Source: Deltaproteobacteria bacterium (GTDB taxonomy: Bacteria; Desulfobacterota; Binatia; HRBIN30; JACQVA1). Taken from it: a stretch of 64,000 nucleotides of DNA. Location: assembly GCA_016178705.1 (NCBI GenBank), contig JACOST010000014.1:744001-808000 (forward strand). The letters are read 5' to 3'. Within the stretch, counting starts at the first letter, position 1; every line of letters begins with the position of its first letter. Below the pieces are notes generated by a model, which searched no databases, was not told where the DNA came from, and saw only the letters and a program-made list of their open reading frames with translations. Shown piece by piece: positions 1 to 64,000 of this stretch. The position numbers were made by a program, and so were the translations under genes.

Positions 1-1239
1 CTTGTGCGTGCTGGCGAGGTTGCCGCCCAGCCGTTCGCCTACGTGACAACGTCACCGCAGCAGTACTCTGGCGGCCACACTTTTGAGCCCGGCGCGGTTG
101 TCGTCATCGATACGGCCACTCGCAGGCTGGTCGGCCCGCCAATTCCGGTCGGACACACGCCATATGGGATAGCTGTCGCGCCAGATGGCACGCGCGCCTA
201 CGTCACGAACGAGGATGACGACACCGTGACCGTTATCGACACAATCCAGAACGCGCCTATCGGTGCGCCAATACCCGTGGGCCACACCCCCAATGGCATC
301 GCCATCACCCCAGACGGCAGCCGCGTGTACACTACGAACGAATACGCCGGGACCGTGTCTGTCATCGACACCGCTACGAATGCGGTGGTCCGCTCGATTG
401 GGCAAGTGATTGGTTCGGGGTATGCTTCCTGGCCCAACGCGGACATCGGCATTACCCCGGACGGTACCCGTGTCTACGTGGCGGGAAATCAAACCGTCTC
501 AGTAATCGATGTCGCCACAAATCGAGTTGGCGGATTCATCAACTGCCCATCCTTTGATAGCTACTGCCCGGGTAGTTTTTTCCCCACGGCCTTCGCGTTC
601 ACTCATGATGGCAGGCGAGCCTACGTCGCGGGTCCCCAGGACGGCATCTGGCTCATCGACGTACTGAGCGACGAGCTGATCACCGGGGTCGTCTTTCAGA
701 GTATGAGGTCCGCTAGCCCGGTTGCGATCACGCCAGACGACCAGCGCCTCTATGGCATAAGCCTGATCCCTACTGTGAAGGACGAGGTGGGTTTTCAGGG
801 CGCTGTCGTGGCGATCAGTACCGTGACGAATGAAATGGTGAGCGAGCCCATAGCGGTGGGGACACAGCCGTGGTCGCTGGCGATTACCCCAAGCGGCCGG
901 TATGTCTATGTGGCCAACGAGTACTCTGCGCACAGCCGTGGTTCGGTCTCAGTGATCGACACAGTCACAAACACGGTGGTGGATACATTGGAAGTGTACG
1001 GGTACGCCTACGCTGTTGCAATCGGGCCGGCTCTTCCGACGCCGACGCCGACCGGTACGCCAACACCCACATCAACGCCGGTTGGAATGAATTCTGGCAG
1101 CGGCTGCGGCGTCGCCCCAGTTCATTCGGCTGACTTTGGTAGCTTGGTGCAGCTCGCGATTCCAGTGCTGTTGCTCTTCGGGCGACAGCGATCGATGATC
1201 GGTCAGATCGTCAAAGCGATTCGATCGCGCGACGCTTGA
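1..1239 (+). CDS. YVTN-type beta-propeller surface protein, 5' end cut off
   Basis: Seen: repeated blades of about 40 residues with the pattern (R/T)xYVTNEDDDTVTVID and VYTTNEYAGTVSVID, alternating with 'PVGHTPYGIAVAPDG' blades, which is the YVTN/lactonase-like beta-propeller signature. The chain ends in a Thr-Pro linker (about residues 345-358), a GSGCGV motif, a short hydrophobic segment and a basic tail. That is a surface-anchoring layout: extended stalk, Cys, membrane segment, Arg. No signal peptide precedes the first blade and the frame stays open to base 1, so the true start lies left of the window; the GTG at 4 is unlikely to be the start. Role is inferred as a secreted or surface-exposed binding protein; the ligand cannot be told. 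Confidence 0.8.
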   Translation, partial: LVRAGEVAAQPFAYVTTSPQQYSGGHTFEPGAVVVIDTATRRLVGPPIPVGHTPYGIAVAPDGTRAYVTNEDDDTVTVIDTIQNAPIGAPIPVGHTPNGIAITPDGSRVYTTNEYAGTVSVIDTATNAVVRSIGQVIGSGYASWPNADIGITPDGTRVYVAGNQTVSVIDVATNRVGGFINCPSFDSYCPGSFFPTAFAFTHDGRRAYVAGPQDGIWLIDVLSDELITGVVFQSMRSASPVAITPDDQRLYGISLIPTVKDEVGFQGAVVAISTVTNEMVSEPIAVGTQPWSLAITPSGRYVYVANEYSAHSRGSVSVIDTVTNTVVDTLEVYGYAYAVAIGPALPTPTPTGTPTPTSTPVGMNSGSGCGVAPVHSADFGSLVQLAIPVLLLFGRQRSMIGQIVKAIRSRDA

Positions 1240-1270
1240 CCGACCCCGCCGGGGCTGCTTCGCTGGAGGC

Positions 1271-3202
1271 ATGCAGTCAGCGGAAGCGCGGGCGGAAACA
1301 TCGACGGGTCACGCGCGCACGCCGCTGCTGCGTTTCCTCGGCTACGTGGCGCCGCATCGTTGGCTGATCGCCGGCGCGGCGGGCTGTGGTGTGTTCAAGT
1401 TCACCCTGCCGTTGATCTTTCCGCTGTTCCTCAAGTACCTCACCGACGTGTTGCTGGCAGGCGGCGCCGCGAACTCGGCGCACGCGGCCGACGCCACGAA
1501 TCGCTGGTTCGACGAACTTGGCGGCGTCGTACTCGCGTACGCGCCGTGGCTCGGCTCAGGGGCGAGCGGGCGACTCACGGTGATCGCGCTGGTCATGCTC
1601 GCGGTGTACGGGGTTCTCGGCGTTGCGAGCTACTACCGCAGCTACTGGGCCGGGCAAGCCGGGCACCGTCTCATCTTCGATCTGCGCTTCGCGCTGTATC
1701 AACACATCCAGAGCATGTCGCACTCGTTCTTCGACGAACGGCGCTCGGGCTCGATCGTCGCCCGCTTCGTCAGCGACATCCAACTGGCGCAGAACTTCGT
1801 CGGCTCCGCGCTCACCAACGTGTGGATGGACAGCGCGTCGCTCGGCTTCGTGGTGTGGATTCTGTTCGTGCTCGAACGCCGGCTGGCGTGGGTCGCCCTC
1901 GGCGTGATTCCGATCTACGTGCTGATGATCCGCTACTACAGCCCGCGCATCAAAGCCGCCAGTCGGTCGGTGCAGGAGATGATCGAAGACTTCTCCGGCG
2001 AGCTGCAGGAAAAGATCGCCGGCGTCGGCGTGGTCAAGGCGTTCGGGCGTGAGGACTACGAAGCGCAACGCTTCTATCGCACCAGCCAAGATCTCTTCGA
2101 TCTCACCATGACCAACGTGCAGCTCTCATCGGGCAATCAAGCGGCGACGACCTTTCTCACCGCCGTCGCGCCGCTGATCGTGGTGTGGGTGGCGGGTGTG
2201 ATGGTCCTGCGCAGCACGCTGAGTGTCGGGACGATGATCGCGTTCTACGCGTACCTCAGCAGCTTGTACTTGCCGTTGCAGCGCTTCAGCGAGCTGAGCG
2301 TGGTGATCAGCAACTCGTTGGCCGCCATGGAGCGCATCTTCGAGTTCTTCGATATCCGTCCCGAGGTCGCGGAAACGCCGGGCGCGCCGCCGCTGGTGCG
2401 GGTGAGCGGGCGCGTCGAGTTCCGCGACGTGGGGTTTCGCTACGCCAGTCGCGGCGCCGGACGCCCGGCGTTGGCGCATGTGTCGTTGTCGATCGCGCCG
2501 GGCGAAACCGTGGCGATCGTCGGCCGCAGCGGCGCCGGGAAGTCGACGTTGGTGTCGCTGCTGCCGCGCTTTTACGACGTGACCGGCGGGGCGCTGCTGA
2601 TCGACGACGTCGACATCCGCGGCGTGACGCTCGCCTCGTTGCGCGACCAGATCGGCATCGTGCCGCAAGACCCGATCCTGTTCAGCGGCGCGTTGCGCGA
2701 GAACCTGCTGTACGCCAAACCCGACGCGACGGATGCCGAGTTGCTCTCGGCGGCGCGCGCGGCGAATGCGACGGAGTTTATCGATGAGTTGCCGGACGGC
2801 TATCTCACGCTCATCGGCGAGCGCGGCATGCGGCTCTCGGGTGGGCAACGCCAGCGCATCGCCATCGCGCGCGCGTTTCTGAAAGATCCGCCGATCTTGA
2901 TTCTCGACGAAGCGACCTCGGCGCTCGACTCGGAATCGGAGAACTTGATTCACGACGCTCTACGGAGATTGATGCTCGGCCGCACGACGTTGATCATCGC
3001 GCACCGGCTCTCGACCGTGATCAATGCCGACCGCATCGTGGTGATCGAAGACGGCGAAGTGCGCGAGATCGGACCGCACCCGGAGCTGCTGGCGCGCGGC
3101 GGGTTGTATACGCAGTTGTACGAAGAGCAGTTCCGCCACATCAGCGATTCACCACCGCGGCCAGAGCCGGAGGAGCGACTTCCCGCCGCTGCCCGACGCT
3201 AG
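1271..3202 (+). CDS. ABC exporter, MsbA-like (fused permease and ATPase)
   Basis: 643 aa, a half-size exporter: about six membrane helices in residues 30-330, then one nucleotide-binding domain. Seen: Walker A GRSGAGKST (about 418-426), signature LSGGQRQR (about 522), Walker B ILILDEATSALD (about 541-552) and the switch His in IIAHRLST. The closest known type is MsbA, the inner-membrane flippase for the lipid A core, but many lipid and peptide exporters share this build. It is slightly long for MsbA because of an extra 30-40 residues rich in Ala/Gly between the first two helices. The ATG at 1271 has GGAGG only one base upstream, so the start is not certain. The gene is monocistronic, or paired with the short-spaced LexA-like gene that follows. 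Confidence 0.9.
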   Translation: MQSAEARAETSTGHARTPLLRFLGYVAPHRWLIAGAAGCGVFKFTLPLIFPLFLKYLTDVLLAGGAANSAHAADATNRWFDELGGVVLAYAPWLGSGASGRLTVIALVMLAVYGVLGVASYYRSYWAGQAGHRLIFDLRFALYQHIQSMSHSFFDERRSGSIVARFVSDIQLAQNFVGSALTNVWMDSASLGFVVWILFVLERRLAWVALGVIPIYVLMIRYYSPRIKAASRSVQEMIEDFSGELQEKIAGVGVVKAFGREDYEAQRFYRTSQDLFDLTMTNVQLSSGNQAATTFLTAVAPLIVVWVAGVMVLRSTLSVGTMIAFYAYLSSLYLPLQRFSELSVVISNSLAAMERIFEFFDIRPEVAETPGAPPLVRVSGRVEFRDVGFRYASRGAGRPALAHVSLSIAPGETVAIVGRSGAGKSTLVSLLPRFYDVTGGALLIDDVDIRGVTLASLRDQIGIVPQDPILFSGALRENLLYAKPDATDAELLSAARAANATEFIDELPDGYLTLIGERGMRLSGGQRQRIAIARAFLKDPPILILDEATSALDSESENLIHDALRRLMLGRTTLIIAHRLSTVINADRIVVIEDGEVREIGPHPELLARGGLYTQLYEEQFRHISDSPPRPEPEERLPAAARR

Positions 3203-3262
3203 CTGGGCCGCTTGATCTTCGCCCAATCTTCGCATACGATCCAGGCCATGAAGGAGGCGACG

Positions 3263-4042
3263 ATGGAGGCGGCGTTCGAGTTACACGAAGGGTTGGTCGA
3301 CGAGACCATCGAGATTCCACTGCTCGGGGTAGTCGCGGCGGGCGAGCCGTACAAGGCGTTCGTCGTCGACGACACGTTGAGCGTGCCGGCGGCGCTGTGG
3401 GGCGGCCGCAAAGTGTTCGCGCTGCGCGTGCGCGGCACCTCGATGATCGACGAAGGGATTCACGACGGCGACTTTCTGATCGTCCAACCGTGCGAGACGG
3501 CGGAGAACGGTCAGACGGTGGTCGCCGAGATCGACGGCTGCGTGACAGTGAAGAAATTCTTCCGCGAGTCTGACGGCGCGATCCGATTGCAACCGGCCAA
3601 TCCGGCGTTGCTGCCGCTGATCGTCCGCGGCGACAACATTTGCATCCGTGGCGTGGTGGTCGGGGTGATGCGCAAGTATGGTTTTGGCCAGCACGAACCG
3701 GCGCGGTCGGTCCGTCATCCATCACCGGTACGTCGCCCACCCGAACCGCCATCGCAACAAACTGAAGACATGTTCGAGATGTCGCTCAACGCCATCGACG
3801 CGCAGCTCGCGCGTTGGCAGATGGTGCTGGAGCAAGCGAAGCACGATCGCCGCCGTCGCAATCAGTTACCGCAGATGGCGGAGTTGGGGCGCGATCTGCA
3901 GGCGCTGCGCGACTGGCTCGGCCGCACCGCCAAGCCCGGTCTCCGCCGCGCGCTGATCACCGAAGCCAACAACCTCATCCGCCGCATGCAGCGCTTCGCC
4001 CCCGCGCCACCGCCGGGCCCGTCGGAGACGTTGCTGCATTGA
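3263..4042 (+). CDS. LexA-like S24 domain protein lacking the DNA-binding domain
   Basis: Start set at 3263 because AAGGAGG (3251-3257) lies five bases before this ATG; earlier in-frame starts have no such site. Residues 17-105 are a LexA/UmuD-type S24 domain: Ala26-Gly27 matches the self-cleavage bond (VVAAGEP), Ser60 (RGTSM) is the nucleophile and Lys97 (TVKKF) the general base. The Ser-Lys spacing of 37 equals that of E. coli LexA (119/156). No winged-helix domain precedes it, unlike LexA, so it resembles UmuD or a stand-alone S24 protein. The last 110 residues are polar, Arg-rich and probably helical or coiled, an unusual tail for the family. The substrate or partner is unknown. It could be a DNA-damage-responsive protein; no SOS box was identified. 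Confidence 0.75.
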   Translation: MEAAFELHEGLVDETIEIPLLGVVAAGEPYKAFVVDDTLSVPAALWGGRKVFALRVRGTSMIDEGIHDGDFLIVQPCETAENGQTVVAEIDGCVTVKKFFRESDGAIRLQPANPALLPLIVRGDNICIRGVVVGVMRKYGFGQHEPARSVRHPSPVRRPPEPPSQQTEDMFEMSLNAIDAQLARWQMVLEQAKHDRRRRNQLPQMAELGRDLQALRDWLGRTAKPGLRRALITEANNLIRRMQRFAPAPPPGPSETLLH

Positions 4043-4192
4043 GAGTCCACTCGCGCGGGATGATTACGACACGGCGCTGATAGCTGAAGCGAACGCGCCG
4101 AGTCCAACCCCCGTGGGTGTCCGAGCTTCTTCCCAAAATGTGGCTCCCGAGACGCCTTGTCTGCACCGGGGCGATGGATTAAGCATGCCGCC

Positions 4193-4603
4193 ATGCTGAA
4201 GAAGATCCATCACGTTGGTATCGTCGTGCGAAATCTCGAAGCCGCGTACGCGTTCTACCGCGACACGCTCGGTCTGCCGGTTCACAAGGTGGCGACGGTT
4301 GAAGATCAAGGGGTCAAGGCGGCGCTGCTGACCATCGGCAACAGCGAGATCGAGTTGCTCGAACCGATCAACGCGAACGGCGGTGTGGCCAAATTTCTCG
4401 ACAAACGGGGCGAGGGCATTCATCACGTCTGCTTCGAGACCGACAACGTGGCGAAGGAGCTGGAGGCGACGATGGCAAAGGGTATCGCGGTGCTCGACAA
4501 AGCCCCGCGCAAGGGTCTCGCCGGGATGATCTGCTTCCTGCACCCAAAGGCGAGCCATGGCGTACTGGTCGAGTACGCGCAACCGTTTCCCGAGGATCAC
4601 TGA
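4193..4603 (+). CDS. mce: methylmalonyl-CoA epimerase
   Basis: 136 aa, one VOC (glyoxalase-fold) domain. It would interconvert (S)- and (R)-methylmalonyl-CoA in propionate, odd-chain and branched-chain carbon use, in the cytosol. Seen: N-terminal KKIHHVGIVVRNLE, central IELLEPI, GEGIHHVCFET and C-terminal HGVLVEYAQ, which carry the expected metal ligands (His, acidic residue, His, Glu). Length and motif order match the family. Start 4193 gives the canonical N-terminus; the longer frame from 4157 adds nothing conserved. The next VOC gene starts two bases after this stop, so the two are probably co-transcribed. No mutase gene is in the window. Confidence 0.85.
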   Translation: MLKKIHHVGIVVRNLEAAYAFYRDTLGLPVHKVATVEDQGVKAALLTIGNSEIELLEPINANGGVAKFLDKRGEGIHHVCFETDNVAKELEATMAKGIAVLDKAPRKGLAGMICFLHPKASHGVLVEYAQPFPEDH

Positions 4604-4604
4604 G

Positions 4605-5027
4605 ATGGCCCTGGCGAAGAAGATCGATCACCTCGCCATCGTGGTGAAGGATTTGGACGCGGCGGTGCAGACGTTCACCACCAACTTTGCTTTTCCGGTT
4701 GTGCGCCGCGGCGAGAATGCGCAGCTCGGGCTCCGCAACGCGTTCCTGCAAGTCGGCGACGCGCAGCTCGAACTGTTCACGCCGACCAAGCCAGAGAACC
4801 CGGCGACGAAATTTCTCACCGAGCAGGGCGAAGGGATGTACGTGCTCTCGCTCGAGGTCGACGACCTGGATCAGGCGACCCAGGCGTTGACAGCGAAAGG
4901 GATCAAAGTCGGTGCGATCATGCCGGTTCCCGACGGACGGCTCGCGTTCATCAGCCCCAAAGCGACGCACGGCGTGTTGCTGCAGTTCATGGAACGGAAG
5001 AAGTCGGCAGTCGGCAGTGGACAGTAG
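4605..5027 (+). CDS. VOC/glyoxalase-family protein (MCE paralogue)
   Basis: 140 aa, a second VOC domain related to the preceding epimerase (IDHLAIVVKDLD, LELFTP, GEGMYVLSLEV, HGVLLQFME). The second metal His of the epimerase (GEGIHH) is replaced by Tyr (GEGMYV) and the final Glu by Gln (LLQF), so true methylmalonyl-CoA epimerase activity is doubtful. GAGGAT (4592-4597) provides a ribosome site. It lies in a probable operon with mce and the dehydrogenase downstream; its substrate is unknown. The C-terminal KKSAVGSGQ is encoded by the start of a CAGTAGGCAGT-type intergenic repeat, so the tail is probably not functional. Confidence 0.75.
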   Translation: MALAKKIDHLAIVVKDLDAAVQTFTTNFAFPVVRRGENAQLGLRNAFLQVGDAQLELFTPTKPENPATKFLTEQGEGMYVLSLEVDDLDQATQALTAKGIKVGAIMPVPDGRLAFISPKATHGVLLQFMERKKSAVGSGQ

Positions 5028-5030
5028 GCA

Positions 5031-5780
5031 GTGGGAAAACTCGACGGGAAGATCGCGTTGGTCACCGGAAGTTCGCGCGGGATCGGGCGCGGGATCGCGC
5101 TCGAATTCGCGCGCGAAGGTGCCGACGTGGCGGTGAACTACCGGCGCGATGAGGCGGCGGCGAAAGAAACCGTGCGCGCGATCGAAGCCCTCGGTCGCAA
5201 AGCGATCGCAATCCACGCCGACGTGGCGGAGTGGCCGCAGGTGCAGGCAATGGTCGAGCGCGCGCTCGGTCATTTCGGCCGCCTCGACATCGTCGTGGCC
5301 AACTCCGGCGTAGCCTCGCGCGTGCAGTCGGTGTGGGACCTCGACGTTGAGCATTGGCACAAGGTCATCGGCGTCAACTTGCACGGCGTTTTCTACACGT
5401 GCAAGGCCACCGCGAAGCACCTCGTCGACCGCGGCCAAGGCAGTATCATTCTGATCTCCTCGATCGGTGCCGATGCGTGCGGCGCAATGGGCGCGCCATA
5501 CTACTGCGCCAAGGCGGCGGTGAACGCGCTGACCAAGTCGTTGGCGAGGGAGTGCGCGCCGTCGCGCGTGCGCGTGAACTGTATCGCGCCCGGGCTGATC
5601 ATGAGCGACATGGGCGAGAAGATGGTCAAGTTTTACGGCGACACCCTCATAGCCGGCATCCCGCTCGGCCGGCCCGGGCAACCGGAAGATATCGGCAAGG
5701 CCGCGGTCTACCTCGCCAGCGACGATGCCAGCTTCGTTACCGGGAAGATCCTGCGCGTCGATGGCGGCGCATGGATGTGA
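5031..5780 (+). CDS. short-chain dehydrogenase/reductase, FabG-like
   Basis: 249 aa classical SDR. Seen: cofactor motif TGSSRGIGRG (about 13-22), NSGVAS in place of NNAG, catalytic Ser in ILISSIGAD, and YxxxK as YYCAKAAVNAL, followed by the C-terminal DDASFVTGKILRVDGG typical of 3-oxoacyl-ACP reductase relatives. NAD(P)(H)-dependent oxidation or reduction of a hydroxy/keto substrate is expected; the substrate is not determined. Start is GTG at 5031, placed inside a short repeat (GGCAGTGG), three bases after the preceding stop. Its place after two VOC genes suggests acyl-CoA or side-chain catabolism, which is inference. Confidence 0.85.
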   Translation: MGKLDGKIALVTGSSRGIGRGIALEFAREGADVAVNYRRDEAAAKETVRAIEALGRKAIAIHADVAEWPQVQAMVERALGHFGRLDIVVANSGVASRVQSVWDLDVEHWHKVIGVNLHGVFYTCKATAKHLVDRGQGSIILISSIGADACGAMGAPYYCAKAAVNALTKSLARECAPSRVRVNCIAPGLIMSDMGEKMVKFYGDTLIAGIPLGRPGQPEDIGKAAVYLASDDASFVTGKILRVDGGAWM

Positions 5781-5820
5781 GGTCGTGATTCGTGTTCGTG
5801 GTTCGTGACTCGTGATTCGG
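5781..5820. repeat. CGTGATTCGTG-type near-tandem repeat
   Basis: Five degenerate units of the kind CGTGATT / CGTGGTT / CGTGACT follow the dehydrogenase stop codon. The same family recurs near 10.99-11.15, 15.9-16.02, 17.17-17.21 and 49.49-49.60 kb. The remaining bases to 5951 hold a short CTTTGGACTTTCAATTTTGAGC stretch like that near 12.68 kb, and nothing coding that I can see. Confidence 0.75.
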
Positions 5821-5951
5821 GAGGATCGCGGCGCCATCAAGGCAATACGCAGCGCGGCGGCGATCGTGCGTCGCGCTGCGCGACGACTTTTGCCAGCTAC
5901 CTTCGACTTTGGACTTTCAATTTTGAGCTGCGCGGGCGAAGCCCGCCCTGT

Positions 5952-7841
5952 CTACTGGCGCGCGCGTATGCGATCGGCGCGTGATTGATGGAAGCGCAGC
6001 GGGACGCCGCCGTCGGGTGTCGGAGTATCGGTTGGCGTCGGCGTGTCGGTGTCGGTGGCCGTCGGCTCGGGTGTGTCGGTCGCGGTCGGTTCCGGCGTGT
6101 CCGTCGTTGTCGGTTCTGGTGTGTCGGTGACGGTCGGTTCGGGTGTGTCCGTAGCCGTTGGTTCGGGTGTATCGGTTGTGGTGGGTTCCGGCGTGTCGGT
6201 CTGCGTCGGCAAGAGGGTGTTGGTTCCTGTCGGGACCGCGGTCACAGTCGACGTTGAAGATGAAGTCGGCGTCGCGGTTATAGTCGCGGTCCGGGTGACG
6301 GTTCGCGTTGGTGACTTGAAGCCGATCGGCGTGATGGTCGCCGTCCGCGTCCGCGTGGCGGTGCGTGTTCGCGTGCGGGTCGAGGTGCGCGTCGGCGTGC
6401 GGGTGATGGTCGGGGTCCGCGTGATCGTCGGAAGGTGAGTCTTTGTGCGGGTAGGCGTCGCGGTCGCGGTGCGCGTGCGCGTGCGGGTGATCGTCGGCGT
6501 TCGGGTGTTGGACGGGCGCAACGTTGCGGTTGCCGTCCTTGTTGCCGTTGGGCGAGTCGGGGTCCGAGTCGATGTTGGTGCTGGAGTTGATGTCGGCACG
6601 CCGCCACCCGCGCGCGTGCCAGGATATACGAACTGGACGGCGGCCATGTCGTCCGCCTTGACGCCGGCGCAACGGCCGTCGAAGTGCGCGATTGCTGCCA
6701 TGGTCGCGGTGTTGTCGAGCGAATGTCCCAAGCCGATTGAATGTCCCATCTCGTGGGTGGCCACCTCGCTGAGGTTGCAGCGATTCCAGAACGAACAAGT
6801 CGACCAGCCGTTGTTGAAGGTCACCTTGCCGAGCGCGATTTGCGAGAAGGTGGTGCCGTTGACGACCTTGGTCGCACCGCCCGAACAATATCCGCCGATG
6901 GCGAGGATACCGCTGCAACTCGACGGGTTGGTGATCTCGTTGAATGGATCGTTGAACACCAAGCGGTTGCTGCCCGAACAGGTGTTGAAGGCGGATGGAC
7001 CGGTGTCGCCGCCATCGCCGAGGACGATGCTGGAGTTAGGGACGTTGCTCCAGGCGGCCATCGCATCGAGGATCGCGTTACGTGACTCGGTGGGGCCGAT
7101 CTTCGCATCGCCGGTGGTGTCGATCGCGTAGTTCACCGGTAAATCGCTGTCGGGTTGAAACCATCGCGCGCTCCCGAGCAGAACGAACGCGTCGCGGGTC
7201 TCGCGCGGAATGTTCTCGCGAACCTCGGGCGGTTCGACGACGATCGGTGGCTCATAGCCAGCGGTGCGCATCGCAGCCAGCTTGTGCACGCGCCGCTTCA
7301 ACCGTTCGAGCTTGGTCGCGCGCGGCGCCGGAGCGATGCGCAACTCCCCGTTGACCGGAACCAAGACCAGAGCACCGCCGAAGTCGCGGCGTGCCTGCAG
7401 CTCGCCGTGCGCGTTGTAGTCGATCGAGTATTTCCCCATGGTCAACGCGGTGGTCTGCAGTGTCCCGTCGTGGTTGCGGCTGAGGAACAGCAGAGAACGC
7501 TCGCCGACCCAAAACTCCGGTGCCCCGAAAACTGCCTCTGTGCGTGTGCCGACCGATCCGCCCGGCTCCTTCAAAATGATCTGCCCGCCATCGGGTAGGT
7601 CGCCCATCAGTACCTGATCGGTGTCGAGCGACACGTAGGTGTGGACCGGGCTGCTATCGTCGCGGCTAGCCGACTCGATGTGGGTGACTGTCCCAATCAC
7701 GACCGCGACCGATTGATCCAACAGGGCGCGCTCTTTCATGAGGACGAAGGTGGTGGCGCCGGCCGGCGATGTCCAGAGACTGCCGACGGTCACCATCAGG
7801 GCGAGGAGCAGGGGTTTGGGGGCGCGCATTTCAGGGTTCAA
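5952..7841 (-). CDS. secreted matrixin-like zinc metalloprotease with Thr-Pro stalk
   Basis: 629 aa. An N-terminal signal peptide (hydrophobic LLLALMVTVGSLW, then SPAGA) marks it as exported. Residues about 362-372 carry the zinc site HEMGHSIGLGH, the extended HExxHxxGxxH of matrixins (metzincins), followed by an Ala-Thr-Met segment (TATMAAIAHF) that fits the Met-turn region. The last 200 residues are a low-complexity stalk of T-P-T/R-T units ending GGVPLRF and a basic tail. This resembles the stalk of the first gene here and suggests surface display. It probably cleaves extracellular protein; the substrate is unknown. The start could be Met1 or Met5. It lies 37 bases downstream of selD on the same strand, though a shared function is not obvious. 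Confidence 0.85.
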   Translation of the reverse strand: MNPEMRAPKPLLLALMVTVGSLWTSPAGATTFVLMKERALLDQSVAVVIGTVTHIESASRDDSSPVHTYVSLDTDQVLMGDLPDGGQIILKEPGGSVGTRTEAVFGAPEFWVGERSLLFLSRNHDGTLQTTALTMGKYSIDYNAHGELQARRDFGGALVLVPVNGELRIAPAPRATKLERLKRRVHKLAAMRTAGYEPPIVVEPPEVRENIPRETRDAFVLLGSARWFQPDSDLPVNYAIDTTGDAKIGPTESRNAILDAMAAWSNVPNSSIVLGDGGDTGPSAFNTCSGSNRLVFNDPFNEITNPSSCSGILAIGGYCSGGATKVVNGTTFSQIALGKVTFNNGWSTCSFWNRCNLSEVATHEMGHSIGLGHSLDNTATMAAIAHFDGRCAGVKADDMAAVQFVYPGTRAGGGVPTSTPAPTSTRTPTRPTATRTATATLRPSNTRTPTITRTRTRTATATPTRTKTHLPTITRTPTITRTPTRTSTRTRTRTATRTRTATITPIGFKSPTRTVTRTATITATPTSSSTSTVTAVPTGTNTLLPTQTDTPEPTTTDTPEPTATDTPEPTVTDTPEPTTTDTPEPTATDTPEPTATDTDTPTPTDTPTPDGGVPLRFHQSRADRIRARQ

Positions 7842-7878
7842 CGAGCAGAATATATGCCACGGATTTGCCGTCTTGCCG

Positions 7879-8934
7879 CTAGGCTATCACACGAATAAGG
7901 CCTGTGGGATCGTCGAAAAGTTCGCCGATATCCGCCACTGTGACGACGCCATGATCGTGCAGCGCTCGCTGCAATTCTGCCCTCTTGCGCTCTGCCACAG
8001 CGAGCAGCAGGCCGCCCGAGGTCTGCGCGTCGGCCAGAACCAATTTGGTTTCGGGCGACACACTCGGATCGAACTGAGCGAAGTCCTCAGCAAAAGTCAG
8101 GTTGCGACGGCTGCCACCGGGGACGATGCCATCACGTGCAAGCTGTGGCACCTCAGGCAGCACCGGTACTTGCCGGGCGGAGATACGGGCGCTGAGGCCA
8201 CTACCGGCGGTCATTTCGTGCAGATGCCCAAGCAAACCGAAACCCGTCACGTCGGTAGCTGCATGCACACCGATGGCGATCGCCGCCTCGGCGGCGGCGC
8301 GATTGAGCATGCTCATGATCGCGATGGCCCGTTCGATCAGATCGGTTGACGCCAGGTCACGCTTGATCGCGGTCGAGATGATCCCCATCCCCAGCGGCTT
8401 GGTCAGGATCAAGCGGTCGCCCGGCTGCGCGCGCGAGTTGCGAATGATCTTGTCGGGGTGAACCACGCCGGTCACCGCCATGCCGTATTTGGGTTCGCGG
8501 TCATCCACGGAGTGACCACCGACGACGGAGACGTTGGCTTCATGCGCTTTGTCGGCACCGCCACGCAGGATCTCTCCCAAAATTTCGAGCGGCAACTCGG
8601 TTGCCGGGAAGGCGACAATGTTGAGCGCAACGATCGGGCGTGCGCCCATCGCATACACATCACTCAACGCGTTGGCCGCGGCGATCTGGCCGTACGCGTA
8701 CGGGTCGTCGACCAATGGCGTGATGTAGTCGACCGTTTGGACGATGGCGAGGTCGGGCGTCAGACGATACACCGCGGCGTCGTCGGACGTTTCGGTGCCG
8801 ACCAAGAGGTTCGAGTCCGCCGGCGCGGCGGGCAGTTTGCGCAGGATCTCAACGAGATCCTTTGGGCCGATTTTGCAGGCTCAACCCGCGCCGTGACTGA
8901 ACGAGGTGAGGCGAATACGCGCTCGATCGTCCAT
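7879..8934 (-). CDS. selD: selenide, water dikinase (SelD), selenocysteine-containing
   Basis: SelD makes selenophosphate from selenide and ATP for selenocysteine and selenouridine synthesis. The ORF visible without recoding (from 8805) starts at MVGTETSDDAAVY and lacks the N-terminus. Reading on upstream in frame gives MDDRARIRLTSFSHGAG-U-ACKIG, with UGA at 8883-8881 as codon 18. That codon sits exactly where SelD has its catalytic Cys or Sec (E. coli GAGCGCK, Cys17). The following Lys21 matches the catalytic Lys. The rest is intact (DDAAVY, VGGHSV, TKPLGMGI, DVTGFGLLGH, SGGLLL), and the full length of 351 aa is normal for the family. A bSECIS-like hairpin follows the UGA. So this is an active selenoprotein gene, not a truncated one. 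The start ATG at 8934 lacks a strong ribosome site. Confidence 0.88.
8843..8861 (-). promoter_or_regulatory. bSECIS-like hairpin for UGA recoding in selD
   Basis: On the minus strand, AGGATCTC-GTT-GAGATCCT forms a perfect 8-bp stem with a 3-nt apical loop that begins with G. The loop starts 28 bases after the UGA, within the 16-37 base range known for bacterial SECIS elements, which also need a G at the loop top. SelB would bind it to deliver Sec-tRNA. It lies inside the coding sequence, as bacterial elements do. The hairpin is seen directly; SelB binding is inference. Confidence 0.75.
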
Positions 8935-9018
8935 GCGCGCGTCTTACCACACGCGCATGGGCAACACGACGCAACGGGTGATCAGTTGCAACCGGTCATC
9001 GATTCAGAAATCGCCGAC

Positions 9019-9585
9019 TCAGAAATCGCCGAACTCGGGCGGATGGTCCTCCTGGTACATCATGGAGATGATGCGCTTGCCGGGATTCTTGTGGTCGTTG
9101 GCGACGGTCACGTTGAGGATCGTGTTGCCTTTCTTGAAACCGAGGAAGGATTGCTCCTTACCCTGATAGTTCTGTTCGATGACCCAGCCCTTGGCGCGGA
9201 GATCCTTCTCATAAAAGTCGTAAACCTCCTTGCGCTCCTGCTGCGCGCGGATGATCACGGCTTTGGCGTCGGCGGGCAGCTTGTGGATATCGGCGACTTC
9301 GAATCCTTCCATCATCGGCACATCGGTCGGGAAATCTGGCGGCAACTGCCCCGCTTCGGTCACCGGTGTCGGGCTGGCGACGTCGGCTTGCGGTTGAGTG
9401 GGCGGCATCGCGGGCGACGCCGCCATCGCCGGGGCGTGCAGCGTCGGGCGCGAGCTGGCGAAGCCGGTGCCGTGACCCGCCGGCGTCGGCGCCTGGGCGA
9501 TCTCCTCCACTTGCTTGTGACACGTACACGAGCTGATGAGGCTGCCGACGAACAGCAACGGGAGCCAGCGATTCATTCGACCCAT
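9019..9585 (-). CDS. lipoprotein of unknown function
   Basis: 188 aa. Start at 9585 is chosen because GGAGGA lies nine bases before this ATG and it gives a proper signal peptide (MGRMNRWLPLLFVGSLISSC) with lipobox ISSC. After a Pro/Ala-rich linker of about 65 residues comes a compact domain of about 95 residues (PTDVPMMEGFEV ... ERKEVYDFYEKDLRAKGWVIE ... FKKGNTILNVTVAND). This resembles the small alpha/beta domains seen in many predicted lipoproteins that follow 'P-x-P-x-x-x-G'. No catalytic motif is seen. Probably membrane-anchored in the periplasm. The start that an ORF caller would pick (9669) adds an Arg-rich non-signal segment and is rejected. Confidence 0.65.
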   Translation of the reverse strand: MGRMNRWLPLLFVGSLISSCTCHKQVEEIAQAPTPAGHGTGFASSRPTLHAPAMAASPAMPPTQPQADVASPTPVTEAGQLPPDFPTDVPMMEGFEVADIHKLPADAKAVIIRAQQERKEVYDFYEKDLRAKGWVIEQNYQGKEQSFLGFKKGNTILNVTVANDHKNPGKRIISMMYQEDHPPEFGDF

Positions 9586-9794
9586 GGAACCTATTCCTCC
9601 TCCGCGCAACGCGCGCGGATTATTCCTGAAATCGCCGCGCAAGAGAAGGCGGCGGGCTACTGTTGACACGCCGCATCCCGCTGTTGGCTCCCTCGGCGAT
9701 TGTTGCTACGGTCACGCCCCGATGATTCGCTCCCTACCGACGCTGGCGCCGTTCAGGCTATTCAACACGTCCGCGAGACAATGAGGGTCCGCTA

Positions 9795-10985
9795 GTGGCT
9801 GACGCACGCTTTTGCGTCCAGTGCGGCGCCAAACTGGTTGCCGAAGCGAACTTCTGCGTCGAGTGCGGTACGAAAGTGCCCGGTGCGAAGCGCGCACCTG
9901 GTACTACCTTCACGCTCGGACGCTACGCGCCGATCGTGGTAGTGGGTTCCGTGCTCTTGATCGCCGGTGGCGCGGTATCGATCGGGTTGTTGAACCCGAA
10001 GGCGCCACCCTCCGTACCGCCGCATGAGTCCTCCGCTACGGCCCCAGGGGCACCGGCGGCCGCTGGCGGCGCCGCACCGAATGTTGGCGGCAGTATGGGC
10101 GGCACGATGCCCGAGGGCCATCCGCCGGTGCAGATCCCTGACGATGTCAAGCAAACCATTCGTGACATGGCCAAGGCCGCCGAGGCGCAGCCGGACAACG
10201 TTGCAATGTGGAAACAGTTAGCCGAGGTCCAGTACCGCGCTGGACAAGTCGACTCGAGCTATCTTCCCGAGGCGCAGTTGTCGTTCCAACATGTCCTCGA
10301 CAAAGAGCCAGACAACACCGACGCGCTCCGCGATCTCGGCAACATCGCGTTCGATCGCGAACAGCCCGAGAAGGCGATCGAGTACTATCGACGCTACTTG
10401 ACGGTGAAACCCGACGATCAGATGGTGCAGACCGATCTCGCTACGATGCAATTGGCGGCCGGCAAGACCGATGAAGCGATCGCGAGCTACCAAAAGATCC
10501 TCACCGCCGACCCCAAGTTTTTCCAAGCCCAATTCAACCTTGGCCTCGCGTATCATCGCGCCGGGCGATCGGCCGAAGCGGTCGCGGCGTTACAGAAAGC
10601 GCGCGAGCTTGCCAGCGACGATCGCGCGCGCAAACAGGTCGAGCAGGTCCTCGCCCGCATGTCCGGTTCAGGCGGCGCACCTGCGCCCGGCGGTGGCGCT
10701 GAAGCAGCGGACACCCTGCGAGCCGGCATCGAAAAATTCTTCCGCACGCATCAAATCATCGCGGCGAAACTCGATCGCTTCGATTGGGACGGCGATCGCT
10801 CGGTGCGAGTGATGCTGCACGACTTCCCGATGACCGCGATGCCCGACTTCGTCCGCAAACAACTCGGCGATCGCATTCGGGGCCAGATCAAAGAACAGAA
10901 GACCGCGCACAACGTGAGCGAGCCCGTGCAAGTCCTACTCGTCGACAGTGCCAGCGGCGAAACGATGGAGACGATTAGCGAGTGA
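9795..10985 (+). CDS. zinc-ribbon, membrane-anchored TPR protein
   Basis: 396 aa, GTG start. Cys7, Cys10, Cys21 and Cys24 form a double CxxC zinc ribbon (FCVQCG ... FCVECG). Then come one membrane helix (about 45-66) and a Pro/Ala/Gly linker, then three to four tetratricopeptide repeats (about 130-290: LSFQHVLDKEPDNTDALRDLG, EKAIEYYRRYLTVKPDDQM, DEAIASYQKILTADPKFFQAQ). The C-terminal 100 residues (FFRTHQIIAAKLDRFDWDGDRSV) are a separate domain that I do not recognise. It probably assembles a protein complex at the inner membrane with the TPR part in the periplasm. CcmH/NrfG-like TPRs are similar, but no cytochrome maturation genes lie nearby. Confidence 0.7.
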   Translation: MADARFCVQCGAKLVAEANFCVECGTKVPGAKRAPGTTFTLGRYAPIVVVGSVLLIAGGAVSIGLLNPKAPPSVPPHESSATAPGAPAAAGGAAPNVGGSMGGTMPEGHPPVQIPDDVKQTIRDMAKAAEAQPDNVAMWKQLAEVQYRAGQVDSSYLPEAQLSFQHVLDKEPDNTDALRDLGNIAFDREQPEKAIEYYRRYLTVKPDDQMVQTDLATMQLAAGKTDEAIASYQKILTADPKFFQAQFNLGLAYHRAGRSAEAVAALQKARELASDDRARKQVEQVLARMSGSGGAPAPGGGAEAADTLRAGIEKFFRTHQIIAAKLDRFDWDGDRSVRVMLHDFPMTAMPDFVRKQLGDRIRGQIKEQKTAHNVSEPVQVLLVDSASGETMETISE

Positions 10986-11146
10986 GATCGTGAGTGGTGA
11001 ATCGTGAGGCGTGAATCGTGAATGGTGGGTAGGTTCTTGGGAGTCAGATGTCAGCCTCCGACCACTCACGCATCACGACTCACCGATCACGATTTACGCT
11101 TCCCCAGTCACGACTCACGCCTCACGATTCACGACTCACGCGCCGG
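10985..11146. repeat. inverted pair of CGTGAATCGTGAGGC-type repeats
   Basis: The left arm (10989-11027) reads as CGTGAGTGGTGAATCGTGAG-like units. The right arm (11058-11141) is the reverse complement type, TCACGACTCACC / CTCACGCCTCACGATTCACG. The arms could fold into a long imperfect hairpin. The right arm lies inside the coding frame of the following DNA glycosylase and encodes most of its first 35 residues. Confidence 0.8.
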
Positions 11147-11734
11147 TTCTTCGCCCGTGACGCCGTCACAGTAGCCAAGGCGTTGCTCGGCGCCATCCTC
11201 GTGCATGAAACATCCGACGGGCTGACCAGCGGGCGCATCGTTGAAGTCGAAGCGTACCGCGGCCCAGAAGATCGCGCCGCACACTCGTATGGCGGTCGGC
11301 GCACGCCACGCAACGAGGTGATGTACGGGCCGGCGGGCCACGCCTACGTCTACTTCGTCTACGGCATGCACTACTGCTGCAACGTAGTGGCCGCGGCGGT
11401 CGATGTACCGGAGGCGATTCTGATCCGTGCGCTCGAACCCGTCGACGGCGTCGACCTCATGCGCGCCCGTCGTGGTTGTGATGAGCGCACGCCTGTCGCG
11501 GCGCTGGCGCGCGGCCCTGCCAACCTCTGCCGCGCAATGGGCATCGATCGCGCCGCAAACGGCGCGGATCTGCTCGCTGGTCCGCTGCGCGTCGTGCGCG
11601 GTCGGCGGGTTCCGCCCGCCCGCATTGCGGCCGCGCCGCGCGTCGGCATCGACTATGCCGGCCCCCATGCGCGCCGGTTGTGGCGCTTCTACGACGACGC
11701 CAGCGATGCCGTGTCGGCGCGGCCGCGGCGTTGA
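11048..11734 (+). CDS. DNA-3-methyladenine glycosylase (AAG/Mpg family)
   Basis: Excises alkylated purines to start base-excision repair. Seen: RRFFARDAVTVAKALLGAIL, then the catalytic-pocket stretch GRIVEVEAYRGPEDRAAHSY (Glu of VEAY is the family's catalytic Glu), MYGPAGHAYVYFVYGMHYCCN and AILIRALEP, all diagnostic of the Mpg fold. The core of about 190 aa is full length. The first 33 residues (SASDHSRITTHRSRF...) are Ser/His/Arg-rich and come from the intergenic repeat. The conserved RRFFAR has no in-frame start inside or after it, so translation must begin in or before the repeat. ATG at 11048 is the only evident choice. Confidence 0.88.
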   Translation: MSASDHSRITTHRSRFTLPQSRLTPHDSRLTRRFFARDAVTVAKALLGAILVHETSDGLTSGRIVEVEAYRGPEDRAAHSYGGRRTPRNEVMYGPAGHAYVYFVYGMHYCCNVVAAAVDVPEAILIRALEPVDGVDLMRARRGCDERTPVAALARGPANLCRAMGIDRAANGADLLAGPLRVVRGRRVPPARIAAAPRVGIDYAGPHARRLWRFYDDASDAVSARPRR

Positions 11735-11788
11735 ATTGCTTTACCGTCTGCCCACCCCTAGAATCCCGGCACCTTTGAAGGAGTCTGC

Positions 11789-12601
11789 GTGAGCGATACC
11801 CCTTACTATCTTCCGGTCGGCGATGAAGTCGCCATCTTCTCCGCTGCCTATGCGTGTCGCTTGCCGGTGCTGCTCAAAGGCCCCACGGGTTGCGGCAAGA
11901 CGCGCTTCGTCGAGCACATGGCGCACACGCTGCGCGGGAGCACCGCCAACGGAGCGAGCGAGGCCGTCGGCGATCTCATCACCGTCGCCTGTCACGAAGA
12001 CCTCACCGGCAGCGATCTCGTCGGCCGCTACCTCATCAAGGGTGACGAAACGGTGTGGATCGACGGCCCCCTCACGCAAGCGGTGAAGTTCGGCACCATC
12101 TGCTACCTCGACGAGATCGTCGAGGCGCGCAAGGACACTATCGTGCTCATTCACCCACTTACGGATCATCGCCGCATTCTGCCGATCGACAAGAAGGGCG
12201 AGATCATCGCGGCCCATCCCGACTTCCTGCTCGTGATCTCCTACAACCCGGGCTACCAGAGCGTGCTCAAGGATCTCAAGCACTCTACCCGCCAACGCTT
12301 CGTGACCATCGATTTCGATTACCCGCCGCGCGACAAGGAGGCGCAGATCATCGCGCACGAGAGCGGCCTGGCGATCGAAAAGGCGATGGAGTTGGCGAAG
12401 CTGGGCGAGAAGGTGCGCCACCTCAAAGCGACCGGGCTGGAAGAAGGGGTCAGCACGCGCCTGCTGATTTACGCCGCGCAACTCATCCGCAAAGGAGTCT
12501 CGCCGCGCCGCGCCTGCGGTGTCGCTGTGAGCAAGTCGCTCACCGACGATCAGGAAAGCCAACGCGCCATCGAAGAGCTCGCCGCAGCGATCTTTGCGTG
12601 A
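11789..12601 (+). CDS. CbbQ/NirQ/NorQ-type MoxR AAA+ ATPase
   Basis: 270 aa. Walker A GPTGCGKT is at 31-38, Walker [10 protein letters not shown] near 107-115, sensor 1 region [10 protein letters not shown] near 150, and the C-terminal CbbQ_C helical domain ends [11 protein letters not shown]. The family forms hexamers that, with a VWA partner (CbbO/NorD), remodel metalloenzymes such as Rubisco or NO reductase. GTG start with AAGGAG upstream. The partner gene follows after about 100 bases. The target enzyme is not in the window, so the client is unknown. Confidence 0.88.
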
Positions 12602-12708
12602 GGCGGCCCTACGGTCCGCCAGCGAAAAGTTGAAAGTGTAAAGCGCACAGATCGTCTGATGCCTGTCCGGCCTTCAACTTTCAGCTTGCAGCTTTGAGCT
12701 GCGTCCAG

Positions 12709-15700
12709 ATGCGCCAGCTCTGGTACGAGACCCATCTGCTCGACGATCCCGCGGGCAAAGTCGCGCGGCAACGCGCGGTCGCGCTCGGCCCTGCGGTGCA
12801 CGACGAGCTGCTCGCCATCGGTGATCGGCTCGCGCACGAGTCGGCCACGCTTGCGCAGCGGTTCTACCTCCACGCGGCCGACGCGCACCGCGCTTTCGGC
12901 GACGACTTTACGCGCTGGGTGGCGCTCGGCGAAGGCCTCGCCACCTGTGAACCGATGGTGCGCGAAGGTGCGGTGGCCTACTTCGATTTGGCTGTGCTCG
13001 ACGCGGTGGCACTCGGGCTCGGCGCGCTCGAACGCTGGATTCGGGTGGGCGGAACGATCGCGGCCGTGTCACGCAAGTTGGCGGCAATATTTTTCGAGAC
13101 GACGGCGCCGCTGCTGGGGCGAATCGATTTGGCGAAGCTCGATGCCTGGGCGGCGATTGCGGTGCGGTTGCACACCCAACACGGCTGGCACGGAGAGTTT
13201 CTCGCACAAGCCTATCTGCGCGCGGCCGAGTGGGCGTTGCCGGTGTTCAACGCGGAGCAATACTCGCTGTGGGCCGGCCTCGGCGCGACGTTGCGCCGAG
13301 TGGTGAAGGAAGCGGAGTTCTTCGCCGAACTCCCCGCCGGCGTGCGCCGGTGGTCCGACGCCGACCGCTCCGCCTGGCTGCGTTGCTCTCTCAGTCTGGC
13401 GGTCGATGCGCCGAAGACAGCCAGCGTGTTCTATCGTAACCTGCCGCGGACGTTGCGACGCGTGCCGGCCGCCAACCGCAGTCAGCTGCTCGCGGCGCTG
13501 CAGACGGCGTGCCGCGCAATCGCCGGCTCGATCGAAGAGTTGCTGCCGGTGTTGGGCGCGGTGGTCCTCGATGTGCCGGCGAGCGATCGCGCGCGCGCCC
13601 TCGCGTTGGCGCAACGGGTGGCGGATGTCTTCCCACGCGCAACCGCCGCGCTCTTGCGCAGCCTGCCGAAGGCGTACGAGGAAACCAACGCCGACGGCGT
13701 CGCCAAGTGGGTCGAACGCGGGCTAACGATTGCCGGCGAAAACGGCGACGCTGGGCTGGCGTACTTCGCCCTCGAATCGCGCACGAGTCTGAAGTTGCTG
13801 CGCGCCGACTCCACCGGCGTTGCGTTGGAAGAGGTGCAGGGCGTCTTGCGCAAACTGGTCCAGATGCTGAGCGGCGAGCCGGCCAGCCTGCGGACCGTCG
13901 ACACCGGTTTCTCGCTACGCCCGCCGCTGGAGGAATTTCCCGCCGAGAATGAAGTGGCGCTGCCGCTGCGCATCGATCGCTTGTCGACCCACGAAGACAA
14001 CACGCGCCTCTATCGAGTGGTCGCGGCCGGCCTGGCCGGACGCCGCGAGTTCGGCAGCTACGATGTCGTTCCCGATGCGTCGAATCCCGATGTCGACCTG
14101 GCCGCGTATCTGCAGCACGACGATCGCCCATCGTTGCTCGAAGAGTTGTTCTTGGTGGCGGATGGCTATCGCGTCGCGCGCCGCGTGATGGTGGAGTATC
14201 CCGGCTTGGCGGCGGAGATCCGCTGGGCGAGCGTGCGCATGCTCGATGTGTGGAGCAACCCGAGCGCGCCGCCGCCCGACGGGACGGTGATTCTTGATGC
14301 GACGCTGGCGCTGGCGCTGAGTGAATCGACCGACGCGGTGCCGCCCGAGTGGCTGCACAACGTCGCGTCGGTGGTGCTGCCGTGCCTCGCACCGCTCGGC
14401 GCCCCCGGCGCCACCGCCACTGATGCGCTCCGGGTAGCCGAGGCGCTGACCGCGCAATTGCTCGATCCCACCGCGCCGCGGCGCTTGCGACAAGACCAAT
14501 TCGAGTTCGGTGGATTGCTGCTCGACAAGCTGACGGGCGAAACCATTCTCGATCCGTACGACGATGACGACACGCCGCTGCCCGCAGATGCGGCGGCGCC
14601 GCGCGTTCCGACGGCCGCGATGCCGGAAGCCGACGCCACGTTGCCCGAGGACATGCGCTTCCAACTCGACCACTCGCCCGACGACATGCCGGCGGGCGCA
14701 CAGCCGCTCTCGCTCGACGAGTTGCGGCGGCTGCTCGAACAAGGCGCGGATCTCAAGATCAAGCAGGGCACCGGCGAAGACACCGACGGCATTGGGCTCT
14801 ACATTACCGACCTGATGGGCAAGATTCCTTCGGCGCAACTCGACGAACTGCGCCGCCTACTCGCGGATCCCGAGCGCGGCAAGGGCAGCGTGCGCCGCTG
14901 GCTGGAGGATCGCGCGGCGGGTCCGAGTTTCCTCTACGACGAGTGGGACTACCACATTAGCGACTACCGAGCGCGCTGGTGTCGCTTACGCGAGCTGAGT
15001 CCGGAGAGCGACGGCGGCGAGTTCTTCAACGAGACCCTCAGCGAGTACGCCGCGATGATCCCTGGGATTCGCCAGCAGTTCCAGAAAATCCGTCCCGAGA
15101 TGTATCGCGTCGTGCGCGGTCTCGAAGACGGCGAGGATTTCGATCTCAACGCTGTGGTCAGCGCGCGCGTTGAGGTCAAGGCGCGCCGCTCGCCATCGAG
15201 CAAGCTTTACGTCGCGCGCAAGCGCGAGGAGCGCGATGTGGCGACGTTGTTCCTGCTCGATATGAGCGCGTCGACCGACGAGCCGCTCGAGCAGGCGCCG
15301 AAGATCTACCCGCCTGACGACGACGATGGGAAAAGCGCCGTGCGCGGCCGCACGCCTCAACCGCCGATGCGCCGCATCATCGATGTCACCAAGGAAGCGC
15401 TGGTGATCATGGCCCAGGCGCTCGAAGAAATCGGCGACGCTTACGCCGTCTATGGCTTCTCCGGCCAGGGGCGCGACAACGTCGAGTTCTATCTGGTGAA
15501 GTCGTTTTCGGAGAACCTCAACTCTGCGGTGAAAGGGCGCATCGGCGGCATCGAGCCCAAGCGCAGCACGCGTATGGGCACCGCGCTGCGCCACGCGACC
15601 GAGAAGATGAACGCGATCAACTCGCGTTCGAAGCATCTCATTCTTCTCAGCGACGGCTTTCCGCAAGACTTCGACTACGGCCAAGATCGCCGCAGCAATG

Positions 15701-15903
15701 TCTACGGGATTCGCGACACCACCGTCGCGTTGCGCGAGACCGAGGCCGCCGGCATCACGCCCTTCTGCATCACCGTCGATCGCGGCGGGCACGACTACCT
15801 GCGCCAGATGTGCGATGAGTCGCGCTATCTCGTGCTCGAAGACATCGCCACCTTGCCGCGTGAGTTACCGAAGATCTATCAGCGCGTCGTGCGCGCCGGG
15901 TGA
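12709..15903 (+). CDS. CbbO/NorD-type VWA domain protein, unusually long
   Basis: About 1064 aa. The C-terminal 230 residues are a von Willebrand A domain with the MIDAS motif DMSAS (Asp at about residue 851) and the matching Thr in KRSTRMGTALRHA and Asp in LLSDGFPQD. CbbO and NorD relatives are usually about 600-780 aa; here the long N-terminal part adds helical, Ala/Leu-rich repeats (about 1-480) and an acidic spacer (about 600-660). It should pair with the AAA+ protein upstream and grip a client through the metal site. Start is uncertain: ATG at 12709 is preferred over TTG at 12694, which lies in a TTTGAGCTG-type repeat. No ribosome site is clear. Confidence 0.82.
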   Translation: MRQLWYETHLLDDPAGKVARQRAVALGPAVHDELLAIGDRLAHESATLAQRFYLHAADAHRAFGDDFTRWVALGEGLATCEPMVREGAVAYFDLAVLDAVALGLGALERWIRVGGTIAAVSRKLAAIFFETTAPLLGRIDLAKLDAWAAIAVRLHTQHGWHGEFLAQAYLRAAEWALPVFNAEQYSLWAGLGATLRRVVKEAEFFAELPAGVRRWSDADRSAWLRCSLSLAVDAPKTASVFYRNLPRTLRRVPAANRSQLLAALQTACRAIAGSIEELLPVLGAVVLDVPASDRARALALAQRVADVFPRATAALLRSLPKAYEETNADGVAKWVERGLTIAGENGDAGLAYFALESRTSLKLLRADSTGVALEEVQGVLRKLVQMLSGEPASLRTVDTGFSLRPPLEEFPAENEVALPLRIDRLSTHEDNTRLYRVVAAGLAGRREFGSYDVVPDASNPDVDLAAYLQHDDRPSLLEELFLVADGYRVARRVMVEYPGLAAEIRWASVRMLDVWSNPSAPPPDGTVILDATLALALSESTDAVPPEWLHNVASVVLPCLAPLGAPGATATDALRVAEALTAQLLDPTAPRRLRQDQFEFGGLLLDKLTGETILDPYDDDDTPLPADAAAPRVPTAAMPEADATLPEDMRFQLDHSPDDMPAGAQPLSLDELRRLLEQGADLKIKQGTGEDTDGIGLYITDLMGKIPSAQLDELRRLLADPERGKGSVRRWLEDRAAGPSFLYDEWDYHISDYRARWCRLRELSPESDGGEFFNETLSEYAAMIPGIRQQFQKIRPEMYRVVRGLEDGEDFDLNAVVSARVEVKARRSPSSKLYVARKREERDVATLFLLDMSASTDEPLEQAPKIYPPDDDDGKSAVRGRTPQPPMRRIIDVTKEALVIMAQALEEIGDAYAVYGFSGQGRDNVEFYLVKSFSENLNSAVKGRIGGIEPKRSTRMGTALRHATEKMNAINSRSKHLILLSDGFPQDFDYGQDRRSNVYGIRDTTVALRETEAAGITPFCITVDRGGHDYLRQMCDESRYLVLEDIATLPRELPKIYQRVVRAG

Positions 15904-16023
15904 CGTCGTGACTCGTGATTCGTGGCTCGTGCTCGTGACTCGAATCGACGATGCGTATGCATCTCTCACCAAGGTGCTTCTTCCTTCACACGAACCACGA
16001 ACACGAGTCACGACATCACGATC
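15904..16023. repeat. inverted pair of CGTGACTCGTGATTC-type repeats
   Basis: The left arm (15904-15945) has CGTGACTCGTGATTCGTGGC-like units. The right arm (about 15990-16023) has the complement, CACGAACCACGAACACGAGTCACGACATCACG. About 45 unique bases separate the arms. The right arm ends directly at the ATG of the thiolase-like gene. Confidence 0.75.
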
Positions 16024-17184
16024 ATGAGTCTGCGGGGCAAAGCTGCAGCCATCGGCATCGCTGAAATGCGGCCGGTCAAGGATATGGGCGGGCTGACGCC
16101 GCTGGCGATCATGGCGCGCATGGCGCGTGCGGCGATCGACGACGCCGGCCTGGAGCCGCGTGATATCGGCGGGCTGCTGTGTGGTGTCCCGGTGGGCGAC
16201 ACCGGCATGATCTATCCCGGCTCGGTGGTCGAGTATCTCGGGTTGTCGGTGCGCTACCTCGACGTGGTCGACATTGGCGGCGCTAGCAGCGCCGGCATGA
16301 TGTGGCGCGCCGCGGCGGCGATCGATGCCGGCATGTGCCACACCGTGCTGTGCGTGGCCGGCGACACGTTTGGACGCGTGCCGGGATCGCATTGGCCGGC
16401 GATCTCGCTGACGCGCGAGTTCGAAGCGCCCTACGGTCCGGCCGCCGCCAACACCGGCTATGCGCTGATCGCGCAGCGGCACATGTTCGAGTACGGCACC
16501 ACGCCGGAGCAGCTCGCCAAGATTGCCGTCGATCAACGCACCAACGCGCTCAAGAATCCCAACGCGTTGTTCGGAGTGACGCCCATTACCGTCGACGACG
16601 TGCTGCGCTCGCCGTTGATCGTCGATCCGCTCCACCTCTTGGAAATCGTCAAGCCCTGTACCGGCGGCGCGGCGTACATCATGACCGGCAAGGAGCGAGC
16701 GTTGCGCGCCCCGCACCCACCGGTGTGGCTGCTCGGCGCCGGGGAGCACTGCCGCCACTCCAACATCACCTACTCGCGCGACATCACAACCTCGCCGATC
16801 AGCGTCAGCGCGCCGGCCGCTTTTGCAATGGCGGGGCTGACGCCGCGCGACATGCACTTCGTGCAACCGTACGACTGCTACACCATCACCGTCTGCATCA
16901 CGTTGGAAGATGCCGGCTTCTGTCAGAAGGGTCAGGGCGGTCGATTCGTCGCCGAGCACGATCTGACTTACGCCGGCGACCTGCCGTGCAACACCCACGG
17001 TGGACAGTTGTCGTTCGGACAACCGGGGCTCGCCGGCGGCATGACCCACGTGATCGAAGGCATCCGCCAACTCATGGGCCGCGGCGGTGAACGTCAAGTC
17101 CGCGATGCGCAGCTCGGCTTCGTCAATGGCAACGGCGGCATCATGAGTGAGCAGTGCTCGTTGGTGCTGAGTCGTGAGGCGTGA
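16024..17184 (+). CDS. thiolase-fold (SCP-x/Ltp2-like) protein lacking thiolase catalytic residues
   Basis: 386 aa. Thiolase N- and C-halves are present (AAAIGIAEMRPVKDMGG, RAAIDDAGLEPRDIGGLLCG, GNGGIMSEQCSLVLS). The usual active-site Cys loop (NxxCASG) reads DIGGASSAGMM, and the C-terminal GHPxGATG reads GQPGLAGG, so the Cys nucleophile and the His are missing. This pattern is known for lipid-transfer-like thiolases such as the steroid side-chain retro-aldolases (Ltp2), which work in complex with a DUF35 protein. A DUF35 gene follows four bases later. I infer an acyl-CoA aldol lyase or carrier; the substrate is unknown. Start 16024 is the natural one (MSLRGKAA); the longer frame is repeat-derived. 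Confidence 0.82.
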   Translation: MSLRGKAAAIGIAEMRPVKDMGGLTPLAIMARMARAAIDDAGLEPRDIGGLLCGVPVGDTGMIYPGSVVEYLGLSVRYLDVVDIGGASSAGMMWRAAAAIDAGMCHTVLCVAGDTFGRVPGSHWPAISLTREFEAPYGPAAANTGYALIAQRHMFEYGTTPEQLAKIAVDQRTNALKNPNALFGVTPITVDDVLRSPLIVDPLHLLEIVKPCTGGAAYIMTGKERALRAPHPPVWLLGAGEHCRHSNITYSRDITTSPISVSAPAAFAMAGLTPRDMHFVQPYDCYTITVCITLEDAGFCQKGQGGRFVAEHDLTYAGDLPCNTHGGQLSFGQPGLAGGMTHVIEGIRQLMGRGGERQVRDAQLGFVNGNGGIMSEQCSLVLSREA

Positions 17185-17187
17185 GTC

Positions 17188-17607
17188 GTGAATCGTGAGA
17201 AAACAGAATACGTGAGGCCACTGCCCACGCCGTCGCCGGATTCGCGGCCATTCTGGGACGCGGCGAGGCGCCACGAGCTACAATTGCCGCGCTGCCGTGA
17301 CTGCGACCAATTCTTCTTCTACCCGCGGCACCTCTGTCCGCAGTGTTTGGGTTCCAATCTCGAATGGCAACGAGTGTCGGGCAAGGGCACAGTGTATTCG
17401 TTCACGGTCGTGCGGCGGCCGCCCAACAAGCTATTCGCCGATGTGCCCTACGTGCTCGCGATCGTCGAACTTGCCGAAGGTCCGCGCTTGACAACCAACA
17501 TCGTCGGCTGTGCACCCGAAGCAGTCCGCTGTGGCGCGCCGGTCACCGTCGTCTTCGAAGACGTCACGCCCGAGGTGACGTTGGTCAAATTCCGGCCGGA
17601 ACCCTGA
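17188..17607 (+). CDS. DUF35 OB-fold/zinc-ribbon acyl-CoA-associated protein
   Basis: 139 aa. The N-terminal helix (SRPFWDAARRHELQLPRC) is followed by a rubredoxin-like zinc ribbon, CRDC ... CPQC (about residues 36-56). A C-terminal OB fold (GTVYSFTVVRR, YVLAIVELAEGPRLTTNIVG) comes next. Such proteins bind acyl-CoA and form heteromers with thiolase-fold partners or MaoC hydratases; here the partner is the preceding gene. The GTG start lies within CGTGAATCGTGAG repeat sequence, so initiation may be poor or the region recently altered. Confidence 0.85.
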   Translation: MNREKTEYVRPLPTPSPDSRPFWDAARRHELQLPRCRDCDQFFFYPRHLCPQCLGSNLEWQRVSGKGTVYSFTVVRRPPNKLFADVPYVLAIVELAEGPRLTTNIVGCAPEAVRCGAPVTVVFEDVTPEVTLVKFRPEP

Positions 17608-17628
17608 TCGCAGACGCCAGCAGGCGTC

Positions 17629-18123
17629 CTATAGGTCGTAGCCTTCCCAGAGATCCTTCGTCGGTTCCGGGGGCAACTCTTGCCCACAGTGAAGACAGGT
17701 GGTCGTCTCGGCTGTAACCGACTCCGTGCAGTGCGGGCACTTCCTGGTTGCTTCCTGCTGAATCGCGACACCTTCCGAGATGTTCTGTGGCCAAGCCAAC
17801 GGCTTACTGGGACCTGTGCTCTTGCGCATTCTACACCTCGATCCGGAAGACTGCTTTGAAGGTACCGTATGGCGCCACGGATTCAAGCCCAATTTTTTTG
17901 GGTCGGAGACTGACTCCCGAGGGGAGCTGGACCGATCAAGGACTCGCTTTGGCAGGCCCAACGCCCCGAACACGTTGAGCACCGTGTCGGGCGTCGATAA
18001 TTTGTAGGTGCAGCCACTTTCTGTCCAATTCGACGCACCCAACCGCACGGCTGGTGGCGAAGAAGCATCGCTGCGTGCGGACAGCTCCCTCAGACTCGTG
18101 GTTTGTAATGAGGCATGGATCAT
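17629..18123 (-). CDS. hypothetical protein with C-terminal zinc ribbon
   Basis: About 164 aa from Met at 18123. The frame extends to 18216, but that end is Ser/Arg-rich and collides with the divergent gene. Only the last 40 residues are convincing: KCPHCTESVTAETTTCLHCG forms a double CxxC ribbon, as in many membrane- or nucleic-acid-associated proteins. The rest has no family I recognise and an unusual Ser/Pro/Arg content. A shorter gene or a decayed one is possible. Confidence 0.4.
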   Translation of the reverse strand: MIHASLQTTSLRELSARSDASSPPAVRLGASNWTESGCTYKLSTPDTVLNVFGALGLPKRVLDRSSSPRESVSDPKKLGLNPWRHTVPSKQSSGSRCRMRKSTGPSKPLAWPQNISEGVAIQQEATRKCPHCTESVTAETTTCLHCGQELPPEPTKDLWEGYDL

Positions 18124-18234
18124 GCTGACCAATGATCCTGCGGAAGACTGACCGCGCCCGTGTCGCCGGCTGTGCGACGGGGCCGGTACGTCACGAGTTG
18201 AGTGTGGGGAGCTCACATTTTGGGGAAAAGAACG

Positions 18235-19533
18235 ATGGCGACGTCAAAGATCCGATCCGAGAAAGAGGTCCTTGATGGGCTGCTGAATGGACTGATGGAT
18301 GAGGAAGGGAATCCGACGGAGTGCCAGAAGTGCGACAAGCCCGTCGTGGCTCACAGCCGCTTTTGCGAGGATCATCAAGAACAAGCCGTACTCCGGGTCA
18401 AGAAGAAGCGCGGTATCAAACGCATTGATCTCATCCTGGTTCTCATCCTCGTCCTCGGCGTGTGGGGGTATCCGAAGATCAAAGGCAATCTCATGGGCTC
18501 GGTGGCCGACTACCTCGAGCGCGAGGATGACGGCAATCAAGAGCCGAGTTTTTTGGACAAGATCAATGCGTTCATGTCGCGACATACCCCAGAAGAAGTC
18601 AAACACGACCGGGACACCAAGCGGGTCGCGGCGTCGATTCGCAAGGCGATGGTGGGTGGCGTTCTCGGTGGGATTGGTGGCACGGCACCAGCCGCCGCTG
18701 ACGGGGGACAGCACCAAGCCGAGACGAATGGCGAACCGCCCTCGATCGACGAAGTTGTTGACCGCGTCCAGGCGATGACCGGCCGTGAACACATGGGGCT
18801 AGACAGTGTGCAACTGGCGAGCGCCCAGCCATTGAAGGGCAAGGGCGGTGCCGCGCTCGACAAGAGCGATGCGGCACGCGCGCCGAGTTCCAGCGCGGGA
18901 CCCCCGGTCGCCAATTGCGGCAACGGCGTGGTCGAGACGGGAGAGGAGTGCGACGGCCAAGCGCTCGGCGGTGCGACCTGTAGCAGCCTCGGTTTCAGCG
19001 GCGACTGTGGTCAGGAAGAGAGCTGCATTCATTCGGGTCTGACATGTCTCAGCAGTTGCACGCTCGACTACAGCGGCTGCACGGCCGAGAGCCAAGGCGC
19101 GCTGCAGCGCTTCGTCGACCACGGTAACGGAACCGCGAACGATCGCCTCACCGGTCTGATGTGGGAACTGAAGTGTGCCGAGACCGACTGCGCTGAGCGT
19201 CACAACGTCGTCGTCGCCCTCCCCTGGCAAGGCGCGGCGGCAGAATGGATCACTGCTCTCAATGAGCAGCACTACGCGGGTCACAACGACTGGCGCCTGC
19301 CAACTCTGGAAGAGCTGCGGACGCTGTTGATCGCGGTCCCGCCCTGCACAGCGGAGCCGTGTGCCACGGCGGCGTGGCCACGCAATCAGACCGCGTCGGC
19401 GGGGTACTGGTCCTCCACGACCTTCTCGGTCGACAAGACTCGGGCGTGGGCCGTGTCGTTCCGTGACGGCGACATCTACACGGCCGAGAAACGCGACACA
19501 TTGCACGTGCGCGCCGTTCGACGAGGATCCTGA
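18235..19533 (+). CDS. membrane-anchored DUF1566 (Lcl C-terminal-like) protein with Cys-rich module
   Basis: 432 aa. A cytosolic N-terminus has a Cys4-type ribbon (CQKCDKPVVAHSRFC); one membrane helix (IDLILVLILVLGVWGY, about 66-82) follows, then a long linker. Next is a Cys-rich 'CGNGVVETGEECDG' module of the kind called Myxococcus cysteine-rich repeats (about 223-290). The last 140 residues are a DUF1566 domain (RLTGLMWELKC ... AEWITALNEQHYAGHNDWRLPTLEELRTLL ... YWSSTTF ... VRAVRRG). The domain is related to formylglycine-enzyme/C-type-lectin folds and found in exported proteins. The next gene starts two bases after the stop, so the pair probably acts together on the cell envelope. Confidence 0.8.
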   Translation: MATSKIRSEKEVLDGLLNGLMDEEGNPTECQKCDKPVVAHSRFCEDHQEQAVLRVKKKRGIKRIDLILVLILVLGVWGYPKIKGNLMGSVADYLEREDDGNQEPSFLDKINAFMSRHTPEEVKHDRDTKRVAASIRKAMVGGVLGGIGGTAPAAADGGQHQAETNGEPPSIDEVVDRVQAMTGREHMGLDSVQLASAQPLKGKGGAALDKSDAARAPSSSAGPPVANCGNGVVETGEECDGQALGGATCSSLGFSGDCGQEESCIHSGLTCLSSCTLDYSGCTAESQGALQRFVDHGNGTANDRLTGLMWELKCAETDCAERHNVVVALPWQGAAAEWITALNEQHYAGHNDWRLPTLEELRTLLIAVPPCTAEPCATAAWPRNQTASAGYWSSTTFSVDKTRAWAVSFRDGDIYTAEKRDTLHVRAVRRGS

Positions 19534-19534
19534 A

Positions 19535-21136
19535 GTGAACGTCGCGAAGCTCTCCGATCGCAGAGACGTCGCTCGGCGCCGGATCGGTTGGCGCGCACCG
19601 GGCGATCGGCGACTCGTGCGACTGATCGGCGTTGCCTCGCTGCTCTCGCTGGCCGCGTGCGGCAAACCCGAAGTCAGTGGGCGCGTCCTCCCGACCGAGT
19701 CGGAGCGCAGCGGGCTACCGTGGCAGCGCGTCGAAGTGCGGTTGGTTCGTGGCAAGCTGATGGAGCAACTGGCGAGCCTCGCCAGCGAGCACCGACAGGA
19801 GGCCGTCGCCGAAGCGCGACAACGCGTGCTCGAATCGGCCAAGACGGAACTCGGTGCGAAGGCGGAAGTCTTGCGACGGGCGCGCGCGGCGCTGACGGCA
19901 AACGGCATCGCCACCGCGGCAGCGGAGAATGACGCCGCGTCGCTGCGGATCTGTATGCCGCAGGCCGAGGCGCGTTTAGCGGCGGCGAAACCCGGCTACA
20001 ACCTGATGCTGACCCAACTCGCGCCGCGCATCGCCGCCCTTGGGATTGCAACCGATACGGCGGCCCACACGATGGTGCAGTTGCACGCGTCGGTGCAGGC
20101 CAAGCTCGAAGTCGAGGCTCGGCAACTGCGCGACGAGTATCTGCGTACACAACTCGTGCAGAAGAGTGGGACAGTATTGGCAAACGGCTCGGGGATGGAC
20201 CGCCTCTGCTGGAGCGCGGCGAACAAGCACGATGTCGCGGTCCGCTTTCAAGGCCCTACCGTGCTGTACAATGGACGACCGTTGCCGAGAGAGATCGCGG
20301 ACGCGATCTGGGGTCTGCCCGCGAAAGACACGCCACTGCGCATCCCCAACAGTTCCGGCGGCGAACGCGACGTGCTCCTGCCGGGGGCGGAATTCGAAAC
20401 CTGCTTTTACGCCCGCGGGGCTTCGCTGCCGGCAAAAACGATTGAGGCCTATGGGTTCGCCAATCAACGCGTGGCGTGCAGCGGGGAGTGGCACGTCCAG
20501 TGGGAGGATATCGTATTGGTGGGCGCACCGGCGGTGACCGCCGGAGATCAGCCGCCCGACACCAAATCGCGCACGACCGTGTTCGCCGATCGGCTGCAGC
20601 AGTTTGAATCGAACTCCGAAGAGGCCCGCCTGATCGAAGCGCTCACCAATTCGGACGGCGCGCGCGCGGTGAAGCAGGCCGAGGCCGGGCTCGTCGCGTG
20701 CCATCGCGCCATCGAAGCGGAGAAGGCGTATCAAGAAGTGGAACGCGTTGTTCAGGCGATTGAAGGAGACAAGAGCGACGAATTCGCCGTGGAGGTTCGC
20801 CTCCGACCCATCCTGCAACAGCTCGTCAGCGATCCCAGCTCACTCACGAAATGGACCGACCACGCGAACGCCTTCGTCGAAAGTAGTACGGCGGCACGGC
20901 AGGAGGCGACGCTCGGCCAACCGTTCCGGTTTGAAGCCGTGGAGCCGGGACAGTACACCTTGCTGGCGAAGCCGACCGATGAAAACGCGAAGCCGAAGCT
21001 GTGGCTGATACCCCTCGGCGTCGAGGGACGCGTCGCGCAAGATCTCGTCGCAGCGGCGGCGCGCGACATGACACTGCGCGAGACGTTCGAGAACGTCCTG
21101 CTCGGCCCGGGCGCATCGAAGCGTTCACCAACCTAA
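19535..21136 (+). CDS. lipoprotein with coiled coils, function unknown
   Basis: 533 aa, GTG start chosen because it gives a signal peptide (RLVRLIGVASLLSLAAC) with lipobox LAAC. Residues about 70-150 and 360-420 are rich in Ala/Glu/Arg heptads and probably coiled coil. The middle section (GPTVLYNGRPLPREI ... GAEFETCFYARGASLPAKTI) and a C-terminal part (LGQPFRFEAVEPGQYTLLAKP) look like beta-rich domains; the latter resembles carboxypeptidase-regulatory-like folds. I recognise no family. It is tightly linked to the DUF1566 protein upstream. Confidence 0.7.
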   Translation: MNVAKLSDRRDVARRRIGWRAPGDRRLVRLIGVASLLSLAACGKPEVSGRVLPTESERSGLPWQRVEVRLVRGKLMEQLASLASEHRQEAVAEARQRVLESAKTELGAKAEVLRRARAALTANGIATAAAENDAASLRICMPQAEARLAAAKPGYNLMLTQLAPRIAALGIATDTAAHTMVQLHASVQAKLEVEARQLRDEYLRTQLVQKSGTVLANGSGMDRLCWSAANKHDVAVRFQGPTVLYNGRPLPREIADAIWGLPAKDTPLRIPNSSGGERDVLLPGAEFETCFYARGASLPAKTIEAYGFANQRVACSGEWHVQWEDIVLVGAPAVTAGDQPPDTKSRTTVFADRLQQFESNSEEARLIEALTNSDGARAVKQAEAGLVACHRAIEAEKAYQEVERVVQAIEGDKSDEFAVEVRLRPILQQLVSDPSSLTKWTDHANAFVESSTAARQEATLGQPFRFEAVEPGQYTLLAKPTDENAKPKLWLIPLGVEGRVAQDLVAAAARDMTLRETFENVLLGPGASKRSPT

Positions 21137-21207
21137 GCGAAACCCTACCCGCGTCGGCTCTTGAGCATCGGTCATCAACCGCGTACTGCTGTCCGGGTTG
21201 ACGCACG

Positions 21208-22080
21208 ATGGCCGACTTTCTCGCAGACACTTCCATTGAGATCATCCCGGGCGAGCCCGATCGCTATCGCGCCGAGCTGTCGCCGAAGTGGGCGGTGTGG
21301 GGTCCGAACGGCGGATACCTGGCCGCGATCGCACTGCGCGCGGCGATGGTGCGCAGTCGCGCCTCGCGCCCGGCCAGCTTTCATTGCCACTTTCTCGCAG
21401 TGGGCGAATTCGCGCCGGTTGATGTCCGCGTCGTGTCGGTCGGCGGCGGCAAGCGTGCCGAGTCGTTGCGCGTAGAGATCATGCAGCAAGAAAAATTGCT
21501 GCTGACCGCCACGGTGTGGATGGTGGACGACGGGCTGCGCGGATACACACACGACTTCGGCGCCGCGCCACAAGTCCCCGGTCCGAACGCATTGCGCAGC
21601 TACCAGAATCTCGCCGGAGAAGAGTATGATCAGTGGTACCCGATCTGGCGCAGCATGGAGGGGCGCCCGGTCCGTTGGCGCCAGCCGCCTGGGCAACCGG
21701 AGTCGCAGACCTGGTTGCGTTTCACCGAAACTCCGATTCCGGATCGTCAGGCCGACGCCCTGCGCCAACTCTTCTGGCTCGACTTCCCCGGTTGGAACGC
21801 CACCATCGCGGCGCACGAGTGGCCGTTTCCCTTTCTGACTCCGAACCTCGACCTGATGGTTCAATTTCACCGCTTCGCGCCGGACGAGACCTGGATGCTC
21901 GCTGACGGCGTCTGCCTGGTCGCGGAGGACGGACTGGTCGGCTGCGTCTCCCGTCTGTGGAGCGAGGACGGGAAGCTGCTGGCAACCGGCACGTCGAAAC
22001 ACATGAGCCGCCCCAACCCGCAGTACGAGCAGGAGCTGCAGCGCGCTCGCGAGATGGGGCTTATCCCGCCGAAGGAATGA
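21208..22080 (+). CDS. acyl-CoA thioesterase, TesB-like double hot-dog
   Basis: 290 aa. Seen: WAVWGPNGGYLAAIALRAA at the first helix, PASFHCHFLAVGEFAPVDVRV, then a second hot-dog half with WLRFTETPIPDRQADALRQL and the terminal LLATGTSKHMSRPNPQYEQE. This matches the thioesterase-like superfamily of TesB-type proteins. It would hydrolyse an acyl-CoA in the cytosol; the chain type is unknown. The ATG at 21208 follows a 70-base gap without a strong ribosome site. Confidence 0.8.
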   Translation: MADFLADTSIEIIPGEPDRYRAELSPKWAVWGPNGGYLAAIALRAAMVRSRASRPASFHCHFLAVGEFAPVDVRVVSVGGGKRAESLRVEIMQQEKLLLTATVWMVDDGLRGYTHDFGAAPQVPGPNALRSYQNLAGEEYDQWYPIWRSMEGRPVRWRQPPGQPESQTWLRFTETPIPDRQADALRQLFWLDFPGWNATIAAHEWPFPFLTPNLDLMVQFHRFAPDETWMLADGVCLVAEDGLVGCVSRLWSEDGKLLATGTSKHMSRPNPQYEQELQRAREMGLIPPKE

Positions 22081-22096
22081 AGGGACGAAGCTTGGG

Positions 22097-22134
22097 TGAG
22101 CGTGGGCGAGCTTGGGCGAGCTTGGGCGAGCTTG
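22097..22134. repeat. 10-bp tandem repeat GAGCTTGGGC
   Basis: About four direct units of GAGCxTGGGC (GAGCGTGGGC, then GAGCTTGGGC copies) precede the toxin-antitoxin genes. There are no spacers, so it is not a CRISPR array. It may be a slippage-prone tract or lie in the promoter of the pair. Confidence 0.7.
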
Positions 22135-22173
22135 AGATTGACCAACTTGGTCATCCGGGCCACACTGCGGCAA

Positions 22174-22422
22174 ATGAAGCAGATCAATGTGGCGCAAGCC
22201 AAGGCGCAACTCCCGGAACTCATCGAACGCGCGGCCAAGGGAGAAGTGATCGTGGTCGCGCGTGCCGGAAAGCCGCGCGCGAAGATCGTCGCTCTTGGGG
22301 CGAACGATCGCACGTTGCGCAAGCCCGGGAAGGGTAAGGGACGCTTTCGCCTGAAGAAGGGCTTTGACGAGCCGCTCCCAGAGGACGTCCTCCGCCTCTT
22401 CGAGGGGAGAACCCGCAAGTGA
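22174..22422 (+). CDS. type II antitoxin, Phd/YefM family
   Basis: 82 aa. MKQINVAQAKAQLPELIERAAKGE followed by VIVVARAGKPRAKIV is the classic Phd/YefM DNA-binding fold. The C-terminal tail (RFRLKKGFDEPLPEDVLRLFEG) matches the toxin-binding part seen in VapB/Phd partners of PIN toxins. Start 22174 gives the standard N-terminus; the earlier frame is repeat-derived. The last bases overlap the toxin start by four (GTGA), giving translational coupling. It normally represses its own promoter. Confidence 0.9.
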   Translation: MKQINVAQAKAQLPELIERAAKGEVIVVARAGKPRAKIVALGANDRTLRKPGKGKGRFRLKKGFDEPLPEDVLRLFEGRTRK

Positions 22423-22787
22423 AGCTGCTGCTCGATACGCACACTCTGGTGTGGTGGGACTCGGGCGAGCTGCCGCGCCCGGTTTCGCGCCGGATCGAAA
22501 GTGCCGAGGTGGTCTTCGTGAGCGCAGTCGTGGCATGGGAGATCGCGATCAAGAGTAGCCTTGGGCGCATCGTCGCGAAGGCGCCCGTCGAAGCGGTGCT
22601 GGAGGACTATGGCTTTCTCGAGCTTGCGGTGTCGATTCGCCACGCCGATAAAGTCCGAACGCTCCCGCTGCACCACCGTGATCCATTTGATCGACTGCTT
22701 GTGGCGCAGGCGCTCGTCGAGGATCTGGTGATCGTGTCTGCCGATCGGCTCTTGCGAGAGTACAAGGCGCCCATCGTGTGGGACTGA
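22419..22787 (+). CDS. vapC: VapC-type PIN-domain ribonuclease toxin
   Basis: 122 aa, GTG start overlapping the antitoxin. PIN-domain acids are present: Asp6 (LLLDTHTLVWW), Glu42 (VVAWEIAIK), Asp88 (HRDPFDRLLVAQA) and Asp106 (IVSADRLL). Mg-dependent cleavage of RNA, often tRNA or rRNA, is expected when the antitoxin is lost. It looks intact, unlike the PIN remnant 1.3 kb downstream. Confidence 0.9.
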   Translation: MKLLLDTHTLVWWDSGELPRPVSRRIESAEVVFVSAVVAWEIAIKSSLGRIVAKAPVEAVLEDYGFLELAVSIRHADKVRTLPLHHRDPFDRLLVAQALVEDLVIVSADRLLREYKAPIVWD

Positions 22788-22950
22788 AGAGTCGCTCCCT
22801 GCCCCACTCACAACGGCCGAGAGTGACACCCGCATCCCAGACGCGAGCGAAATAGACCCTTCTCAGGGCCGCGTCTTGCCTGGCGCAGATGCGGGGGTAT
22901 GCTCCCTCCTGCACTCGACTGGATTTGGAACCGACAGCAAGGAGGTAATG

Positions 22951-23349
22951 ATGGCTAAGACAATCCCCGCAGCGTTCTTGGATCTCACGAAGAAGAAGGC
23001 GCTCGCGCATCTGGCGACCGTGATGCCCGACGGTAGTCCGCAAGTCTCGCCGGTGTGGTTCGACTACGACGGGCGCCACATCCGTGTGAACTCGGCGCGC
23101 GACCGCGTGAAGGACAGGAACATGGAACGCGACCGCCGCGTCGCGCTCTCCGTCGTCGATCCGGACAACGCCTACCGCTGCGTGATGATTCGCGGCAAAG
23201 TGGTGGACATCACCGAGACCGGCGCCGACGCGCACATCGACGCGCTCGCCAAGACGTACCTCGACATGGACGCGTATCCATTTCGTCGTCCCGGCGAACA
23301 CCGCGTCATCTACGTGATCGAACCGACTCAGGTGTCGGTGATGCCATAA
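22951..23349 (+). CDS. PPOX-class split-barrel protein (F420- or FMN-dependent)
   Basis: 132 aa. AAGGAGG (22939-22945) fits ATG at 22951 or the adjacent one at 22948. KALAHLATVMPDGSPQVSPVWFDYDG, RVKDRNMERDRRVALSVVDPD and RCVMIRGKVVDIT are typical of the pyridoxamine-phosphate-oxidase-like split barrel, in particular the F420-dependent class. A redox cofactor, probably F420 or FMN, is expected. The substrate is unknown. Confidence 0.85.
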   Translation: MAKTIPAAFLDLTKKKALAHLATVMPDGSPQVSPVWFDYDGRHIRVNSARDRVKDRNMERDRRVALSVVDPDNAYRCVMIRGKVVDITETGADAHIDALAKTYLDMDAYPFRRPGEHRVIYVIEPTQVSVMP

Positions 23350-23350
23350 A

Positions 23351-23499
23351 AGCCCATTGAAAAAGTTGGGCGCCCTTCGAGACGGCGCTTCGCGCCTCCT
23401 CAGGGTGAGCGGGAAAACGTTGTGGCAGAAGAGGAGAACCGCTCATGCTGAGGAGCGCCGACGGCGCGTCTCGAAGCATGCGAGGTTTTTCAACGGGCT
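23351..23499. mobile_element. 149-bp palindromic MITE/REP-like element, copy 1
   Basis: The terminal inverted repeats AGCCCATTGAAAAA and TTTTTCAACGGGCT match at 13 of 14 positions. Inside, CTTCGAGACGGCGCTTCGCGCCTCCTCAGGGTGAGCGG pairs with CCGCTCATGCTGAGGAGCGC...GCGTCTCGAAG to make an almost full-length hairpin. There is no coding capacity. A related core lies at 32014-32140. This fits a non-autonomous palindromic mobile repeat; no target duplication is obvious. Confidence 0.75.
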
Positions 23500-23532
23500 G
23501 ATAAAGATCGCGGCACTCTTCAGGAGGCATGC

Positions 23533-23958
23533 ATGAAACGAAAAGCGTCTGCCGTCTGGAACGGCGCGCTCAAGGACGGCAAAGGCAACCTATCGACGGA
23601 CAGCGGCGTGCTCTCCGCGACGCCGTACTCGTTCAGCACCCGATTCGAGAACGGCAAGGGAACCAATCCAGAGGAGCTGATTGCAGCGGCGCACGCGGGC
23701 TGTTTCACCATGGCGTTGTCGGCACAGCTTGGAAATGCCGGGCTCGTTCCCGATACGCTGCGCACCACGGCCATGTTGACGATGGAGAAGCTGGACGCAG
23801 GGTGGACGGTGACGGCCATTCACCTCGACGTGAGCGCGAAAGTCCCCGGCGCAACCCAAGCGGCATTCGACACCGCGGCCGGCGCCGCCAAGTCAGGCTG
23901 CCCGATCTCACGCTTGCTGAACGCGACCATCACGATGGCTGCCACGCTCGCACCGTAA
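23533..23958 (+). CDS. osmC: OsmC-family peroxiredoxin
   Basis: 141 aa, the OsmC subtype, which reduces organic hydroperoxides. The two redox Cys are present in HAGCFTM (about residue 58) and SGCPISRLL (about 121). FENGKGTNPEELIAAAHAGCF and the YSFSTRF N-terminal strand are standard. AGGAGG lies six bases before the ATG. It directly follows the palindromic element, which could affect its transcription. Confidence 0.92.
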   Translation: MKRKASAVWNGALKDGKGNLSTDSGVLSATPYSFSTRFENGKGTNPEELIAAAHAGCFTMALSAQLGNAGLVPDTLRTTAMLTMEKLDAGWTVTAIHLDVSAKVPGATQAAFDTAAGAAKSGCPISRLLNATITMAATLAP

Positions 23959-24037
23959 AGGTGGCGCGGTGGGGCGAGCGAGCCGAGGGCGCGTTACCGT
24001 CGTGGTCGGTGCACCAGGGTTGCCTCTAACGTCAGTT

Positions 24038-24232
24038 CGCGGCCTCTTGGCGCGGCTCGGCCTGCAGGTGTGCGATCTTCCATTTGCGGCGGTGATCGAA
24101 TCGGCAATCGAGCTGAGTTAGACGCGCGATTCTTTCGATCGCATCATCGTGAGGCGGGCGACGCTGGGCGACAGCGCCCTACTGACCAAGGACAGCGCCA
24201 TTCGCCGCGACTACGGCAACGCCGTCTGGTGA
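24038..24232 (+). pseudogene. PIN-domain (VapC-like) toxin remnant
   Basis: Translating in one frame gives RGLLARLGLQVCDLPFAAV, IESAIELS, a stop (TAG at 24119-24121), then TRDSFDRIIVRRATLGDSAL and LTKDSAIRRDYGNAVW before the final stop. This is the C-terminal half of a PIN toxin (conserved WTRDPFDR and LLTKD motifs). The stop replaces the conserved Trp, a one-base TGG to TAG change. The N-terminal half and any antitoxin are gone. Confidence 0.7.
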
Positions 24233-24567
24233 TCGGTCGAAGCAGAACAGTGGGGGTCGTGGTCACCGGGCGATTCACGAGGTGCACGGCATCGGGGGGG
24301 GTGAAGGTGGGGGTGCGGCCCTGACTGCCGCTGATCGCCTATGTCCAAACGGCGAACCACGTAACCTCTAGCACCGTTGCTCCGAGAGGGCTTCGCGATC
24401 GGCCTCCAAAAGACGCGAGCGGCCGGCGCGCCAAGATCGGAAGAGCGCGTTGCCTGGTGAGACTCTACTGAAAGCGCTACAAACGTCTACACCACAGTGG
24501 CGAACCTGGCCTGAAGGTATCCTTACGTTCAGTGAGTGGGTGTACGGTTCGAGAGAGGAGCAAAGAA
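24233..24567. other. gene-free stretch before the ATPase/DUF4435 pair
   Basis: No coding sequence, RNA or terminator that I can support. It contains an 8-base G run near 24295 and, at 24434-24447, a 14-base match to the start of the Illumina read-2 adapter. It probably carries the promoter of the downstream pair (GAGAGGAGCAAAGAA precedes its ATG). Confidence 0.4.
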
Positions 24568-25905
24568 ATGAGACTAAAGACAGCATTGGTCGGGGGACTG
24601 TTCGACCGCTTCACATACGAAATTCCTCTCAAGCTCAACGAACGAATTACCATCATCCACGGCCCAAACGGGTTTGGGAAGACGATGATTCTTCGGATGA
24701 TCGAAGGCTTCTTCAAAGCTTCGAATGCGGCGCTTCGGCGCCTGCCGTTTCGCGAACTCCATCTGGTGTTCGACAATGGTGAATCCGTGTCGGTCGTCCG
24801 CACGGTTACCAAGCCAACCGCGGGATCGGAGAGAGGGGGGGGCACCATTTGTTTTTCCCACCACGGCGGTGCAACGGATACAGACACCTTCACCCCAAGG
24901 CCCGACACGAGGCCGGAGCAACTACCCATCCCAATCGGGTCAATCGAGAACCTCATCGACGATCTCGATCAAGTTGGCCCACAGAGCTGGCGGCAGCGAT
25001 CCACTGGCGAGATTCTCTCGCTGAACGATGTCCTCGCTGACTACAGCGAGCATCTTCCGATCGGCCCTCAGTCTCAAGAATCGGACACCCCAGGATGGCT
25101 CCGCGACATCAGGCTGGCTGTTCCAGTACGCTTCATAAACACCGAACGGCTGTACACCCCTTTGACCCGCAGAGAGTCACGTCACTTCCCGGTTCAATCT
25201 CGCGAGCCTGCGGTGCGTCGTTACGCGCAGCAACTCGGCGAGATCGTCAAGCAAACGCTCGCCGAGTACGGCACACTCTCACAATCCTTAGACCGTACAT
25301 TCCCAGCACGTCTTGTCGCCGAACCGGAGCGTTCCGACGTAACCATGGAGTCGCTCCGTAGTCGACTGGCGGAGATTGAGGGGAAGCGTGCAAGGCTGGT
25401 AGAGGCTGGTCTCCTCGGTCGTGAGCCCGAGCAATGGGGCGGGCAATTCCTAGCGCAGGTTGACGAAACCAAACGGAGCGTTCTCTCAGTTTTCGCGCAA
25501 GACGCGGAACGGAAGCTCTGTGTTTTTGATAAGGTCCTTGCGAAGGTCGACCTCTTCAAGAAGATAATCAATGGTCGCTTCATTTACAAAGGGGTCACGG
25601 TAAATCAAAACGGCTTTCAGGTTGTCAATGCCAACGGAACACCGCTTGATCCTGGCGTGCTTTCATCGGGAGAGCAGCACGAACTCGTACTACTGTACGA
25701 GCTGTTGTTCCGCACGAGCGACAACACGCTGATTTTGATCGATGAGCCAGAACTCTCGCTACACATCGCCTGGCAAGAAGCCTTTCTAAACGATCTTGCG
25801 CAGATGGCTCAGCTCTCGAGATTTGACGCGATCATCGCCACGCATTCGCCCCAAGTCATAGGTGATCGCTGGGACCTGACGGTGGAGCTCAAGGGGCCGA
25901 AGTGA
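24568..25905 (+). CDS. ABC/SMC-type AAA ATPase, AriA-like (PARIS component candidate)
   Basis: 445 aa. Walker A GPNGFGKT is at 32-39 right after the first beta hairpin. The signature-like LSSGEQHELVLLYELLF comes near 370, Walker B ILIDEPELSLH near 390 and the switch His in ATHSPQVI near 427. This is the compact head-only ATPase (AAA_15/AAA_21 type) found in anti-phage pairs; a helical insertion of about 250 residues takes the place of a long coiled coil. The next gene overlaps by four bases and encodes a DUF4435 protein, the same order as AriA-AriB of PARIS, in which the ATPase cage senses phage anti-restriction proteins. GC is lower than in neighbours, suggesting transfer. OLD-like or other ATPase/TOPRIM systems remain alternatives. 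Confidence 0.75.
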   Translation: MRLKTALVGGLFDRFTYEIPLKLNERITIIHGPNGFGKTMILRMIEGFFKASNAALRRLPFRELHLVFDNGESVSVVRTVTKPTAGSERGGGTICFSHHGGATDTDTFTPRPDTRPEQLPIPIGSIENLIDDLDQVGPQSWRQRSTGEILSLNDVLADYSEHLPIGPQSQESDTPGWLRDIRLAVPVRFINTERLYTPLTRRESRHFPVQSREPAVRRYAQQLGEIVKQTLAEYGTLSQSLDRTFPARLVAEPERSDVTMESLRSRLAEIEGKRARLVEAGLLGREPEQWGGQFLAQVDETKRSVLSVFAQDAERKLCVFDKVLAKVDLFKKIINGRFIYKGVTVNQNGFQVVNANGTPLDPGVLSSGEQHELVLLYELLFRTSDNTLILIDEPELSLHIAWQEAFLNDLAQMAQLSRFDAIIATHSPQVIGDRWDLTVELKGPK

Positions 25906-26759
25906 CCCCGAGGCGATCTCCCGCGGTTATTGCGAACGAGGTCCGGCTACTTCGGACGCAATTTGCGGGAGCATTCGCCCTGGTGGAGGGCCGTGATGAC
26001 CAGTTGCTCTTCCAGCAACTCACTGAACCCGATGCGTGTCAGATTCGTATAGCGGGAGATAAGGAAAAAGTCTGCGAGGCGATCAGCATCCTGGATGCCG
26101 ACGGATTTGCAGGAGTCGTCGGAATCGTAGACGCAGATTTCGATTCGATCGATGGGGCAGCATCGAGGGACAATATCGTGCGAGGCGATACCCACGATAT
26201 CGAGATGATGCTGATAGCGTCGGGCGCTCTCGATCGGTTGTTGGCGGAGTATGCAAGTCCAGCGAAACTTCAACACTTTGAGGATACTGTCGAGATGTCG
26301 GTGCGAACTGCTCTCAACAAACTCTCACTCCCGCTCGGGCATCTACGGTTGGAATCAAGGCGCAAGAAAATTGGGTTGCGTTTCGATGGTCTAGACATTC
26401 CAGCCTTTGTTGATCCGGACCTTCTCCAGGTTGACTATGCTCGGATGGTGCGAGAAGTGAAAAATCATTCGCAGCGACCAGAGTTGGACGGACCCGAGCT
26501 TGAGCGCGCCGTGCGCCGGTTAGAGGCGAACGGGTACGACCCTTTTGTTGTCTGCAACGGCCATGATGTCGTGGCCGTCTTGTCGTTTCTCTTGCGGAGA
26601 ATCATTGGCTCTCAGCCTGCCGTCGCCATCACGCCAACTGCGCTTGAACGATCTCTGCGTCTGGCCTGCGACCGGCACGAGTTCGCGACGACGGCCCTTC
26701 ATCAAGAGCTGCGCGATTGGGAGGCAAGAAATCAAGGGTTCAAACTACTGCCATACTAG
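25902..26759 (+). CDS. DUF4435 TOPRIM-like effector, AriB-like (PARIS component candidate)
   Basis: 285 aa, GTG start overlapping the ATPase stop (GTGA). The N-terminal half has the TOPRIM pattern: Glu29 in FALVEGRDDQLLF, then DADFD at 77-81, followed by the HDIEMMLI motif typical of DUF4435. In PARIS, AriB is held by AriA and when released cleaves host tRNA-Lys, stopping phage growth. Both catalytic acids are present, so it looks functional. The C-terminal half (residues 120-285) is helical and matches the usual length. Its low GC and accessory context agree with a transferred defence gene. I infer PARIS from domains and order only. Confidence 0.72.
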   Translation: MTPRRSPAVIANEVRLLRTQFAGAFALVEGRDDQLLFQQLTEPDACQIRIAGDKEKVCEAISILDADGFAGVVGIVDADFDSIDGAASRDNIVRGDTHDIEMMLIASGALDRLLAEYASPAKLQHFEDTVEMSVRTALNKLSLPLGHLRLESRRKKIGLRFDGLDIPAFVDPDLLQVDYARMVREVKNHSQRPELDGPELERAVRRLEANGYDPFVVCNGHDVVAVLSFLLRRIIGSQPAVAITPTALERSLRLACDRHEFATTALHQELRDWEARNQGFKLLPY

Positions 26760-26969
26760 GCCGGTCTCCAAAGCGGTTGACCGCGGTCGCAGCTTTGCCA
26801 AGCTCCAGGGTCAGCCCTTGAAAGTAGAATATTGCAACGGTCCCGGGTCACCGGCGAATGCCGCTGGAGTCTCGCCGCGACGCTTCCGTCAGGCAGCGAG
26901 AGGAGATCGCAAAATCTTCGGAGATTGGCTCGCCGCTTCTCGCTGCCCCCGCACGCTCTCTTCAATGCC

Positions 26970-28145
26970 TCAGACTCGATCGCTGCGCTTGGCGCGTCGC
27001 GGGCGCTTCACTCGGTCGGCGCCGCAGGCTTCGGCGTGCCGCTGTAGCGCCGCGTCGAGCGCCTGCTCGTCCAGCTCGTGATCTGGTTCGCGATAGAGGC
27101 GTTCGATCACCAGCGTGTTGTCCACGACGCGGCCTTCAACCCTTCCGACCAACTCGCCGCGGTGCAACAGGGGGCTGACGTAATATCCCCAGCGGCGCAA
27201 CTTGGCCGGCTTGTAAACTTCCCACACGTACTCGAAGCCCCACAGTTGGCGCACCAGATCGCGGTCCCACAAGAGCGCGTCGAGCGGGCCGAGGATGCGC
27301 ATGCGATCGTCGGGATCGATCGCTTTGCGATCACGGAAGCCGCGCGGGGCAAGATACTGTCGACTCGCGCCGTCGATCGTCACCGCTTCGATCGCGCCCT
27401 CGGCGATCAGCTCGTCCACCAACCCCGATGTCCGCGCCGCGCGGAGCATGGACCAGCACGCGCCGCCGCTGCGCGCCAATAGGCCGGTTGACTGCACGCG
27501 TTCGAGCAAGGCGAAGCGCTCGAAGGCGTGCTCGCACTGTAATCCGTGCACGTGCGCGAGCGCGCGGTCGGGGACATCGTAGAGCTTGCCGCGCGATCGG
27601 TCGCGGCCGCAGACGACGATGCGGCACTGCGTCCACAGGATTTCGAGCGCCATACTCGTCGCTTTCGCGGTGCCCTTCCAGCCGCTCCAGTTCACCGGCA
27701 CGACGCGGCCATGATCTTCGAGTTCGGCGGCCGAGATCGGGCCGCGCGCGCGCACCTCGGCGAGTACCGCGCGGAGGATCTTCGGATCGACCTTGTGCGT
27801 CCGTTCCGCCAGTCGCCACCACGGCGTCTCGATCGCTTGATCGCGCCAGTACGGGAATGCGCGCGTCACGATCAGACAGCGCTCCTTCGCGAAGTGCTCG
27901 AACGCGTGACCGGGCAGGAGGTGTCGATAGACATCGCCACGCACGATACCGTCGACGCGAGCGAGCGCGACAAGATCAGCGTTCGTGCCCATCGGATCGA
28001 GCGGGTCGATCTGCACGCAACCGAGCCGATCGAGCATCGCCCGCACACCACGCGCGCCGCGTCCCATCACCCGCGCCAGTCCGAGATGGTTGACGAGGAG
28101 CCGCCGCGCGTCTTCCGCGCTGACCGTTGGTGCGGTCGCGCTCAC
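26970..28145 (-). CDS. YcaQ/AlkZ-family DNA glycosylase (winged-helix)
   Basis: 391 aa. The family unhooks DNA interstrand crosslinks and bulky alkyl adducts. The catalytic Q-x-D motif of the YcaQ subgroup is seen at Gln45-Ile46-Asp47 in LGCVQIDPLDP. Other family stretches are RGARGVRAMLDRLG, HAFEHFAKERCLI, MRILGPLDALLWDRDLVRQLWGFEY and WEVYKPAKLRRWGYYVSPLL. Full length for the family. It stands alone; the convergent DUF4435 gene ends 210 bases away, and that gap shows no gene. Confidence 0.88.
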   Translation of the reverse strand: MSATAPTVSAEDARRLLVNHLGLARVMGRGARGVRAMLDRLGCVQIDPLDPMGTNADLVALARVDGIVRGDVYRHLLPGHAFEHFAKERCLIVTRAFPYWRDQAIETPWWRLAERTHKVDPKILRAVLAEVRARGPISAAELEDHGRVVPVNWSGWKGTAKATSMALEILWTQCRIVVCGRDRSRGKLYDVPDRALAHVHGLQCEHAFERFALLERVQSTGLLARSGGACWSMLRAARTSGLVDELIAEGAIEAVTIDGASRQYLAPRGFRDRKAIDPDDRMRILGPLDALLWDRDLVRQLWGFEYVWEVYKPAKLRRWGYYVSPLLHRGELVGRVEGRVVDNTLVIERLYREPDHELDEQALDAALQRHAEACGADRVKRPRRAKRSDRV

Positions 28146-28425
28146 GTTGGCCCTGATGTGACAAGAGCGGATTCACGGCAGAGCACGCCGAGAGCGCCGA
28201 GCCAGAGAGCGGGAGACCACGATGGGGCCAAACGAAAGTCCATTGCCAATGAGGTTTAGAAAACTACTCGAATACTATTGTGCCGACTCTCTCTCCGCGA
28301 TCTCTGCGTTCTCGGCGGTGAAGCTTTGTCAGATCAAGGTTGGTCGGGGGTGCGGGCTATCGCATCGACGAGCAGCAGTCTACGCCAATGACGGTGCGGC
28401 CGACGCGTCGAGCCCAGTGGTGCCC
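28146..28425. repeat. intergenic region with GCCGAGAGCGC-type repeats
   Basis: GCACGCCGAGAGCGCCGAG (about 28177-28195) and its inverse type CTCTGCGTTCTCGGCGGTGAA (about 28303-28323) flank an AT-richer stretch. The same unit recurs at about 28820-28840 and 29245-29275. I see no gene here. Confidence 0.5.
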
Positions 28426-28791
28426 CTACTCGCGCTTGGCGCGGTTCACCGCGCGAAACGCGCCGTAGATTTCGACGAGCATCTCGCGCTGGCGGTCGGT
28501 CAGATGTGGATCGCGGTTGATCTCGCGGACGGAATCGGATTCGTCGACACCGCGCGGATCGATGACTCCGGCTTGCAACTGGAGTGTTTCGGCCGACAGC
28601 CGTAACGCGGTGGCGATCGACTGCACGAGCGTGCGGCTGGGATTGCGCAAGCCTTCTTCGATCTCGCGCAACACGCCCGCCGACACGCCACTCATCTCCG
28701 CCATCTTGCGGAGCGAGATGTTTGCCAACTCGCGTTGGCGGCGGATGTAGTCGCCGATCGATGATGATGGAGAAGTTCGCTTCGTCGCCAC
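28426..28791 (-). CDS. XRE-family HTH transcriptional regulator
   Basis: 121 aa, GTG start. Residues about 12-70 form a Cro/CI-type helix-turn-helix: GDYIRRQRELANISLRKMAE, SGVSAGVLREIEEGLRNPS, TLVQSIATALRLS. The C-terminal half (EINRDPHLTDRQREMLVEIYGAF) is a short helical tail with no ligand domain, similar to many actinobacterial and proteobacterial regulators of this size. Target genes are unknown; the GxxExxY/exb genes upstream on the same strand are the nearest. Confidence 0.85.
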   Translation of the reverse strand: MATKRTSPSSSIGDYIRRQRELANISLRKMAEMSGVSAGVLREIEEGLRNPSRTLVQSIATALRLSAETLQLQAGVIDPRGVDESDSVREINRDPHLTDRQREMLVEIYGAFRAVNRAKRE

Positions 28792-28817
28792 CGACTGTTC
28801 CTACATGCCTAAGGATT

Positions 28818-29285
28818 CTACCGCCGAGAACGCGGAGCGCGCAGAGACGACTGATCCGAGTAGCCGAGAACAAGGCGGCGGAGCCCGTCCTTCAACACCT
28901 TCACATTGAAATTAATCAGCAATCCAACCGTGCAACCTGATAGTTTCAGGTATGAAAGAAGCTGTGCTTCGTGAACGGGGTCCAAATGATCGACCGCCTT
29001 GAGTTCGACAACGACAACCCCCTCCACCAGTAGGTCAATTCGATATCCGCAGTCGAGCTGAACATTCTTGTAGGTGACCGGCAAGGACTTTTGTCGCTCT
29101 ACCGTCAATCCAGATCGCGTCAGCTCGAACACGAGGCAGGCTTCATAGGTGGACTCCAGCAGTCCAGGACCGAGTTCCGTATGAACATCGATCGCGGCTC
29201 CAATGATTCGCTCCGTCACCGTGTCCAGATTGGGTTGCATCTCGGCGGCCTCAGCGCTCTCGGCGGTAGAGTTCAGGCCCCTCAT
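28818..29285 (-). CDS. GxxExxY family protein (PD-(D/E)XK nuclease-like)
   Basis: 155 aa. The eponymous motif is [10 protein letters not shown] (about residues 39-48), followed by [25 protein letters not shown] and [11 protein letters not shown], which supplies the D...ExK of the PD-(D/E)XK fold. [22 protein letters not shown] is also diagnostic. Biochemical role is unproven for the family. Start at 29285 overlaps the exbD stop (ATGA), but residues 2-15 (TAESAEAAE) come from a GCCGAGAGCGC repeat; Met16 at 29240 is the alternative start. The gene may have been inserted behind exbD. Confidence 0.8.
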
Positions 29286-29713
29286 CGTTTCGTCGCTTGC
29301 GGTTCGGTGGCGATGGCGAGCTTCTCGGCGCCGGCTTCCTTCGCGATCGTCATGATCTGCACCGCGTCTTCGAGGATCACGGTACGGTCGCCTTGCAGGA
29401 TGACGTGCTTCTCGGTGGCTTTTTCCAGCGCGGCTTGCAGCGCGGAGCGCAGGGCGTCGAGCGCGACGGTCTTGCCGTTCAACTCGATGCGATGATCCGC
29501 CGTGGCGGTGATGATGATACTTGCCGGCTCGCTGCCGCCGGTGCCGGCGCGGGGCAAGTTGACCTTCGTGCCTTGCTGCGTCAGCGCCGTGCTGGTCACC
29601 ATGAAGATGATCAGCAGCACCAAAAAGATGTCGGTGAGCGGAGTGACGTTGATCTCCGCGACGATGTCGCCGCCGTCGCCGCCACCCTCGACATCAACGG
29701 GACTGAGCGACAC
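29282..29713 (-). CDS. exbD: ExbD/TolR-type energy-transducing protein
   Basis: 143 aa. One membrane helix near the N-terminus ([20 protein letters not shown]) contains the proton-path Asp (LTDIFL). A periplasmic domain ([20 protein letters not shown]) ends in an [17 protein letters not shown] strand. It works with ExbB in the inner membrane to power TonB- or Tol-type transport. It overlaps the upstream exbB by 20 bases. No tonB or receptor gene is in the window, so Tol or Ton assignment is open. Confidence 0.87.
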
Positions 29714-30353
29714 GCGGGTGGCTCCCTTCGCGCGCCGCTGGCGCGGTGAGTTGCATCAGGAACTCGTCCGCCCACTCGCGCAGGACCGCGGCGTGATTGT
29801 TGATGCGAACGATGAACGCGTTGTAGGCGAAAATCGACAGCACGCCGACCAGCAAACCGCCGGCGGTGGCGATTAACGCCTCGGAAATTCCACCGGCCAC
29901 GACTGCGAAACCGCCCGAACCTGCCGCCGCCATGTTTTCAAACGAACGAATGATGCCCAGCACGGTGCCGAACAAGCCGATGAACGGCGCCAAGCTGCCG
30001 ATCGTGCCGAGCAGCCAGATGAAGCGCTTCAGGCCGCGCGCGGCTTCGGCGAGCTTGCGCTGGGCGATGCGGGTGCGCGCGTCAGCGTCCTTCTCGGTTC
30101 CGGTCAACACCGCGCGATACACCGCCGCGAGCGGCGAATCATCGCGGCGACACACCGCCAACGCGTCGGTCACACCGCCCTCGTCGAGGGCTTCCAGCGC
30201 TACGCGCTGCAACCGGCGCGAGCCCGCGGTGGTGCGCCGCAGCGACCACAAGCGCTCGACGATGACCGCGAGACTCACCACCGAACACACGAGCAACGGG
30301 TACATCACCACGCCGCCGTGTTCGATCAGTTCGAGGAATCCAGTCGGTGTCAT
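29694..30353 (-). CDS. exbB: ExbB/TolQ-type proton channel protein
   Basis: 219 aa from MTPTGFLELI (the frame begins at 30374). Three membrane helices: GGVVMYPLLVCSVVSLAVIVE, then the conserved pair LLGTIGSLAPFIGLFGTVLGII and EALIATAGGLLVGVLSIFAYN, which line the proton channel of the MotA/TolQ/ExbB family. Partner of ExbD. The gene faces rmuC divergently, with 165 bases between for both promoters. Confidence 0.88.
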   Translation of the reverse strand: MTPTGFLELIEHGGVVMYPLLVCSVVSLAVIVERLWSLRRTTAGSRRLQRVALEALDEGGVTDALAVCRRDDSPLAAVYRAVLTGTEKDADARTRIAQRKLAEAARGLKRFIWLLGTIGSLAPFIGLFGTVLGIIRSFENMAAAGSGGFAVVAGGISEALIATAGGLLVGVLSIFAYNAFIVRINNHAAVLREWADEFLMQLTAPAAREGSHPRVAQSR

Positions 30354-30517
30354 AGTCAGGCGATTGCCGCGCACGGCGTCCGCACAGCAGGACGAACAAT
30401 CATCGCGTGAGCTATAGCTGAGGCCTGTAGGCCGCGCAATTCAACGGTACGTCGGTGGCCCGCGGGCGTTCACACATGGCCTGCCCGGCGAGTTCCGTGT
30501 TATAGCTCGGCGCCGTT

Positions 30518-31918
30518 ATGGATGTGATGTGGTTCCTCATAGGCGCGGTCGGCGGTGCGATTGCGATGTGGGCGATCGCGCGCGCGCGCGCGCAGGCCCA
30601 GATGGCGGCGCTCGCCGAGCGGCTGAACGCGCGCGAACGTGAGATCGAGGCGACGCAGACGCGCGCGTCCCAGACCGACGACGAGCTGCGGCAGGCGCGG
30701 GCACGCGTCACCGAACTCACCGCCAAGCACGCCGAATTGAACGCGACGCTGGACAGCGAGCGCCGCAACGCCAGCGAGCGGCTCGCTCAGATCGAGCAGC
30801 TGACGCAGCAACTCACCGACACTTTCAAGGCGCTCTCAAGCGACGCGCTGCGCAGCAACAATCAATCGTTCATCGAGCTCGCCAAGGCCACGTTGGAAAA
30901 GTTTCAGGGTGACGCGAAGAGCGATCTCGAACAACGCCAGAAGGCGGTCGAAACTCTGGTCATGCCGCTCAAGGAATCGCTGCAGAAGGTTGACGCGCAG
31001 ATCCAGACCCTCGAACAAACGCGCCAGCATGCGTATGGCAGCTTGACGCAGCAGGTGCGGTCGCTGCTGGAGAGTCAAGAAAAGCTCCAAGCGGAGACCG
31101 GCAACTTGGTGAAGGCGCTGCGGTCGCCGACGGTACGCGGTCGCTGGGGTGAGATTCAGCTCAAGCGCGTGGTCGAGTTCGCCGGCATGATCGCGCACTG
31201 CGACTTTGTCGAACAGGAGACCGTGACGACGGAGGATGGCCGGCTGCGTCCCGATGTGGTGATCAAATTACCCGGCGGTAAGCAGATCGTGATCGACGCC
31301 AAGACGCCGCTGCAGGCCTACCTCGATGCGTTGGAAGCACCGGACGATGCGGCCCGTGTCGCCAAACTGAAGGACCACGCGCGGCAACTGCGCACGCATA
31401 TGAGCCAGCTGGCTTCCAAGGCGTATTGGTCGCAGTTTCCGTCGACGCCTGAGTTTGTGGTGATGTTCTTGCCCGGCGAATCCTTCTTCAGCGCCGCGCT
31501 CGAACAAGATCCGTCGCTGATCGAGGAGGGCGTCACCAATCGCGTCGTGCTCGCCACCCCGACGACGCTGATCGCTCTGCTGCGCGCCGTTTCGTACGGA
31601 TGGACGCAGGAGCAACTCGCCGCCAACGCGCAGCAGATCAGCGATCTGGGCAAGCAGCTCTATGAACGGATTGCGACGCTGGCCGGGCACTTCGACGATT
31701 TGCGCAAAGCGCTGCAACGCAGCGTCGAATCCTACAACAGCGCCGTCGGCTCGTTTGAGAGTCGTGTGCTCGTCGGCGCGCGGCGTTTCAAGGAGTTGGG
31801 CGCCAGTCCCGCGCAAGAGATCGACGCGCCGCGCACGATCGAGACCACCGCGCGCGCGTTGCAGGCGCCCGAGGAGCAAGTGACGCTGCCGCTGCCGTCG
31901 GTGGCGGACAAGGCGTAA
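30518..31918 (+). CDS. rmuC: RmuC-family DNA recombination limiting protein
   Basis: 466 aa. An N-terminal membrane helix (MWFLIGAVGGAIAMWAIA) precedes a long coiled coil (about 25-200). The conserved nuclease-like core follows, beginning at RSPTVRGRWGEIQLKRVVE and running through RLRPDVVIKLPGGKQIVIDAKTPL and FVVMFLPGESFFSAAL to PTTLIALLRAVSYGW. RmuC limits rearrangements at inverted repeats. That is notable in a genome with many inverted intergenic repeats, though no link is shown. Confidence 0.92.
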   Translation: MDVMWFLIGAVGGAIAMWAIARARAQAQMAALAERLNAREREIEATQTRASQTDDELRQARARVTELTAKHAELNATLDSERRNASERLAQIEQLTQQLTDTFKALSSDALRSNNQSFIELAKATLEKFQGDAKSDLEQRQKAVETLVMPLKESLQKVDAQIQTLEQTRQHAYGSLTQQVRSLLESQEKLQAETGNLVKALRSPTVRGRWGEIQLKRVVEFAGMIAHCDFVEQETVTTEDGRLRPDVVIKLPGGKQIVIDAKTPLQAYLDALEAPDDAARVAKLKDHARQLRTHMSQLASKAYWSQFPSTPEFVVMFLPGESFFSAALEQDPSLIEEGVTNRVVLATPTTLIALLRAVSYGWTQEQLAANAQQISDLGKQLYERIATLAGHFDDLRKALQRSVESYNSAVGSFESRVLVGARRFKELGASPAQEIDAPRTIETTARALQAPEEQVTLPLPSVADKA

Positions 31919-32013
31919 CGAGAAGCGGGCGCATGGCTGTGCGCCCGGAGGCGTGAACGTTGCGCCGGCTCGGAGCGCAGGCGCCCTTACACATGAGGTC
32001 TCGTCCAAGCCCG

Positions 32014-32140
32014 CGCGCTTCGAGACGGCCCCTGAGAAGATGGGTCCTCCTCAGCGTGAGCGGTAGAATAGATCGTAAACTCACAACCCAACCGCTCGCC
32101 CTGAGGAGCCGCCTTCTTCTGGCGGCGTCTCGAAGGGCGC
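32014..32140. mobile_element. palindromic MITE/REP-like element, copy 2
   Basis: GCGCTTCGAGACGGCCCCTGAGAAG...GGGTCCTCCTCAGCGTGAGCGG pairs with CCGCTCGCCCTGAGGAGCCGCC...GGCGGCGTCTCGAAGGGCGC. The CTTCGAGAC and CTCCTCAGxxTGAGCGG blocks are the same as in the copy at 23351-23499, but the outer AGCCCATTGAAAAA arms are absent here. Confidence 0.7.
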
Positions 32141-32167
32141 CGGCCGGAAGTTTGTGTGCAAAGCCGG

Positions 32168-32185
32168 CGCAGGCTAAAGCCTGCG
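32168..32185. repeat. CGCAGGCT-AA-AGCCTGCG palindrome
   Basis: A perfect 8-bp stem with a 2-base centre, followed by GACTAC. A variant (CACAGGCTGGAAGCCTGTG, 49549-49567) lies between the 153-aa gene and pyrF. Short palindromes of this AGGCT/AGCCT type are often dispersed in bacterial genomes; whether they act as terminators is not shown (no T run). Confidence 0.6.
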
Positions 32186-32196
32186 ACTACTGAAGA

Positions 32197-33276
32197 GTGT
32201 CGCGCGTGCCTGACGAGCAAGCCATTCGCATACTTCTCATCGAGTGCTTCGGCGCCAACGCGGACGTGGAGGCGATCGTGCCGCTGGCGGGTGATGCGTC
32301 GACCCGGCGCTACGTGCGCGCGCGATTGCGCGGCGCCGGCGTGCCCGCGTCTGCCGTGGTGATGATCCTGGCTGACAGTGGCCAGTCGATCTCGTCCGAC
32401 GAGTTGGCGGTGTTCAAAACGCCGCCGCACGAGCTGCCGTTCGTCACTGTGCATCGCCTGCTGGCCGCGCTGCGCGTGCGCGTGCCGGCGATCTATCTCG
32501 ACGCCGGTCGGCGAGGGTTCCTCGTGCTCGAAGACGTTGGCGACATGGCGCTGTGGGACTTCATCCAAGACTTGCCGCCGGCGCAGATCGTCACCTGGTA
32601 TCAGCGCGCGATCGATCAGTTGCTCACGATCGTGCTCGACGGTACGCGCCGGCGGGACGACGACCATGTCGCCTTCCAACAAGCCTTTGACGAGCGGCTG
32701 TTCAATTGGGAGTTCGAACACTTCATCGAGTACGCATTGGAGAAGCGTCTGCCGAACCCTGTTCCACCCGCGGAGCTAGGCGAGTTGCGCCGCCACTTTG
32801 GTGCGATCGCCGCTGACCTCGGCGCTGCGCCACGGTTTCTCGCGCATCGCGATTTTCACAGTTGGAATCTCTTCGTCCACGACGCCCGACTCTGGGTGAT
32901 CGATTTTCAGGACGCGCTGCTCGCACCGGCGACCTACGACCTCGGCACACTGCTCGGCGATCGCGACACGCCGCTCAAGATCACGCCGGCGGTGGAGGAC
33001 CAATTGCTCGACTACTACCACGGGCAATGGCAGGCGCGTGGCGGTCCCGCGTGGAGTCGCGACGCGCTGCGCGCGCAATACTTCGCCTGCGCGTTGCAGA
33101 AGGCGTTCAAAGTCGTCGGCCGCTTTCACTATCTCAACATGGTGAAAGGCAAGCCGGGCTACCTGCGCTACTTGCCATCGACGCTGCGGCAACTCCGCCG
33201 CCTCCTCGCCCGCGATCCCGCGCTGAGCAGCGTGCAGACCATTCTCGCACAACATTTCCCCGAGTTGCGCGACTGA
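32197..33276 (+). CDS. amgK: AmgK-like aminosugar (MurNAc/GlcNAc) anomeric kinase
   Basis: 359 aa, GTG start. Aminoglycoside-phosphotransferase fold with the catalytic loop FLAHRDFHSWNLFV (Asp of HRDFH) and metal site WVIDFQDALLAPATYDL. The N-terminal GDASTRRYVRARL and FLVLEDVGD fit the AmgK group. AmgK phosphorylates MurNAc at C1, and the MurU gene next makes UDP-MurNAc, bypassing de novo synthesis and giving fosfomycin tolerance in species that have it. The murU-like gene lies 85 bases downstream, which supports the call. A repeat fills the gap between them. Confidence 0.83.
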   Translation: MSRVPDEQAIRILLIECFGANADVEAIVPLAGDASTRRYVRARLRGAGVPASAVVMILADSGQSISSDELAVFKTPPHELPFVTVHRLLAALRVRVPAIYLDAGRRGFLVLEDVGDMALWDFIQDLPPAQIVTWYQRAIDQLLTIVLDGTRRRDDDHVAFQQAFDERLFNWEFEHFIEYALEKRLPNPVPPAELGELRRHFGAIAADLGAAPRFLAHRDFHSWNLFVHDARLWVIDFQDALLAPATYDLGTLLGDRDTPLKITPAVEDQLLDYYHGQWQARGGPAWSRDALRAQYFACALQKAFKVVGRFHYLNMVKGKPGYLRYLPSTLRQLRRLLARDPALSSVQTILAQHFPELRD

Positions 33277-33311
33277 TCGGCGGCCGCACATGACCGCCCG
33301 ATTCCGAAGCT

Positions 33312-33358
33312 GCCTACTGCCCCCTGCCTACTGCCAACTGTTTCCCGGCCTACTGCCC
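33312..33358. repeat. CTGCCTACTGCC-type near-tandem repeat
   Basis: CTGCCTACTGCCCCCTGCCTACTGCCAACTG...GGCCTACTGCC fills most of the gap between amgK and murU. The complementary type (GTCGGCAGTGGACAGTAGGCAGTGG, 5004-5035) precedes the short-chain dehydrogenase. Confidence 0.7.
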
Positions 33359-33360
33359 TC

Positions 33361-34095
33361 ATGACCCGCGCCATGATCCTCGCCGCCGGCTTCGGTACGC
33401 GCATGCGTCCGTCGACCGACCACACGCCCAAGCCGCTGCTCGACGTCGCGGGACGGCCGTTGATTGCGTATCCGCTGCTGCTCCTACGATCGGCGGGGAT
33501 CACCGAAGTGCTGATCAACCTGCACCATCTCGGCGCACAGATTCGCGCAGCGTTGGGTGACGGGAGCGCGTACGGCGTTCGCATCACGTACTCCGAGGAA
33601 GATCCCATTCTCGACACCGGCGGCGCGATCAAGAACGCGGAGTCCTTTCTGCGCGAAGACACGTTCGCGATCCTCAACGCCGACACGATCGTCGATCTCG
33701 ACCTGCCGGCGATGCTCGCATTCCACCGCGCCCGCGGCGGGATCAGCACGATGATGCTGCGCGACGATCCGGAGGTGGCGCGCTATGGCGCGATCGAAGT
33801 CGATACCGACGATCGCGTGCGCCGTTTTCTCGGCGTTCCCACCGAAGTCGCCATGCCCCTGACGCCACTGATGTACGGCGGCGTGTGGATCTTCGAGCCG
33901 CGCGTCTTCGAGTACATGGAGCGCGGCGTGTACAGTATCGCCAAGCGCACCGCGATCGACCTACTGCGAGCCGGCGAAGTGCTGTATGGCTATCGCTACG
34001 ACGGCTACTGGCGCGTGATCGATACGCCCGACGGCTTAGAGACGGGTCGTCGAGATTTGACAAGCGTACATCTGCGGTTTCTAAACGCCCCGTGA
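33361..34095 (+). CDS. murU: MurU-like MurNAc-1-phosphate uridylyltransferase
   Basis: 244 aa. Nucleotidyltransferase signature MILAAGFGTRMRPSTDHTPKPLLDV at the N-terminus, metal-binding NADTIVDLDLP near residue 100, and a C-terminal YRYDGYWRVIDTPDGL typical of this branch. It would condense MurNAc-1-P with UTP to UDP-MurNAc, downstream of AmgK, in peptidoglycan recycling. Other sugar-1-phosphate transferases look alike; the amgK neighbour decides the call. Confidence 0.83.
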   Translation: MTRAMILAAGFGTRMRPSTDHTPKPLLDVAGRPLIAYPLLLLRSAGITEVLINLHHLGAQIRAALGDGSAYGVRITYSEEDPILDTGGAIKNAESFLREDTFAILNADTIVDLDLPAMLAFHRARGGISTMMLRDDPEVARYGAIEVDTDDRVRRFLGVPTEVAMPLTPLMYGGVWIFEPRVFEYMERGVYSIAKRTAIDLLRAGEVLYGYRYDGYWRVIDTPDGLETGRRDLTSVHLRFLNAP

Positions 34096-34237
34096 GAGCG
34101 GGCGATTTGCTGTACGCAGTAACAGCTTGAGGCGAGGCGCTTGGTAGAGCAAGCAGGAGCTGCGCGGTGAGCGATTCTGCGGGCCGTGTGCGGAGGCTCT
34201 CTGCCAATAGGCGAATCCGCGGCATGATGAAAGTCGA

Positions 34238-35023
34238 ATGGATCTGAGCCCCAAAGAGATCAAGCGACTCTACGCGGCGATCCGATCTGAATTCAGCGAT
34301 CTGCCGATTCAGAATGCGCGGAACATCGCGGCTGCTGCGGGGATCGACATGACTCGTTTGCCTGTGGGCCAAGCTGCCCAGAAGCGGGCTGCGGTGTTGC
34401 CCGCTATCGACCTCGCATTCGGCGAGCTGGATGCCAAGGCTCAAGTCACCGCGTTGTGTATCCTGGCTGAGAGAGTCGTGAAGCAGAACCCTGAGATCGC
34501 AGCACGAGTCCAGGAAGTCTTGAGTCGCCACGGCTTTCAGTTCCTGGATGGTACGTTTGTTCCAGTAGCCCTACTGGATGCCCGAGAATCCCACTACCTC
34601 CCACCATCGTCGGCCTCCGAGATAGCAAAAGCGACGGCTCGCCTTGTTGATGGTGACGAGAGCGGCGCTATCACCGCGGCATGCGGCGCGGTGGACCTCG
34701 CGACCCAAAGTGCCTACCATTCTCTCGACTTGGGCGATCCTGGAAAGGTTTCCTTCTCAGCCAAGGTAAACACCGCTTTCAAGCGGCTTTGCGTGTTCGA
34801 TGACATGGAGCAGGCCTTTGTGGAATTGGGTATGTCGGAGTCCGATGCCTCTTCCGTCGTAGAGGATGTACGATGCGCCACCAACCGCGCCGCCCAGGCG
34901 CTGCAGACGCTTCGCCGTAGCATGGGGGACGTCCACGGCAGTAAGCCGGCGCTTCGGAGCACGGCATACGACGCGATCAAGTGGGCGTCGGCAATCTGTG
35001 CACTACTCGATGGGAAGATATGA
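34238..35023 (+). CDS. unrecognised protein with possible Abi-like C-terminus
   Basis: 261 aa, lower GC than its neighbours and flanked by short non-coding gaps. Residues 1-80 are a small helical domain (MDLSPKEIKRLYAAIRSEFSD). The last 50 residues (TLRRSMGDVHGSKPALRSTA, then YDAIKWASAICALLDGKI) resemble the C-terminal domain of some abortive-infection proteins, with an LR..xGxxHG element followed by an Ala-rich helix. The middle (ITAACGAVDLATQSAYHSL) is helical. No catalytic motif is certain. A cytosolic defence-related role is a guess from this weak resemblance. Confidence 0.6.
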   Translation: MDLSPKEIKRLYAAIRSEFSDLPIQNARNIAAAAGIDMTRLPVGQAAQKRAAVLPAIDLAFGELDAKAQVTALCILAERVVKQNPEIAARVQEVLSRHGFQFLDGTFVPVALLDARESHYLPPSSASEIAKATARLVDGDESGAITAACGAVDLATQSAYHSLDLGDPGKVSFSAKVNTAFKRLCVFDDMEQAFVELGMSESDASSVVEDVRCATNRAAQALQTLRRSMGDVHGSKPALRSTAYDAIKWASAICALLDGKI

Positions 35024-35143
35024 ACCGGTGTCGGTGGCGCTCTTCCATCGAATCGGCGGTTCCGCTGAGATTGGGATACGAACCAAAGTGAGTAGGCCGT
35101 GCAAGCGATCCCGGACGAAGGATCAACTAGCTGCTGAGAAGCG

Positions 35144-35536
35144 ATGAGCCTCTGCAATCAGTGCGGCGCGTGTTGCCGCGTGTTGACGTTGCAGCAGTCG
35201 CCCGAAGAGATTTGGGCGATGGCGTCGATCACCAGTGTGCTCGGCATTCCCTCCGACATGCCGTTCGCGGCCAAGCATTGGCATCCGCTGACGCGTGACG
35301 AAGCGCTGGAGCGCAATCCGTTCTACGTGTTGCGTCTGCCGAAGGACGCGCACCTCTATCGCTGCGATCAGCTCGGTGACGACGGCCGTTGCCAAGCCTA
35401 CGAGGAGCGCCCGCTCGTTTGCCGCGGCTATCCTTGGTACGACCAGCCCATTCGAGAAATGGAACTCGCTGATCAGAACTGCGGCTATCACTACGACGAG
35501 GTGATGGAGTTTGTGATCCGGCGGCCGGACTTGTGA
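35144..35536 (+). CDS. YkgJ-family Cys-cluster protein
   Basis: 130 aa. CNQCGACCR at the N-terminus and C..GRCQAYEERPLVCRGYP and NCGYH further on make the eight-Cys pattern of the YkgJ/CxxCxxCC family, thought to bind zinc or an Fe-S cluster. Role is unknown in general. The C-terminus ends just where the ATTGCGGA repeat begins. Confidence 0.82.
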   Translation: MSLCNQCGACCRVLTLQQSPEEIWAMASITSVLGIPSDMPFAAKHWHPLTRDEALERNPFYVLRLPKDAHLYRCDQLGDDGRCQAYEERPLVCRGYPWYDQPIREMELADQNCGYHYDEVMEFVIRRPDL

Positions 35537-35590
35537 TTGCGGACTTGTGATTGCGGATTGCGGAATGCGGAATTGGCGGAGTCGGACCAC
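35534..35590. repeat. GATTGCGGA/ATGCGGAAT-type near-tandem repeat
   Basis: GTGATTGCGGACTTGTGATTGCGGATTGCGGAATGCGGAATTGGCGG follows the YkgJ stop, with ATGCGGAATTAGCGG again at 35601-35615, inside the end of the NUDIX gene. A further family of degenerate short repeats. Confidence 0.65.
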
Positions 35591-35607
35591 CGACTGGGAA
35601 TGCGGAA

Positions 35608-36183
35608 TTAGCGGAGCAGTTCGAGGAAGCCGGTCAGCATGCGATACGTTAGGCCCCACACGCGGTAGCCCTGGTAGACGAAGGCCGGGAAGTCCTGCTC
35701 GTTGCCGTTGAGGCGGCGCATGTAGGTGCCTTTCGCTTCTGGTGTGGTCAGAAACGGGAGCGGCAGCCAGACTGTGGATTTGACTTCGCGATGGTCGGGT
35801 TGGGGAACGACGTCGCGAGTGAGGGCGTAGACGTACGGACGGATCACCATGCCCAACGGACGATCGCGGGCGATGGCTTGCACGTCATCCAAGTGACCGA
35901 GCAGATCCGCCGTGGTGCGCAAGTCGATGCCGACTTCCTCGTGGGTCTCGCGCGCGGCGGTGTGGAACAACTCGCCGTCGTTCGCGTCTTCGCGGCCGCC
36001 GGGCAGCGCCATGTGTCCCGACCATGGATCATTCGCTCGCTCACTGCGCTCGATCAGCAAGACGTCGCAGGTCCGCTCGCGTTCGCGCAGGATCATAGCC
36101 ACGGCGGCGCGCGAGTAACCGTTGTGCGCGGCGACCGCCGGCTGATGGTGCCGCAGCCGTTCGCGAATCGCGTTCAGGTCCAT
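35608..36183 (-). CDS. NUDIX hydrolase, CoA diphosphatase-like (NudL)
   Basis: 191 aa from MDLNAIRERL (an upstream Met at 36204 overlaps the small gene before it). The Nudix box is present as GGREDANDGELFHTAARETHEEVGI (about 68-92), preceded by HMALPG. The N- and C-terminal parts (LLIERSERANDPWSGHMALP, YRVWGLTYRMLTGFLELL) match the CoA-pyrophosphatase subgroup, which splits CoA to phosphopantetheine and ADP. It starts five bases after the stop of the 62-aa gene, so the two are one operon. Confidence 0.86.
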   Translation of the reverse strand: MDLNAIRERLRHHQPAVAAHNGYSRAAVAMILRERERTCDVLLIERSERANDPWSGHMALPGGREDANDGELFHTAARETHEEVGIDLRTTADLLGHLDDVQAIARDRPLGMVIRPYVYALTRDVVPQPDHREVKSTVWLPLPFLTTPEAKGTYMRRLNGNEQDFPAFVYQGYRVWGLTYRMLTGFLELLR

Positions 36184-36187
36184 GGTT

Positions 36188-36376
36188 TCATTCGTCGTCC
36201 GCAAGGTGCCGCTGTTGAAACGCCGCCCAGTCGACTTCCCACTGCGCTTCCGCGCGTACCCGCATCCACGTCCGCCACGCGTAGATACTCAGGCCGATCA
36301 AGGCCGCGGTGGTGACGACGGGCGACACCAAACGGCTGGTGAGCGTGAGCGCGCGAACGACGGTGTGGGTGGTCAT
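36188..36376 (-). CDS. small single-pass membrane protein
   Basis: 62 aa. CGGAGG lies six bases before the ATG, a strong site that argues for a real gene. Residues about 17-36 (LVSPVVTTAALIGLSIYAW) form one membrane helix, then a polar Glu/Gln/Arg-rich tail (RAEAQWEVDWAAFQQRHLAD). No family is recognised. Co-transcribed with the NUDIX gene. Confidence 0.6.
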   Translation of the reverse strand: MTTHTVVRALTLTSRLVSPVVTTAALIGLSIYAWRTWMRVRAEAQWEVDWAAFQQRHLADDE

Positions 36377-36464
36377 GAAGCCTCCGGGTGGAAAGCTAGT
36401 GTAGGGGGATCGTGCGATGGACGCAACGCGGGTCTCCGGGCCGAAACGGCACCGCTCATACGGA

Positions 36465-36498
36465 GCGAGGGAAAACCGACGGCGCGGTTTTCCCTCGC
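36465..36498. repeat. perfect 14-bp-stem hairpin
   Basis: GCGAGGGAAAACCG-ACGGCG-CGGTTTTCCCTCGC is a perfect inverted repeat with a 6-base loop in the divergent gap between the NUDIX operon and nitrile hydratase. No T run follows in either direction, so it is not a standard terminator. It could be an operator, an attenuator or a REP-type element. The rest of 36377-36757 shows no gene. Confidence 0.65.
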
Positions 36499-36709
36499 GC
36501 TCTCATTCGCGCCCGCTGCGCTCGGCTATGGGCCACGTCTCTGTGAGCCGGCCCCACGCGATGGCTCGTCCAGCCGCGTCGGAGCTGCGATGCCAATTAT
36601 GGGCATGTGGACGCACACGGTGGCCTCTGGGTTCGATGACCCGATTGCTGTGCCTGATCGGCTCCGGTGACTGGACTGCACGCAATCCTTCAACCGATTG
36701 GCTAACTCG

Positions 36710-36739
36710 TTGACAAGCGAACCCCGGCGGCTCTAGATC
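36710..36739 (+). promoter_or_regulatory. possible sigma-70 promoter of the nitrile hydratase operon
   Basis: TTGACA (36710-36715) and TAGATC (36734-36739) are separated by 18 bases and end about 18 bases before the nthB start. The -10 box is imperfect, so this is weak. Confidence 0.25.
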
Positions 36740-36757
36740 GGGCGCGAGCGGCGCGTT

Positions 36758-37387
36758 ATGGATGGCATTCACGATCTCGGCGGGATGAGTGGGTTTGGTT
36801 GCGTGGAGGTCGAGCCGAACGAACCCGTGTTCCACGAACCATGGGAGCGGCGCGTGTTCGGCTTGAATGCTGTCGGCATCGTCGTGCTGCGCGCGTACAA
36901 CGCCGACGAGTATCGCCACGCGATCGAGCGTATGAACCCGGCGCATTACTTGGCTGCCTCGTACTACGAACGCGTGCTCACCGGTGTCGCAACGTTGCTA
37001 GTCGAAAAGGGCGTCCTGACCCACGACGAGCTGGAGGCGCGCGCCGGCGGTGTCTTTCCGCTGTCGCGATCAGCGCTGTCGCCGCGTGCGACTGACGTCG
37101 CTCAACGCGTCGGCCCACGCTTCGCGGTAGGCGAAGCAGTGGTCGTCCGCACAATGCATCCGGTTGGCCATACGCGGGTACCGCGCTACGCGCGGGGCAA
37201 ACGGGGCGTGGTCATTCATGTGGCCCCACCCTTCTCGTTCCCCGATGTCGCCGCGCACGGTCTGCCGCAGCGCAGCGAGCCGACCTATCATGTGCGCTTC
37301 GCCGCGCGCGAGTTGTGGACGGATGCAGCCGAGAACAATGCGACCGTGGTGGTCGATTTGTGGGAGAGCTACTTGGACGCGCCATGA
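36758..37387 (+). CDS. nthB: nitrile hydratase beta subunit
   Basis: 209 aa. N-terminal [14 protein letters not shown] is the family hallmark, and the C-terminal SH3-like barrel reads [35 protein letters not shown], then [16 protein letters not shown] and VDLWESYL. With the alpha subunit it hydrates nitriles to amides. In the order beta-alpha, with a 4-base overlap (ATGA), it matches Co-type operons. Slightly shorter than the common 220 residues. Confidence 0.93.
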
Positions 37388-37974
37388 GCGACTCGCGATA
37401 TCCCGTTCCACCTGCGACCGCGGCGGCGCGCGCACAGGCGCTGGAGACGGCGCTGAGCGACAAGCAACTGGTGCCGGACGGCTTCATCGATTCGGTGACC
37501 ACACGCTACGCCGACAAGACCGGTCCGCAGAACGGCGCCAAGGTTGTCGCGCGCGCGTGGATCAATCCGGCCTATCGAGAACGGCTGCTGCACGATGGCA
37601 CCGCCGCATGCGCCGAGTTGGGCTTCTATGGAGCGCAAGGCGAATATATCGTCGTGCTCGAAGACACGCCTACGCTTCACAACGTGATCGTCTGCACGCA
37701 GTGTTCGTGCACCGCGTGGCCGGTGCTCGGCTTGCCGCCCGATTGGTACAAGAGTCCCGCTTACCGCGCGCGAGTGGTGCGTGAGCCGCGCGCGCTATTG
37801 CGCGAGATGGGATCGGATCTTCCCGAGTCGATCGAGATTCGCGTGTGGGATACCACCGCCGAGACCCGTTACCTCGTACTGCCGCTGCGACCCGCCGGCA
37901 CGGACGGATGGAGCGAGGAACAGCTGGCGGCAATCGTCACGCGCGAGGCGATGATCGGCATCGCGCGGTTGTGA
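37384..37974 (+). CDS. nthA: nitrile hydratase alpha subunit
   Basis: 196 aa. The metal-binding loop is [10 protein letters not shown] with Cys104, Cys107, Ser108 and Cys109. Thr at the second position is the mark of Co-type enzymes (CTLCSC), whereas Fe-type has Ser; here Gln replaces the usual Leu between the first two Cys. [23 protein letters not shown] is standard. The second and third Cys are expected to be oxidised after metal insertion. No Co-type activator (P14K-like) or Fe activator is seen nearby. Thiocyanate hydrolase shares this loop, but the beta partner supports nitrile hydratase. Confidence 0.92.
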
Positions 37975-37982
37975 GCGCAGCG

Positions 37983-38381
37983 ATGCCGAAGACGATTCAG
38001 CAAACGGTTCAACTCTCAGCCCCCGCCGGCGACTTGTACGATGCCTATCTCGATCCGGAGCGGCATGCGGCGATCACGGGTGCGCCGGTCACGATCGCTG
38101 CGGAGCCAGGCGCGCCGTTTCGCGCGTTCAACGGCATGCTCTCGGGACGCATGTTGCATACGCTGCCGCAGCGGCTCATTGTGCAGACCTGGCGCTCCAG
38201 CCAATGGCGAGAAGACGATGTGGACTCGATTCTCGTCCTGACTTTTTCTCCCGACGGCGCCGGCGGTCGCATCGATCTCGTGCACGTCAATGTCGCCGAC
38301 CACGACTACGACGGCGTCAAGCACGGATGGGAGAAGTACTACTGGACACCGTGGCGCGCGTACCTCGACCGTCGCACCTGA
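37983..38381 (+). CDS. SRPBCC/AHSA1-type START-like domain protein
   Basis: 132 aa from ATG at 37983, eight bases after nthA. IQQTVQLSAPAGDLYDAYLDPERHAAITG, the internal GRMLHTLPQRLIVQTWRSSQW and C-terminal KHGWEKYYWTPWRAYL are the AHSA1 pattern: a helix-grip fold with a hydrophobic pocket. No catalytic residue is evident. It might help deliver substrate or fold the hydratase; that is inference from position. Confidence 0.8.
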   Translation: MPKTIQQTVQLSAPAGDLYDAYLDPERHAAITGAPVTIAAEPGAPFRAFNGMLSGRMLHTLPQRLIVQTWRSSQWREDDVDSILVLTFSPDGAGGRIDLVHVNVADHDYDGVKHGWEKYYWTPWRAYLDRRT

Positions 38382-38384
38382 GCC

Positions 38385-38894
38385 ATGACCGAACGCGTGT
38401 CATTGATTGTTCGAACCCTGCTGTTCACGATCTTCGTGCCTGGATCAGTCACCGTGCTGGTGCCGCGGATGCTGTTGCGGTCGGACATGGAATATCCGCT
38501 GCCGCTCGGGGTCGTACGGTTCGCCGGCGCGGTGATCATCGTTGTGGGCGTGGCCATCTATCTATGGTGCGCGTGGAACTTCATTGCGGCCGGCCACGGC
38601 ACCCCGAACCCGCTCGATGCACCGCAGCAACTCGTCGTGCGCGGCCTCTACCAATTTACGCGCAACCCGATGTACGTCGGCGTCGGATCGATCGTTGCGG
38701 GCGAGGGCGTGCTGTTCGAGTCCGCCACCTTGCTCGCATACGTGACGTTGCTCATGCTGCTGTTTCACCTGCGCGTCCTCACGTACGAGGAGCCTACCTT
38801 GCGACGACAGTTCGGCGCGGCGTTTGACGCCTACTGCCGGCGCGTGCCACGTTGGTTGCCGAACCTGCACTCCCAAGAAGGACCCCTCCAATGA
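38385..38894 (+). CDS. isoprenylcysteine/phospholipid methyltransferase-like membrane protein
   Basis: 169 aa, four or so membrane helices. The motif HGTPNPLDAPQQLVVRGLYQ followed by FTRNPMYVG and the terminal EEPTLRRQFGAAFDAYCRRVPRW is the ICMT/PEMT-like S-adenosylmethionine site (RNPMY, EE). It would methylate a lipid or small hydrophobic compound at the inner membrane. It begins three bases after the preceding stop and overlaps the next gene by four, so it belongs to the nth operon. Confidence 0.83.
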   Translation: MTERVSLIVRTLLFTIFVPGSVTVLVPRMLLRSDMEYPLPLGVVRFAGAVIIVVGVAIYLWCAWNFIAAGHGTPNPLDAPQQLVVRGLYQFTRNPMYVGVGSIVAGEGVLFESATLLAYVTLLMLLFHLRVLTYEEPTLRRQFGAAFDAYCRRVPRWLPNLHSQEGPLQ

Positions 38895-39274
38895 ACGCAA
38901 CGCTCGCGAAACGCCTCGCCCGTGTGGCCGACTCTTCGACACTGCGCTTGACCCACTATGGTCGCAAGAGCGGCAAACCCTACGAAGTGACCATCTGGTA
39001 CCTGGTTGAGGGCGACACGATCTATCTCGTGACCTCGAACGTGCAACGTCAGTGGACGCGCAACGTGCAGAAGCGATCGAAGGTGTCGTTGCAGATCGAT
39101 GGCGAGACGTTCGAAGGCACGGCGAGCCGCATCACCGCGGTCGCCGAGCGCGCGCACGTCAATGAGTTAGTGGGGCAGAAGTACTGGTACGTCCGGCCGC
39201 TGCTGTGGTTGGTCGAGACGTTCGGACTGCCCGACCACGGCGGCGCCTTCCGCGTCCGCTTGCGGACGCAGTGA
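38891..39274 (+). CDS. DUF385/deazaflavin (F420)-dependent nitroreductase-like protein
   Basis: 127 aa, ATG overlapping the previous stop. LTHYGRKSGKPYEVTIWYLVEGDTIYLV, RQWTRNVQKRSKVSLQIDGE and FEGTASRI are typical of the DUF385/Ddn-like split barrel, which uses F420. It is a second cofactor-F420 candidate in this window, together with the PPOX protein at 22.95 kb. The substrate is unknown. Confidence 0.8.
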   Translation: MNATLAKRLARVADSSTLRLTHYGRKSGKPYEVTIWYLVEGDTIYLVTSNVQRQWTRNVQKRSKVSLQIDGETFEGTASRITAVAERAHVNELVGQKYWYVRPLLWLVETFGLPDHGGAFRVRLRTQ

Positions 39275-39307
39275 AGCGCAAAGGGCGCAGACAGCGCTGC
39301 TGTTCGC

Positions 39308-40699
39308 CTAGCCGATCAGTCGGGCGCACTCGAGCGCGGAGTGTGCGGCGGCGTCCATTTGGATCGACGGAAGATTGATGGTCTCGCCGACGAAGTAGAG
39401 GTGCTCGACCGACGGGGCGCGGATGTCGGGTCGAGGAGCCGCCGAGATCATGTATTCGCTGCCGTCGCGGGTGACCCAGCGGCGGCGCCAGCGGAGTTTC
39501 TCATCAACGTCGCGATAGATCTCGCGCACCATCGTGTCGAAGTCAGCAACGATGTGATCGACGGCGTCGTGATCGCCGAGCACTTCGGGGCGCACCAGTC
39601 GCATGCCTTGCAGGATGTGCTTGCCGGGCGGCGCGTTGTGCGGCGAGTGCAGCGACGCCCACATCAGGCCACCGCCGAACGTGCGCGTGGCGCCGACGAG
39701 CAAACGCGTCCAGCCCAGGAAGCGATCGGGCGCGCCGGTCTCGCGCAGCGTCGGCACGTCTTCGAACGCATAGGCGACGCTCACCGTGCCGCCGACCTTG
39801 GCGTAGTGATGCGCGTTGGCGACGAATTGGCTGGGAAAGTGACGATCGGAGATGAGATCGAAGAGGGCCCAGATCGGCACGTTGCTGACCACGGCGTCGG
39901 CGTCGAAGCGTTCTTGGAACGGGGCCGCGCCGTGGGCCAACACTCCGGTGGCGCGATGACCTTCGACGATGATCTCGTCGACCGTCGTGGCCAGGCGCAA
40001 CTCGGCATGGTTGCGTTCCAATGCGTGCCGTATCGCTTCAACCAACGCCCTCACGCCGCCGATCGCATTGGCACCGCAGTACTCGGGCTTTGCCGGCCGA
40101 CCCGGCGTGCGGTTGCGTTGCAGCATGCGGGCGAACTCACCGATCGACGCGTGCATCGGTTCCTTCGAGCCGAACAGCATCAGCGTGCGCCGCAGCGCGT
40201 TGGCCGACGTGGGGTTGGCGCCGGCGGTGCCGAGCCAGTCGCCGACGGTGGTGTGCATCAGTACGGCGGTCTGGGCATCATCGAGTTGCGCAAGTTGCGC
40301 CAGGACGCCGCTGAAGGTGCGGAACTCCTCCGGTGAGATGCGATAGACTTCTCGCACCGTGTCGGCGAGCGCGGCCTGATCTCGCCCCAGCCATGGGAAC
40401 GCGAAGCGCTTGCCGTTGAGACCTTGCACGAAGATACGCATCACCTGATCGGCGGGAATCTCGGATCCGATCCAGTCGGTGACGCCGGCCGCGGCGAGCG
40501 CCTCATCGAGATGTTTGTTGGGCCACAAGAACGCGCCGCAGTCGACCACGAAGCCGTCAACGTCGTAGCTGCGCAGGCGGCCACCGGCACGTGGCTCGCG
40601 TTCGAGCACGAGTACGCGGCGGCCCCGGCGCGCCAAGATGGCGCCGGTCAGCATGCCGCCGAGCCCGGCACCGATGACGACGACGTCCCACCGTGACAT
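39308..40699 (-). CDS. FAD-dependent oxidoreductase, phytoene desaturase-like
   Basis: 463 aa from MSRWDVVVIGAG. Dinucleotide-binding motif GAGLGGMLTGAILARRGRRVLVLEREPRAGGRLRS at the N-terminus, and a C-terminal FAD-closing part FVGETINLPSIQMDAAAHSA. This is the amine oxidase/carotenoid desaturase/retinol saturase superfamily. The substrate pocket cannot be assigned; a hydrophobic isoprenoid is plausible with the HpnI-like gene nearby, but that is inference. Monocistronic by position (44 bases from the next start on this strand). Confidence 0.83.
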   Translation of the reverse strand: MSRWDVVVIGAGLGGMLTGAILARRGRRVLVLEREPRAGGRLRSYDVDGFVVDCGAFLWPNKHLDEALAAAGVTDWIGSEIPADQVMRIFVQGLNGKRFAFPWLGRDQAALADTVREVYRISPEEFRTFSGVLAQLAQLDDAQTAVLMHTTVGDWLGTAGANPTSANALRRTLMLFGSKEPMHASIGEFARMLQRNRTPGRPAKPEYCGANAIGGVRALVEAIRHALERNHAELRLATTVDEIIVEGHRATGVLAHGAAPFQERFDADAVVSNVPIWALFDLISDRHFPSQFVANAHHYAKVGGTVSVAYAFEDVPTLRETGAPDRFLGWTRLLVGATRTFGGGLMWASLHSPHNAPPGKHILQGMRLVRPEVLGDHDAVDHIVADFDTMVREIYRDVDEKLRWRRRWVTRDGSEYMISAAPRPDIRAPSVEHLYFVGETINLPSIQMDAAAHSALECARLIG

Positions 40700-40742
40700 C
40701 AACTGGCCTCGCAACTCCGCGTGGTGAAGTGTCGATCCTTTC

Positions 40743-43700
40743 TCAGTGCAGTTGCAACGTCACGTCGCGTATTTGCGCCGCGGCGGACAGGAACACGTCC
40801 ATCTGCGCGCGCCCGACGCCGCGCCGGCTCGCTCGAATCGTCTGCTGACCAAGAACGAGCCGGGCGATGCGGAAGTGTCCATTGGTGTCCGTGACGGAGC
40901 GCCGTCCCCCGCGTCCGCGCACGGACGCGCCAACTACCGCATGACCCTGGCCATCGGTGACCATGCCGGTGACTTCGCCGACCCGCTCGATCTGCATCGG
41001 CGCATAATCCAGTGTGCCGACAATCTTGAGCGTGGTGGGAGTCGACGTGCCCAACACCGGGGTGTCGGGCGGGCTGAGTTGAATGTCGACTAGCGTGACC
41101 GTGCCAGTCGATCGATTCAGCGCCGAGCCGTTGATGGTGTGTTTCGGATCGTCGTCCATCGGCAGTTGCGACGTCTGGGTCGTGAGGTTGAACGTGAAAC
41201 GAATCGGCGCACCTTCCAACGCCTGGGTCATGCCGACGTTGGGGATGGAGATGTTACCGGCGCTGTCGATCGTGCCGGTAAAGACATTGTCGTCGACGTT
41301 GAAGACCACGTCGCCACCGATGGTGTGGAACACGCCAATGGGGAAGTCGGCGCCGTTCATCGTGACGATCCCCGTGCGGCTGTTGATGGTCATACCGATG
41401 TGGGCTCCAGTGATCGGGATCGGGAATGTGAAACCAAAGTCGGGCGCCGCCGTAGCGGCCGTCGTGACGGTGAGTGTCGCCCGAGCGTCTGCGTTGCCGA
41501 CGGGACCGTGCGGCGCCTTAAGGAATGCGACCAGATCGTCGAGCTGCGTGCGCGACAAGATCGAGGTTCGACCATGGCGGTCGTCGACGTTGCGGCCGGT
41601 GCCGGCGGCGTTGCAATCGTCGAAGTGCGAGTTGCACGGCATCACGACATCGAGCAACGTCGCCGCGCTGCCATCGTGCAGATATGGCGCGGTGTTCCAC
41701 ACATCGACCAAGGTTGGGGTGAGATACTCGGTGAGCGCGCCGCGACTACCCGGGATTGGCATCGCGCGATTGGGGAAGACGCCGCCGGGGGCGGTGGTAT
41801 CGGCGATCATGAAGGGATCGGTCTTGTCGAAGATGTTGGCGGTACCGACGTCGTGTCGCAGGTATGGGTTATTGGTAGCACTCACCGGCTGATTCGGATC
41901 GAAGCCGGCTTCGCCGGGCATCAGGGGCCGCTTGTCGGTGAATTGTTGGTTCTCGTCGGAGGGGCCGTTGTGACAGCGTGCACAACCCACGCGCGGATCG
42001 TTGAAGATGGCGCGCCCGCGCTGGGCGGCGAACACAATCGCCTCACCATGCGCGCCGATGTTGGGATTCCGCACGTACTCGGTTTCGCTGTAGACGTAGT
42101 CGGCCATGTGGGTGAGGCGAATGCCGGCGATGCCGCTGGTGCCGGGGATGGCCCGGTTGGGTGCGCCGAGATCGTCGGAGTCGTTGACCGGATCGGTGGT
42201 ATGCGAGCGCATGATGAGGGCGCCGATGCACTTCTCGGGCAAGTGTTCGTTCCCGTCGCAGTCGCCCGCGCCTTGCAATGTGCGGAAGGCATGCTCGAAG
42301 TCTTCCACCTCGTCGCGATCGGCGTTCCAGTGAATGGTGCCCATTGGATTGAAGAAGCGATGCGCTTCGGGCGCGACCAACGGATTGGCGAGCGGAACGA
42401 ATTTCAGGTTGGCCTGACAGGTCGTCAGCGGTGAGCCGCTACCGCAGTCTGAGTCCGTCGTGCACGGATGATCAATCTTAGCGGAGTCCGCGGCCTTGTC
42501 ACTGCATGTGCCAGGGGCGAGCGACGCGCGGCCGCGCAGATCGCCGGTGTTACGCAAGCTGGCGCCGAACTGCGAGTTGTCCCACGTGCGGCCGTCGTTG
42601 CCGGTTTCGGCGTGACACGATGTACACGCGAGATATTCGGCGTCGTGGCCGGTGCTGACGACTGCGCCGGGCTTCGACAACGTTGCCGGATCCTGAAAGT
42701 TGCTGGGCGGCACCGGCGTGTCGAGACCGATGTTGTTGGCGAGGCTGGCATCGCGCGCCGAAGTGCTGAACAGAATTTCGCCGTCCAGCAGTTCCGGCGG
42801 CAGCGGATCATGCTCGGTGCTGTTCACCACGCCGAGAATCTGCGGCATACATTTCCGCTGATGCACGCAGCGGATGCCGGCATCGCACTCGGCGTCGTTC
42901 ATGCACAGTTGGATCTGTCCGCCGTGCATGCCGTTGGCGCACACACCCTGACCGGTCGAGGCGCAGTCGAGCGGCGTCGAACACGCATTGTGCGGCGGTG
43001 TGGCGCAGCGATAGCTGTCGGGGCGGACGTCGATGACGGTGACCGTGCGCGCGAGCGAGTTGACGCTGTACGCGCGCGCGCCGTCCGGGGCCACCGCGAT
43101 GCCGATCGGTGTCGTGCCGATGCCGTCGGAGATCGGCTTCATCGCGTTGAGGTCGACATCGTAGTCGAGTCCGGTCAGCGCGGTACCGTTGGGCTCGCCG
43201 GCGACTTCGAGCAGCGTCGGTTCATCGGCGCGCTGCTCGACTTCCGGGGGCAGGTTCATCAGCAGCGGCCCTTCGTAGAGAATGTCGAAGGGGTTGGCGG
43301 TGCAATTGCCAGGCCCGTGCGCGGGCGGATCGTCGTTGACGATGCCGCTACGCAACGAATTGAAGAGTCCGAAGCGGTTCGACGTGCGATCAACGGTGTA
43401 GGCGATGGTGCCGTCGGCGGAGAAGTCCAAACCCGCGGGCGCGTTGCCACCCTTGACGTCGATGAACTCCTTGACCGTGCCGGTGGTCAGATCAATCTTG
43501 GCGATGAAGGAGCGGATGATTTCGTGAAACGACGGCTTGAAGATGTTGCGCCGGCGCGAGGTCGAGCCATCGTCCGGAAAGCCGCTGAACGGAAACGGGA
43601 AGCGCTGCGCCTCGGGGAGGTTTTTGAAAAAGCTGCTGCGAATGAACAGCCCCTTGGCGGCGACATTTTCCTTGGTGCCCGCCACCCACACTTGGTTGGC

Positions 43701-44402
43701 CGTGCCGGCGGGACTGTTGGGCGGCGTCAGCGCGATCACCGACATGAAGTTGTAGACGCCCGGCGCGGAGTTGATCGTCTCGCAGGTGCTGGTATCGAGC
43801 GGGATGTCGAATGTGCGCGCGACGGTGTTGGTCGTCGCGTCGATTTCGCTGACGTGGCCGGTCGAGCTCGGTTCCTTAGTGAGATAGTGCGACAAGTAAA
43901 CATGCGCACCGTCGGCGCTGACGGCGATGCCGCGCGGCGTTCCCAAGACGGGAATCGCGGCGAGCTGGTGAAGGTCCGCATCCAGAACGATCAACGTGTC
44001 GGTCCGTTCACAACTGACGTACACGCGCGTGCCGTCGCCGTTCAGGGCGACGCCGAACGGGGCGCAGCCGAACTGCAGCTGCTGCCGAATGACGTTGCCT
44101 CCGTCGGTTTGGTCGAAGCGGACGATCAGATCGTCGTCCTGCGCGGTGACGAACACGTGCGTTGCGTCGAGCGCGAGGGTGCGAGGATTGCGACCCACCG
44201 CGTACTCGCCGACCCTCGTCAAGCTGCTGGTCGCGATGCGTGCGGCCGTGCCAGATTCCGGGTTGACGAGCCAGACGGCGGCGTTGTCGCTGCTCACCGC
44301 AATTGCGCTGCTGTGTGTCGGCAAGCCGTCGGCGTGCGCCATTGCGGGACCAACCACGAACACTCCGACGCCGATTGTGAGTGCAACCATCCACCGTTTC
44401 AT
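40743..44402 (-). CDS. exported beta-propeller/di-heme cytochrome c peroxidase-like fusion
   Basis: 1219 aa with a signal peptide (MKRWMVALTIGVGVFVVGPAMA). Residues about 30-470 are YVTN propeller blades (TRVYVSCERTDTLIVLDADL, GIAVAPDGARAYSVNSLART). A Cys-rich insert follows (about 470-530, CSTPLDCASTGQGVCANG and similar). Then comes a di-heme c region with CTSCHAE (about 592) and CARCHNG (about 805), as in MauG/CcpA-type peroxidases. A C-terminal beta domain ends in a carboxypeptidase-regulatory-like fold (MVTDGQGHAVVGASVRGRG). It should sit in the periplasm or outside, handling electrons for a redox reaction. The substrate is unknown. Confidence 0.85.
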   Translation of the reverse strand: MKRWMVALTIGVGVFVVGPAMAHADGLPTHSSAIAVSSDNAAVWLVNPESGTAARIATSSLTRVGEYAVGRNPRTLALDATHVFVTAQDDDLIVRFDQTDGGNVIRQQLQFGCAPFGVALNGDGTRVYVSCERTDTLIVLDADLHQLAAIPVLGTPRGIAVSADGAHVYLSHYLTKEPSSTGHVSEIDATTNTVARTFDIPLDTSTCETINSAPGVYNFMSVIALTPPNSPAGTANQVWVAGTKENVAAKGLFIRSSFFKNLPEAQRFPFPFSGFPDDGSTSRRRNIFKPSFHEIIRSFIAKIDLTTGTVKEFIDVKGGNAPAGLDFSADGTIAYTVDRTSNRFGLFNSLRSGIVNDDPPAHGPGNCTANPFDILYEGPLLMNLPPEVEQRADEPTLLEVAGEPNGTALTGLDYDVDLNAMKPISDGIGTTPIGIAVAPDGARAYSVNSLARTVTVIDVRPDSYRCATPPHNACSTPLDCASTGQGVCANGMHGGQIQLCMNDAECDAGIRCVHQRKCMPQILGVVNSTEHDPLPPELLDGEILFSTSARDASLANNIGLDTPVPPSNFQDPATLSKPGAVVSTGHDAEYLACTSCHAETGNDGRTWDNSQFGASLRNTGDLRGRASLAPGTCSDKAADSAKIDHPCTTDSDCGSGSPLTTCQANLKFVPLANPLVAPEAHRFFNPMGTIHWNADRDEVEDFEHAFRTLQGAGDCDGNEHLPEKCIGALIMRSHTTDPVNDSDDLGAPNRAIPGTSGIAGIRLTHMADYVYSETEYVRNPNIGAHGEAIVFAAQRGRAIFNDPRVGCARCHNGPSDENQQFTDKRPLMPGEAGFDPNQPVSATNNPYLRHDVGTANIFDKTDPFMIADTTAPGGVFPNRAMPIPGSRGALTEYLTPTLVDVWNTAPYLHDGSAATLLDVVMPCNSHFDDCNAAGTGRNVDDRHGRTSILSRTQLDDLVAFLKAPHGPVGNADARATLTVTTAATAAPDFGFTFPIPITGAHIGMTINSRTGIVTMNGADFPIGVFHTIGGDVVFNVDDNVFTGTIDSAGNISIPNVGMTQALEGAPIRFTFNLTTQTSQLPMDDDPKHTINGSALNRSTGTVTLVDIQLSPPDTPVLGTSTPTTLKIVGTLDYAPMQIERVGEVTGMVTDGQGHAVVGASVRGRGGRRSVTDTNGHFRIARLVLGQQTIRASRRGVGRAQMDVFLSAAAQIRDVTLQLH

Positions 44403-44539
44403 GACGAGCCCCCTTCCGCGATCGAACCGACATCGCGTGTCTTAGAGGAGAGGAGTCGAAAGGGTCAAGACAAATCGACGCGCTGCGTTGACCGAAGGGT
44501 CAACGAGAGTGGTGCGCACACGATGGAAGAAGGGAGTCG

Positions 44540-45889
44540 CTAGAGTGAATCGGGTGCCGATGACGTCGGCTCCGCGAGCGCGGGTTGTTGCCAAGCGGAT
44601 GTCGTTGCGGGCGCGGTAACATGAACCATCTCGCCGCCGCGCAGGACGCGGAAATCGTGACCGCTCCATCTCACCGTGTTGCCGAGAAAACTAATCAGCC
44701 ACACCGCGGAGACGAAGAGATCCTTCGGTAAGACGAGCAGCATGTGAAGCGGCGTGTTGTCCGTGTGGAGGTAGCGGAAGCACATCGCACTCGCGCACCA
44801 CAGGCGTAGGCCGATCACGGTTGCCGCAATCGCTACACTGGTGGGACTGAACCCGTAGTAGAGCATCGTGAACACCGCCCACATGGTGCCCTGGGTGAAC
44901 ACGCTGCCAAAATAGCCGCCGGGGCGCACGGTGCGGTACGTCCGCGCCCAGCGCACTTGGTGTTGAAAGAGATGTGCCCAGGGACCGACATCAAGGACCG
45001 TCTCGACCACGAGATCCGACAACACCAACTTCAAGCCGCGTTGAGCAACCAGGTAGCCGAGGTAGTAGTCGTCGGCGAGATAGTTGCGGATGGCGAGAAA
45101 GCCACCGATGGCATCGAGCGTCTCGCGTCGCAGCGCCATGGTTGCGCCGAACGCGTAGCTCGGCTTCTCCACTTTGCGCGCCGCCATCACGTTGGTGTCG
45201 AAGTCGGTGCTGATGAACAGCGACTCGACCAACGTCGGGAGGCCGCCTTGGCGCACCGCTTTGTACAAGCAGCTCACGACGCCGACGGCGGGATCGTGCA
45301 GGGGCGCGACCACTCGGCACAGATAGTCTGGCGGCACGCGGATATCGCTATCGGCGATCACCAACACGTCGTGGCGAGCGCGCGCGTACATGTTGTGCAG
45401 GTTGCTCACCTTGTAGTTCGTGCCGTACACGCGCGGGTCGATGACCAACTCGATGTCGAGCGAGGAAAAGTCGCGCTGCAGTTGGCGCACCACGGCAATC
45501 GCGCTGTCACCGGCATCGGCGACGCCGAAGACCACCTGGAACGCGCCGCGGTAATCCTGACGACAAAAGGTTGCGAGATTCTCGTACAGATTGACGTCGA
45601 GACCCTTGAGCGGTTTGAGCACTGAGACGCCAGGCTGTGGTGCCGCCGCGGCGCCTGCGCGTTGGCCGTCAGCCCAGCGAAAGAACTCCCGTGCCGAGTA
45701 GAGCACGGTCAGGTAGTACCAGATCGACGCCAACACCCCGATGCCGATCACGGCTTGCAGCGCCGAGACGTGGAGGACTGGTAGCATCATAGTGGCGCCC
45801 ACATGGCGTGCTCGTGACTCCCTTAACCACCTGGTCAGCCTGCGACGCAAAAAAAAGCCGCCCGGCTCGCGGCCGGTTGGCTCCGTCAT
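44540..45889 (-). CDS. hpnI: HpnI-like hopanoid/ceramide glycosyltransferase
   Basis: 449 aa, GT2 fold with N- and C-terminal membrane helices. Seen: KPLKGLDVNLYENLATFCRQDY, FGVADAGDSA, VLVIADSDIRV (D2), NYLADDYYLG (D3) and HQVRWARTYR (QxxRW), the order of ceramide glucosyltransferase/HpnI. HpnI adds N-acetylglucosamine to bacteriohopanetetrol; HpnK then deacetylates it, and an HpnK-like gene lies at 56.4 kb. No squalene-hopene cyclase is in the window, so a glucosylceramide-type role is the alternative. A later start at 45790 is possible because the first 33 residues are Arg-rich and not conserved-looking. Confidence 0.8.
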   Translation of the reverse strand: MTEPTGREPGGFFLRRRLTRWLRESRARHVGATMMLPVLHVSALQAVIGIGVLASIWYYLTVLYSAREFFRWADGQRAGAAAAPQPGVSVLKPLKGLDVNLYENLATFCRQDYRGAFQVVFGVADAGDSAIAVVRQLQRDFSSLDIELVIDPRVYGTNYKVSNLHNMYARARHDVLVIADSDIRVPPDYLCRVVAPLHDPAVGVVSCLYKAVRQGGLPTLVESLFISTDFDTNVMAARKVEKPSYAFGATMALRRETLDAIGGFLAIRNYLADDYYLGYLVAQRGLKLVLSDLVVETVLDVGPWAHLFQHQVRWARTYRTVRPGGYFGSVFTQGTMWAVFTMLYYGFSPTSVAIAATVIGLRLWCASAMCFRYLHTDNTPLHMLLVLPKDLFVSAVWLISFLGNTVRWSGHDFRVLRGGEMVHVTAPATTSAWQQPALAEPTSSAPDSL

Positions 45890-45928
45890 GCTGACGTTGG
45901 TTCCTCGTAGCGCGTGAATGTGAGCGAG

Positions 45929-47698
45929 TCAAATGTGCGAAGCGATCACGCGTTCCGCGTGACCGGGAGCGACGATGTGGCCGGCGGTTCGCAAGGCGAG
46001 GGCGATGATCGTCAGCGTCGGATTGTACCCCGAACTGGTCACGAACACGCCGCCGTCGGCGTTGTAGAGGTTGTCGAGGTCGTGAAATTTCCCGAACGGA
46101 TCGCACACCGACGTGTGCGGGTCGCTGCCCATGCGCAAGCCGCCCATGACGTGGCGAGAGTCGGGCGGCTCACTGGGATCGTAGGGCTGGAAGAATCCGA
46201 ATTGCGCACCGGCCGCGCCCAGGATCTGCAGCATCTTCGGCTGATAGAAGGTGCGCGCGTCGAGTTCGAAGCCATGGTTTTGGTACGTCACCATCGGCAC
46301 CGGCAAGCCGTACACGTCGCGCACGGTCGGATCGAGTTGTACACGATTGGTCGGCTGCGGTGCGTCTTCGGCCTGCATCGTCAACACCGCGATGTGGGCG
46401 GTAAACGGGCCTTCGACCAACAACTGCTTCAACGGGAGGCCGACCAAGTGAGCGAACGCCAACGCGTCCGGGCGCAGGAATGCCTTGTTCGAACGCAGCG
46501 GCTCCGACGAGGTGCCGAATTCGATGATGCCGCCGAGCGGAACGTCCGAGCGCAAACTCATGCCGCCTTCGGTCACGCCGCGGAAGTCGGCCATGCCGTT
46601 GCTGACCGAATTGCCCCGTTCGCCGTGTAGGCGCTGCTTGAAGATGCCGACGGCGGTGGTCTGGAAGTGGTACATCAGATGGCGGCCGAGCTGATCGCTC
46701 GAGTTGCCCAGCCCGGGCCCATCGCGATCGGAGAGCAAACACAAGCGCGCGCTCTCCACCGCGCTGGCGGCGAGGATGAAGCGATCGGCGGTGACCGATT
46801 GTATCGCACCGTCGGCGTCGGTGTACTCCACCGCCGCAATGCTGTTGCCGTTGCGTACCAAGCGGCGTGCAAAGCAATTGAAGCGCACCTGGCAGTTGCC
46901 GGTGAGCAGCGCGCTCCGTAACGTCGTGACCGCCGCCGAGCCCTTCGAGTTGTTGGGACAGCCGAAGCCGCTGCAGAAGCCGCAGTTGTTGCACGCCGGG
47001 CGCCCGCCGTAGGGCCGCGAGTTGACCGCCCCGGGATAGTGTATGGGGTGGTAGCCCTTCTTGCGTGCGCCATCGGCGAGGGTGCGCGCGACGTACATCT
47101 CCGCGGTCGGCGGCAACGGGTACGGGCCGCTACGTGGCGACGCGAACGGATCAGCCCCCTCCCCGTCGGCGCGGCCGCTCACGCCCGACAAATTTTCGGC
47201 CGTGACGTAGAACGGTTGCAGCTCATCGTACGTGAGCGGCCAATCGACGAAGCTGGTGCCGTCGAAGGTTCGGCCGCCATCGCGCAGCGCCGAGGCCAGG
47301 CGGAAGTCGATCTCGTTGAAGCGCGGATACTTCATGTCGGCATGCACCGTGGTGCCGCCGACATTGCGCGCCAGCACGTTCACGTCCGGATGCGCGCGCG
47401 CCGTCTCGGCCGCGCTCTGGCGAAACGTGCGCGGCTCCACCACCGGGTCCTGCAACACCATGCGGCGGCCGAACTTCAGCTCATCGTTGCTGAACAGCGG
47501 AAATGGCAGATGGTCGGGGTTGTCGAGCCCGGGAAAGTAGTTGTTGCCGGCTTCGAGGATGAGCACCTTCATGCCGGCGCCGGCGAGCACATGCGCGGCG
47601 GCTGAACCGCCCGCCCCACTGCCGACGATCACGACATCGAAGGGTGCGTCGAGCGCCGTGTTGCCCAGAACGTTGGGCACCGTCGACGGCAAGCTCAC
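45929..47698 (-). CDS. GMC-family FAD oxidoreductase
   Basis: 589 aa. FAD motif VVIVGSGAGGSAAAHVLAGAG, then NVGGTTVHADMKYPRF, ACNNCGFCSGFGCPNNSKGS (a 2x CxxC region typical of the gluconate-dehydrogenase/cholesterol-oxidase-like GMC group), FILAASAVESARLCLLS and the terminal GVFVTSSGYNPTLTIIALALR, where the His/Asn pair of the active site is expected. It oxidises an alcohol. GTG start overlaps the stop of the gene encoding its Tat-exported partner, so the two proteins probably form one complex and this subunit is carried across by its partner's Tat signal. Confidence 0.87.
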   Translation of the reverse strand: MSLPSTVPNVLGNTALDAPFDVVIVGSGAGGSAAAHVLAGAGMKVLILEAGNNYFPGLDNPDHLPFPLFSNDELKFGRRMVLQDPVVEPRTFRQSAAETARAHPDVNVLARNVGGTTVHADMKYPRFNEIDFRLASALRDGGRTFDGTSFVDWPLTYDELQPFYVTAENLSGVSGRADGEGADPFASPRSGPYPLPPTAEMYVARTLADGARKKGYHPIHYPGAVNSRPYGGRPACNNCGFCSGFGCPNNSKGSAAVTTLRSALLTGNCQVRFNCFARRLVRNGNSIAAVEYTDADGAIQSVTADRFILAASAVESARLCLLSDRDGPGLGNSSDQLGRHLMYHFQTTAVGIFKQRLHGERGNSVSNGMADFRGVTEGGMSLRSDVPLGGIIEFGTSSEPLRSNKAFLRPDALAFAHLVGLPLKQLLVEGPFTAHIAVLTMQAEDAPQPTNRVQLDPTVRDVYGLPVPMVTYQNHGFELDARTFYQPKMLQILGAAGAQFGFFQPYDPSEPPDSRHVMGGLRMGSDPHTSVCDPFGKFHDLDNLYNADGGVFVTSSGYNPTLTIIALALRTAGHIVAPGHAERVIASHI

Positions 47699-48804
47699 GT
47701 CGAAGCCTCGAAGCAGAATGGGCTGGGAAATTTGGCATTCGGCTTCGTGAGATCGTTGGTCGCCACCACCGTGAGGAACGCAATCATGGTCGAACCGAAG
47801 GCGTGACAGCCCTCGTTGGGGTTGGGCTTCGAGTTCGGCTTGTCGGCCCGCTCGATGTATTGCTGCGTGAGCTCATCGAAGCCGAGCGTGTAACCGAGCG
47901 GTTGGCTGTCGCCGTCGAAGCCGACCAATTGCCAGCCGATACGATCGCGATTGCCGCCGTACACCGGGTCGCAGAGCAACCCTTCAACCGAATGGTTGGT
48001 GAGCAGGGTCACGAAGTCGGGGTTGATGAGCGTGAGGATCGTGTCTTGATCATCGGGCGCGAGCCGCGCGAACGGCTGGCTGAACTGCTCGTGACTCATC
48101 TGTTCGATCTCGGCGATGCCGTCGCGATACTTGCGCCGCAGGTCGACTTCGTCGAGCGTCGTCGCGAGCGGATTGTCCGCCACCTCCGGTACGCTGGCGG
48201 CGCCATCGAGGCGCACCTTCCACGCCAAGCGCTGCACGCGATTGAGTGGGATCGCGTTGTCGAAGCTCGGCGTGGGAAACACGTCGGTGGCCTGCCCGGC
48301 GGCGAAGTCGCCGAAGGGTTGCCGGCCGCTGAACGGACCGCCGCCGAAGATGGGGCGGGCCGCGAAGAACGCAACCTCGGCGCTGCGCAAATCGATCGCA
48401 TCGACCACGCCGTCGCCGTTCACGTCGGCACCGCGACAGCCGGCGTCGTCGGCAGTGCCCTGGCGCAGGGCGATGGCGGTGAAGTCGGCGGCCGTGCGGC
48501 GATCGTCGCAGTTGGCGTCAACGAACGGCAACGCACTCAGCAGTCCTTGAATGTAATCCGCGACGCCCGCCTCGTGCGCCCCCGGCACCGTATCAGTCGG
48601 AATGATGCGCGACACCGCGGCATCCACCGTCGTTAGTTCCGCCGCCGTGAGGAATGGCGCGACCGCTCCGGCCGCCGCCCCGCCGCGCTGCGCGAGCAAT
48701 CGTCGCGTTGGCAGCGCGAGCGCCACGGTGCCGATTGCACCCAGCCGCAAGACTTGCCGACGCGTGAGTGGGAGGTCGAAGCGAACATTCGACTCGCGCG
48801 ACAT
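47695..48804 (-). CDS. Tat-exported gluconate 2-dehydrogenase subunit 3-like protein with internal dockerin-like module
   Basis: 369 aa. Tat signal LTRRQVLRLGAIGTVALALP at the N-terminus; the gluconate_2-dh3 fold follows (FLTAAELTTVDAAVSRIIPTD, PGAHEAGVADYI, RDGIAEIEQMSHEQF). Between about residues 95 and 150 sits an insert with two EF-hand-like loops, DANCDDRRTAADFTA and DVNGDGVVDAIDL, which resembles a type I dockerin pair. Such small subunits chaperone or anchor the GMC flavoprotein in the periplasm. The overlapping start of the next gene supports a two-subunit alcohol dehydrogenase. Confidence 0.83.
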   Translation of the reverse strand: MSRESNVRFDLPLTRRQVLRLGAIGTVALALPTRRLLAQRGGAAAGAVAPFLTAAELTTVDAAVSRIIPTDTVPGAHEAGVADYIQGLLSALPFVDANCDDRRTAADFTAIALRQGTADDAGCRGADVNGDGVVDAIDLRSAEVAFFAARPIFGGGPFSGRQPFGDFAAGQATDVFPTPSFDNAIPLNRVQRLAWKVRLDGAASVPEVADNPLATTLDEVDLRRKYRDGIAEIEQMSHEQFSQPFARLAPDDQDTILTLINPDFVTLLTNHSVEGLLCDPVYGGNRDRIGWQLVGFDGDSQPLGYTLGFDELTQQYIERADKPNSKPNPNEGCHAFGSTMIAFLTVVATNDLTKPNAKFPSPFCFEAST

Positions 48805-49026
48805 GGCGCGGCTTCTAAGTCGGGGGGTGTTCGATTGTCAAGAACGAAAGAGCCGTGACCCAACGCGGCAGCTCCACCTGGTTCGGTAGTGTTTCGGTTT
48901 GAAGCCCCGGGCGACCGCCTAACAAACGTTCACCAACGGTTGACGGCGTGGCGACGGTTTGGTTAAGCAGCCGCCATCCGCTCGGATCGTTCCGGCGAAA
49001 CCAACACAGCTACGGAGGACTCCTTC

Positions 49027-49488
49027 ATGGACGACGAAAAACTTGCTGAGAAGCTCAAGGAACTTACCTTCACCGGCGGTCACCGCGCCATGTCGATCGA
49101 AGACGTGGTGACGATTCAGCCCGGCCTCGGCCGCCTCATGCCCGAGGTCGGCGCCCGCACGTGGAAACTCTTCTACGCCGCCAAGGCCGGCAACTGGCCG
49201 ATGGCGAAGTTCCAGTGGAAGGAAATCAAAGGCCTGTTCGAACTCGGCGCCTTCACCCGGCCGAAGCACGAGGACGCGCTGAATCAATACATGGAAGAAA
49301 ACTGGAAGACGCTCGAAGGGCCGCTGGACAAGAAAGACTTCGCCGCCTTCGAAGAGGCCTTCCACAAGTGCGTCGACGCGGCCAACGCCTACCACGAACT
49401 GAAGGAGAAGCCGTACATCGTGTGGAAGCTGCCCGACGCACCGCCGCCCGATATGGATCTGCGGCCACGGGGAGCGGCGAAAAAGTAA
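49027..49488 (+). CDS. conserved hypothetical protein
   Basis: 153 aa with GGAGG and a normal spacer before the ATG, so the start is good. Mostly helical: MDDEKLAEKLKELTFTGG, RTWKLFYAAKAGNWPMAKFQ and WKEIKGLFELGAFTRPKHED, ending KPYIVWKLPDAPPPDMDLR. No signal peptide or membrane segment. Not recognised. Conserved Trp/Lys and a single Cys suggest a small-ligand or heme-type binding protein at most; this is not asserted. It is divergent from the Tat-exported subunit gene, with about 220 non-coding bases between. Confidence 0.7.
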   Translation: MDDEKLAEKLKELTFTGGHRAMSIEDVVTIQPGLGRLMPEVGARTWKLFYAAKAGNWPMAKFQWKEIKGLFELGAFTRPKHEDALNQYMEENWKTLEGPLDKKDFAAFEEAFHKCVDAANAYHELKEKPYIVWKLPDAPPPDMDLRPRGAAKK

Positions 49489-49489
49489 G

Positions 49490-49602
49490 AATCGTGACTC
49501 GTGAATCGTGAGCCGTGAGGCGTGAGTCGCCGGAGGTAGTCGGACAGCCACAGGCTGGAAGCCTGTGCCACTCACGAGTCACGGTTCACGAGTCACGACG
49601 TT
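49490..49602. repeat. inverted pair of CGTGACTCGTGAATC-type repeats with central palindrome
   Basis: The left arm (about 49491-49529) has CGTGACTCGTGAATCGTGAGCCGTGAGG-like units; the right arm (about 49570-49598) has CTCACGAGTCACGGTTCACGAGTCACG. Between them lies CACAGGCTGGAAGCCTGTG. The arms lie between convergent genes. Confidence 0.75.
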
Positions 49603-50405
49603 CACGGCTTCCGCTCGCTGAATAACCGCACGCGGCGTTCGACGCTGGCGAGGCCGCGCTCCATGGCGGCGACAGTGTCGCGCGCGGCGGCGACCGGATC
49701 GCTGGCGTCCCGAATCGGCCGGCCTACCATCAAGTAGTCAGCGCCGGCACGGACCGCTTCTTCGGACGTCATCGCGCGCTGCTGATTCGGATCGTCGCCG
49801 TCACCCTCCTGTGCTTGAGCACCGGGGGTGATGATGATGAAGCCGCGTCCGCACTCCTTGCGAATGCGGCCGATCTCGAGCGGCGACGTGATCACACCGT
49901 CCATGCCGGCGAGCTTCGCGAGCCGCGCCAAGCGCACCACCTGACCTTCGACACCGCTCATCACGCCAACGCGCTTGAGGTCGTCGCGGTTCAGACTGGT
50001 CAGCACAGTGACGGCGAGAATCTTCGGCTTGCGGAGGCCTTCACTGCGGCAGACTTTGCCGACCTCGTTGACCGTGCGTTGCATCATCTCGAGACTGCCG
50101 GAGGCGTGCAGATCGAACATGCGCGCGCCCATGCGCGCGGCTTCGACGCCGGCTTTGGCAACGGTGCGCGGGATGTCGTGAAACTTGAGATCGAGAAACA
50201 CTTCGCCGCCGCGATCGCGGATGTCGCGCACGATCTGCGGGCCGGCATGCAGGAAGAGTTGCTTGCCGACCTTGAACATGCCGACGTCCTGCGCCAGCTT
50301 GGCAACCAGTTCGAGCGCCTCGCGCACCGAGCCCACGTCGAGCGCGAAGATGAGGCGCGACCGCATCCCGCTCTGGTGGCCGCCGAACGGCCACTGCAAG
50401 GTCAT
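49602..50405 (-). CDS. pyrF: orotidine 5'-phosphate decarboxylase
   Basis: 267 aa, last step of UMP synthesis. Seen: RLIFALDVGSVREALELV, MFKVGKQLFLHAGPQIV, the catalytic DLKFHDIPRTVAKA, FDLHASGS, and VVG-type phosphate loop DYLMVGRPIRDASDPVAAAR. Full length, slightly extended at the N-terminus. Its ATG overlaps the proS stop by four bases, so the two are coupled. Confidence 0.95.
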   Translation of the reverse strand: MTLQWPFGGHQSGMRSRLIFALDVGSVREALELVAKLAQDVGMFKVGKQLFLHAGPQIVRDIRDRGGEVFLDLKFHDIPRTVAKAGVEAARMGARMFDLHASGSLEMMQRTVNEVGKVCRSEGLRKPKILAVTVLTSLNRDDLKRVGVMSGVEGQVVRLARLAKLAGMDGVITSPLEIGRIRKECGRGFIIITPGAQAQEGDGDDPNQQRAMTSEEAVRAGADYLMVGRPIRDASDPVAAARDTVAAMERGLASVERRVRLFSERKP

Positions 50406-52120
50406 GAGGCCAGCTCCGTGCGCACCATCGTTGCGATGCGCTCGACCACTTCATCGACGCGCACGTCAGTCGCATGCGCGTCGCGCCGGTGTTTGAACTC
50501 CACACAGCCGCGCGCCAGGCTCTTGGCGCCGACGGTAACGCGCAGCGGGATGCCGATCAGATCCGCGTCCTTGAACTTCACTCCCGGTCGTTCGTCGCGG
50601 TCGTCGAGCAAGACCTCGATGCCCGCGTGTTCGAGTTGAGCCACAAGCGACTCGGCGGCCGAGCGTAAGGCCTCGTCGTTCCAGTTCACCGGCACAACGT
50701 GGACGTGCGCCGGCGCGATCGCCAGCGGCCAGATGATGCCGTTGGCGTCGTGGTGCTGCTCGATCGCCGCCGCCGCGGTGCGGGTCACACCAATGCCGTA
50801 GCAGCCCATCACCATCGGGTGCTCTTGGCCGCCGGCGTCGAGGTAGGTCGCCTTCATCGGCACGCTGTACTTGGTGCCGAGATAGAAGATGTTGCCGACC
50901 TCGATGCCACGGTGCGCTTCGAAGACGCCACCGTCACAGCGCGGACACCGGTCGCCCGCGCGCGCCGCGCGCAGGTCGGCGAACTGGAGCGCGGGAAGAT
51001 CGCGGGCCTGGTCGATGTCGACGAGGTGATGATCCACTTCGTTGGCGCCAGTGACCGCGCCGCTGATCCCCCGCAGAGCGTGATCGGCGATGATCTGGAC
51101 CGAGAGACCGAACGGCCCGGCGAATCCGACCGGCGCGTTCGACACCCGCCGCACGGTGTCTTCGTCGGCCAGCGCTACCCACTCCACGCCCAGCGCGGTC
51201 TTCAACTTCGCATCGCTGATCTCGTGATCGCCGCGCACCAGCGCGGCCACGGTGGTGCCGCTGCTGGTGCCGTAGAGCAGCGTCTTGATGAAGCGGTCGG
51301 GCGGCTCCGAGAGAAACTCGGCGACCGCTTCCACCTTGCCCTTGCCGGGCGTGCGCACTTTGCGCATCTCGCCGGCCCGCGGCGCGGCCGTCGTCGGGAT
51401 CGGCCCGACTTCGGCGCGCTCGACGTTGGCGGCGTACTCGCAGCGGTTGCAGCTCACGATCGCGTCTTCGCCGGAATCGGCGAGCACCTGAAATTCATGC
51501 GCGGCGCTGCCGCCGATCGCACCGGTGTCCGACTCGACCTGGCGCGTCGTCAGGCCGCAGCGCTCGAAGATGCGCCGGTAGGCTTTCGCCATATTCTCAT
51601 ACTCGCGCCAGCAATCGTCGGCGTCGACGTGGAACGAGTACGCGTCTTTCATGATGAACTCGCGCCCGCGCATCAGGCCGAAGCGGGGCCGGACCTCATC
51701 TCGGAACTTGACTTGAATTTGGTACAGATTGAGCGGCAGATCGCGATATGAACGCACTTCACGCCGGACGATGTCGGTGACCAGTTCCTCGTGCGTCGGG
51801 CCGAAGCAGAAGTCACGGTCGTAGCGGTCCTTCATGCGCAGCAACTCTTTGCCGTAGCGATCCCAGCGCCCGCTCTCTTGCCACAGTTCGGCCGGGCAGA
51901 TTGCGGGCATGAGAATCTCCTGCGCCCCGGCGCGGTCCATTTCTTCGCGCACGATCCGTTCGACCTTGCGCACCACGCGCAGCCCGAGCGGGAGAAAATC
52001 GTAGATGCCGCGGGCGACTTGGCGAATCATCCCGGCGCGCACCATCAATTGATGGCTGATGACCTCGGCGTCGGTGGGAACTTCCTTGAGCGTGGGAATC
52101 AGCGACTGGCGAAAGCGCAC
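50402..52120 (-). CDS. proS: prolyl-tRNA synthetase
   Basis: 572 aa, class II bacterial-type ProRS. Motif 2 region FRDEVRPRFGLMRGREFIMKDAYSF, the insertion (editing) domain about 220-400, motif 3 GCYGIGVTRTAAAAIEQHHD near 445, and the C-terminal anticodon domain (VHVVPVNWNDEALRSAAESL). The length is typical. It lies directly upstream of pyrF. Confidence 0.96.
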   Translation of the reverse strand: MRFRQSLIPTLKEVPTDAEVISHQLMVRAGMIRQVARGIYDFLPLGLRVVRKVERIVREEMDRAGAQEILMPAICPAELWQESGRWDRYGKELLRMKDRYDRDFCFGPTHEELVTDIVRREVRSYRDLPLNLYQIQVKFRDEVRPRFGLMRGREFIMKDAYSFHVDADDCWREYENMAKAYRRIFERCGLTTRQVESDTGAIGGSAAHEFQVLADSGEDAIVSCNRCEYAANVERAEVGPIPTTAAPRAGEMRKVRTPGKGKVEAVAEFLSEPPDRFIKTLLYGTSSGTTVAALVRGDHEISDAKLKTALGVEWVALADEDTVRRVSNAPVGFAGPFGLSVQIIADHALRGISGAVTGANEVDHHLVDIDQARDLPALQFADLRAARAGDRCPRCDGGVFEAHRGIEVGNIFYLGTKYSVPMKATYLDAGGQEHPMVMGCYGIGVTRTAAAAIEQHHDANGIIWPLAIAPAHVHVVPVNWNDEALRSAAESLVAQLEHAGIEVLLDDRDERPGVKFKDADLIGIPLRVTVGAKSLARGCVEFKHRRDAHATDVRVDEVVERIATMVRTELAS

Positions 52121-52248
52121 GAGTGATCCTTCTGTAGTGAGAGTGGGGCGACCTTAGAAGCTGCCGGAAAGCAGGTCAAGTGCGATCGGATTGTCGTGGC
52201 ATACGGAGACAGTGTAGAGAGCCTGCCGGCTTTCCACGGAGGATCGGC

Positions 52249-54615
52249 ATGGCGGAATCACCAGCGCGCTATCGCGACGCAACCCAACCCCTCGACGCGC
52301 GGGTACGTGATCTACTGTCACGCATGACGCTGGAGGAGAAGCTGGCGCAGATCGGCGGCGTGTGGTCGACCAGCTTGCTCGACGATGGCGTCTTCTCCGA
52401 AGCGCGGGCCCGCGAGAAGCTCGTGCACGGCACCGGGCATCTTACCCGCATCGGCGGTGCCACCGTGCTTGGCCCCAGTGAAAGTGCCGCGCTGGTCAAT
52501 CGCATCCAGACATTTCTGCTTGAGCACACCCGGCTCGGGATTCCGGCGATCATCCACGAAGAGAGCTGCGCCGGCTACACCGCCCGCGGCGCAACTTGTT
52601 TCCCGCAAGCAATCGGACTCGCCAGCACGTGGGAACCGGCGTTGATCGAATCCATGACCGGCGTGATCCGCGCCCAGATGCGCGCGGTCGGTGCGCACCA
52701 TTCGCTCGCTCCCGTCCTCGATGTCGCGCGTGATCCGCGCTGGGGGCGCACGGAGGAAACCTTCGGCGAAGATCCATATCTCATTGCACAGATGGGCATC
52801 GCCTACGTGCGCGGCTTGCAGGGCGACGACCTGTCGCGGGGCATCGTTGCCACCGCCAAACATTTTCTCGGCTACGGCGCGTCCGAAGGCGGCATGAACT
52901 GGGCGCCGGCACACATCGCGAAGCGCGAGTTGCTCGAAGTCTACCTCGCGCCATTTGCGGCAGTGATCAAAGAAGCGAAGGTCGCCTCGATCATGAACGC
53001 CTACAACGAGATCGACGGCGTACCACTGGGGTCATCCAAGGAGCTGCTCGGTGATCTCCTCCGTGGCGCGCTCGGATTCGACGGCGTGATCGTCTCCGAC
53101 TACTTCACCGTGGCGACGTTACACCAGTACCATCGCATCGCACGCGATGAGGGCGAGGCCGCCCGTTTCGCACTCGAGGCCGGCATCGATGTCGAGTTGC
53201 CCGCGCTGCACTGCTACGGCGCGCCTCTGCGCGCCGCGATCGAAGCCGGACGCGTCGATGTCGGCTTGGTCGACACGTCAGTCCGCCGCGTGCTGCGGAT
53301 GAAATTCCAACTCGGTCTGTTCGAACGTCCCTACGTCGATGCAGGCGCGGCGGCCGCGGTGTTCGACACATCCGCACAGCGCGCGCTGGCGCGCGAGATC
53401 GCGCAGAAGTCGATCGTGCTGCTGAAGAACGACGGCAACCTGCTGCCGCTGCGCAAAGACCTGCGGTCGATCGCCGTGATCGGCCCGAGCGCCGACAGCG
53501 TTCGCCTTCTGCAGGGCGACTATCACTACCCGGCGCACCTCGAGATGATGTTCGGTGCGATCGAGGAAGGCGACATGTCGCCGCGGCCGGCGGGTTCGGT
53601 GAACCTAGCGCAGCACTGCGTGCCGATGGTCACGGTGCTCGACGGAATCAAAGCGGTCGTCTCGCCGCGCACGACCGTTCATAGCGCGCTAGGTTGCGAC
53701 ATCATTGGAGTCAGTACCGACGGCTTTGCCGCCGCGGTCGACGCGGCCCGCAAGGCCGAGGTGGCGGTGGTGGTGGTTGGCGAGAAATCCGGATTGGTCG
53801 ATGGCTGCACAAGCGGTGAGTCGATCGATCGCGCCGATCTCGGCCTCACCGGTGTGCAGCAGCAGTTGGTCGAAGCCGTCGTCGCCACCGGTACGCCGGT
53901 CGTCGTGGTACTCATCAACGGAAGGCCGCTCGCGCTCCAATGGATCGCCGAGCACGTGCCCGCGATTGTCGAAGCGTGGGTGCCGGGAGAGGAAGGTGGC
54001 AGCGCCGTCGCCGACGTCTTGTTCGGCGACATCAATCCAGGTGGCAAGCTGCCGATCTCGCTACCGCGCTCGGTGGGTCAGGTGCCGGTCTACTACAACC
54101 ACAAGCCGTCCGGCGGCCGGTCGCATTGGAAGGGCGACTACGTCGGGCTGAGCGCCAAGCCGCTGTTCCCGTTCGGACACGGGTTGAGTTTTACGGAGTT
54201 CAAATACGGCTCGCTGGAGGTTAGGCCCGAGAGAGTGACCGCCGGCGATACGCTGCGCATTCGCGTCGATGTGGCCAATGCCGGTGAGCGCGTGGGGGAG
54301 GAGGTCGTGCAACTCTACACGCACGACGTGGTCGCGAGCGTCACGCGTCCGGTGAAGGAGTTGAAAGGGTTCGTGCGCGTGGCGCTACAACCGGGTGAGC
54401 AGAAAACCGTGAGCTTCGAACTCGCCGTGAGTCAGCTCGCCTTCGTCGATCGCCAGATGAATTTCGTCGTCGAACCTGGCGCGATCGAGATCATGGTCGG
54501 CAGTTCGTCGGACGACATTCGGCAAACCGCGACGGTCGAGATCGTCGGCGACCTCGCCGTTATCGGGACCGCGCGCGTATTCTCGACCCCGGTCACCGTG
54601 CGGTCGCGCAGATAG
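52249..54615 (+). CDS. GH3 beta-glycosidase
   Basis: 788 aa. Start at 52249 has ACGGAGGA upstream and gives the normal N-terminus. GH3 domain with KHFLGYGASEGGMNW and nucleophile Asp in GVIVSDYF. A C-terminal (alpha/beta)6 domain carries NDGNLLPL and GPSADSVRLLQGDYHYP, and a fibronectin-III-like tail (VRIDVANAG-type, EVVQLYTHDVVASVTRPVKE). No signal peptide, so probably cytosolic. It hydrolyses beta-glucosides or xylosides; specificity cannot be assigned. Confidence 0.9.
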   Translation: MAESPARYRDATQPLDARVRDLLSRMTLEEKLAQIGGVWSTSLLDDGVFSEARAREKLVHGTGHLTRIGGATVLGPSESAALVNRIQTFLLEHTRLGIPAIIHEESCAGYTARGATCFPQAIGLASTWEPALIESMTGVIRAQMRAVGAHHSLAPVLDVARDPRWGRTEETFGEDPYLIAQMGIAYVRGLQGDDLSRGIVATAKHFLGYGASEGGMNWAPAHIAKRELLEVYLAPFAAVIKEAKVASIMNAYNEIDGVPLGSSKELLGDLLRGALGFDGVIVSDYFTVATLHQYHRIARDEGEAARFALEAGIDVELPALHCYGAPLRAAIEAGRVDVGLVDTSVRRVLRMKFQLGLFERPYVDAGAAAAVFDTSAQRALAREIAQKSIVLLKNDGNLLPLRKDLRSIAVIGPSADSVRLLQGDYHYPAHLEMMFGAIEEGDMSPRPAGSVNLAQHCVPMVTVLDGIKAVVSPRTTVHSALGCDIIGVSTDGFAAAVDAARKAEVAVVVVGEKSGLVDGCTSGESIDRADLGLTGVQQQLVEAVVATGTPVVVVLINGRPLALQWIAEHVPAIVEAWVPGEEGGSAVADVLFGDINPGGKLPISLPRSVGQVPVYYNHKPSGGRSHWKGDYVGLSAKPLFPFGHGLSFTEFKYGSLEVRPERVTAGDTLRIRVDVANAGERVGEEVVQLYTHDVVASVTRPVKELKGFVRVALQPGEQKTVSFELAVSQLAFVDRQMNFVVEPGAIEIMVGSSSDDIRQTATVEIVGDLAVIGTARVFSTPVTVRSRR

Positions 54616-54673
54616 TTTGACGCACAGGGGGGAGCGCACTATAGCCCTGTCACTTCATACCGAGGAGGAGCGA

Positions 54674-55456
54674 ATGCGGCGCGCGACGATCATGGTTGGG
54701 TTTGCGGTGGCAACGATGATGTGGATCGACTCCGCGTTCGCCGGAGTCACGACGATGACTCCGAGCAAGGACAACACGCTCTACGAGAGCGCGACGGGCG
54801 CACTCAGCAACGGCGCCGGGCAGTTCTTGTTCGTCGGCCGCACCAATCAAAAGAACGGCTCGATCCGGCGCGCGCTGATCGCCTTCGACGTGGCGAGCAC
54901 GCTGCCGGCCGGAGCCAAGATTCGCAGCGCGCAGTTGACGCTCACGATGTCGCAGACGATCGCCGGGTCGGAGTCAGTCGTTCTGCGCCGGGCCAGCGCC
55001 GATTGGGGTGAAGGCACGTCCGACGCCCAGATCATGGGTGGCGGCGGCGGCACGGCGGCGACCACCGGCGATGCCACATGGCTGCACCGCTTCTTCAGCA
55101 CGGACTTATGGACCAATGCCGGCGGCGACTTCGTCGCGAGCGTCAGCGCCTCGATCTCGATCAGCGGCAACGGCGACTATACGTGGGGTTCCACTCCGGC
55201 AATGGTCGCCGACGTCCAAGGTTGGCTCGACGACCCGACGAACAATTTCGGTTGGCTCCTGCAGGGCGACGAGCAAAGCGCCGGAACCGCGAAGCGATTC
55301 AACACGCGCGAAAACCTCGACACGACATCGGTCCCCGAGCTGACGATTGAATTCGACCCACCTCGTCCGGCGGCGCCAACGCTCTCCAGCGTGTCACTGC
55401 TCGTCTTGGCGGCCTTGCTGACGTTGATCGCCGCGCGCCGCCTGCATCTCACCTGA
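54674..55456 (+). CDS. DNRLRE-domain exported protein with C-terminal sorting-like signal
   Basis: 260 aa. GAGGAGGAG precedes the ATG. Signal peptide MVGFAVATMMWIDSAFA, then a DNRLRE domain: DNTLYESATGALSNGAG, RALIAFDVASTLPAG, KIRSAQLTLTM and WGSTPAMVADVQGWLDDP. The end is PTLSSVSLLVLAALLTLIAARRL, close to the IPTL-type C-terminal anchor (PTLS, helix, Arg). Probably surface-bound. The promoter region is shared with no other gene. Confidence 0.82.
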   Translation: MRRATIMVGFAVATMMWIDSAFAGVTTMTPSKDNTLYESATGALSNGAGQFLFVGRTNQKNGSIRRALIAFDVASTLPAGAKIRSAQLTLTMSQTIAGSESVVLRRASADWGEGTSDAQIMGGGGGTAATTGDATWLHRFFSTDLWTNAGGDFVASVSASISISGNGDYTWGSTPAMVADVQGWLDDPTNNFGWLLQGDEQSAGTAKRFNTRENLDTTSVPELTIEFDPPRPAAPTLSSVSLLVLAALLTLIAARRLHLT

Positions 55457-55538
55457 CTAGGACGGCGCCTTACCGATTCGCGGCTCCCGCTGTCACGGAC
55501 TGATTGCTGGTGCGCGGCGCGAAGCACCTTACGCGACG

Positions 55539-56306
55539 CTAGAACACATCCTTCAAGGCGCGCGTCTTGGCGAACACGCTGACGTCGTCCATCGCCACAC
55601 CGGGATAGTTCTGCTCGATGCTCGCGCGCAGCTCGGGGCTGCGCCAGCGGAAGAACGGATTGGTCTCCTTCTCCGAGCCGATGCTGGTTGGCGTCGTCGG
55701 CTGATTGCGCTTGGCTTGCTCGGTCACCCAGTCGTACTTCTTGCGCAAATCGACGTTCTTCGGTTCCAACGAGAGCGCGAAGCGCAGATTCTTCTCGGTG
55801 TATTCGTGGCCGAAGTACACCTGCGTGTCGTCCGGCAGCGCCATCAATTTGGATAGCGATCCGATCATCATCGCCGCATCGCCTTCGAACAAGCGGCCGC
55901 AGCCGCCCGCGAATAACGTGTCGCCGGTGAAGACCGCTCGATCACGGTCGAAGTAGTAGGCGATGTGGCCGGTGGTGTGCGCCGGAATGAACAACACCCG
56001 GGCGCTCAAGTTGCCGACGCGCACCGTCGAGAGGTCTTCAACGCGATCGGTGAGGCCGGGAATGCGTTGATCGACGCCGTACACCGTGAGTCCAGGCTTC
56101 GCGCGCAACAAATCCTCGTTGCCGCCGACATGGTCGAGGTGATGGTGCGTCGGCAAGATCGCGGTGAGCGCGACGCCCTCGCGCGCGACCACGCTCAGCA
56201 CCGGCTCCGCTTCGGCGCAGTCGACGACGCCAGCCGACTTGGTGCCCTCGTCGATGACGAGATAGGCGTAGTTGTCCATCAGTTGCGCAATGGGGATGAC
56301 CTTCAT
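55539..56306 (-). CDS. gloB: hydroxyacylglutathione hydrolase (glyoxalase II)
   Basis: 255 aa, metallo-beta-lactamase fold. THHHLDHVGGN near residue 53 is the THxHxDH metal motif; FTGDTLFAGGCGR near 127 and FGHEYTEKNLRFAL near 166 supply further ligands, and the C-terminal GloB domain ends FAKTRALKDVF. It hydrolyses S-lactoylglutathione in methylglyoxal detoxification. Same strand as hpnK-like gene, with 54 bases between. Confidence 0.93.
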   Translation of the reverse strand: MKVIPIAQLMDNYAYLVIDEGTKSAGVVDCAEAEPVLSVVAREGVALTAILPTHHHLDHVGGNEDLLRAKPGLTVYGVDQRIPGLTDRVEDLSTVRVGNLSARVLFIPAHTTGHIAYYFDRDRAVFTGDTLFAGGCGRLFEGDAAMMIGSLSKLMALPDDTQVYFGHEYTEKNLRFALSLEPKNVDLRKKYDWVTEQAKRNQPTTPTSIGSEKETNPFFRWRSPELRASIEQNYPGVAMDDVSVFAKTRALKDVF

Positions 56307-56360
56307 GAGTCCTCCGGATGAGTGAACGGATTCCTACCAGTCGCTCGTGGCTAGCACCAG

Positions 56361-57230
56361 TCAGCCACTCGCGAGGTCGCGGTAGGACATCAACTCGATG
56401 CCGAGCGCGCGGATCTGCTCCGCGATGCGCGGGCTAGTCAACGCGCGTAGCTCGGCTTCGCTCTCGTAGTCGGGCGGGCGCCAACGCCGCGCTTCGTCGT
56501 CGAGATGAGCGGGATGGCAGTACAGTTCCGTGACACCCTGCGTGAGGAGCGACAGCAGTTGGGAAAGATACACCTCGGTGATGTGCCCGCTCTGATGCAA
56601 CCCAAACAAGCGATCGGGACAACTGAGATTGCGTGCGCCTATGCGCGGCCGCGCATAGGCGCTCAGCGCGCTGAACGTCAGCCCTTCGGCGACTTTGCGT
56701 GGCGCGTGCTCACGGTTGAGGCGCAGCGCCATGCGCAGCGGCTCGCGCGTGAGTCGCAGGGCGCGGATGCCGTAACGATCGGCGACCGCGAGCAAGATGT
56801 TGACGATCGTCGGGTGCATGTGGATGTTCACATGGCCGTCGACGTGTGAGAGCGGCAGCCCAGTGGCGAGAAATTTTTCGATCTGCGCTTCGACCTCGCG
56901 TTGCACCTGCGCCCGCACACCCGGCGTAAAAAAATATCCGAGCGCGGCGCGAATCGGCTGATTGCGAAAGAAACCGTCACCGTCGACGAGATCGGGAATC
57001 GTGCGCGGCGGCAAGGTCGCGCGGCCTTGCGCGAGCACCAAGTGCAAGCCGACGCTCAACCGCGGCACTGCGCGCGCCAGTTCGACGGCTTCATCCGCCG
57101 CAGCGCCGCTCACCATCAAGCTGGCGTCGGTCAGAATGCCATCGCGATGCGCTTCCACGATCGCCGCGTTCACGCCCGGCGACATGCCGAAGTCGTCGGC
57201 GGAGACGATCAGACGCTTCCGCTCGGTCAT
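56361..57230 (-). CDS. hpnK: HpnK/ChbG (YdjC)-family deacetylase
   Basis: 289 aa from MTERKRLIVSADDFG; the longer open frame to 58127 runs antisense to the next gene and is rejected. Metal-site residues are in VSADDFGMSPGVN (Asp11, Asp12), GLHLVLAQGRA and SHVDGHVNIHMHP. HpnK removes the acetyl from GlcNAc-bacteriohopanetetrol after HpnI. In other settings the family acts on chitobiose. Fourteen bases after the HpnL-like gene, so one transcript. Confidence 0.83.
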   Translation of the reverse strand: MTERKRLIVSADDFGMSPGVNAAIVEAHRDGILTDASLMVSGAAADEAVELARAVPRLSVGLHLVLAQGRATLPPRTIPDLVDGDGFFRNQPIRAALGYFFTPGVRAQVQREVEAQIEKFLATGLPLSHVDGHVNIHMHPTIVNILLAVADRYGIRALRLTREPLRMALRLNREHAPRKVAEGLTFSALSAYARPRIGARNLSCPDRLFGLHQSGHITEVYLSQLLSLLTQGVTELYCHPAHLDDEARRWRPPDYESEAELRALTSPRIAEQIRALGIELMSYRDLASG

Positions 57231-57244
57231 GGCTAGCACGTGGT

Positions 57245-58378
57245 TCAGTTGCCAAGCGCCGCGGGATCGGCAACCGGTTGCGGCAGCGTGTGTGCGCGCG
57301 ACAGCAACAGCAGGCCGATCCCCGCCCATACCAGTTCGCGAATCCGCCGCAGGATGCCCAGCGAAAGACCTTTGGCCGCGTCGAGACCGAGCAGCGTGAA
57401 GATCAACACCTTGCCGCCTTCTTGGGTGCCGACTTTTCCGGGAACGAAGAACAACATCCCATCGATGGTGGCGGACAGCACTTCGATGGTCAGCGCGCGT
57501 TCTACAGTGGCAGGGACGCCGAGAAAGTACAGGATCAAATAGATTTCGAGCACGCCGAGACACCAGCCAACGAAGAAGCAGCCCGCCGAAGCGACAAAGC
57601 CCCAGGTGCTGGAGACGTGGAATGCGGCGATCTCGGCATCGAGACGTTGCAGCCGTGCGGTCAAGCGGTCGGCCGCCAGGCCGGTCCGTTGCAGCGCACG
57701 AAACGCGGGCGCAAACAGCCCGCGCCGTTGCGCGATCAGCAGGGCCGATGCCACCGCCGCCATCACGGCGACCCCGATCAACACTCCGCGTCGCAACGCC
57801 GCCGGCAGCGGCGCCCGATCGAGCACCAGGATCAATCCCATGACGATGAACGCCACTTGCCCGACCGTCTGCGCAACCTTGGCGATCGCCACCGACGCCA
57901 CCACCGAGGTCGTGGCGCCACGGGCGCGCAGCAAGCGAACGCGCACGAACTCCCCGCCGATTGTCGCCGTCGGCGTGACGTAGTTGATCGCATCGCCGGC
58001 CATGCGCGCGCTCAGCAACTGCGCGAACGGAATCGGCGGCCCCGGCGGCGGAAACGCAAACCACCATCCCAAGGTGTTGAACGTGTAGGCGAGAATTTCC
58101 TGCGCCACGATCAGGACGATGCCCCACCCTACCACCCGCACGTTGTCGAAGACTACGCGCGCGCCGATCTCATGCAGGAGCACGGCAAACAACACCAAGC
58201 CGCCCACCAAAAGGCCGCGCTCCAGCAGCCGCAACCAGCGCGCAGAGCCGCTGGCAGCGCCCCCGTTGCTCGGGCGTTCCTGATCCGATGCGTTCGTCGT
58301 CGTGTCCCCCGTAGCGCGTCGGCGGGACGCAGCCACGCTTGCCACGTATACGGATTGCGCAACCGCAGCAAGGTTCAC
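57245..58378 (-). CDS. hpnL: HpnL-like flippase-fold membrane protein
   Basis: 377 aa with about eight membrane helices, the lysylphosphatidylglycerol-synthase/UPF0104-like fold. Seen: LVGGLVLFAVLLHEIGARVVFDNV, RMAGDAINYVTPTATIGGE, a flippase-type motif, and DGMLFFVPGKVGTQEGGKVL near 300. HpnL is linked to hopanoid and lipid transport, though its action is not well defined. The first 45 residues are Ala/Ser/Arg-rich and the true start may be later. Confidence 0.8.
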   Translation of the reverse strand: MNLAAVAQSVYVASVAASRRRATGDTTTNASDQERPSNGGAASGSARWLRLLERGLLVGGLVLFAVLLHEIGARVVFDNVRVVGWGIVLIVAQEILAYTFNTLGWWFAFPPPGPPIPFAQLLSARMAGDAINYVTPTATIGGEFVRVRLLRARGATTSVVASVAIAKVAQTVGQVAFIVMGLILVLDRAPLPAALRRGVLIGVAVMAAVASALLIAQRRGLFAPAFRALQRTGLAADRLTARLQRLDAEIAAFHVSSTWGFVASAGCFFVGWCLGVLEIYLILYFLGVPATVERALTIEVLSATIDGMLFFVPGKVGTQEGGKVLIFTLLGLDAAKGLSLGILRRIRELVWAGIGLLLLSRAHTLPQPVADPAALGN

Positions 58379-58471
58379 GAGCAGCAGGTGTTGTGCGGGC
58401 GAAGGGGGGAGGCGGACGGAGCCAGAGGAGGGTGGAGGCCCCGTCCGCCCGGGGGGGACTAGCGAACCGCG

Positions 58472-58645
58472 TTACGCGGCAAGATCGGTGATGGTCGTGG
58501 GCTCGGCGGACGTGGGCGCAAACACCAGACGGCCCGAGGTCACCAGCTCGGTGAGGATCGCGACCACTCGTTGGTCAGACGGCTCGTGATCTTGAACGAT
58601 GCGAACCACGTCAAACAATGTCGTGCGAGGCTTGAGAGCTTTCAT
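58472..58645 (-). CDS. 57-aa protein of unknown function
   Basis: Start fixed at 58645 by AAGGAGG five bases upstream; the longer frame to 58843 has no such site. The sequence MKALKPRTTLFDVVRIVQDH continues EPSDQRVVAILTELVTSGRL; it looks like a small winged or helical protein and has no Cys. Lies between the CDP-alcohol transferase and the HpnL-like gene in the same direction, so it may be a small subunit or regulator. Confidence 0.6.
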   Translation of the reverse strand: MKALKPRTTLFDVVRIVQDHEPSDQRVVAILTELVTSGRLVFAPTSAEPTTITDLAA

Positions 58646-58864
58646 CGGACCTCCTTGATTCGTTGTGCGGCCAAACGCCATGCCTTTGTGCCTTTGAGGA
58701 AGAGCAGGCCGCATGCCAGCTAGAGGATCGACCGATGCGGCCGGCTTGTGAGTTGATGCGGCGCGTGGGCGACCGAACGACCGGTCAATCGGATTGGCGA
58801 AGTTGGTGAGAACGACGAGCGGATGACGGCGGCGCGCTGACAACCGCGAGAAATCGGCGAGACT

Positions 58865-60058
58865 TCAGGCGGCGTCGCGCCAGCGGTAAATCCAGACCAG
58901 CGCGGCGGCGAACCCGTAGCTACCGAATGCCGCACCCCACAGGAACCAGTGCAGCCGGTCGGCCAAGGCCAGGATGAACAGCAGGTACGCGAAGTCGCGA
59001 TTGAGCAGCGCCTCGAAGCCGCGCAGCATCACGCGACGAATACGGCCTTTGGTCGTTTGCGGCGGACCGCTCGTGCGCATCGTCTCCGGGTGCCGCAGGA
59101 TACACCAGTAGCCCGCCGCCGCCGCGCATGCGAAGCCGCCGAGCAGCAACGCCATCACCGCGCCATAGGACCCGTCGGGGTGGTGGCGGTACTGCCCAAG
59201 GCCAAGGGCGATGAAGATCGCGACGTGCACGATGTTGTCGGTGGCGACATCGAACGTCTGCCCGAACGGAGTTTCTTGAAACTTGAGCCGCGCCACCTCG
59301 CCGTCGCAACCATCGATCACGGTGGCGAGCAGAAACAGCAGCGTCCCGAGAACTTCGAAGCCGTAGATCCCGCGCGCGATGCACCACGCGGCGAGCAACC
59401 CGACGCTGGTGCCGATGATGGTGATGTGATTCGGCCGTAGCGACGTTTGCACCAAGCGGCGACTGATCCACTGCGACACCGAACGATCGATCCAGCGCGC
59501 CAACGGGCCATCGTTCGCGGCGGTGGCGGCCCGCAACTGAGCGTACAGTTCAGTTTCTGCGGCGCGCGCGGAGGCATCGTCGGTGACGCGCGCGCACACC
59601 GCGCCGGTCAAAGCCGTCGCATCGGTTTCACCGAGCGCGCGCCAGCGGGTCGAGCTGCCACTCTCGAGCGCGCCATCGAGTTCCGCTAGCGTGGCGGCGC
59701 GGCAGAGCAGCAGCGGTTCGCCGCCGGTCGCCGGGCTGAAGACAACGGACCGACCGTTCAAGCGCGTGTCGTAGATCTGATTCAGCGTCGCCGGTGTCAC
59801 CAAGCAGTCGCCTGGAATGACGACGACCTGCCCTTCGCGAATAACGCGGGCCGGCGGCTGCTCGGCGAGTTCGACGAGGCGGAGACGGGCATCGCTCGCC
59901 AACAGCGTCTGCAGGCGGGCGGTCTCGCTGCCCGGCATCACCACGACGCGCTCGAAGCCGCTGCGCACAGCACTGTGCAGCGTCCGCACAATCAACGGCA
60001 GCCCGGCGATGGTGCGAAAGCTTTCCGCCGTCGGCGGCAAAATCAATGCAGTGTTCAC
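58865..60058 (-). CDS. CDP-alcohol phosphotransferase fused to degenerate nucleotidyltransferase
   Basis: 397 aa. Residues about 1-175 follow the nucleotidyltransferase pattern ([20 protein letters not shown]), but lack the GxGxR...PK signature. From about 180 a membrane CDP-alcohol phosphatidyltransferase carries [12 protein letters not shown]...GQTFDVATD, the DxxDGxxAR...GxxxDxxxD motif, in four to six helices. The architecture parallels the archaeal bifunctional inositol-phosphate cytidylyltransferase/DIPP synthase, with the first half inactive. It would join an alcohol phosphate to a CDP-alcohol at the membrane. Product unknown. Ten bases from the dehydrogenase gene upstream. Confidence 0.83.
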
Positions 60059-60067
60059 AGTGAAAAG

Positions 60068-61090
60068 TTAACGCGTGACGGCGGGCAGCGGTTGTACGCG
60101 CGCCGCGGCGTGGGACGCGTACGCTTGCGATAGCAATTGCACGCACTGCTCGGCTTCGGCCAAGTTCTCGCCGCGGACGCTGGGATCGAGGATTTCGCGG
60201 CGGAACGCGTCGATCACCGCCGCGAACCACTCGGGATGGTGCGATCCCGCCGACAGTGATTGAGCGCACACAAATGACTCGTCCGAGCCGCGGCGCTGCA
60301 CCGAGACGCGATCGTCATCGACCTCGATGTGGCCGTCGCGGCCATCCAACTGCCAGCGCGTCCGGCGCTCATCTCCGGCCCAGGTGAGATCTAGTCGCCC
60401 CGTCAGCGAGGGAAATTCTATCGTGCACTGTGCGCTGTCTTCGACATCGGCCGTTCGGTAACGGCGGCGCGCCAGTTGCGCGCGGATCGCGCGCGGCCGT
60501 TCATTGGCCAGCGCCATCATCAAGTAGAAGGCGTGCCAGCCATGATCGACCAGGATACCGCCGCCGGCGCGCACGCCGTCCGTGCGCCAATCGTCACCGA
60601 CGCTACCGGCGCAGCCGTTACGCGTGGTCTCGAACGAGATGCCGGTCAGCGGTCCGATCGCGCCGTCGTCGAGCAGCATCCGCACGCGGCGAAACGGCTC
60701 GGAGTATTTCCAATTGTGGACCGTGAACAACGTGACCCCGGCGCGGCTCACCGCCTCGTAAACTTGCGCGTAGTCCGGTGCCGAGATGGCGAGCGGCTTT
60801 TCGCAAATGATGTGGAGCCCGGCGGCCGCAGCGGCAACGATCAACGGCACGTGCGACGTCGGCGGCGTCGCGATGTCGACGAAATCCAGCGCGACGCTGG
60901 CGAACAGTTCGGCCGCATCACCGCCCACTGTCGCGTCCGGCAAGAGCGCTCGGGCGCGCGCTTGGCGCGTCGCATCGGAATCGGCGACGGCGACGATGCG
61001 CATATCCTGATGTTCCAACCACGCAGGCAGATGCCCGCGCTCGGCCACGTTGCCAAACCCTATGATCGCACCGCGCAGTGGAGCGCTCAT
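60068..61090 (-). CDS. Gfo/Idh/MocA-family oxidoreductase
   Basis: 340 aa. NAD(P)-binding GAIIGFGNVAERGHLPAWLEH near the N-terminus, the EKPLAISAPDYAQV lysine motif, and a C-terminal beta sheet with GGGILVDHGWHAFYLMM. Substrate: a polyol or sugar (inositol-like compounds are typical). Its ATG overlaps the aminotransferase stop by four bases. With an aminotransferase beside it, oxidation followed by amination of one hydroxyl is a natural reading, but it is inference. Confidence 0.86.
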   Translation of the reverse strand: MSAPLRGAIIGFGNVAERGHLPAWLEHQDMRIVAVADSDATRQARARALLPDATVGGDAAELFASVALDFVDIATPPTSHVPLIVAAAAAGLHIICEKPLAISAPDYAQVYEAVSRAGVTLFTVHNWKYSEPFRRVRMLLDDGAIGPLTGISFETTRNGCAGSVGDDWRTDGVRAGGGILVDHGWHAFYLMMALANERPRAIRAQLARRRYRTADVEDSAQCTIEFPSLTGRLDLTWAGDERRTRWQLDGRDGHIEVDDDRVSVQRRGSDESFVCAQSLSAGSHHPEWFAAVIDAFRREILDPSVRGENLAEAEQCVQLLSQAYASHAAARVQPLPAVTR

Positions 61091-62442
61091 TGCCGGTACC
61101 GCCCGCTGCGCGCCACATCGGCGAACACTTCGTCGAGAATCGCGACGCCGTCACGGGCTTCGCTTTCGCTCAGAATCAACGGCGGATTGATGCGGACGCG
61201 CGAGAAGTAGCCCATCAGCAGCAGCCCGCGCCGTAACGCACCGAGAAAGATCTCCTCCGACACCTCGCGCGCCAGCGGCTCCTTGGTCGCGCGGTTCTTC
61301 ACCAGGTCCATGCCGAGCAGCAGCCCGGCGCCACGCACGTCGCCAATGAACTCGTACTTCTCCTGCAAGCCGCGCAACTCGTCGAGCAGGAAGGCGCCAA
61401 CACGCGCGGCGTTGTCGATCAGGCCCTCGTCGAGAATCGTCTCCACTGTCGTCAGCGCGGCGGTCGCCGCGAGCGCATTGCCGCCGTAACTCGACGACGA
61501 GGAACTCGCCTTCGAAAACGGTGGCGCGGCGGTGATCTCGTCCGTCGACATCAGGCCGGTGACCGGGAAGCCGTTGCCAAAACCTTTGCCGATGGTCATC
61601 ACGTCGGGCTCGACGTTGGTGTGATTGCAGCCGAACGGCAAGCCGGTGCGCCCGAAGCCGGTGATCATTTCATCTACGATCAAGAGCGCGTCGTTTTCAT
61701 GCGCGATGTCACGCACGCCCGGCAGGAATTCCGGCGGTGGAATCACGTTGCCGGCGGTGCCCTGCATGGGTTCGATGAGCACGGCCGCGATCATGCCCGC
61801 GGTGGTCGTCTTGAGACTCTGGCGCATGAAGTCGAGACACGCGACGCCACAGTCGGGGTAGTTCAGCTTGAGTGGGCAGCGGTAGCAGTCGGCGTACGGC
61901 ACTTGATACGTGCCACCGGGGAGCGGTCCCCACTTCTGCTTCCACTCGTCGCCGATCAGTCCCATCACGCCGCCGGTCTTGCCGTGGAAGCCGCCCCAGA
62001 ACCCAACCACTTCGTACTTCTTGGTGTAGGCTTTGGCGAGGCGGATGGCGGCTTCGACAGCTTCGGCGCCGCCGCTGTAGAGTTGCGTGCGCTTCAGCGC
62101 GCCCGGCGCGATCTCGGCAAGCACCTTCATCAACTGCAGCCGCGGCTCGCTGGTGAAGCTGCCGACTGCGAGGCGTTCGATCTGGTTGGTAAGCGCCGCG
62201 ACAAAACGCGGATGGGAATGGCCGAGACTGGCGACGGCAACCCCAGCGAAGAAATCGAGATACTCGTTCCCGTCGACGTCGATCAGCGTACAGCCGCGCC
62301 CCTCGGCGAGCGCCAATTCGGAGAGCTGCGCGATGCGCTGGAGACCGGGGGCGAGGAATTGCTGCTCCTCAGCGTACATCGCGCGCGACTTCGGGCCCGG
62401 GGTGGCACCACGGGTCGGCGCGGATTGGGTTGCGGCTTTCAC
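61087..62442 (-). CDS. class III PLP-dependent aminotransferase
   Basis: 451 aa. Fold-type I, class III: VDGNEYLDFFAGVAVASLGHSHP, YSGGAEAVEAAIRLAKAYT, GFHGKTGG, LLIVDEMITGFGRTG and PLP Lys in MTIGKGFGNGFPV (about residue 283). Closest known enzymes are 4-aminobutyrate/ornithine/diaminopimelate-type aminotransferases; a YRCPLKLNYPDC stretch near 190 is shared with GABA aminotransferases. It uses an amino donor to aminate a keto compound, here probably made by the adjacent Gfo/Idh enzyme. Confidence 0.88.
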   Translation of the reverse strand: MKAATQSAPTRGATPGPKSRAMYAEEQQFLAPGLQRIAQLSELALAEGRGCTLIDVDGNEYLDFFAGVAVASLGHSHPRFVAALTNQIERLAVGSFTSEPRLQLMKVLAEIAPGALKRTQLYSGGAEAVEAAIRLAKAYTKKYEVVGFWGGFHGKTGGVMGLIGDEWKQKWGPLPGGTYQVPYADCYRCPLKLNYPDCGVACLDFMRQSLKTTTAGMIAAVLIEPMQGTAGNVIPPPEFLPGVRDIAHENDALLIVDEMITGFGRTGLPFGCNHTNVEPDVMTIGKGFGNGFPVTGLMSTDEITAAPPFSKASSSSSSYGGNALAATAALTTVETILDEGLIDNAARVGAFLLDELRGLQEKYEFIGDVRGAGLLLGMDLVKNRATKEPLAREVSEEIFLGALRRGLLLMGYFSRVRINPPLILSESEARDGVAILDEVFADVARSGRYRQ

Positions 62443-63257
62443 TGCTTGCTCGTCTCAATCAGCGCTTCCAAGTAGGTGACAATGGCTTCTGCCCCCGCAG
62501 CGCGGCAGCGAGCGTAGCTAGGCCAATCATTCAAGTCAATCAACTGTAATCCTTCCGTCACACTGGCGACACAATCGCCGCCGTACACTTCGAGCCCGAG
62601 CGCACGCGCCCCCGACTGTGCCAACGCGCGCAGCTCGATCATCTGTTGCGCGCTCAACTCGACCGCCGTCTCGGCCGGTGGAAACCAGGCGAGGTAGCCA
62701 TTGGCGACGGCGTAAAACTTGATCACGACACCGGGAACGTGGCGCTGCAAGATCGCGCGACCGATACCTCGGGCTTGAAAGCGCGCAACCGCCGCGTACG
62801 CCTCGGCGCTGCTCTGCACGAATACGACATCATCCGCGTCCGTGGCATGAACATCGCCGCGCTTCAGCCACGCGCCGACGCGTTCGATCCATGCGGGCCA
62901 GTCCGGCGGCGCTTCGGTCGTGAGCAACAGCGTCTCCGGAGCCTTCACCTCAGCCCGCGCAAAGCACTCCAGCATGCGATGGCGATGGCAGTTGAGTATC
63001 GACTCGACCGAGTTGACCACACGCACACCGTCGCGCTCCCACGCGCGCACTGTCGCGAGTGCGTGCTCTCCCTGACACATGGTGAAGACCGTCGTCTTCG
63101 CAGTCGGTAACGGCAGCGGTTCTTCCGCGCTGACGACGCGCACGGTATGCCGCCGTCGCCGCAAACCGTCGGCGACGGCTTCGAGAATTGCGCGATCCGC
63201 ATCGACCTTACCGGGCGAGAACACCCGCTCGCGGGCGATGCCGAGGAAGTCGCTCAT
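62439..63257 (-). CDS. ATP-grasp-like protein
   Basis: 272 aa from MSDFLGIARERVF; an upstream start is an artefact of overlap. An N-terminal Rossmann-like part (FTMCQGEHALATVRAWER, VVNSVESILNCHRHRMLECF) and the pattern NSxxxxxxxxDK... typical of the RimK/ITPK branch of ATP-grasp. Later elements are VFVQSSAEAYAAVARFQARG, ILQRHVPGVVIKFYAV and LQLIDLNDWPSY (a D/N metal site). It should activate a carboxylate or phosphorylate a polyol with ATP. ATGA overlaps on both sides tie it to its neighbours. Confidence 0.65.
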   Translation of the reverse strand: MSDFLGIARERVFSPGKVDADRAILEAVADGLRRRRHTVRVVSAEEPLPLPTAKTTVFTMCQGEHALATVRAWERDGVRVVNSVESILNCHRHRMLECFARAEVKAPETLLLTTEAPPDWPAWIERVGAWLKRGDVHATDADDVVFVQSSAEAYAAVARFQARGIGRAILQRHVPGVVIKFYAVANGYLAWFPPAETAVELSAQQMIELRALAQSGARALGLEVYGGDCVASVTEGLQLIDLNDWPSYARCRAAGAEAIVTYLEALIETSKQ

Positions 63258-63958
63258 GCGCGGTATCCGCTGCGGATGAAGGACTCCGCCGTGGCGATGT
63301 CTTCCGGTCGGTCGACATCGACGCATTTCGGCACGCGCTCGCCGAAGAGTCGGTAGCCGCGCGCGACGAGATGAGCGAGGAACTGGCGCAACGCCGTGAA
63401 GCCAGCGGCACGCGCGGCATCGATCTCGGCAAAGATGCGCGGATGAAACACGTAAAACCCGGCGGTGATCAGCGGGCTGTCGGCCGCGGCATCGCCGATC
63501 GCATTGATGCGACCGTCGTCATCGCAGGCGACGTGCAGCGGCTTCTCATCATCGATGAAATCGTTCACCGCGAGCACGCCATCGGCGGCGCGCGCGGCGG
63601 CGGCGCGGACGAAGTCACGCAGCGCGGCCGGCGCGACGATGGCATCGACGGTGAGCAGCAGAAACATGTCTTCTGCGAGATATGGCGCGAGCGCGAACAG
63701 GCTCTCCATCGAACTCGGCGTCGTCCGATGGATGAAACGCACCGGCAGGTCGCGGATGTGTTCCTGGCAATACGTCGCCACCGCAGACGACGCTTCGTTG
63801 ATGATGCACACGACCTCACGCACGCCCGCGGCGCCGATCGCACGAAGCGTATGCTCGATCAGCGGCACGCCGTTCACCCGTACCAGCGGTTTCGGACCCG
63901 AGATGCCGGCGCGGCTCAGCCGTTCCCCGAGACCGGCCGCGATGATCCCCGCTTTCAT
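63254..63958 (-). CDS. sugar/polyol-phosphate nucleotidyltransferase
   Basis: 234 aa. MKAGIIAAGLGERLSRAGIS followed by GPKPLVRVNGVPLIEH is an intact nucleotidyltransferase signature, and FLLLTVDAIVAP supplies the metal Asp near residue 105. FDEKPLHVACDDDGRINAIG-like and PLITAGFYVFHPRIF elements complete the fold. It could provide the CDP- or UDP-activated unit that the fused transferase lacks. Overlaps the next gene by four bases and the one before by four. Confidence 0.85.
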   Translation of the reverse strand: MKAGIIAAGLGERLSRAGISGPKPLVRVNGVPLIEHTLRAIGAAGVREVVCIINEASSAVATYCQEHIRDLPVRFIHRTTPSSMESLFALAPYLAEDMFLLLTVDAIVAPAALRDFVRAAAARAADGVLAVNDFIDDEKPLHVACDDDGRINAIGDAAADSPLITAGFYVFHPRIFAEIDAARAAGFTALRQFLAHLVARGYRLFGERVPKCVDVDRPEDIATAESFIRSGYRA

Positions 63959-64000
63959 CCGAGTAACGCGTCGAGTTCGCCGAGCGAGCGGAGACAGAGG
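63955..64000 (-). CDS. 3' end of an upstream gene of the cluster, cut by the window
   Basis: Reading on the minus strand gives LCLRSLGELDALLG and a stop whose bases overlap the ATG of the nucleotidyltransferase (ATGA). The length is too short to assign. It shows that the cluster continues to the right. Confidence 0.45.
   Translation of the reverse strand, partial: LCLRSLGELDALLG

Follow-up and report, generated by a model that had tools for sequence, protein, structure and literature searches.

The stretch of DNA analysed here (64,000 nucleotides; hereafter, the window) carries a gene that a plain ORF call reads as a 308-aa SelD, beginning MVGTETSDD... at TTG 8805. The question raised by this locus is whether the gene begins there, or upstream of an in-frame UGA that would be read as selenocysteine (Sec), as had been proposed in an earlier note made from the sequence alone. 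We conclude, with a probability of about 97%, that the gene is a Sec-type selD, its UGA being predicted to be decoded as selenocysteine from homology through the codon and from the company that it keeps in the genome and the class.

Gene model and homology through the UGA

Direct reading of the minus strand gives a frame of 351 residues, from an ATG to the stop codon TAG at 7881-7879. An in-frame TAA (8946-8944) lies four codons 5' of this ATG, with no other ATG, GTG or TTG between them; an earlier start is therefore excluded and the start is fixed at ATG 8934. Codon 18 is a TGA, the sole stop inside the 351 codons, and the residues flanking it read RLTSFSHGAG-U-ACKIG. The 351-aa gene model is right; it restores the catalytic residue and the 43 N-terminal residues that the plain call misses (Table 1). 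Directly downstream of selD (window 5952-7841, minus strand) is a gene for a matrixin-like protein (PF00413) whose long tail consists of TDTPEPT-like repeats; a homologue of it also adjoins selD in a related genome, G078.

Table 1. Positions of the selD features in the window, and of the genes in the same and related genomes discussed in the text.
Feature	Coordinates	Strand	Remarks
selD	7879..8934	minus	351 codons, UGA18 read as Sec; coordinates include the stop codon; SelD profile and AIRS/AIRS_C domains
selD start codon, ATG	8932..8934	minus	read directly; in-frame TAA upstream
In-frame UGA, predicted Sec18	8881..8883	minus	opposite Cys of SelD chain 3u0o
bSECIS-like stem-loop, 8 bp, loop GTT, loop G at +28	8843..8861	minus	paired bases unchanged in G000, G078 and G075; weak alone
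Truncated 308-aa ORF, TTG start	7879..8805	minus	plain ORF call
SelW-like 78-aa protein, CVPU (CxxU)	G000:C21:95303-95509 (L170:9298-9531)	plus	PF10262; UGA at codon 11
AhpC/TSA-Redoxin paralogue, WUGCR	G000:C30:269625-270662 (L210:9625-10662)	minus	broken by plain ORF call
AhpC/TSA-Redoxin paralogue, WUGCR	G000:C11:201627-202709 (L227:1537-2724)	plus	broken by plain ORF call
SelD with Trp (TGG) at the Sec codon	G018:C4 (L166, L249)
SelD with Cys (TGC) at the Sec codon	G022:C46 (L161, L250)

Adding the 43 N-terminal residues raised the score against the SelD equivalog profile TIGR00476 from 367.5 to 413.2 bits (+45.7; cut-off 125 bits), and the match of the 351-residue protein then begins at profile position 1 and extends over positions 1-310 of 311. 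The protein also scores 398.8 bits against NF002098 (cut-off 299) and contains both AIRS domains above their gathering scores (PF00586, 102.4 bits; PF02769, AIRS_C, 80.3 bits). When it was aligned with the SelD chain 3u0o, which we take to be E. coli SelD with Cys17 as the catalytic cysteine, the match covered residues 6-341 (295.3 bits), with a Cys opposite the UGA and the SHGAG motif in both proteins. Residues 1-40 align with Sec-type and Cys-type SelD alike, and R8, L9, T10, G17, C/U18, K21, G23 and P24 do not vary among the 14 SelDs aligned. The codon thus lies at the catalytic Cys/Sec position with the flanks that the earlier note had given, and the truncation of a 351-aa gene by the plain call, which it had also pointed out, is borne out.

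The codon at this site was then compared among related loci chosen by similarity (n = 110; 30 from the class and 80 from named genomes). In the 101 that were parsed, nine being left unparsed, it was TGA in 77, TGT in 12 and TGC in 12; the pattern used for the parse also permitted Ser, Thr, Gly, Ala and Arg and is blind to other residues. A further 26 loci of the class have a stop (15), Cys (nine) or Trp (one) at the site, or end short of it (one). In two relatives the upstream reading and the UGA are both retained: G078, whose SelD is 75% identical to that of the window, and G075, with 77% identity over the 188 residues present on its contig. We regard the homology that flanks the UGA on either side as the decisive evidence for a Sec-type selD, and the hairpin described below as supporting only.

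A stem-loop downstream of the UGA

A bacterial SECIS element (bSECIS) is a stem-loop that closely follows the UGA and has a G near the start of its loop, and this rule was applied here. The 8-bp hairpin claimed in the earlier note is present: 8861-8854 pairs with 8850-8843 around the loop GTT (8853-8851), whose G is the 28th base past the UGA, and its stability is -11.0 kcal/mol. Under a loose rule, an equally or more stable hairpin follows 210 of the 1752 TGA trinucleotides counted on the window's two strands and is found at 25 of the 205 TGAs that terminate open frames of at least 100 codons; a strict rule (a perfect stem of at least 8 bp, closing a short loop that begins with G) is satisfied by 44 of the 1752. 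The hairpin was matched by 3.5% of 200 synonymous recodings of the selD peptide. Among the class loci, scored at 29 of 30 because the pattern missed L033, many hairpins are no better than the synonymous recodings of their own sequences. A hairpin alone is common and hence weak evidence. The hairpin was initially considered as strong evidence, and was dropped as such when the control with the TGAs of the window showed it to be weak alone; the argument is therefore made from homology and co-occurrence.

All paired bases of the stem are identical in the closest relatives compared (G000, G078 and G075), while the loop codon is GTT, GGC and GGT respectively. Five of the six stem codons are identical across the three, versus 45 of 124 codons elsewhere (Fisher p 0.03), and in the sixth the difference is confined to a base outside the stem. 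An Rfam scan of the window at gathering thresholds gave no match.

Selenocysteine machinery and other UGA-containing genes

The earlier note had taken the UGA to imply a complete Sec system elsewhere in the genome, and this system was found. A tRNA-Sec with anticodon TCA scores 74.7 bits (gathering score 47), and SelA (596.9 bits) and SelB (389 bits) are encoded in the same genome as selD, their genes being separated by 35 bases on a contig other than that of selD. The genome has a single SelD match, away from selA-selB. Both observations that the note had named as speaking against its reading turned out the other way, since the genome contains the machinery, and the upstream reading with its UGA is retained in G078 and G075. 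The gene marks the organism as Sec-decoding.

We considered whether SelD might be the sole selenoprotein of this genome. This was rejected, as a SelW-like gene and two redoxin genes also have an in-frame UGA; there are thus at least three UGA-containing genes besides selD, one SelW-like and two AhpC/TSA-Redoxin (Table 1). All are among the candidates of a motif-filtered UGA scan, which requires a Cys, Ser or Thr close to the UGA and covered ∼1.29 Mb of the 6.1-Mb genome. Of its 30 candidates, selD, the SelW-like gene and the two redoxins were taken up and the other 26 were viewed by their flanks only. In the redoxin paralogues the WUGCR motif sits within the AhpC/TSA domain (U139 and U172), and matches to the first of them occur in 51 of the 148 class genomes, the match containing one TGA somewhere in 49 of the 51. 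A UGC-containing TlpA-family selenoprotein and a Redoxin-family selenoprotein are on record in the portion of PMC13188914 available to us, and the two redoxin genes are probably of known kinds. A search for a Sec-type formate dehydrogenase gave 19 formate-dehydrogenase-like stretches of the genome, none with an internal stop. Selenouridine was considered as a further use of selenophosphate, and the selenouridine synthase TIGR03167 had no match in the genome at E 0.001. In the window itself, a readthrough scan gave eight TGA sites, and the seven besides selD were judged by context to be ordinary ends or starts of genes.

Co-occurrence of UGA and machinery across the class

A SelD-like match is found in 124 of the 148 class genomes. 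It contains one clean TGA in 92, is stand-alone or partial without a stop in 11, falls within a 702-861 aa frame in 20, and is fragmentary in one (G086). These and the following tallies were compiled by hand from search outputs, genomes absent by name being filled in by elimination. The 92 genomes with a UGA-containing SelD have SelA in 91 cases, SelB over the cut-off in 89 and a tRNA-Sec match in 76 (all three in 73); the corresponding figures for the remaining 56 are 32, 30 and 31. No UGA-containing SelD occurs in the 20 genomes that lack SelA, SelB and tRNA-Sec. The gaps among the 92 (tRNA-Sec in 16, SelB over the cut-off in three, SelA in one) may be due to draft incompleteness and to stricter filters for tRNA-Sec. 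The UGA at this codon of SelD hence tracks the Sec machinery across the class, and SelD can be viewed as a natural record of where the 21st amino acid was gained and lost.

Against this pattern stands G059, in which all three machinery genes are missing although a redoxin match contains one TGA. G063, which has a tRNA-Sec, and G076, which has a SelB fragment, likewise combine the absence of a SelA match with a redoxin match that has a single TGA inside it. In G001-G007, G066-G068, G074, G093, G096, G099-G104 and G144, the only SelD-like match lies in the 702-861 aa frame, without a stop; SelA is present in 19 of these 20 genomes, and the long frames are possible fusions.

One genus is represented by seven genomes. 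Five have a UGA in selD, while G018 has TGG (Trp) and G022 has TGC (Cys); these two are among the 20 genomes that lack all three machinery genes. Neither of these two draft genomes has a SelA match or a tRNA-Sec; SelB searches gave no match in G018 and one, below the cut-off, in G022. In G017, G019 and G023 selB adjoins selD, whereas a search of the 17 and 19.5 kb surrounding selD in G018 and G022 gave no SelB stretch. The dN/dS of SelD is 0.25-0.38 in the five close pairs that include G018 or G022 (dS 0.12-0.15), as against 0.135 in G017-G023, the sole UGA pair at comparable distance, and 0.06-0.19 over all ten UGA pairs; the six pairs at greater distance that include G018 or G022 have values of 0.11-0.23, overlapping the UGA pairs. 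This pattern fits the view that UGA means Sec here, and that SelD converts or decays after Sec decoding is lost. SelD in G018 and G022 is of the type usual in the class, not that of the window.

Other readings of the codon

If translation began at TTG 8805, the only start given by the plain ORF call, and the upstream frame were open by chance, the product would be a 308-aa SelD without its catalytic residue. We consider this extremely improbable, as the upstream reading extends the match to SelD profiles back to position 1, is retained together with the UGA in both relatives, and contains the residues from R8 to P24 named above as unvarying in the 14 aligned SelDs. A disabling mutation or a sequencing error in a Cys-type selD would need little, TGA being one base away from TGC and TGT. 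This too is hardly credible for a UGA that is common to G078 and G075, that has its counterpart in 92 of 148 class genomes, and that is accompanied by no second stop in 351 codons; the presence of the Sec machinery in the same genome also argues against a disabled Cys-type gene.

The UGA might instead be read as another amino acid, e.g. as Trp by near-cognate readthrough, and TGG does occupy the codon in one relative, G018. That genome, however, has no SelA, SelB or tRNA-Sec match, and the raised dN/dS of its SelD looks like decay after the loss of Sec decoding. Wherever the machinery was found, the codon in the parsed loci is UGA or Cys, and we give this reading next to no weight. Decoding as selenocysteine is the reading that we adopt.

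Two types of SelD in the class

The SelD of the window differs from that usual in its class, and this is the modestly new point of the analysis. Its motif is SHGAG-U-ACK, versus AAG-U-AAK or AAG-U-AGK in the majority of the 30 loci read from the class. In a tree of 101 sequences it groups (96/91) with G078, with the SHGAG copies of G118 and G119, and with SelDs of Methylomirabilota, Nitrospirota and Poribacteria, the usual SelD of the class forming a separate clade (100/99). The usual selD lies immediately after selA-selB in G131 and G116. G118 (L027, L151) and G119 (L028, L152) both contain one UGA-containing SelD of each type.

Constraint trees were built by a quick search; they comprised the 30 rows from the class together with 33 of the 80 named loci, hand-chosen for spread. 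A single clade for all 30 class rows was rejected (p-AU 0.016), in a set that includes other odd rows, one of them long-branched. Constraining the window's three rows to group with the 20 usual class rows lowered the log-likelihood by 40.9 units and was not rejected (p-AU 0.054); the expected proof that this selD originated outside the class was thus not obtained. When the same three rows were joined to the SHGAG copies of G118 and G119, the resulting tree surpassed that of the free search by 7.6 units (p-AU 0.684), and the SHGAG type may therefore be old within the class.

It is conceivable, though we hold it to be doubtful, that an ancestor of this lineage swapped the usual Sec-type SelD of the class for a distantly related Sec-type SelD. 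As the synthesis of a Sec-type SelD itself requires selenophosphate, a newcomer could have been adopted only while the older SelD still worked; if such a replacement took place, G118 and G119, with both types in each, would show the two-enzyme stage. Old duplication followed by loss may account for the two types as well as foreign replacement.

Discussion

The gene structure, the homology through the UGA, the machinery genes and their co-occurrence across the class are observations; the following scheme extends them to function. Translation would start at ATG 8934, and the UGA at 8883 would be decoded as selenocysteine by SelB and Sec-tRNA-Sec, presumably aided by the stem-loop just downstream. 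Sec18 is predicted to lie in an N-terminal loop that handles selenide. SelD would convert selenide and ATP to selenophosphate, which SelA would put to use in making Sec-tRNA-Sec. The enzyme would then depend on its own product, and would also supply the other selenoproteins of the genome.

That Sec-type variants of SelD are already known, and that the gain lies in a correct gene model, was acknowledged in the earlier note, and we agree: this selD belongs to a large and long-published selenoprotein family, is ordinary in kind and raises no new mechanistic question. From the portions available of the papers cited here, Sec is present in 19% of SelD genes in 223 reference genomes, with a bacterial SECIS (PMC4561486), and SelD is the second largest prokaryotic selenoprotein family (PMC13188914). 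FdhA and SelD have been described as the most widespread selenoproteins, with the suggestion that SelD possibly maintains Sec decoding where FdhA is absent (PMC1794560, in part). Orphan SelD genes have also been described (PMC5029168, in part), as have fusions of SelD to NADH dehydrogenase (PMC4561486).

As far as the available text of PMC4561486, PMC1794560 and PMC13188914 describes Sec-containing bacterial SelD, the gene in the window resembles it in having SelD domains, Sec predicted at the single catalytic Cys/Sec site, a bSECIS-like stem-loop just downstream, and selA, selB and tRNA-Sec in the genome. There is no difference in kind, only that this selD does not lie beside selA-selB and carries the SHGAG-U-ACK motif. 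Cys-type SelD, such as that of E. coli (3u0o), shares SHGAG and has a Cys where the gene in the window has a UGA. The NADH-dehydrogenase-like/SelD fusions (NCBIfam TIGR04369, and PMC4561486 in the portion available) have a SelD-like domain in common with it, whereas the two fusion-type loci that were read (L168, L169) have Cys and the selD of the window is stand-alone with a UGA.
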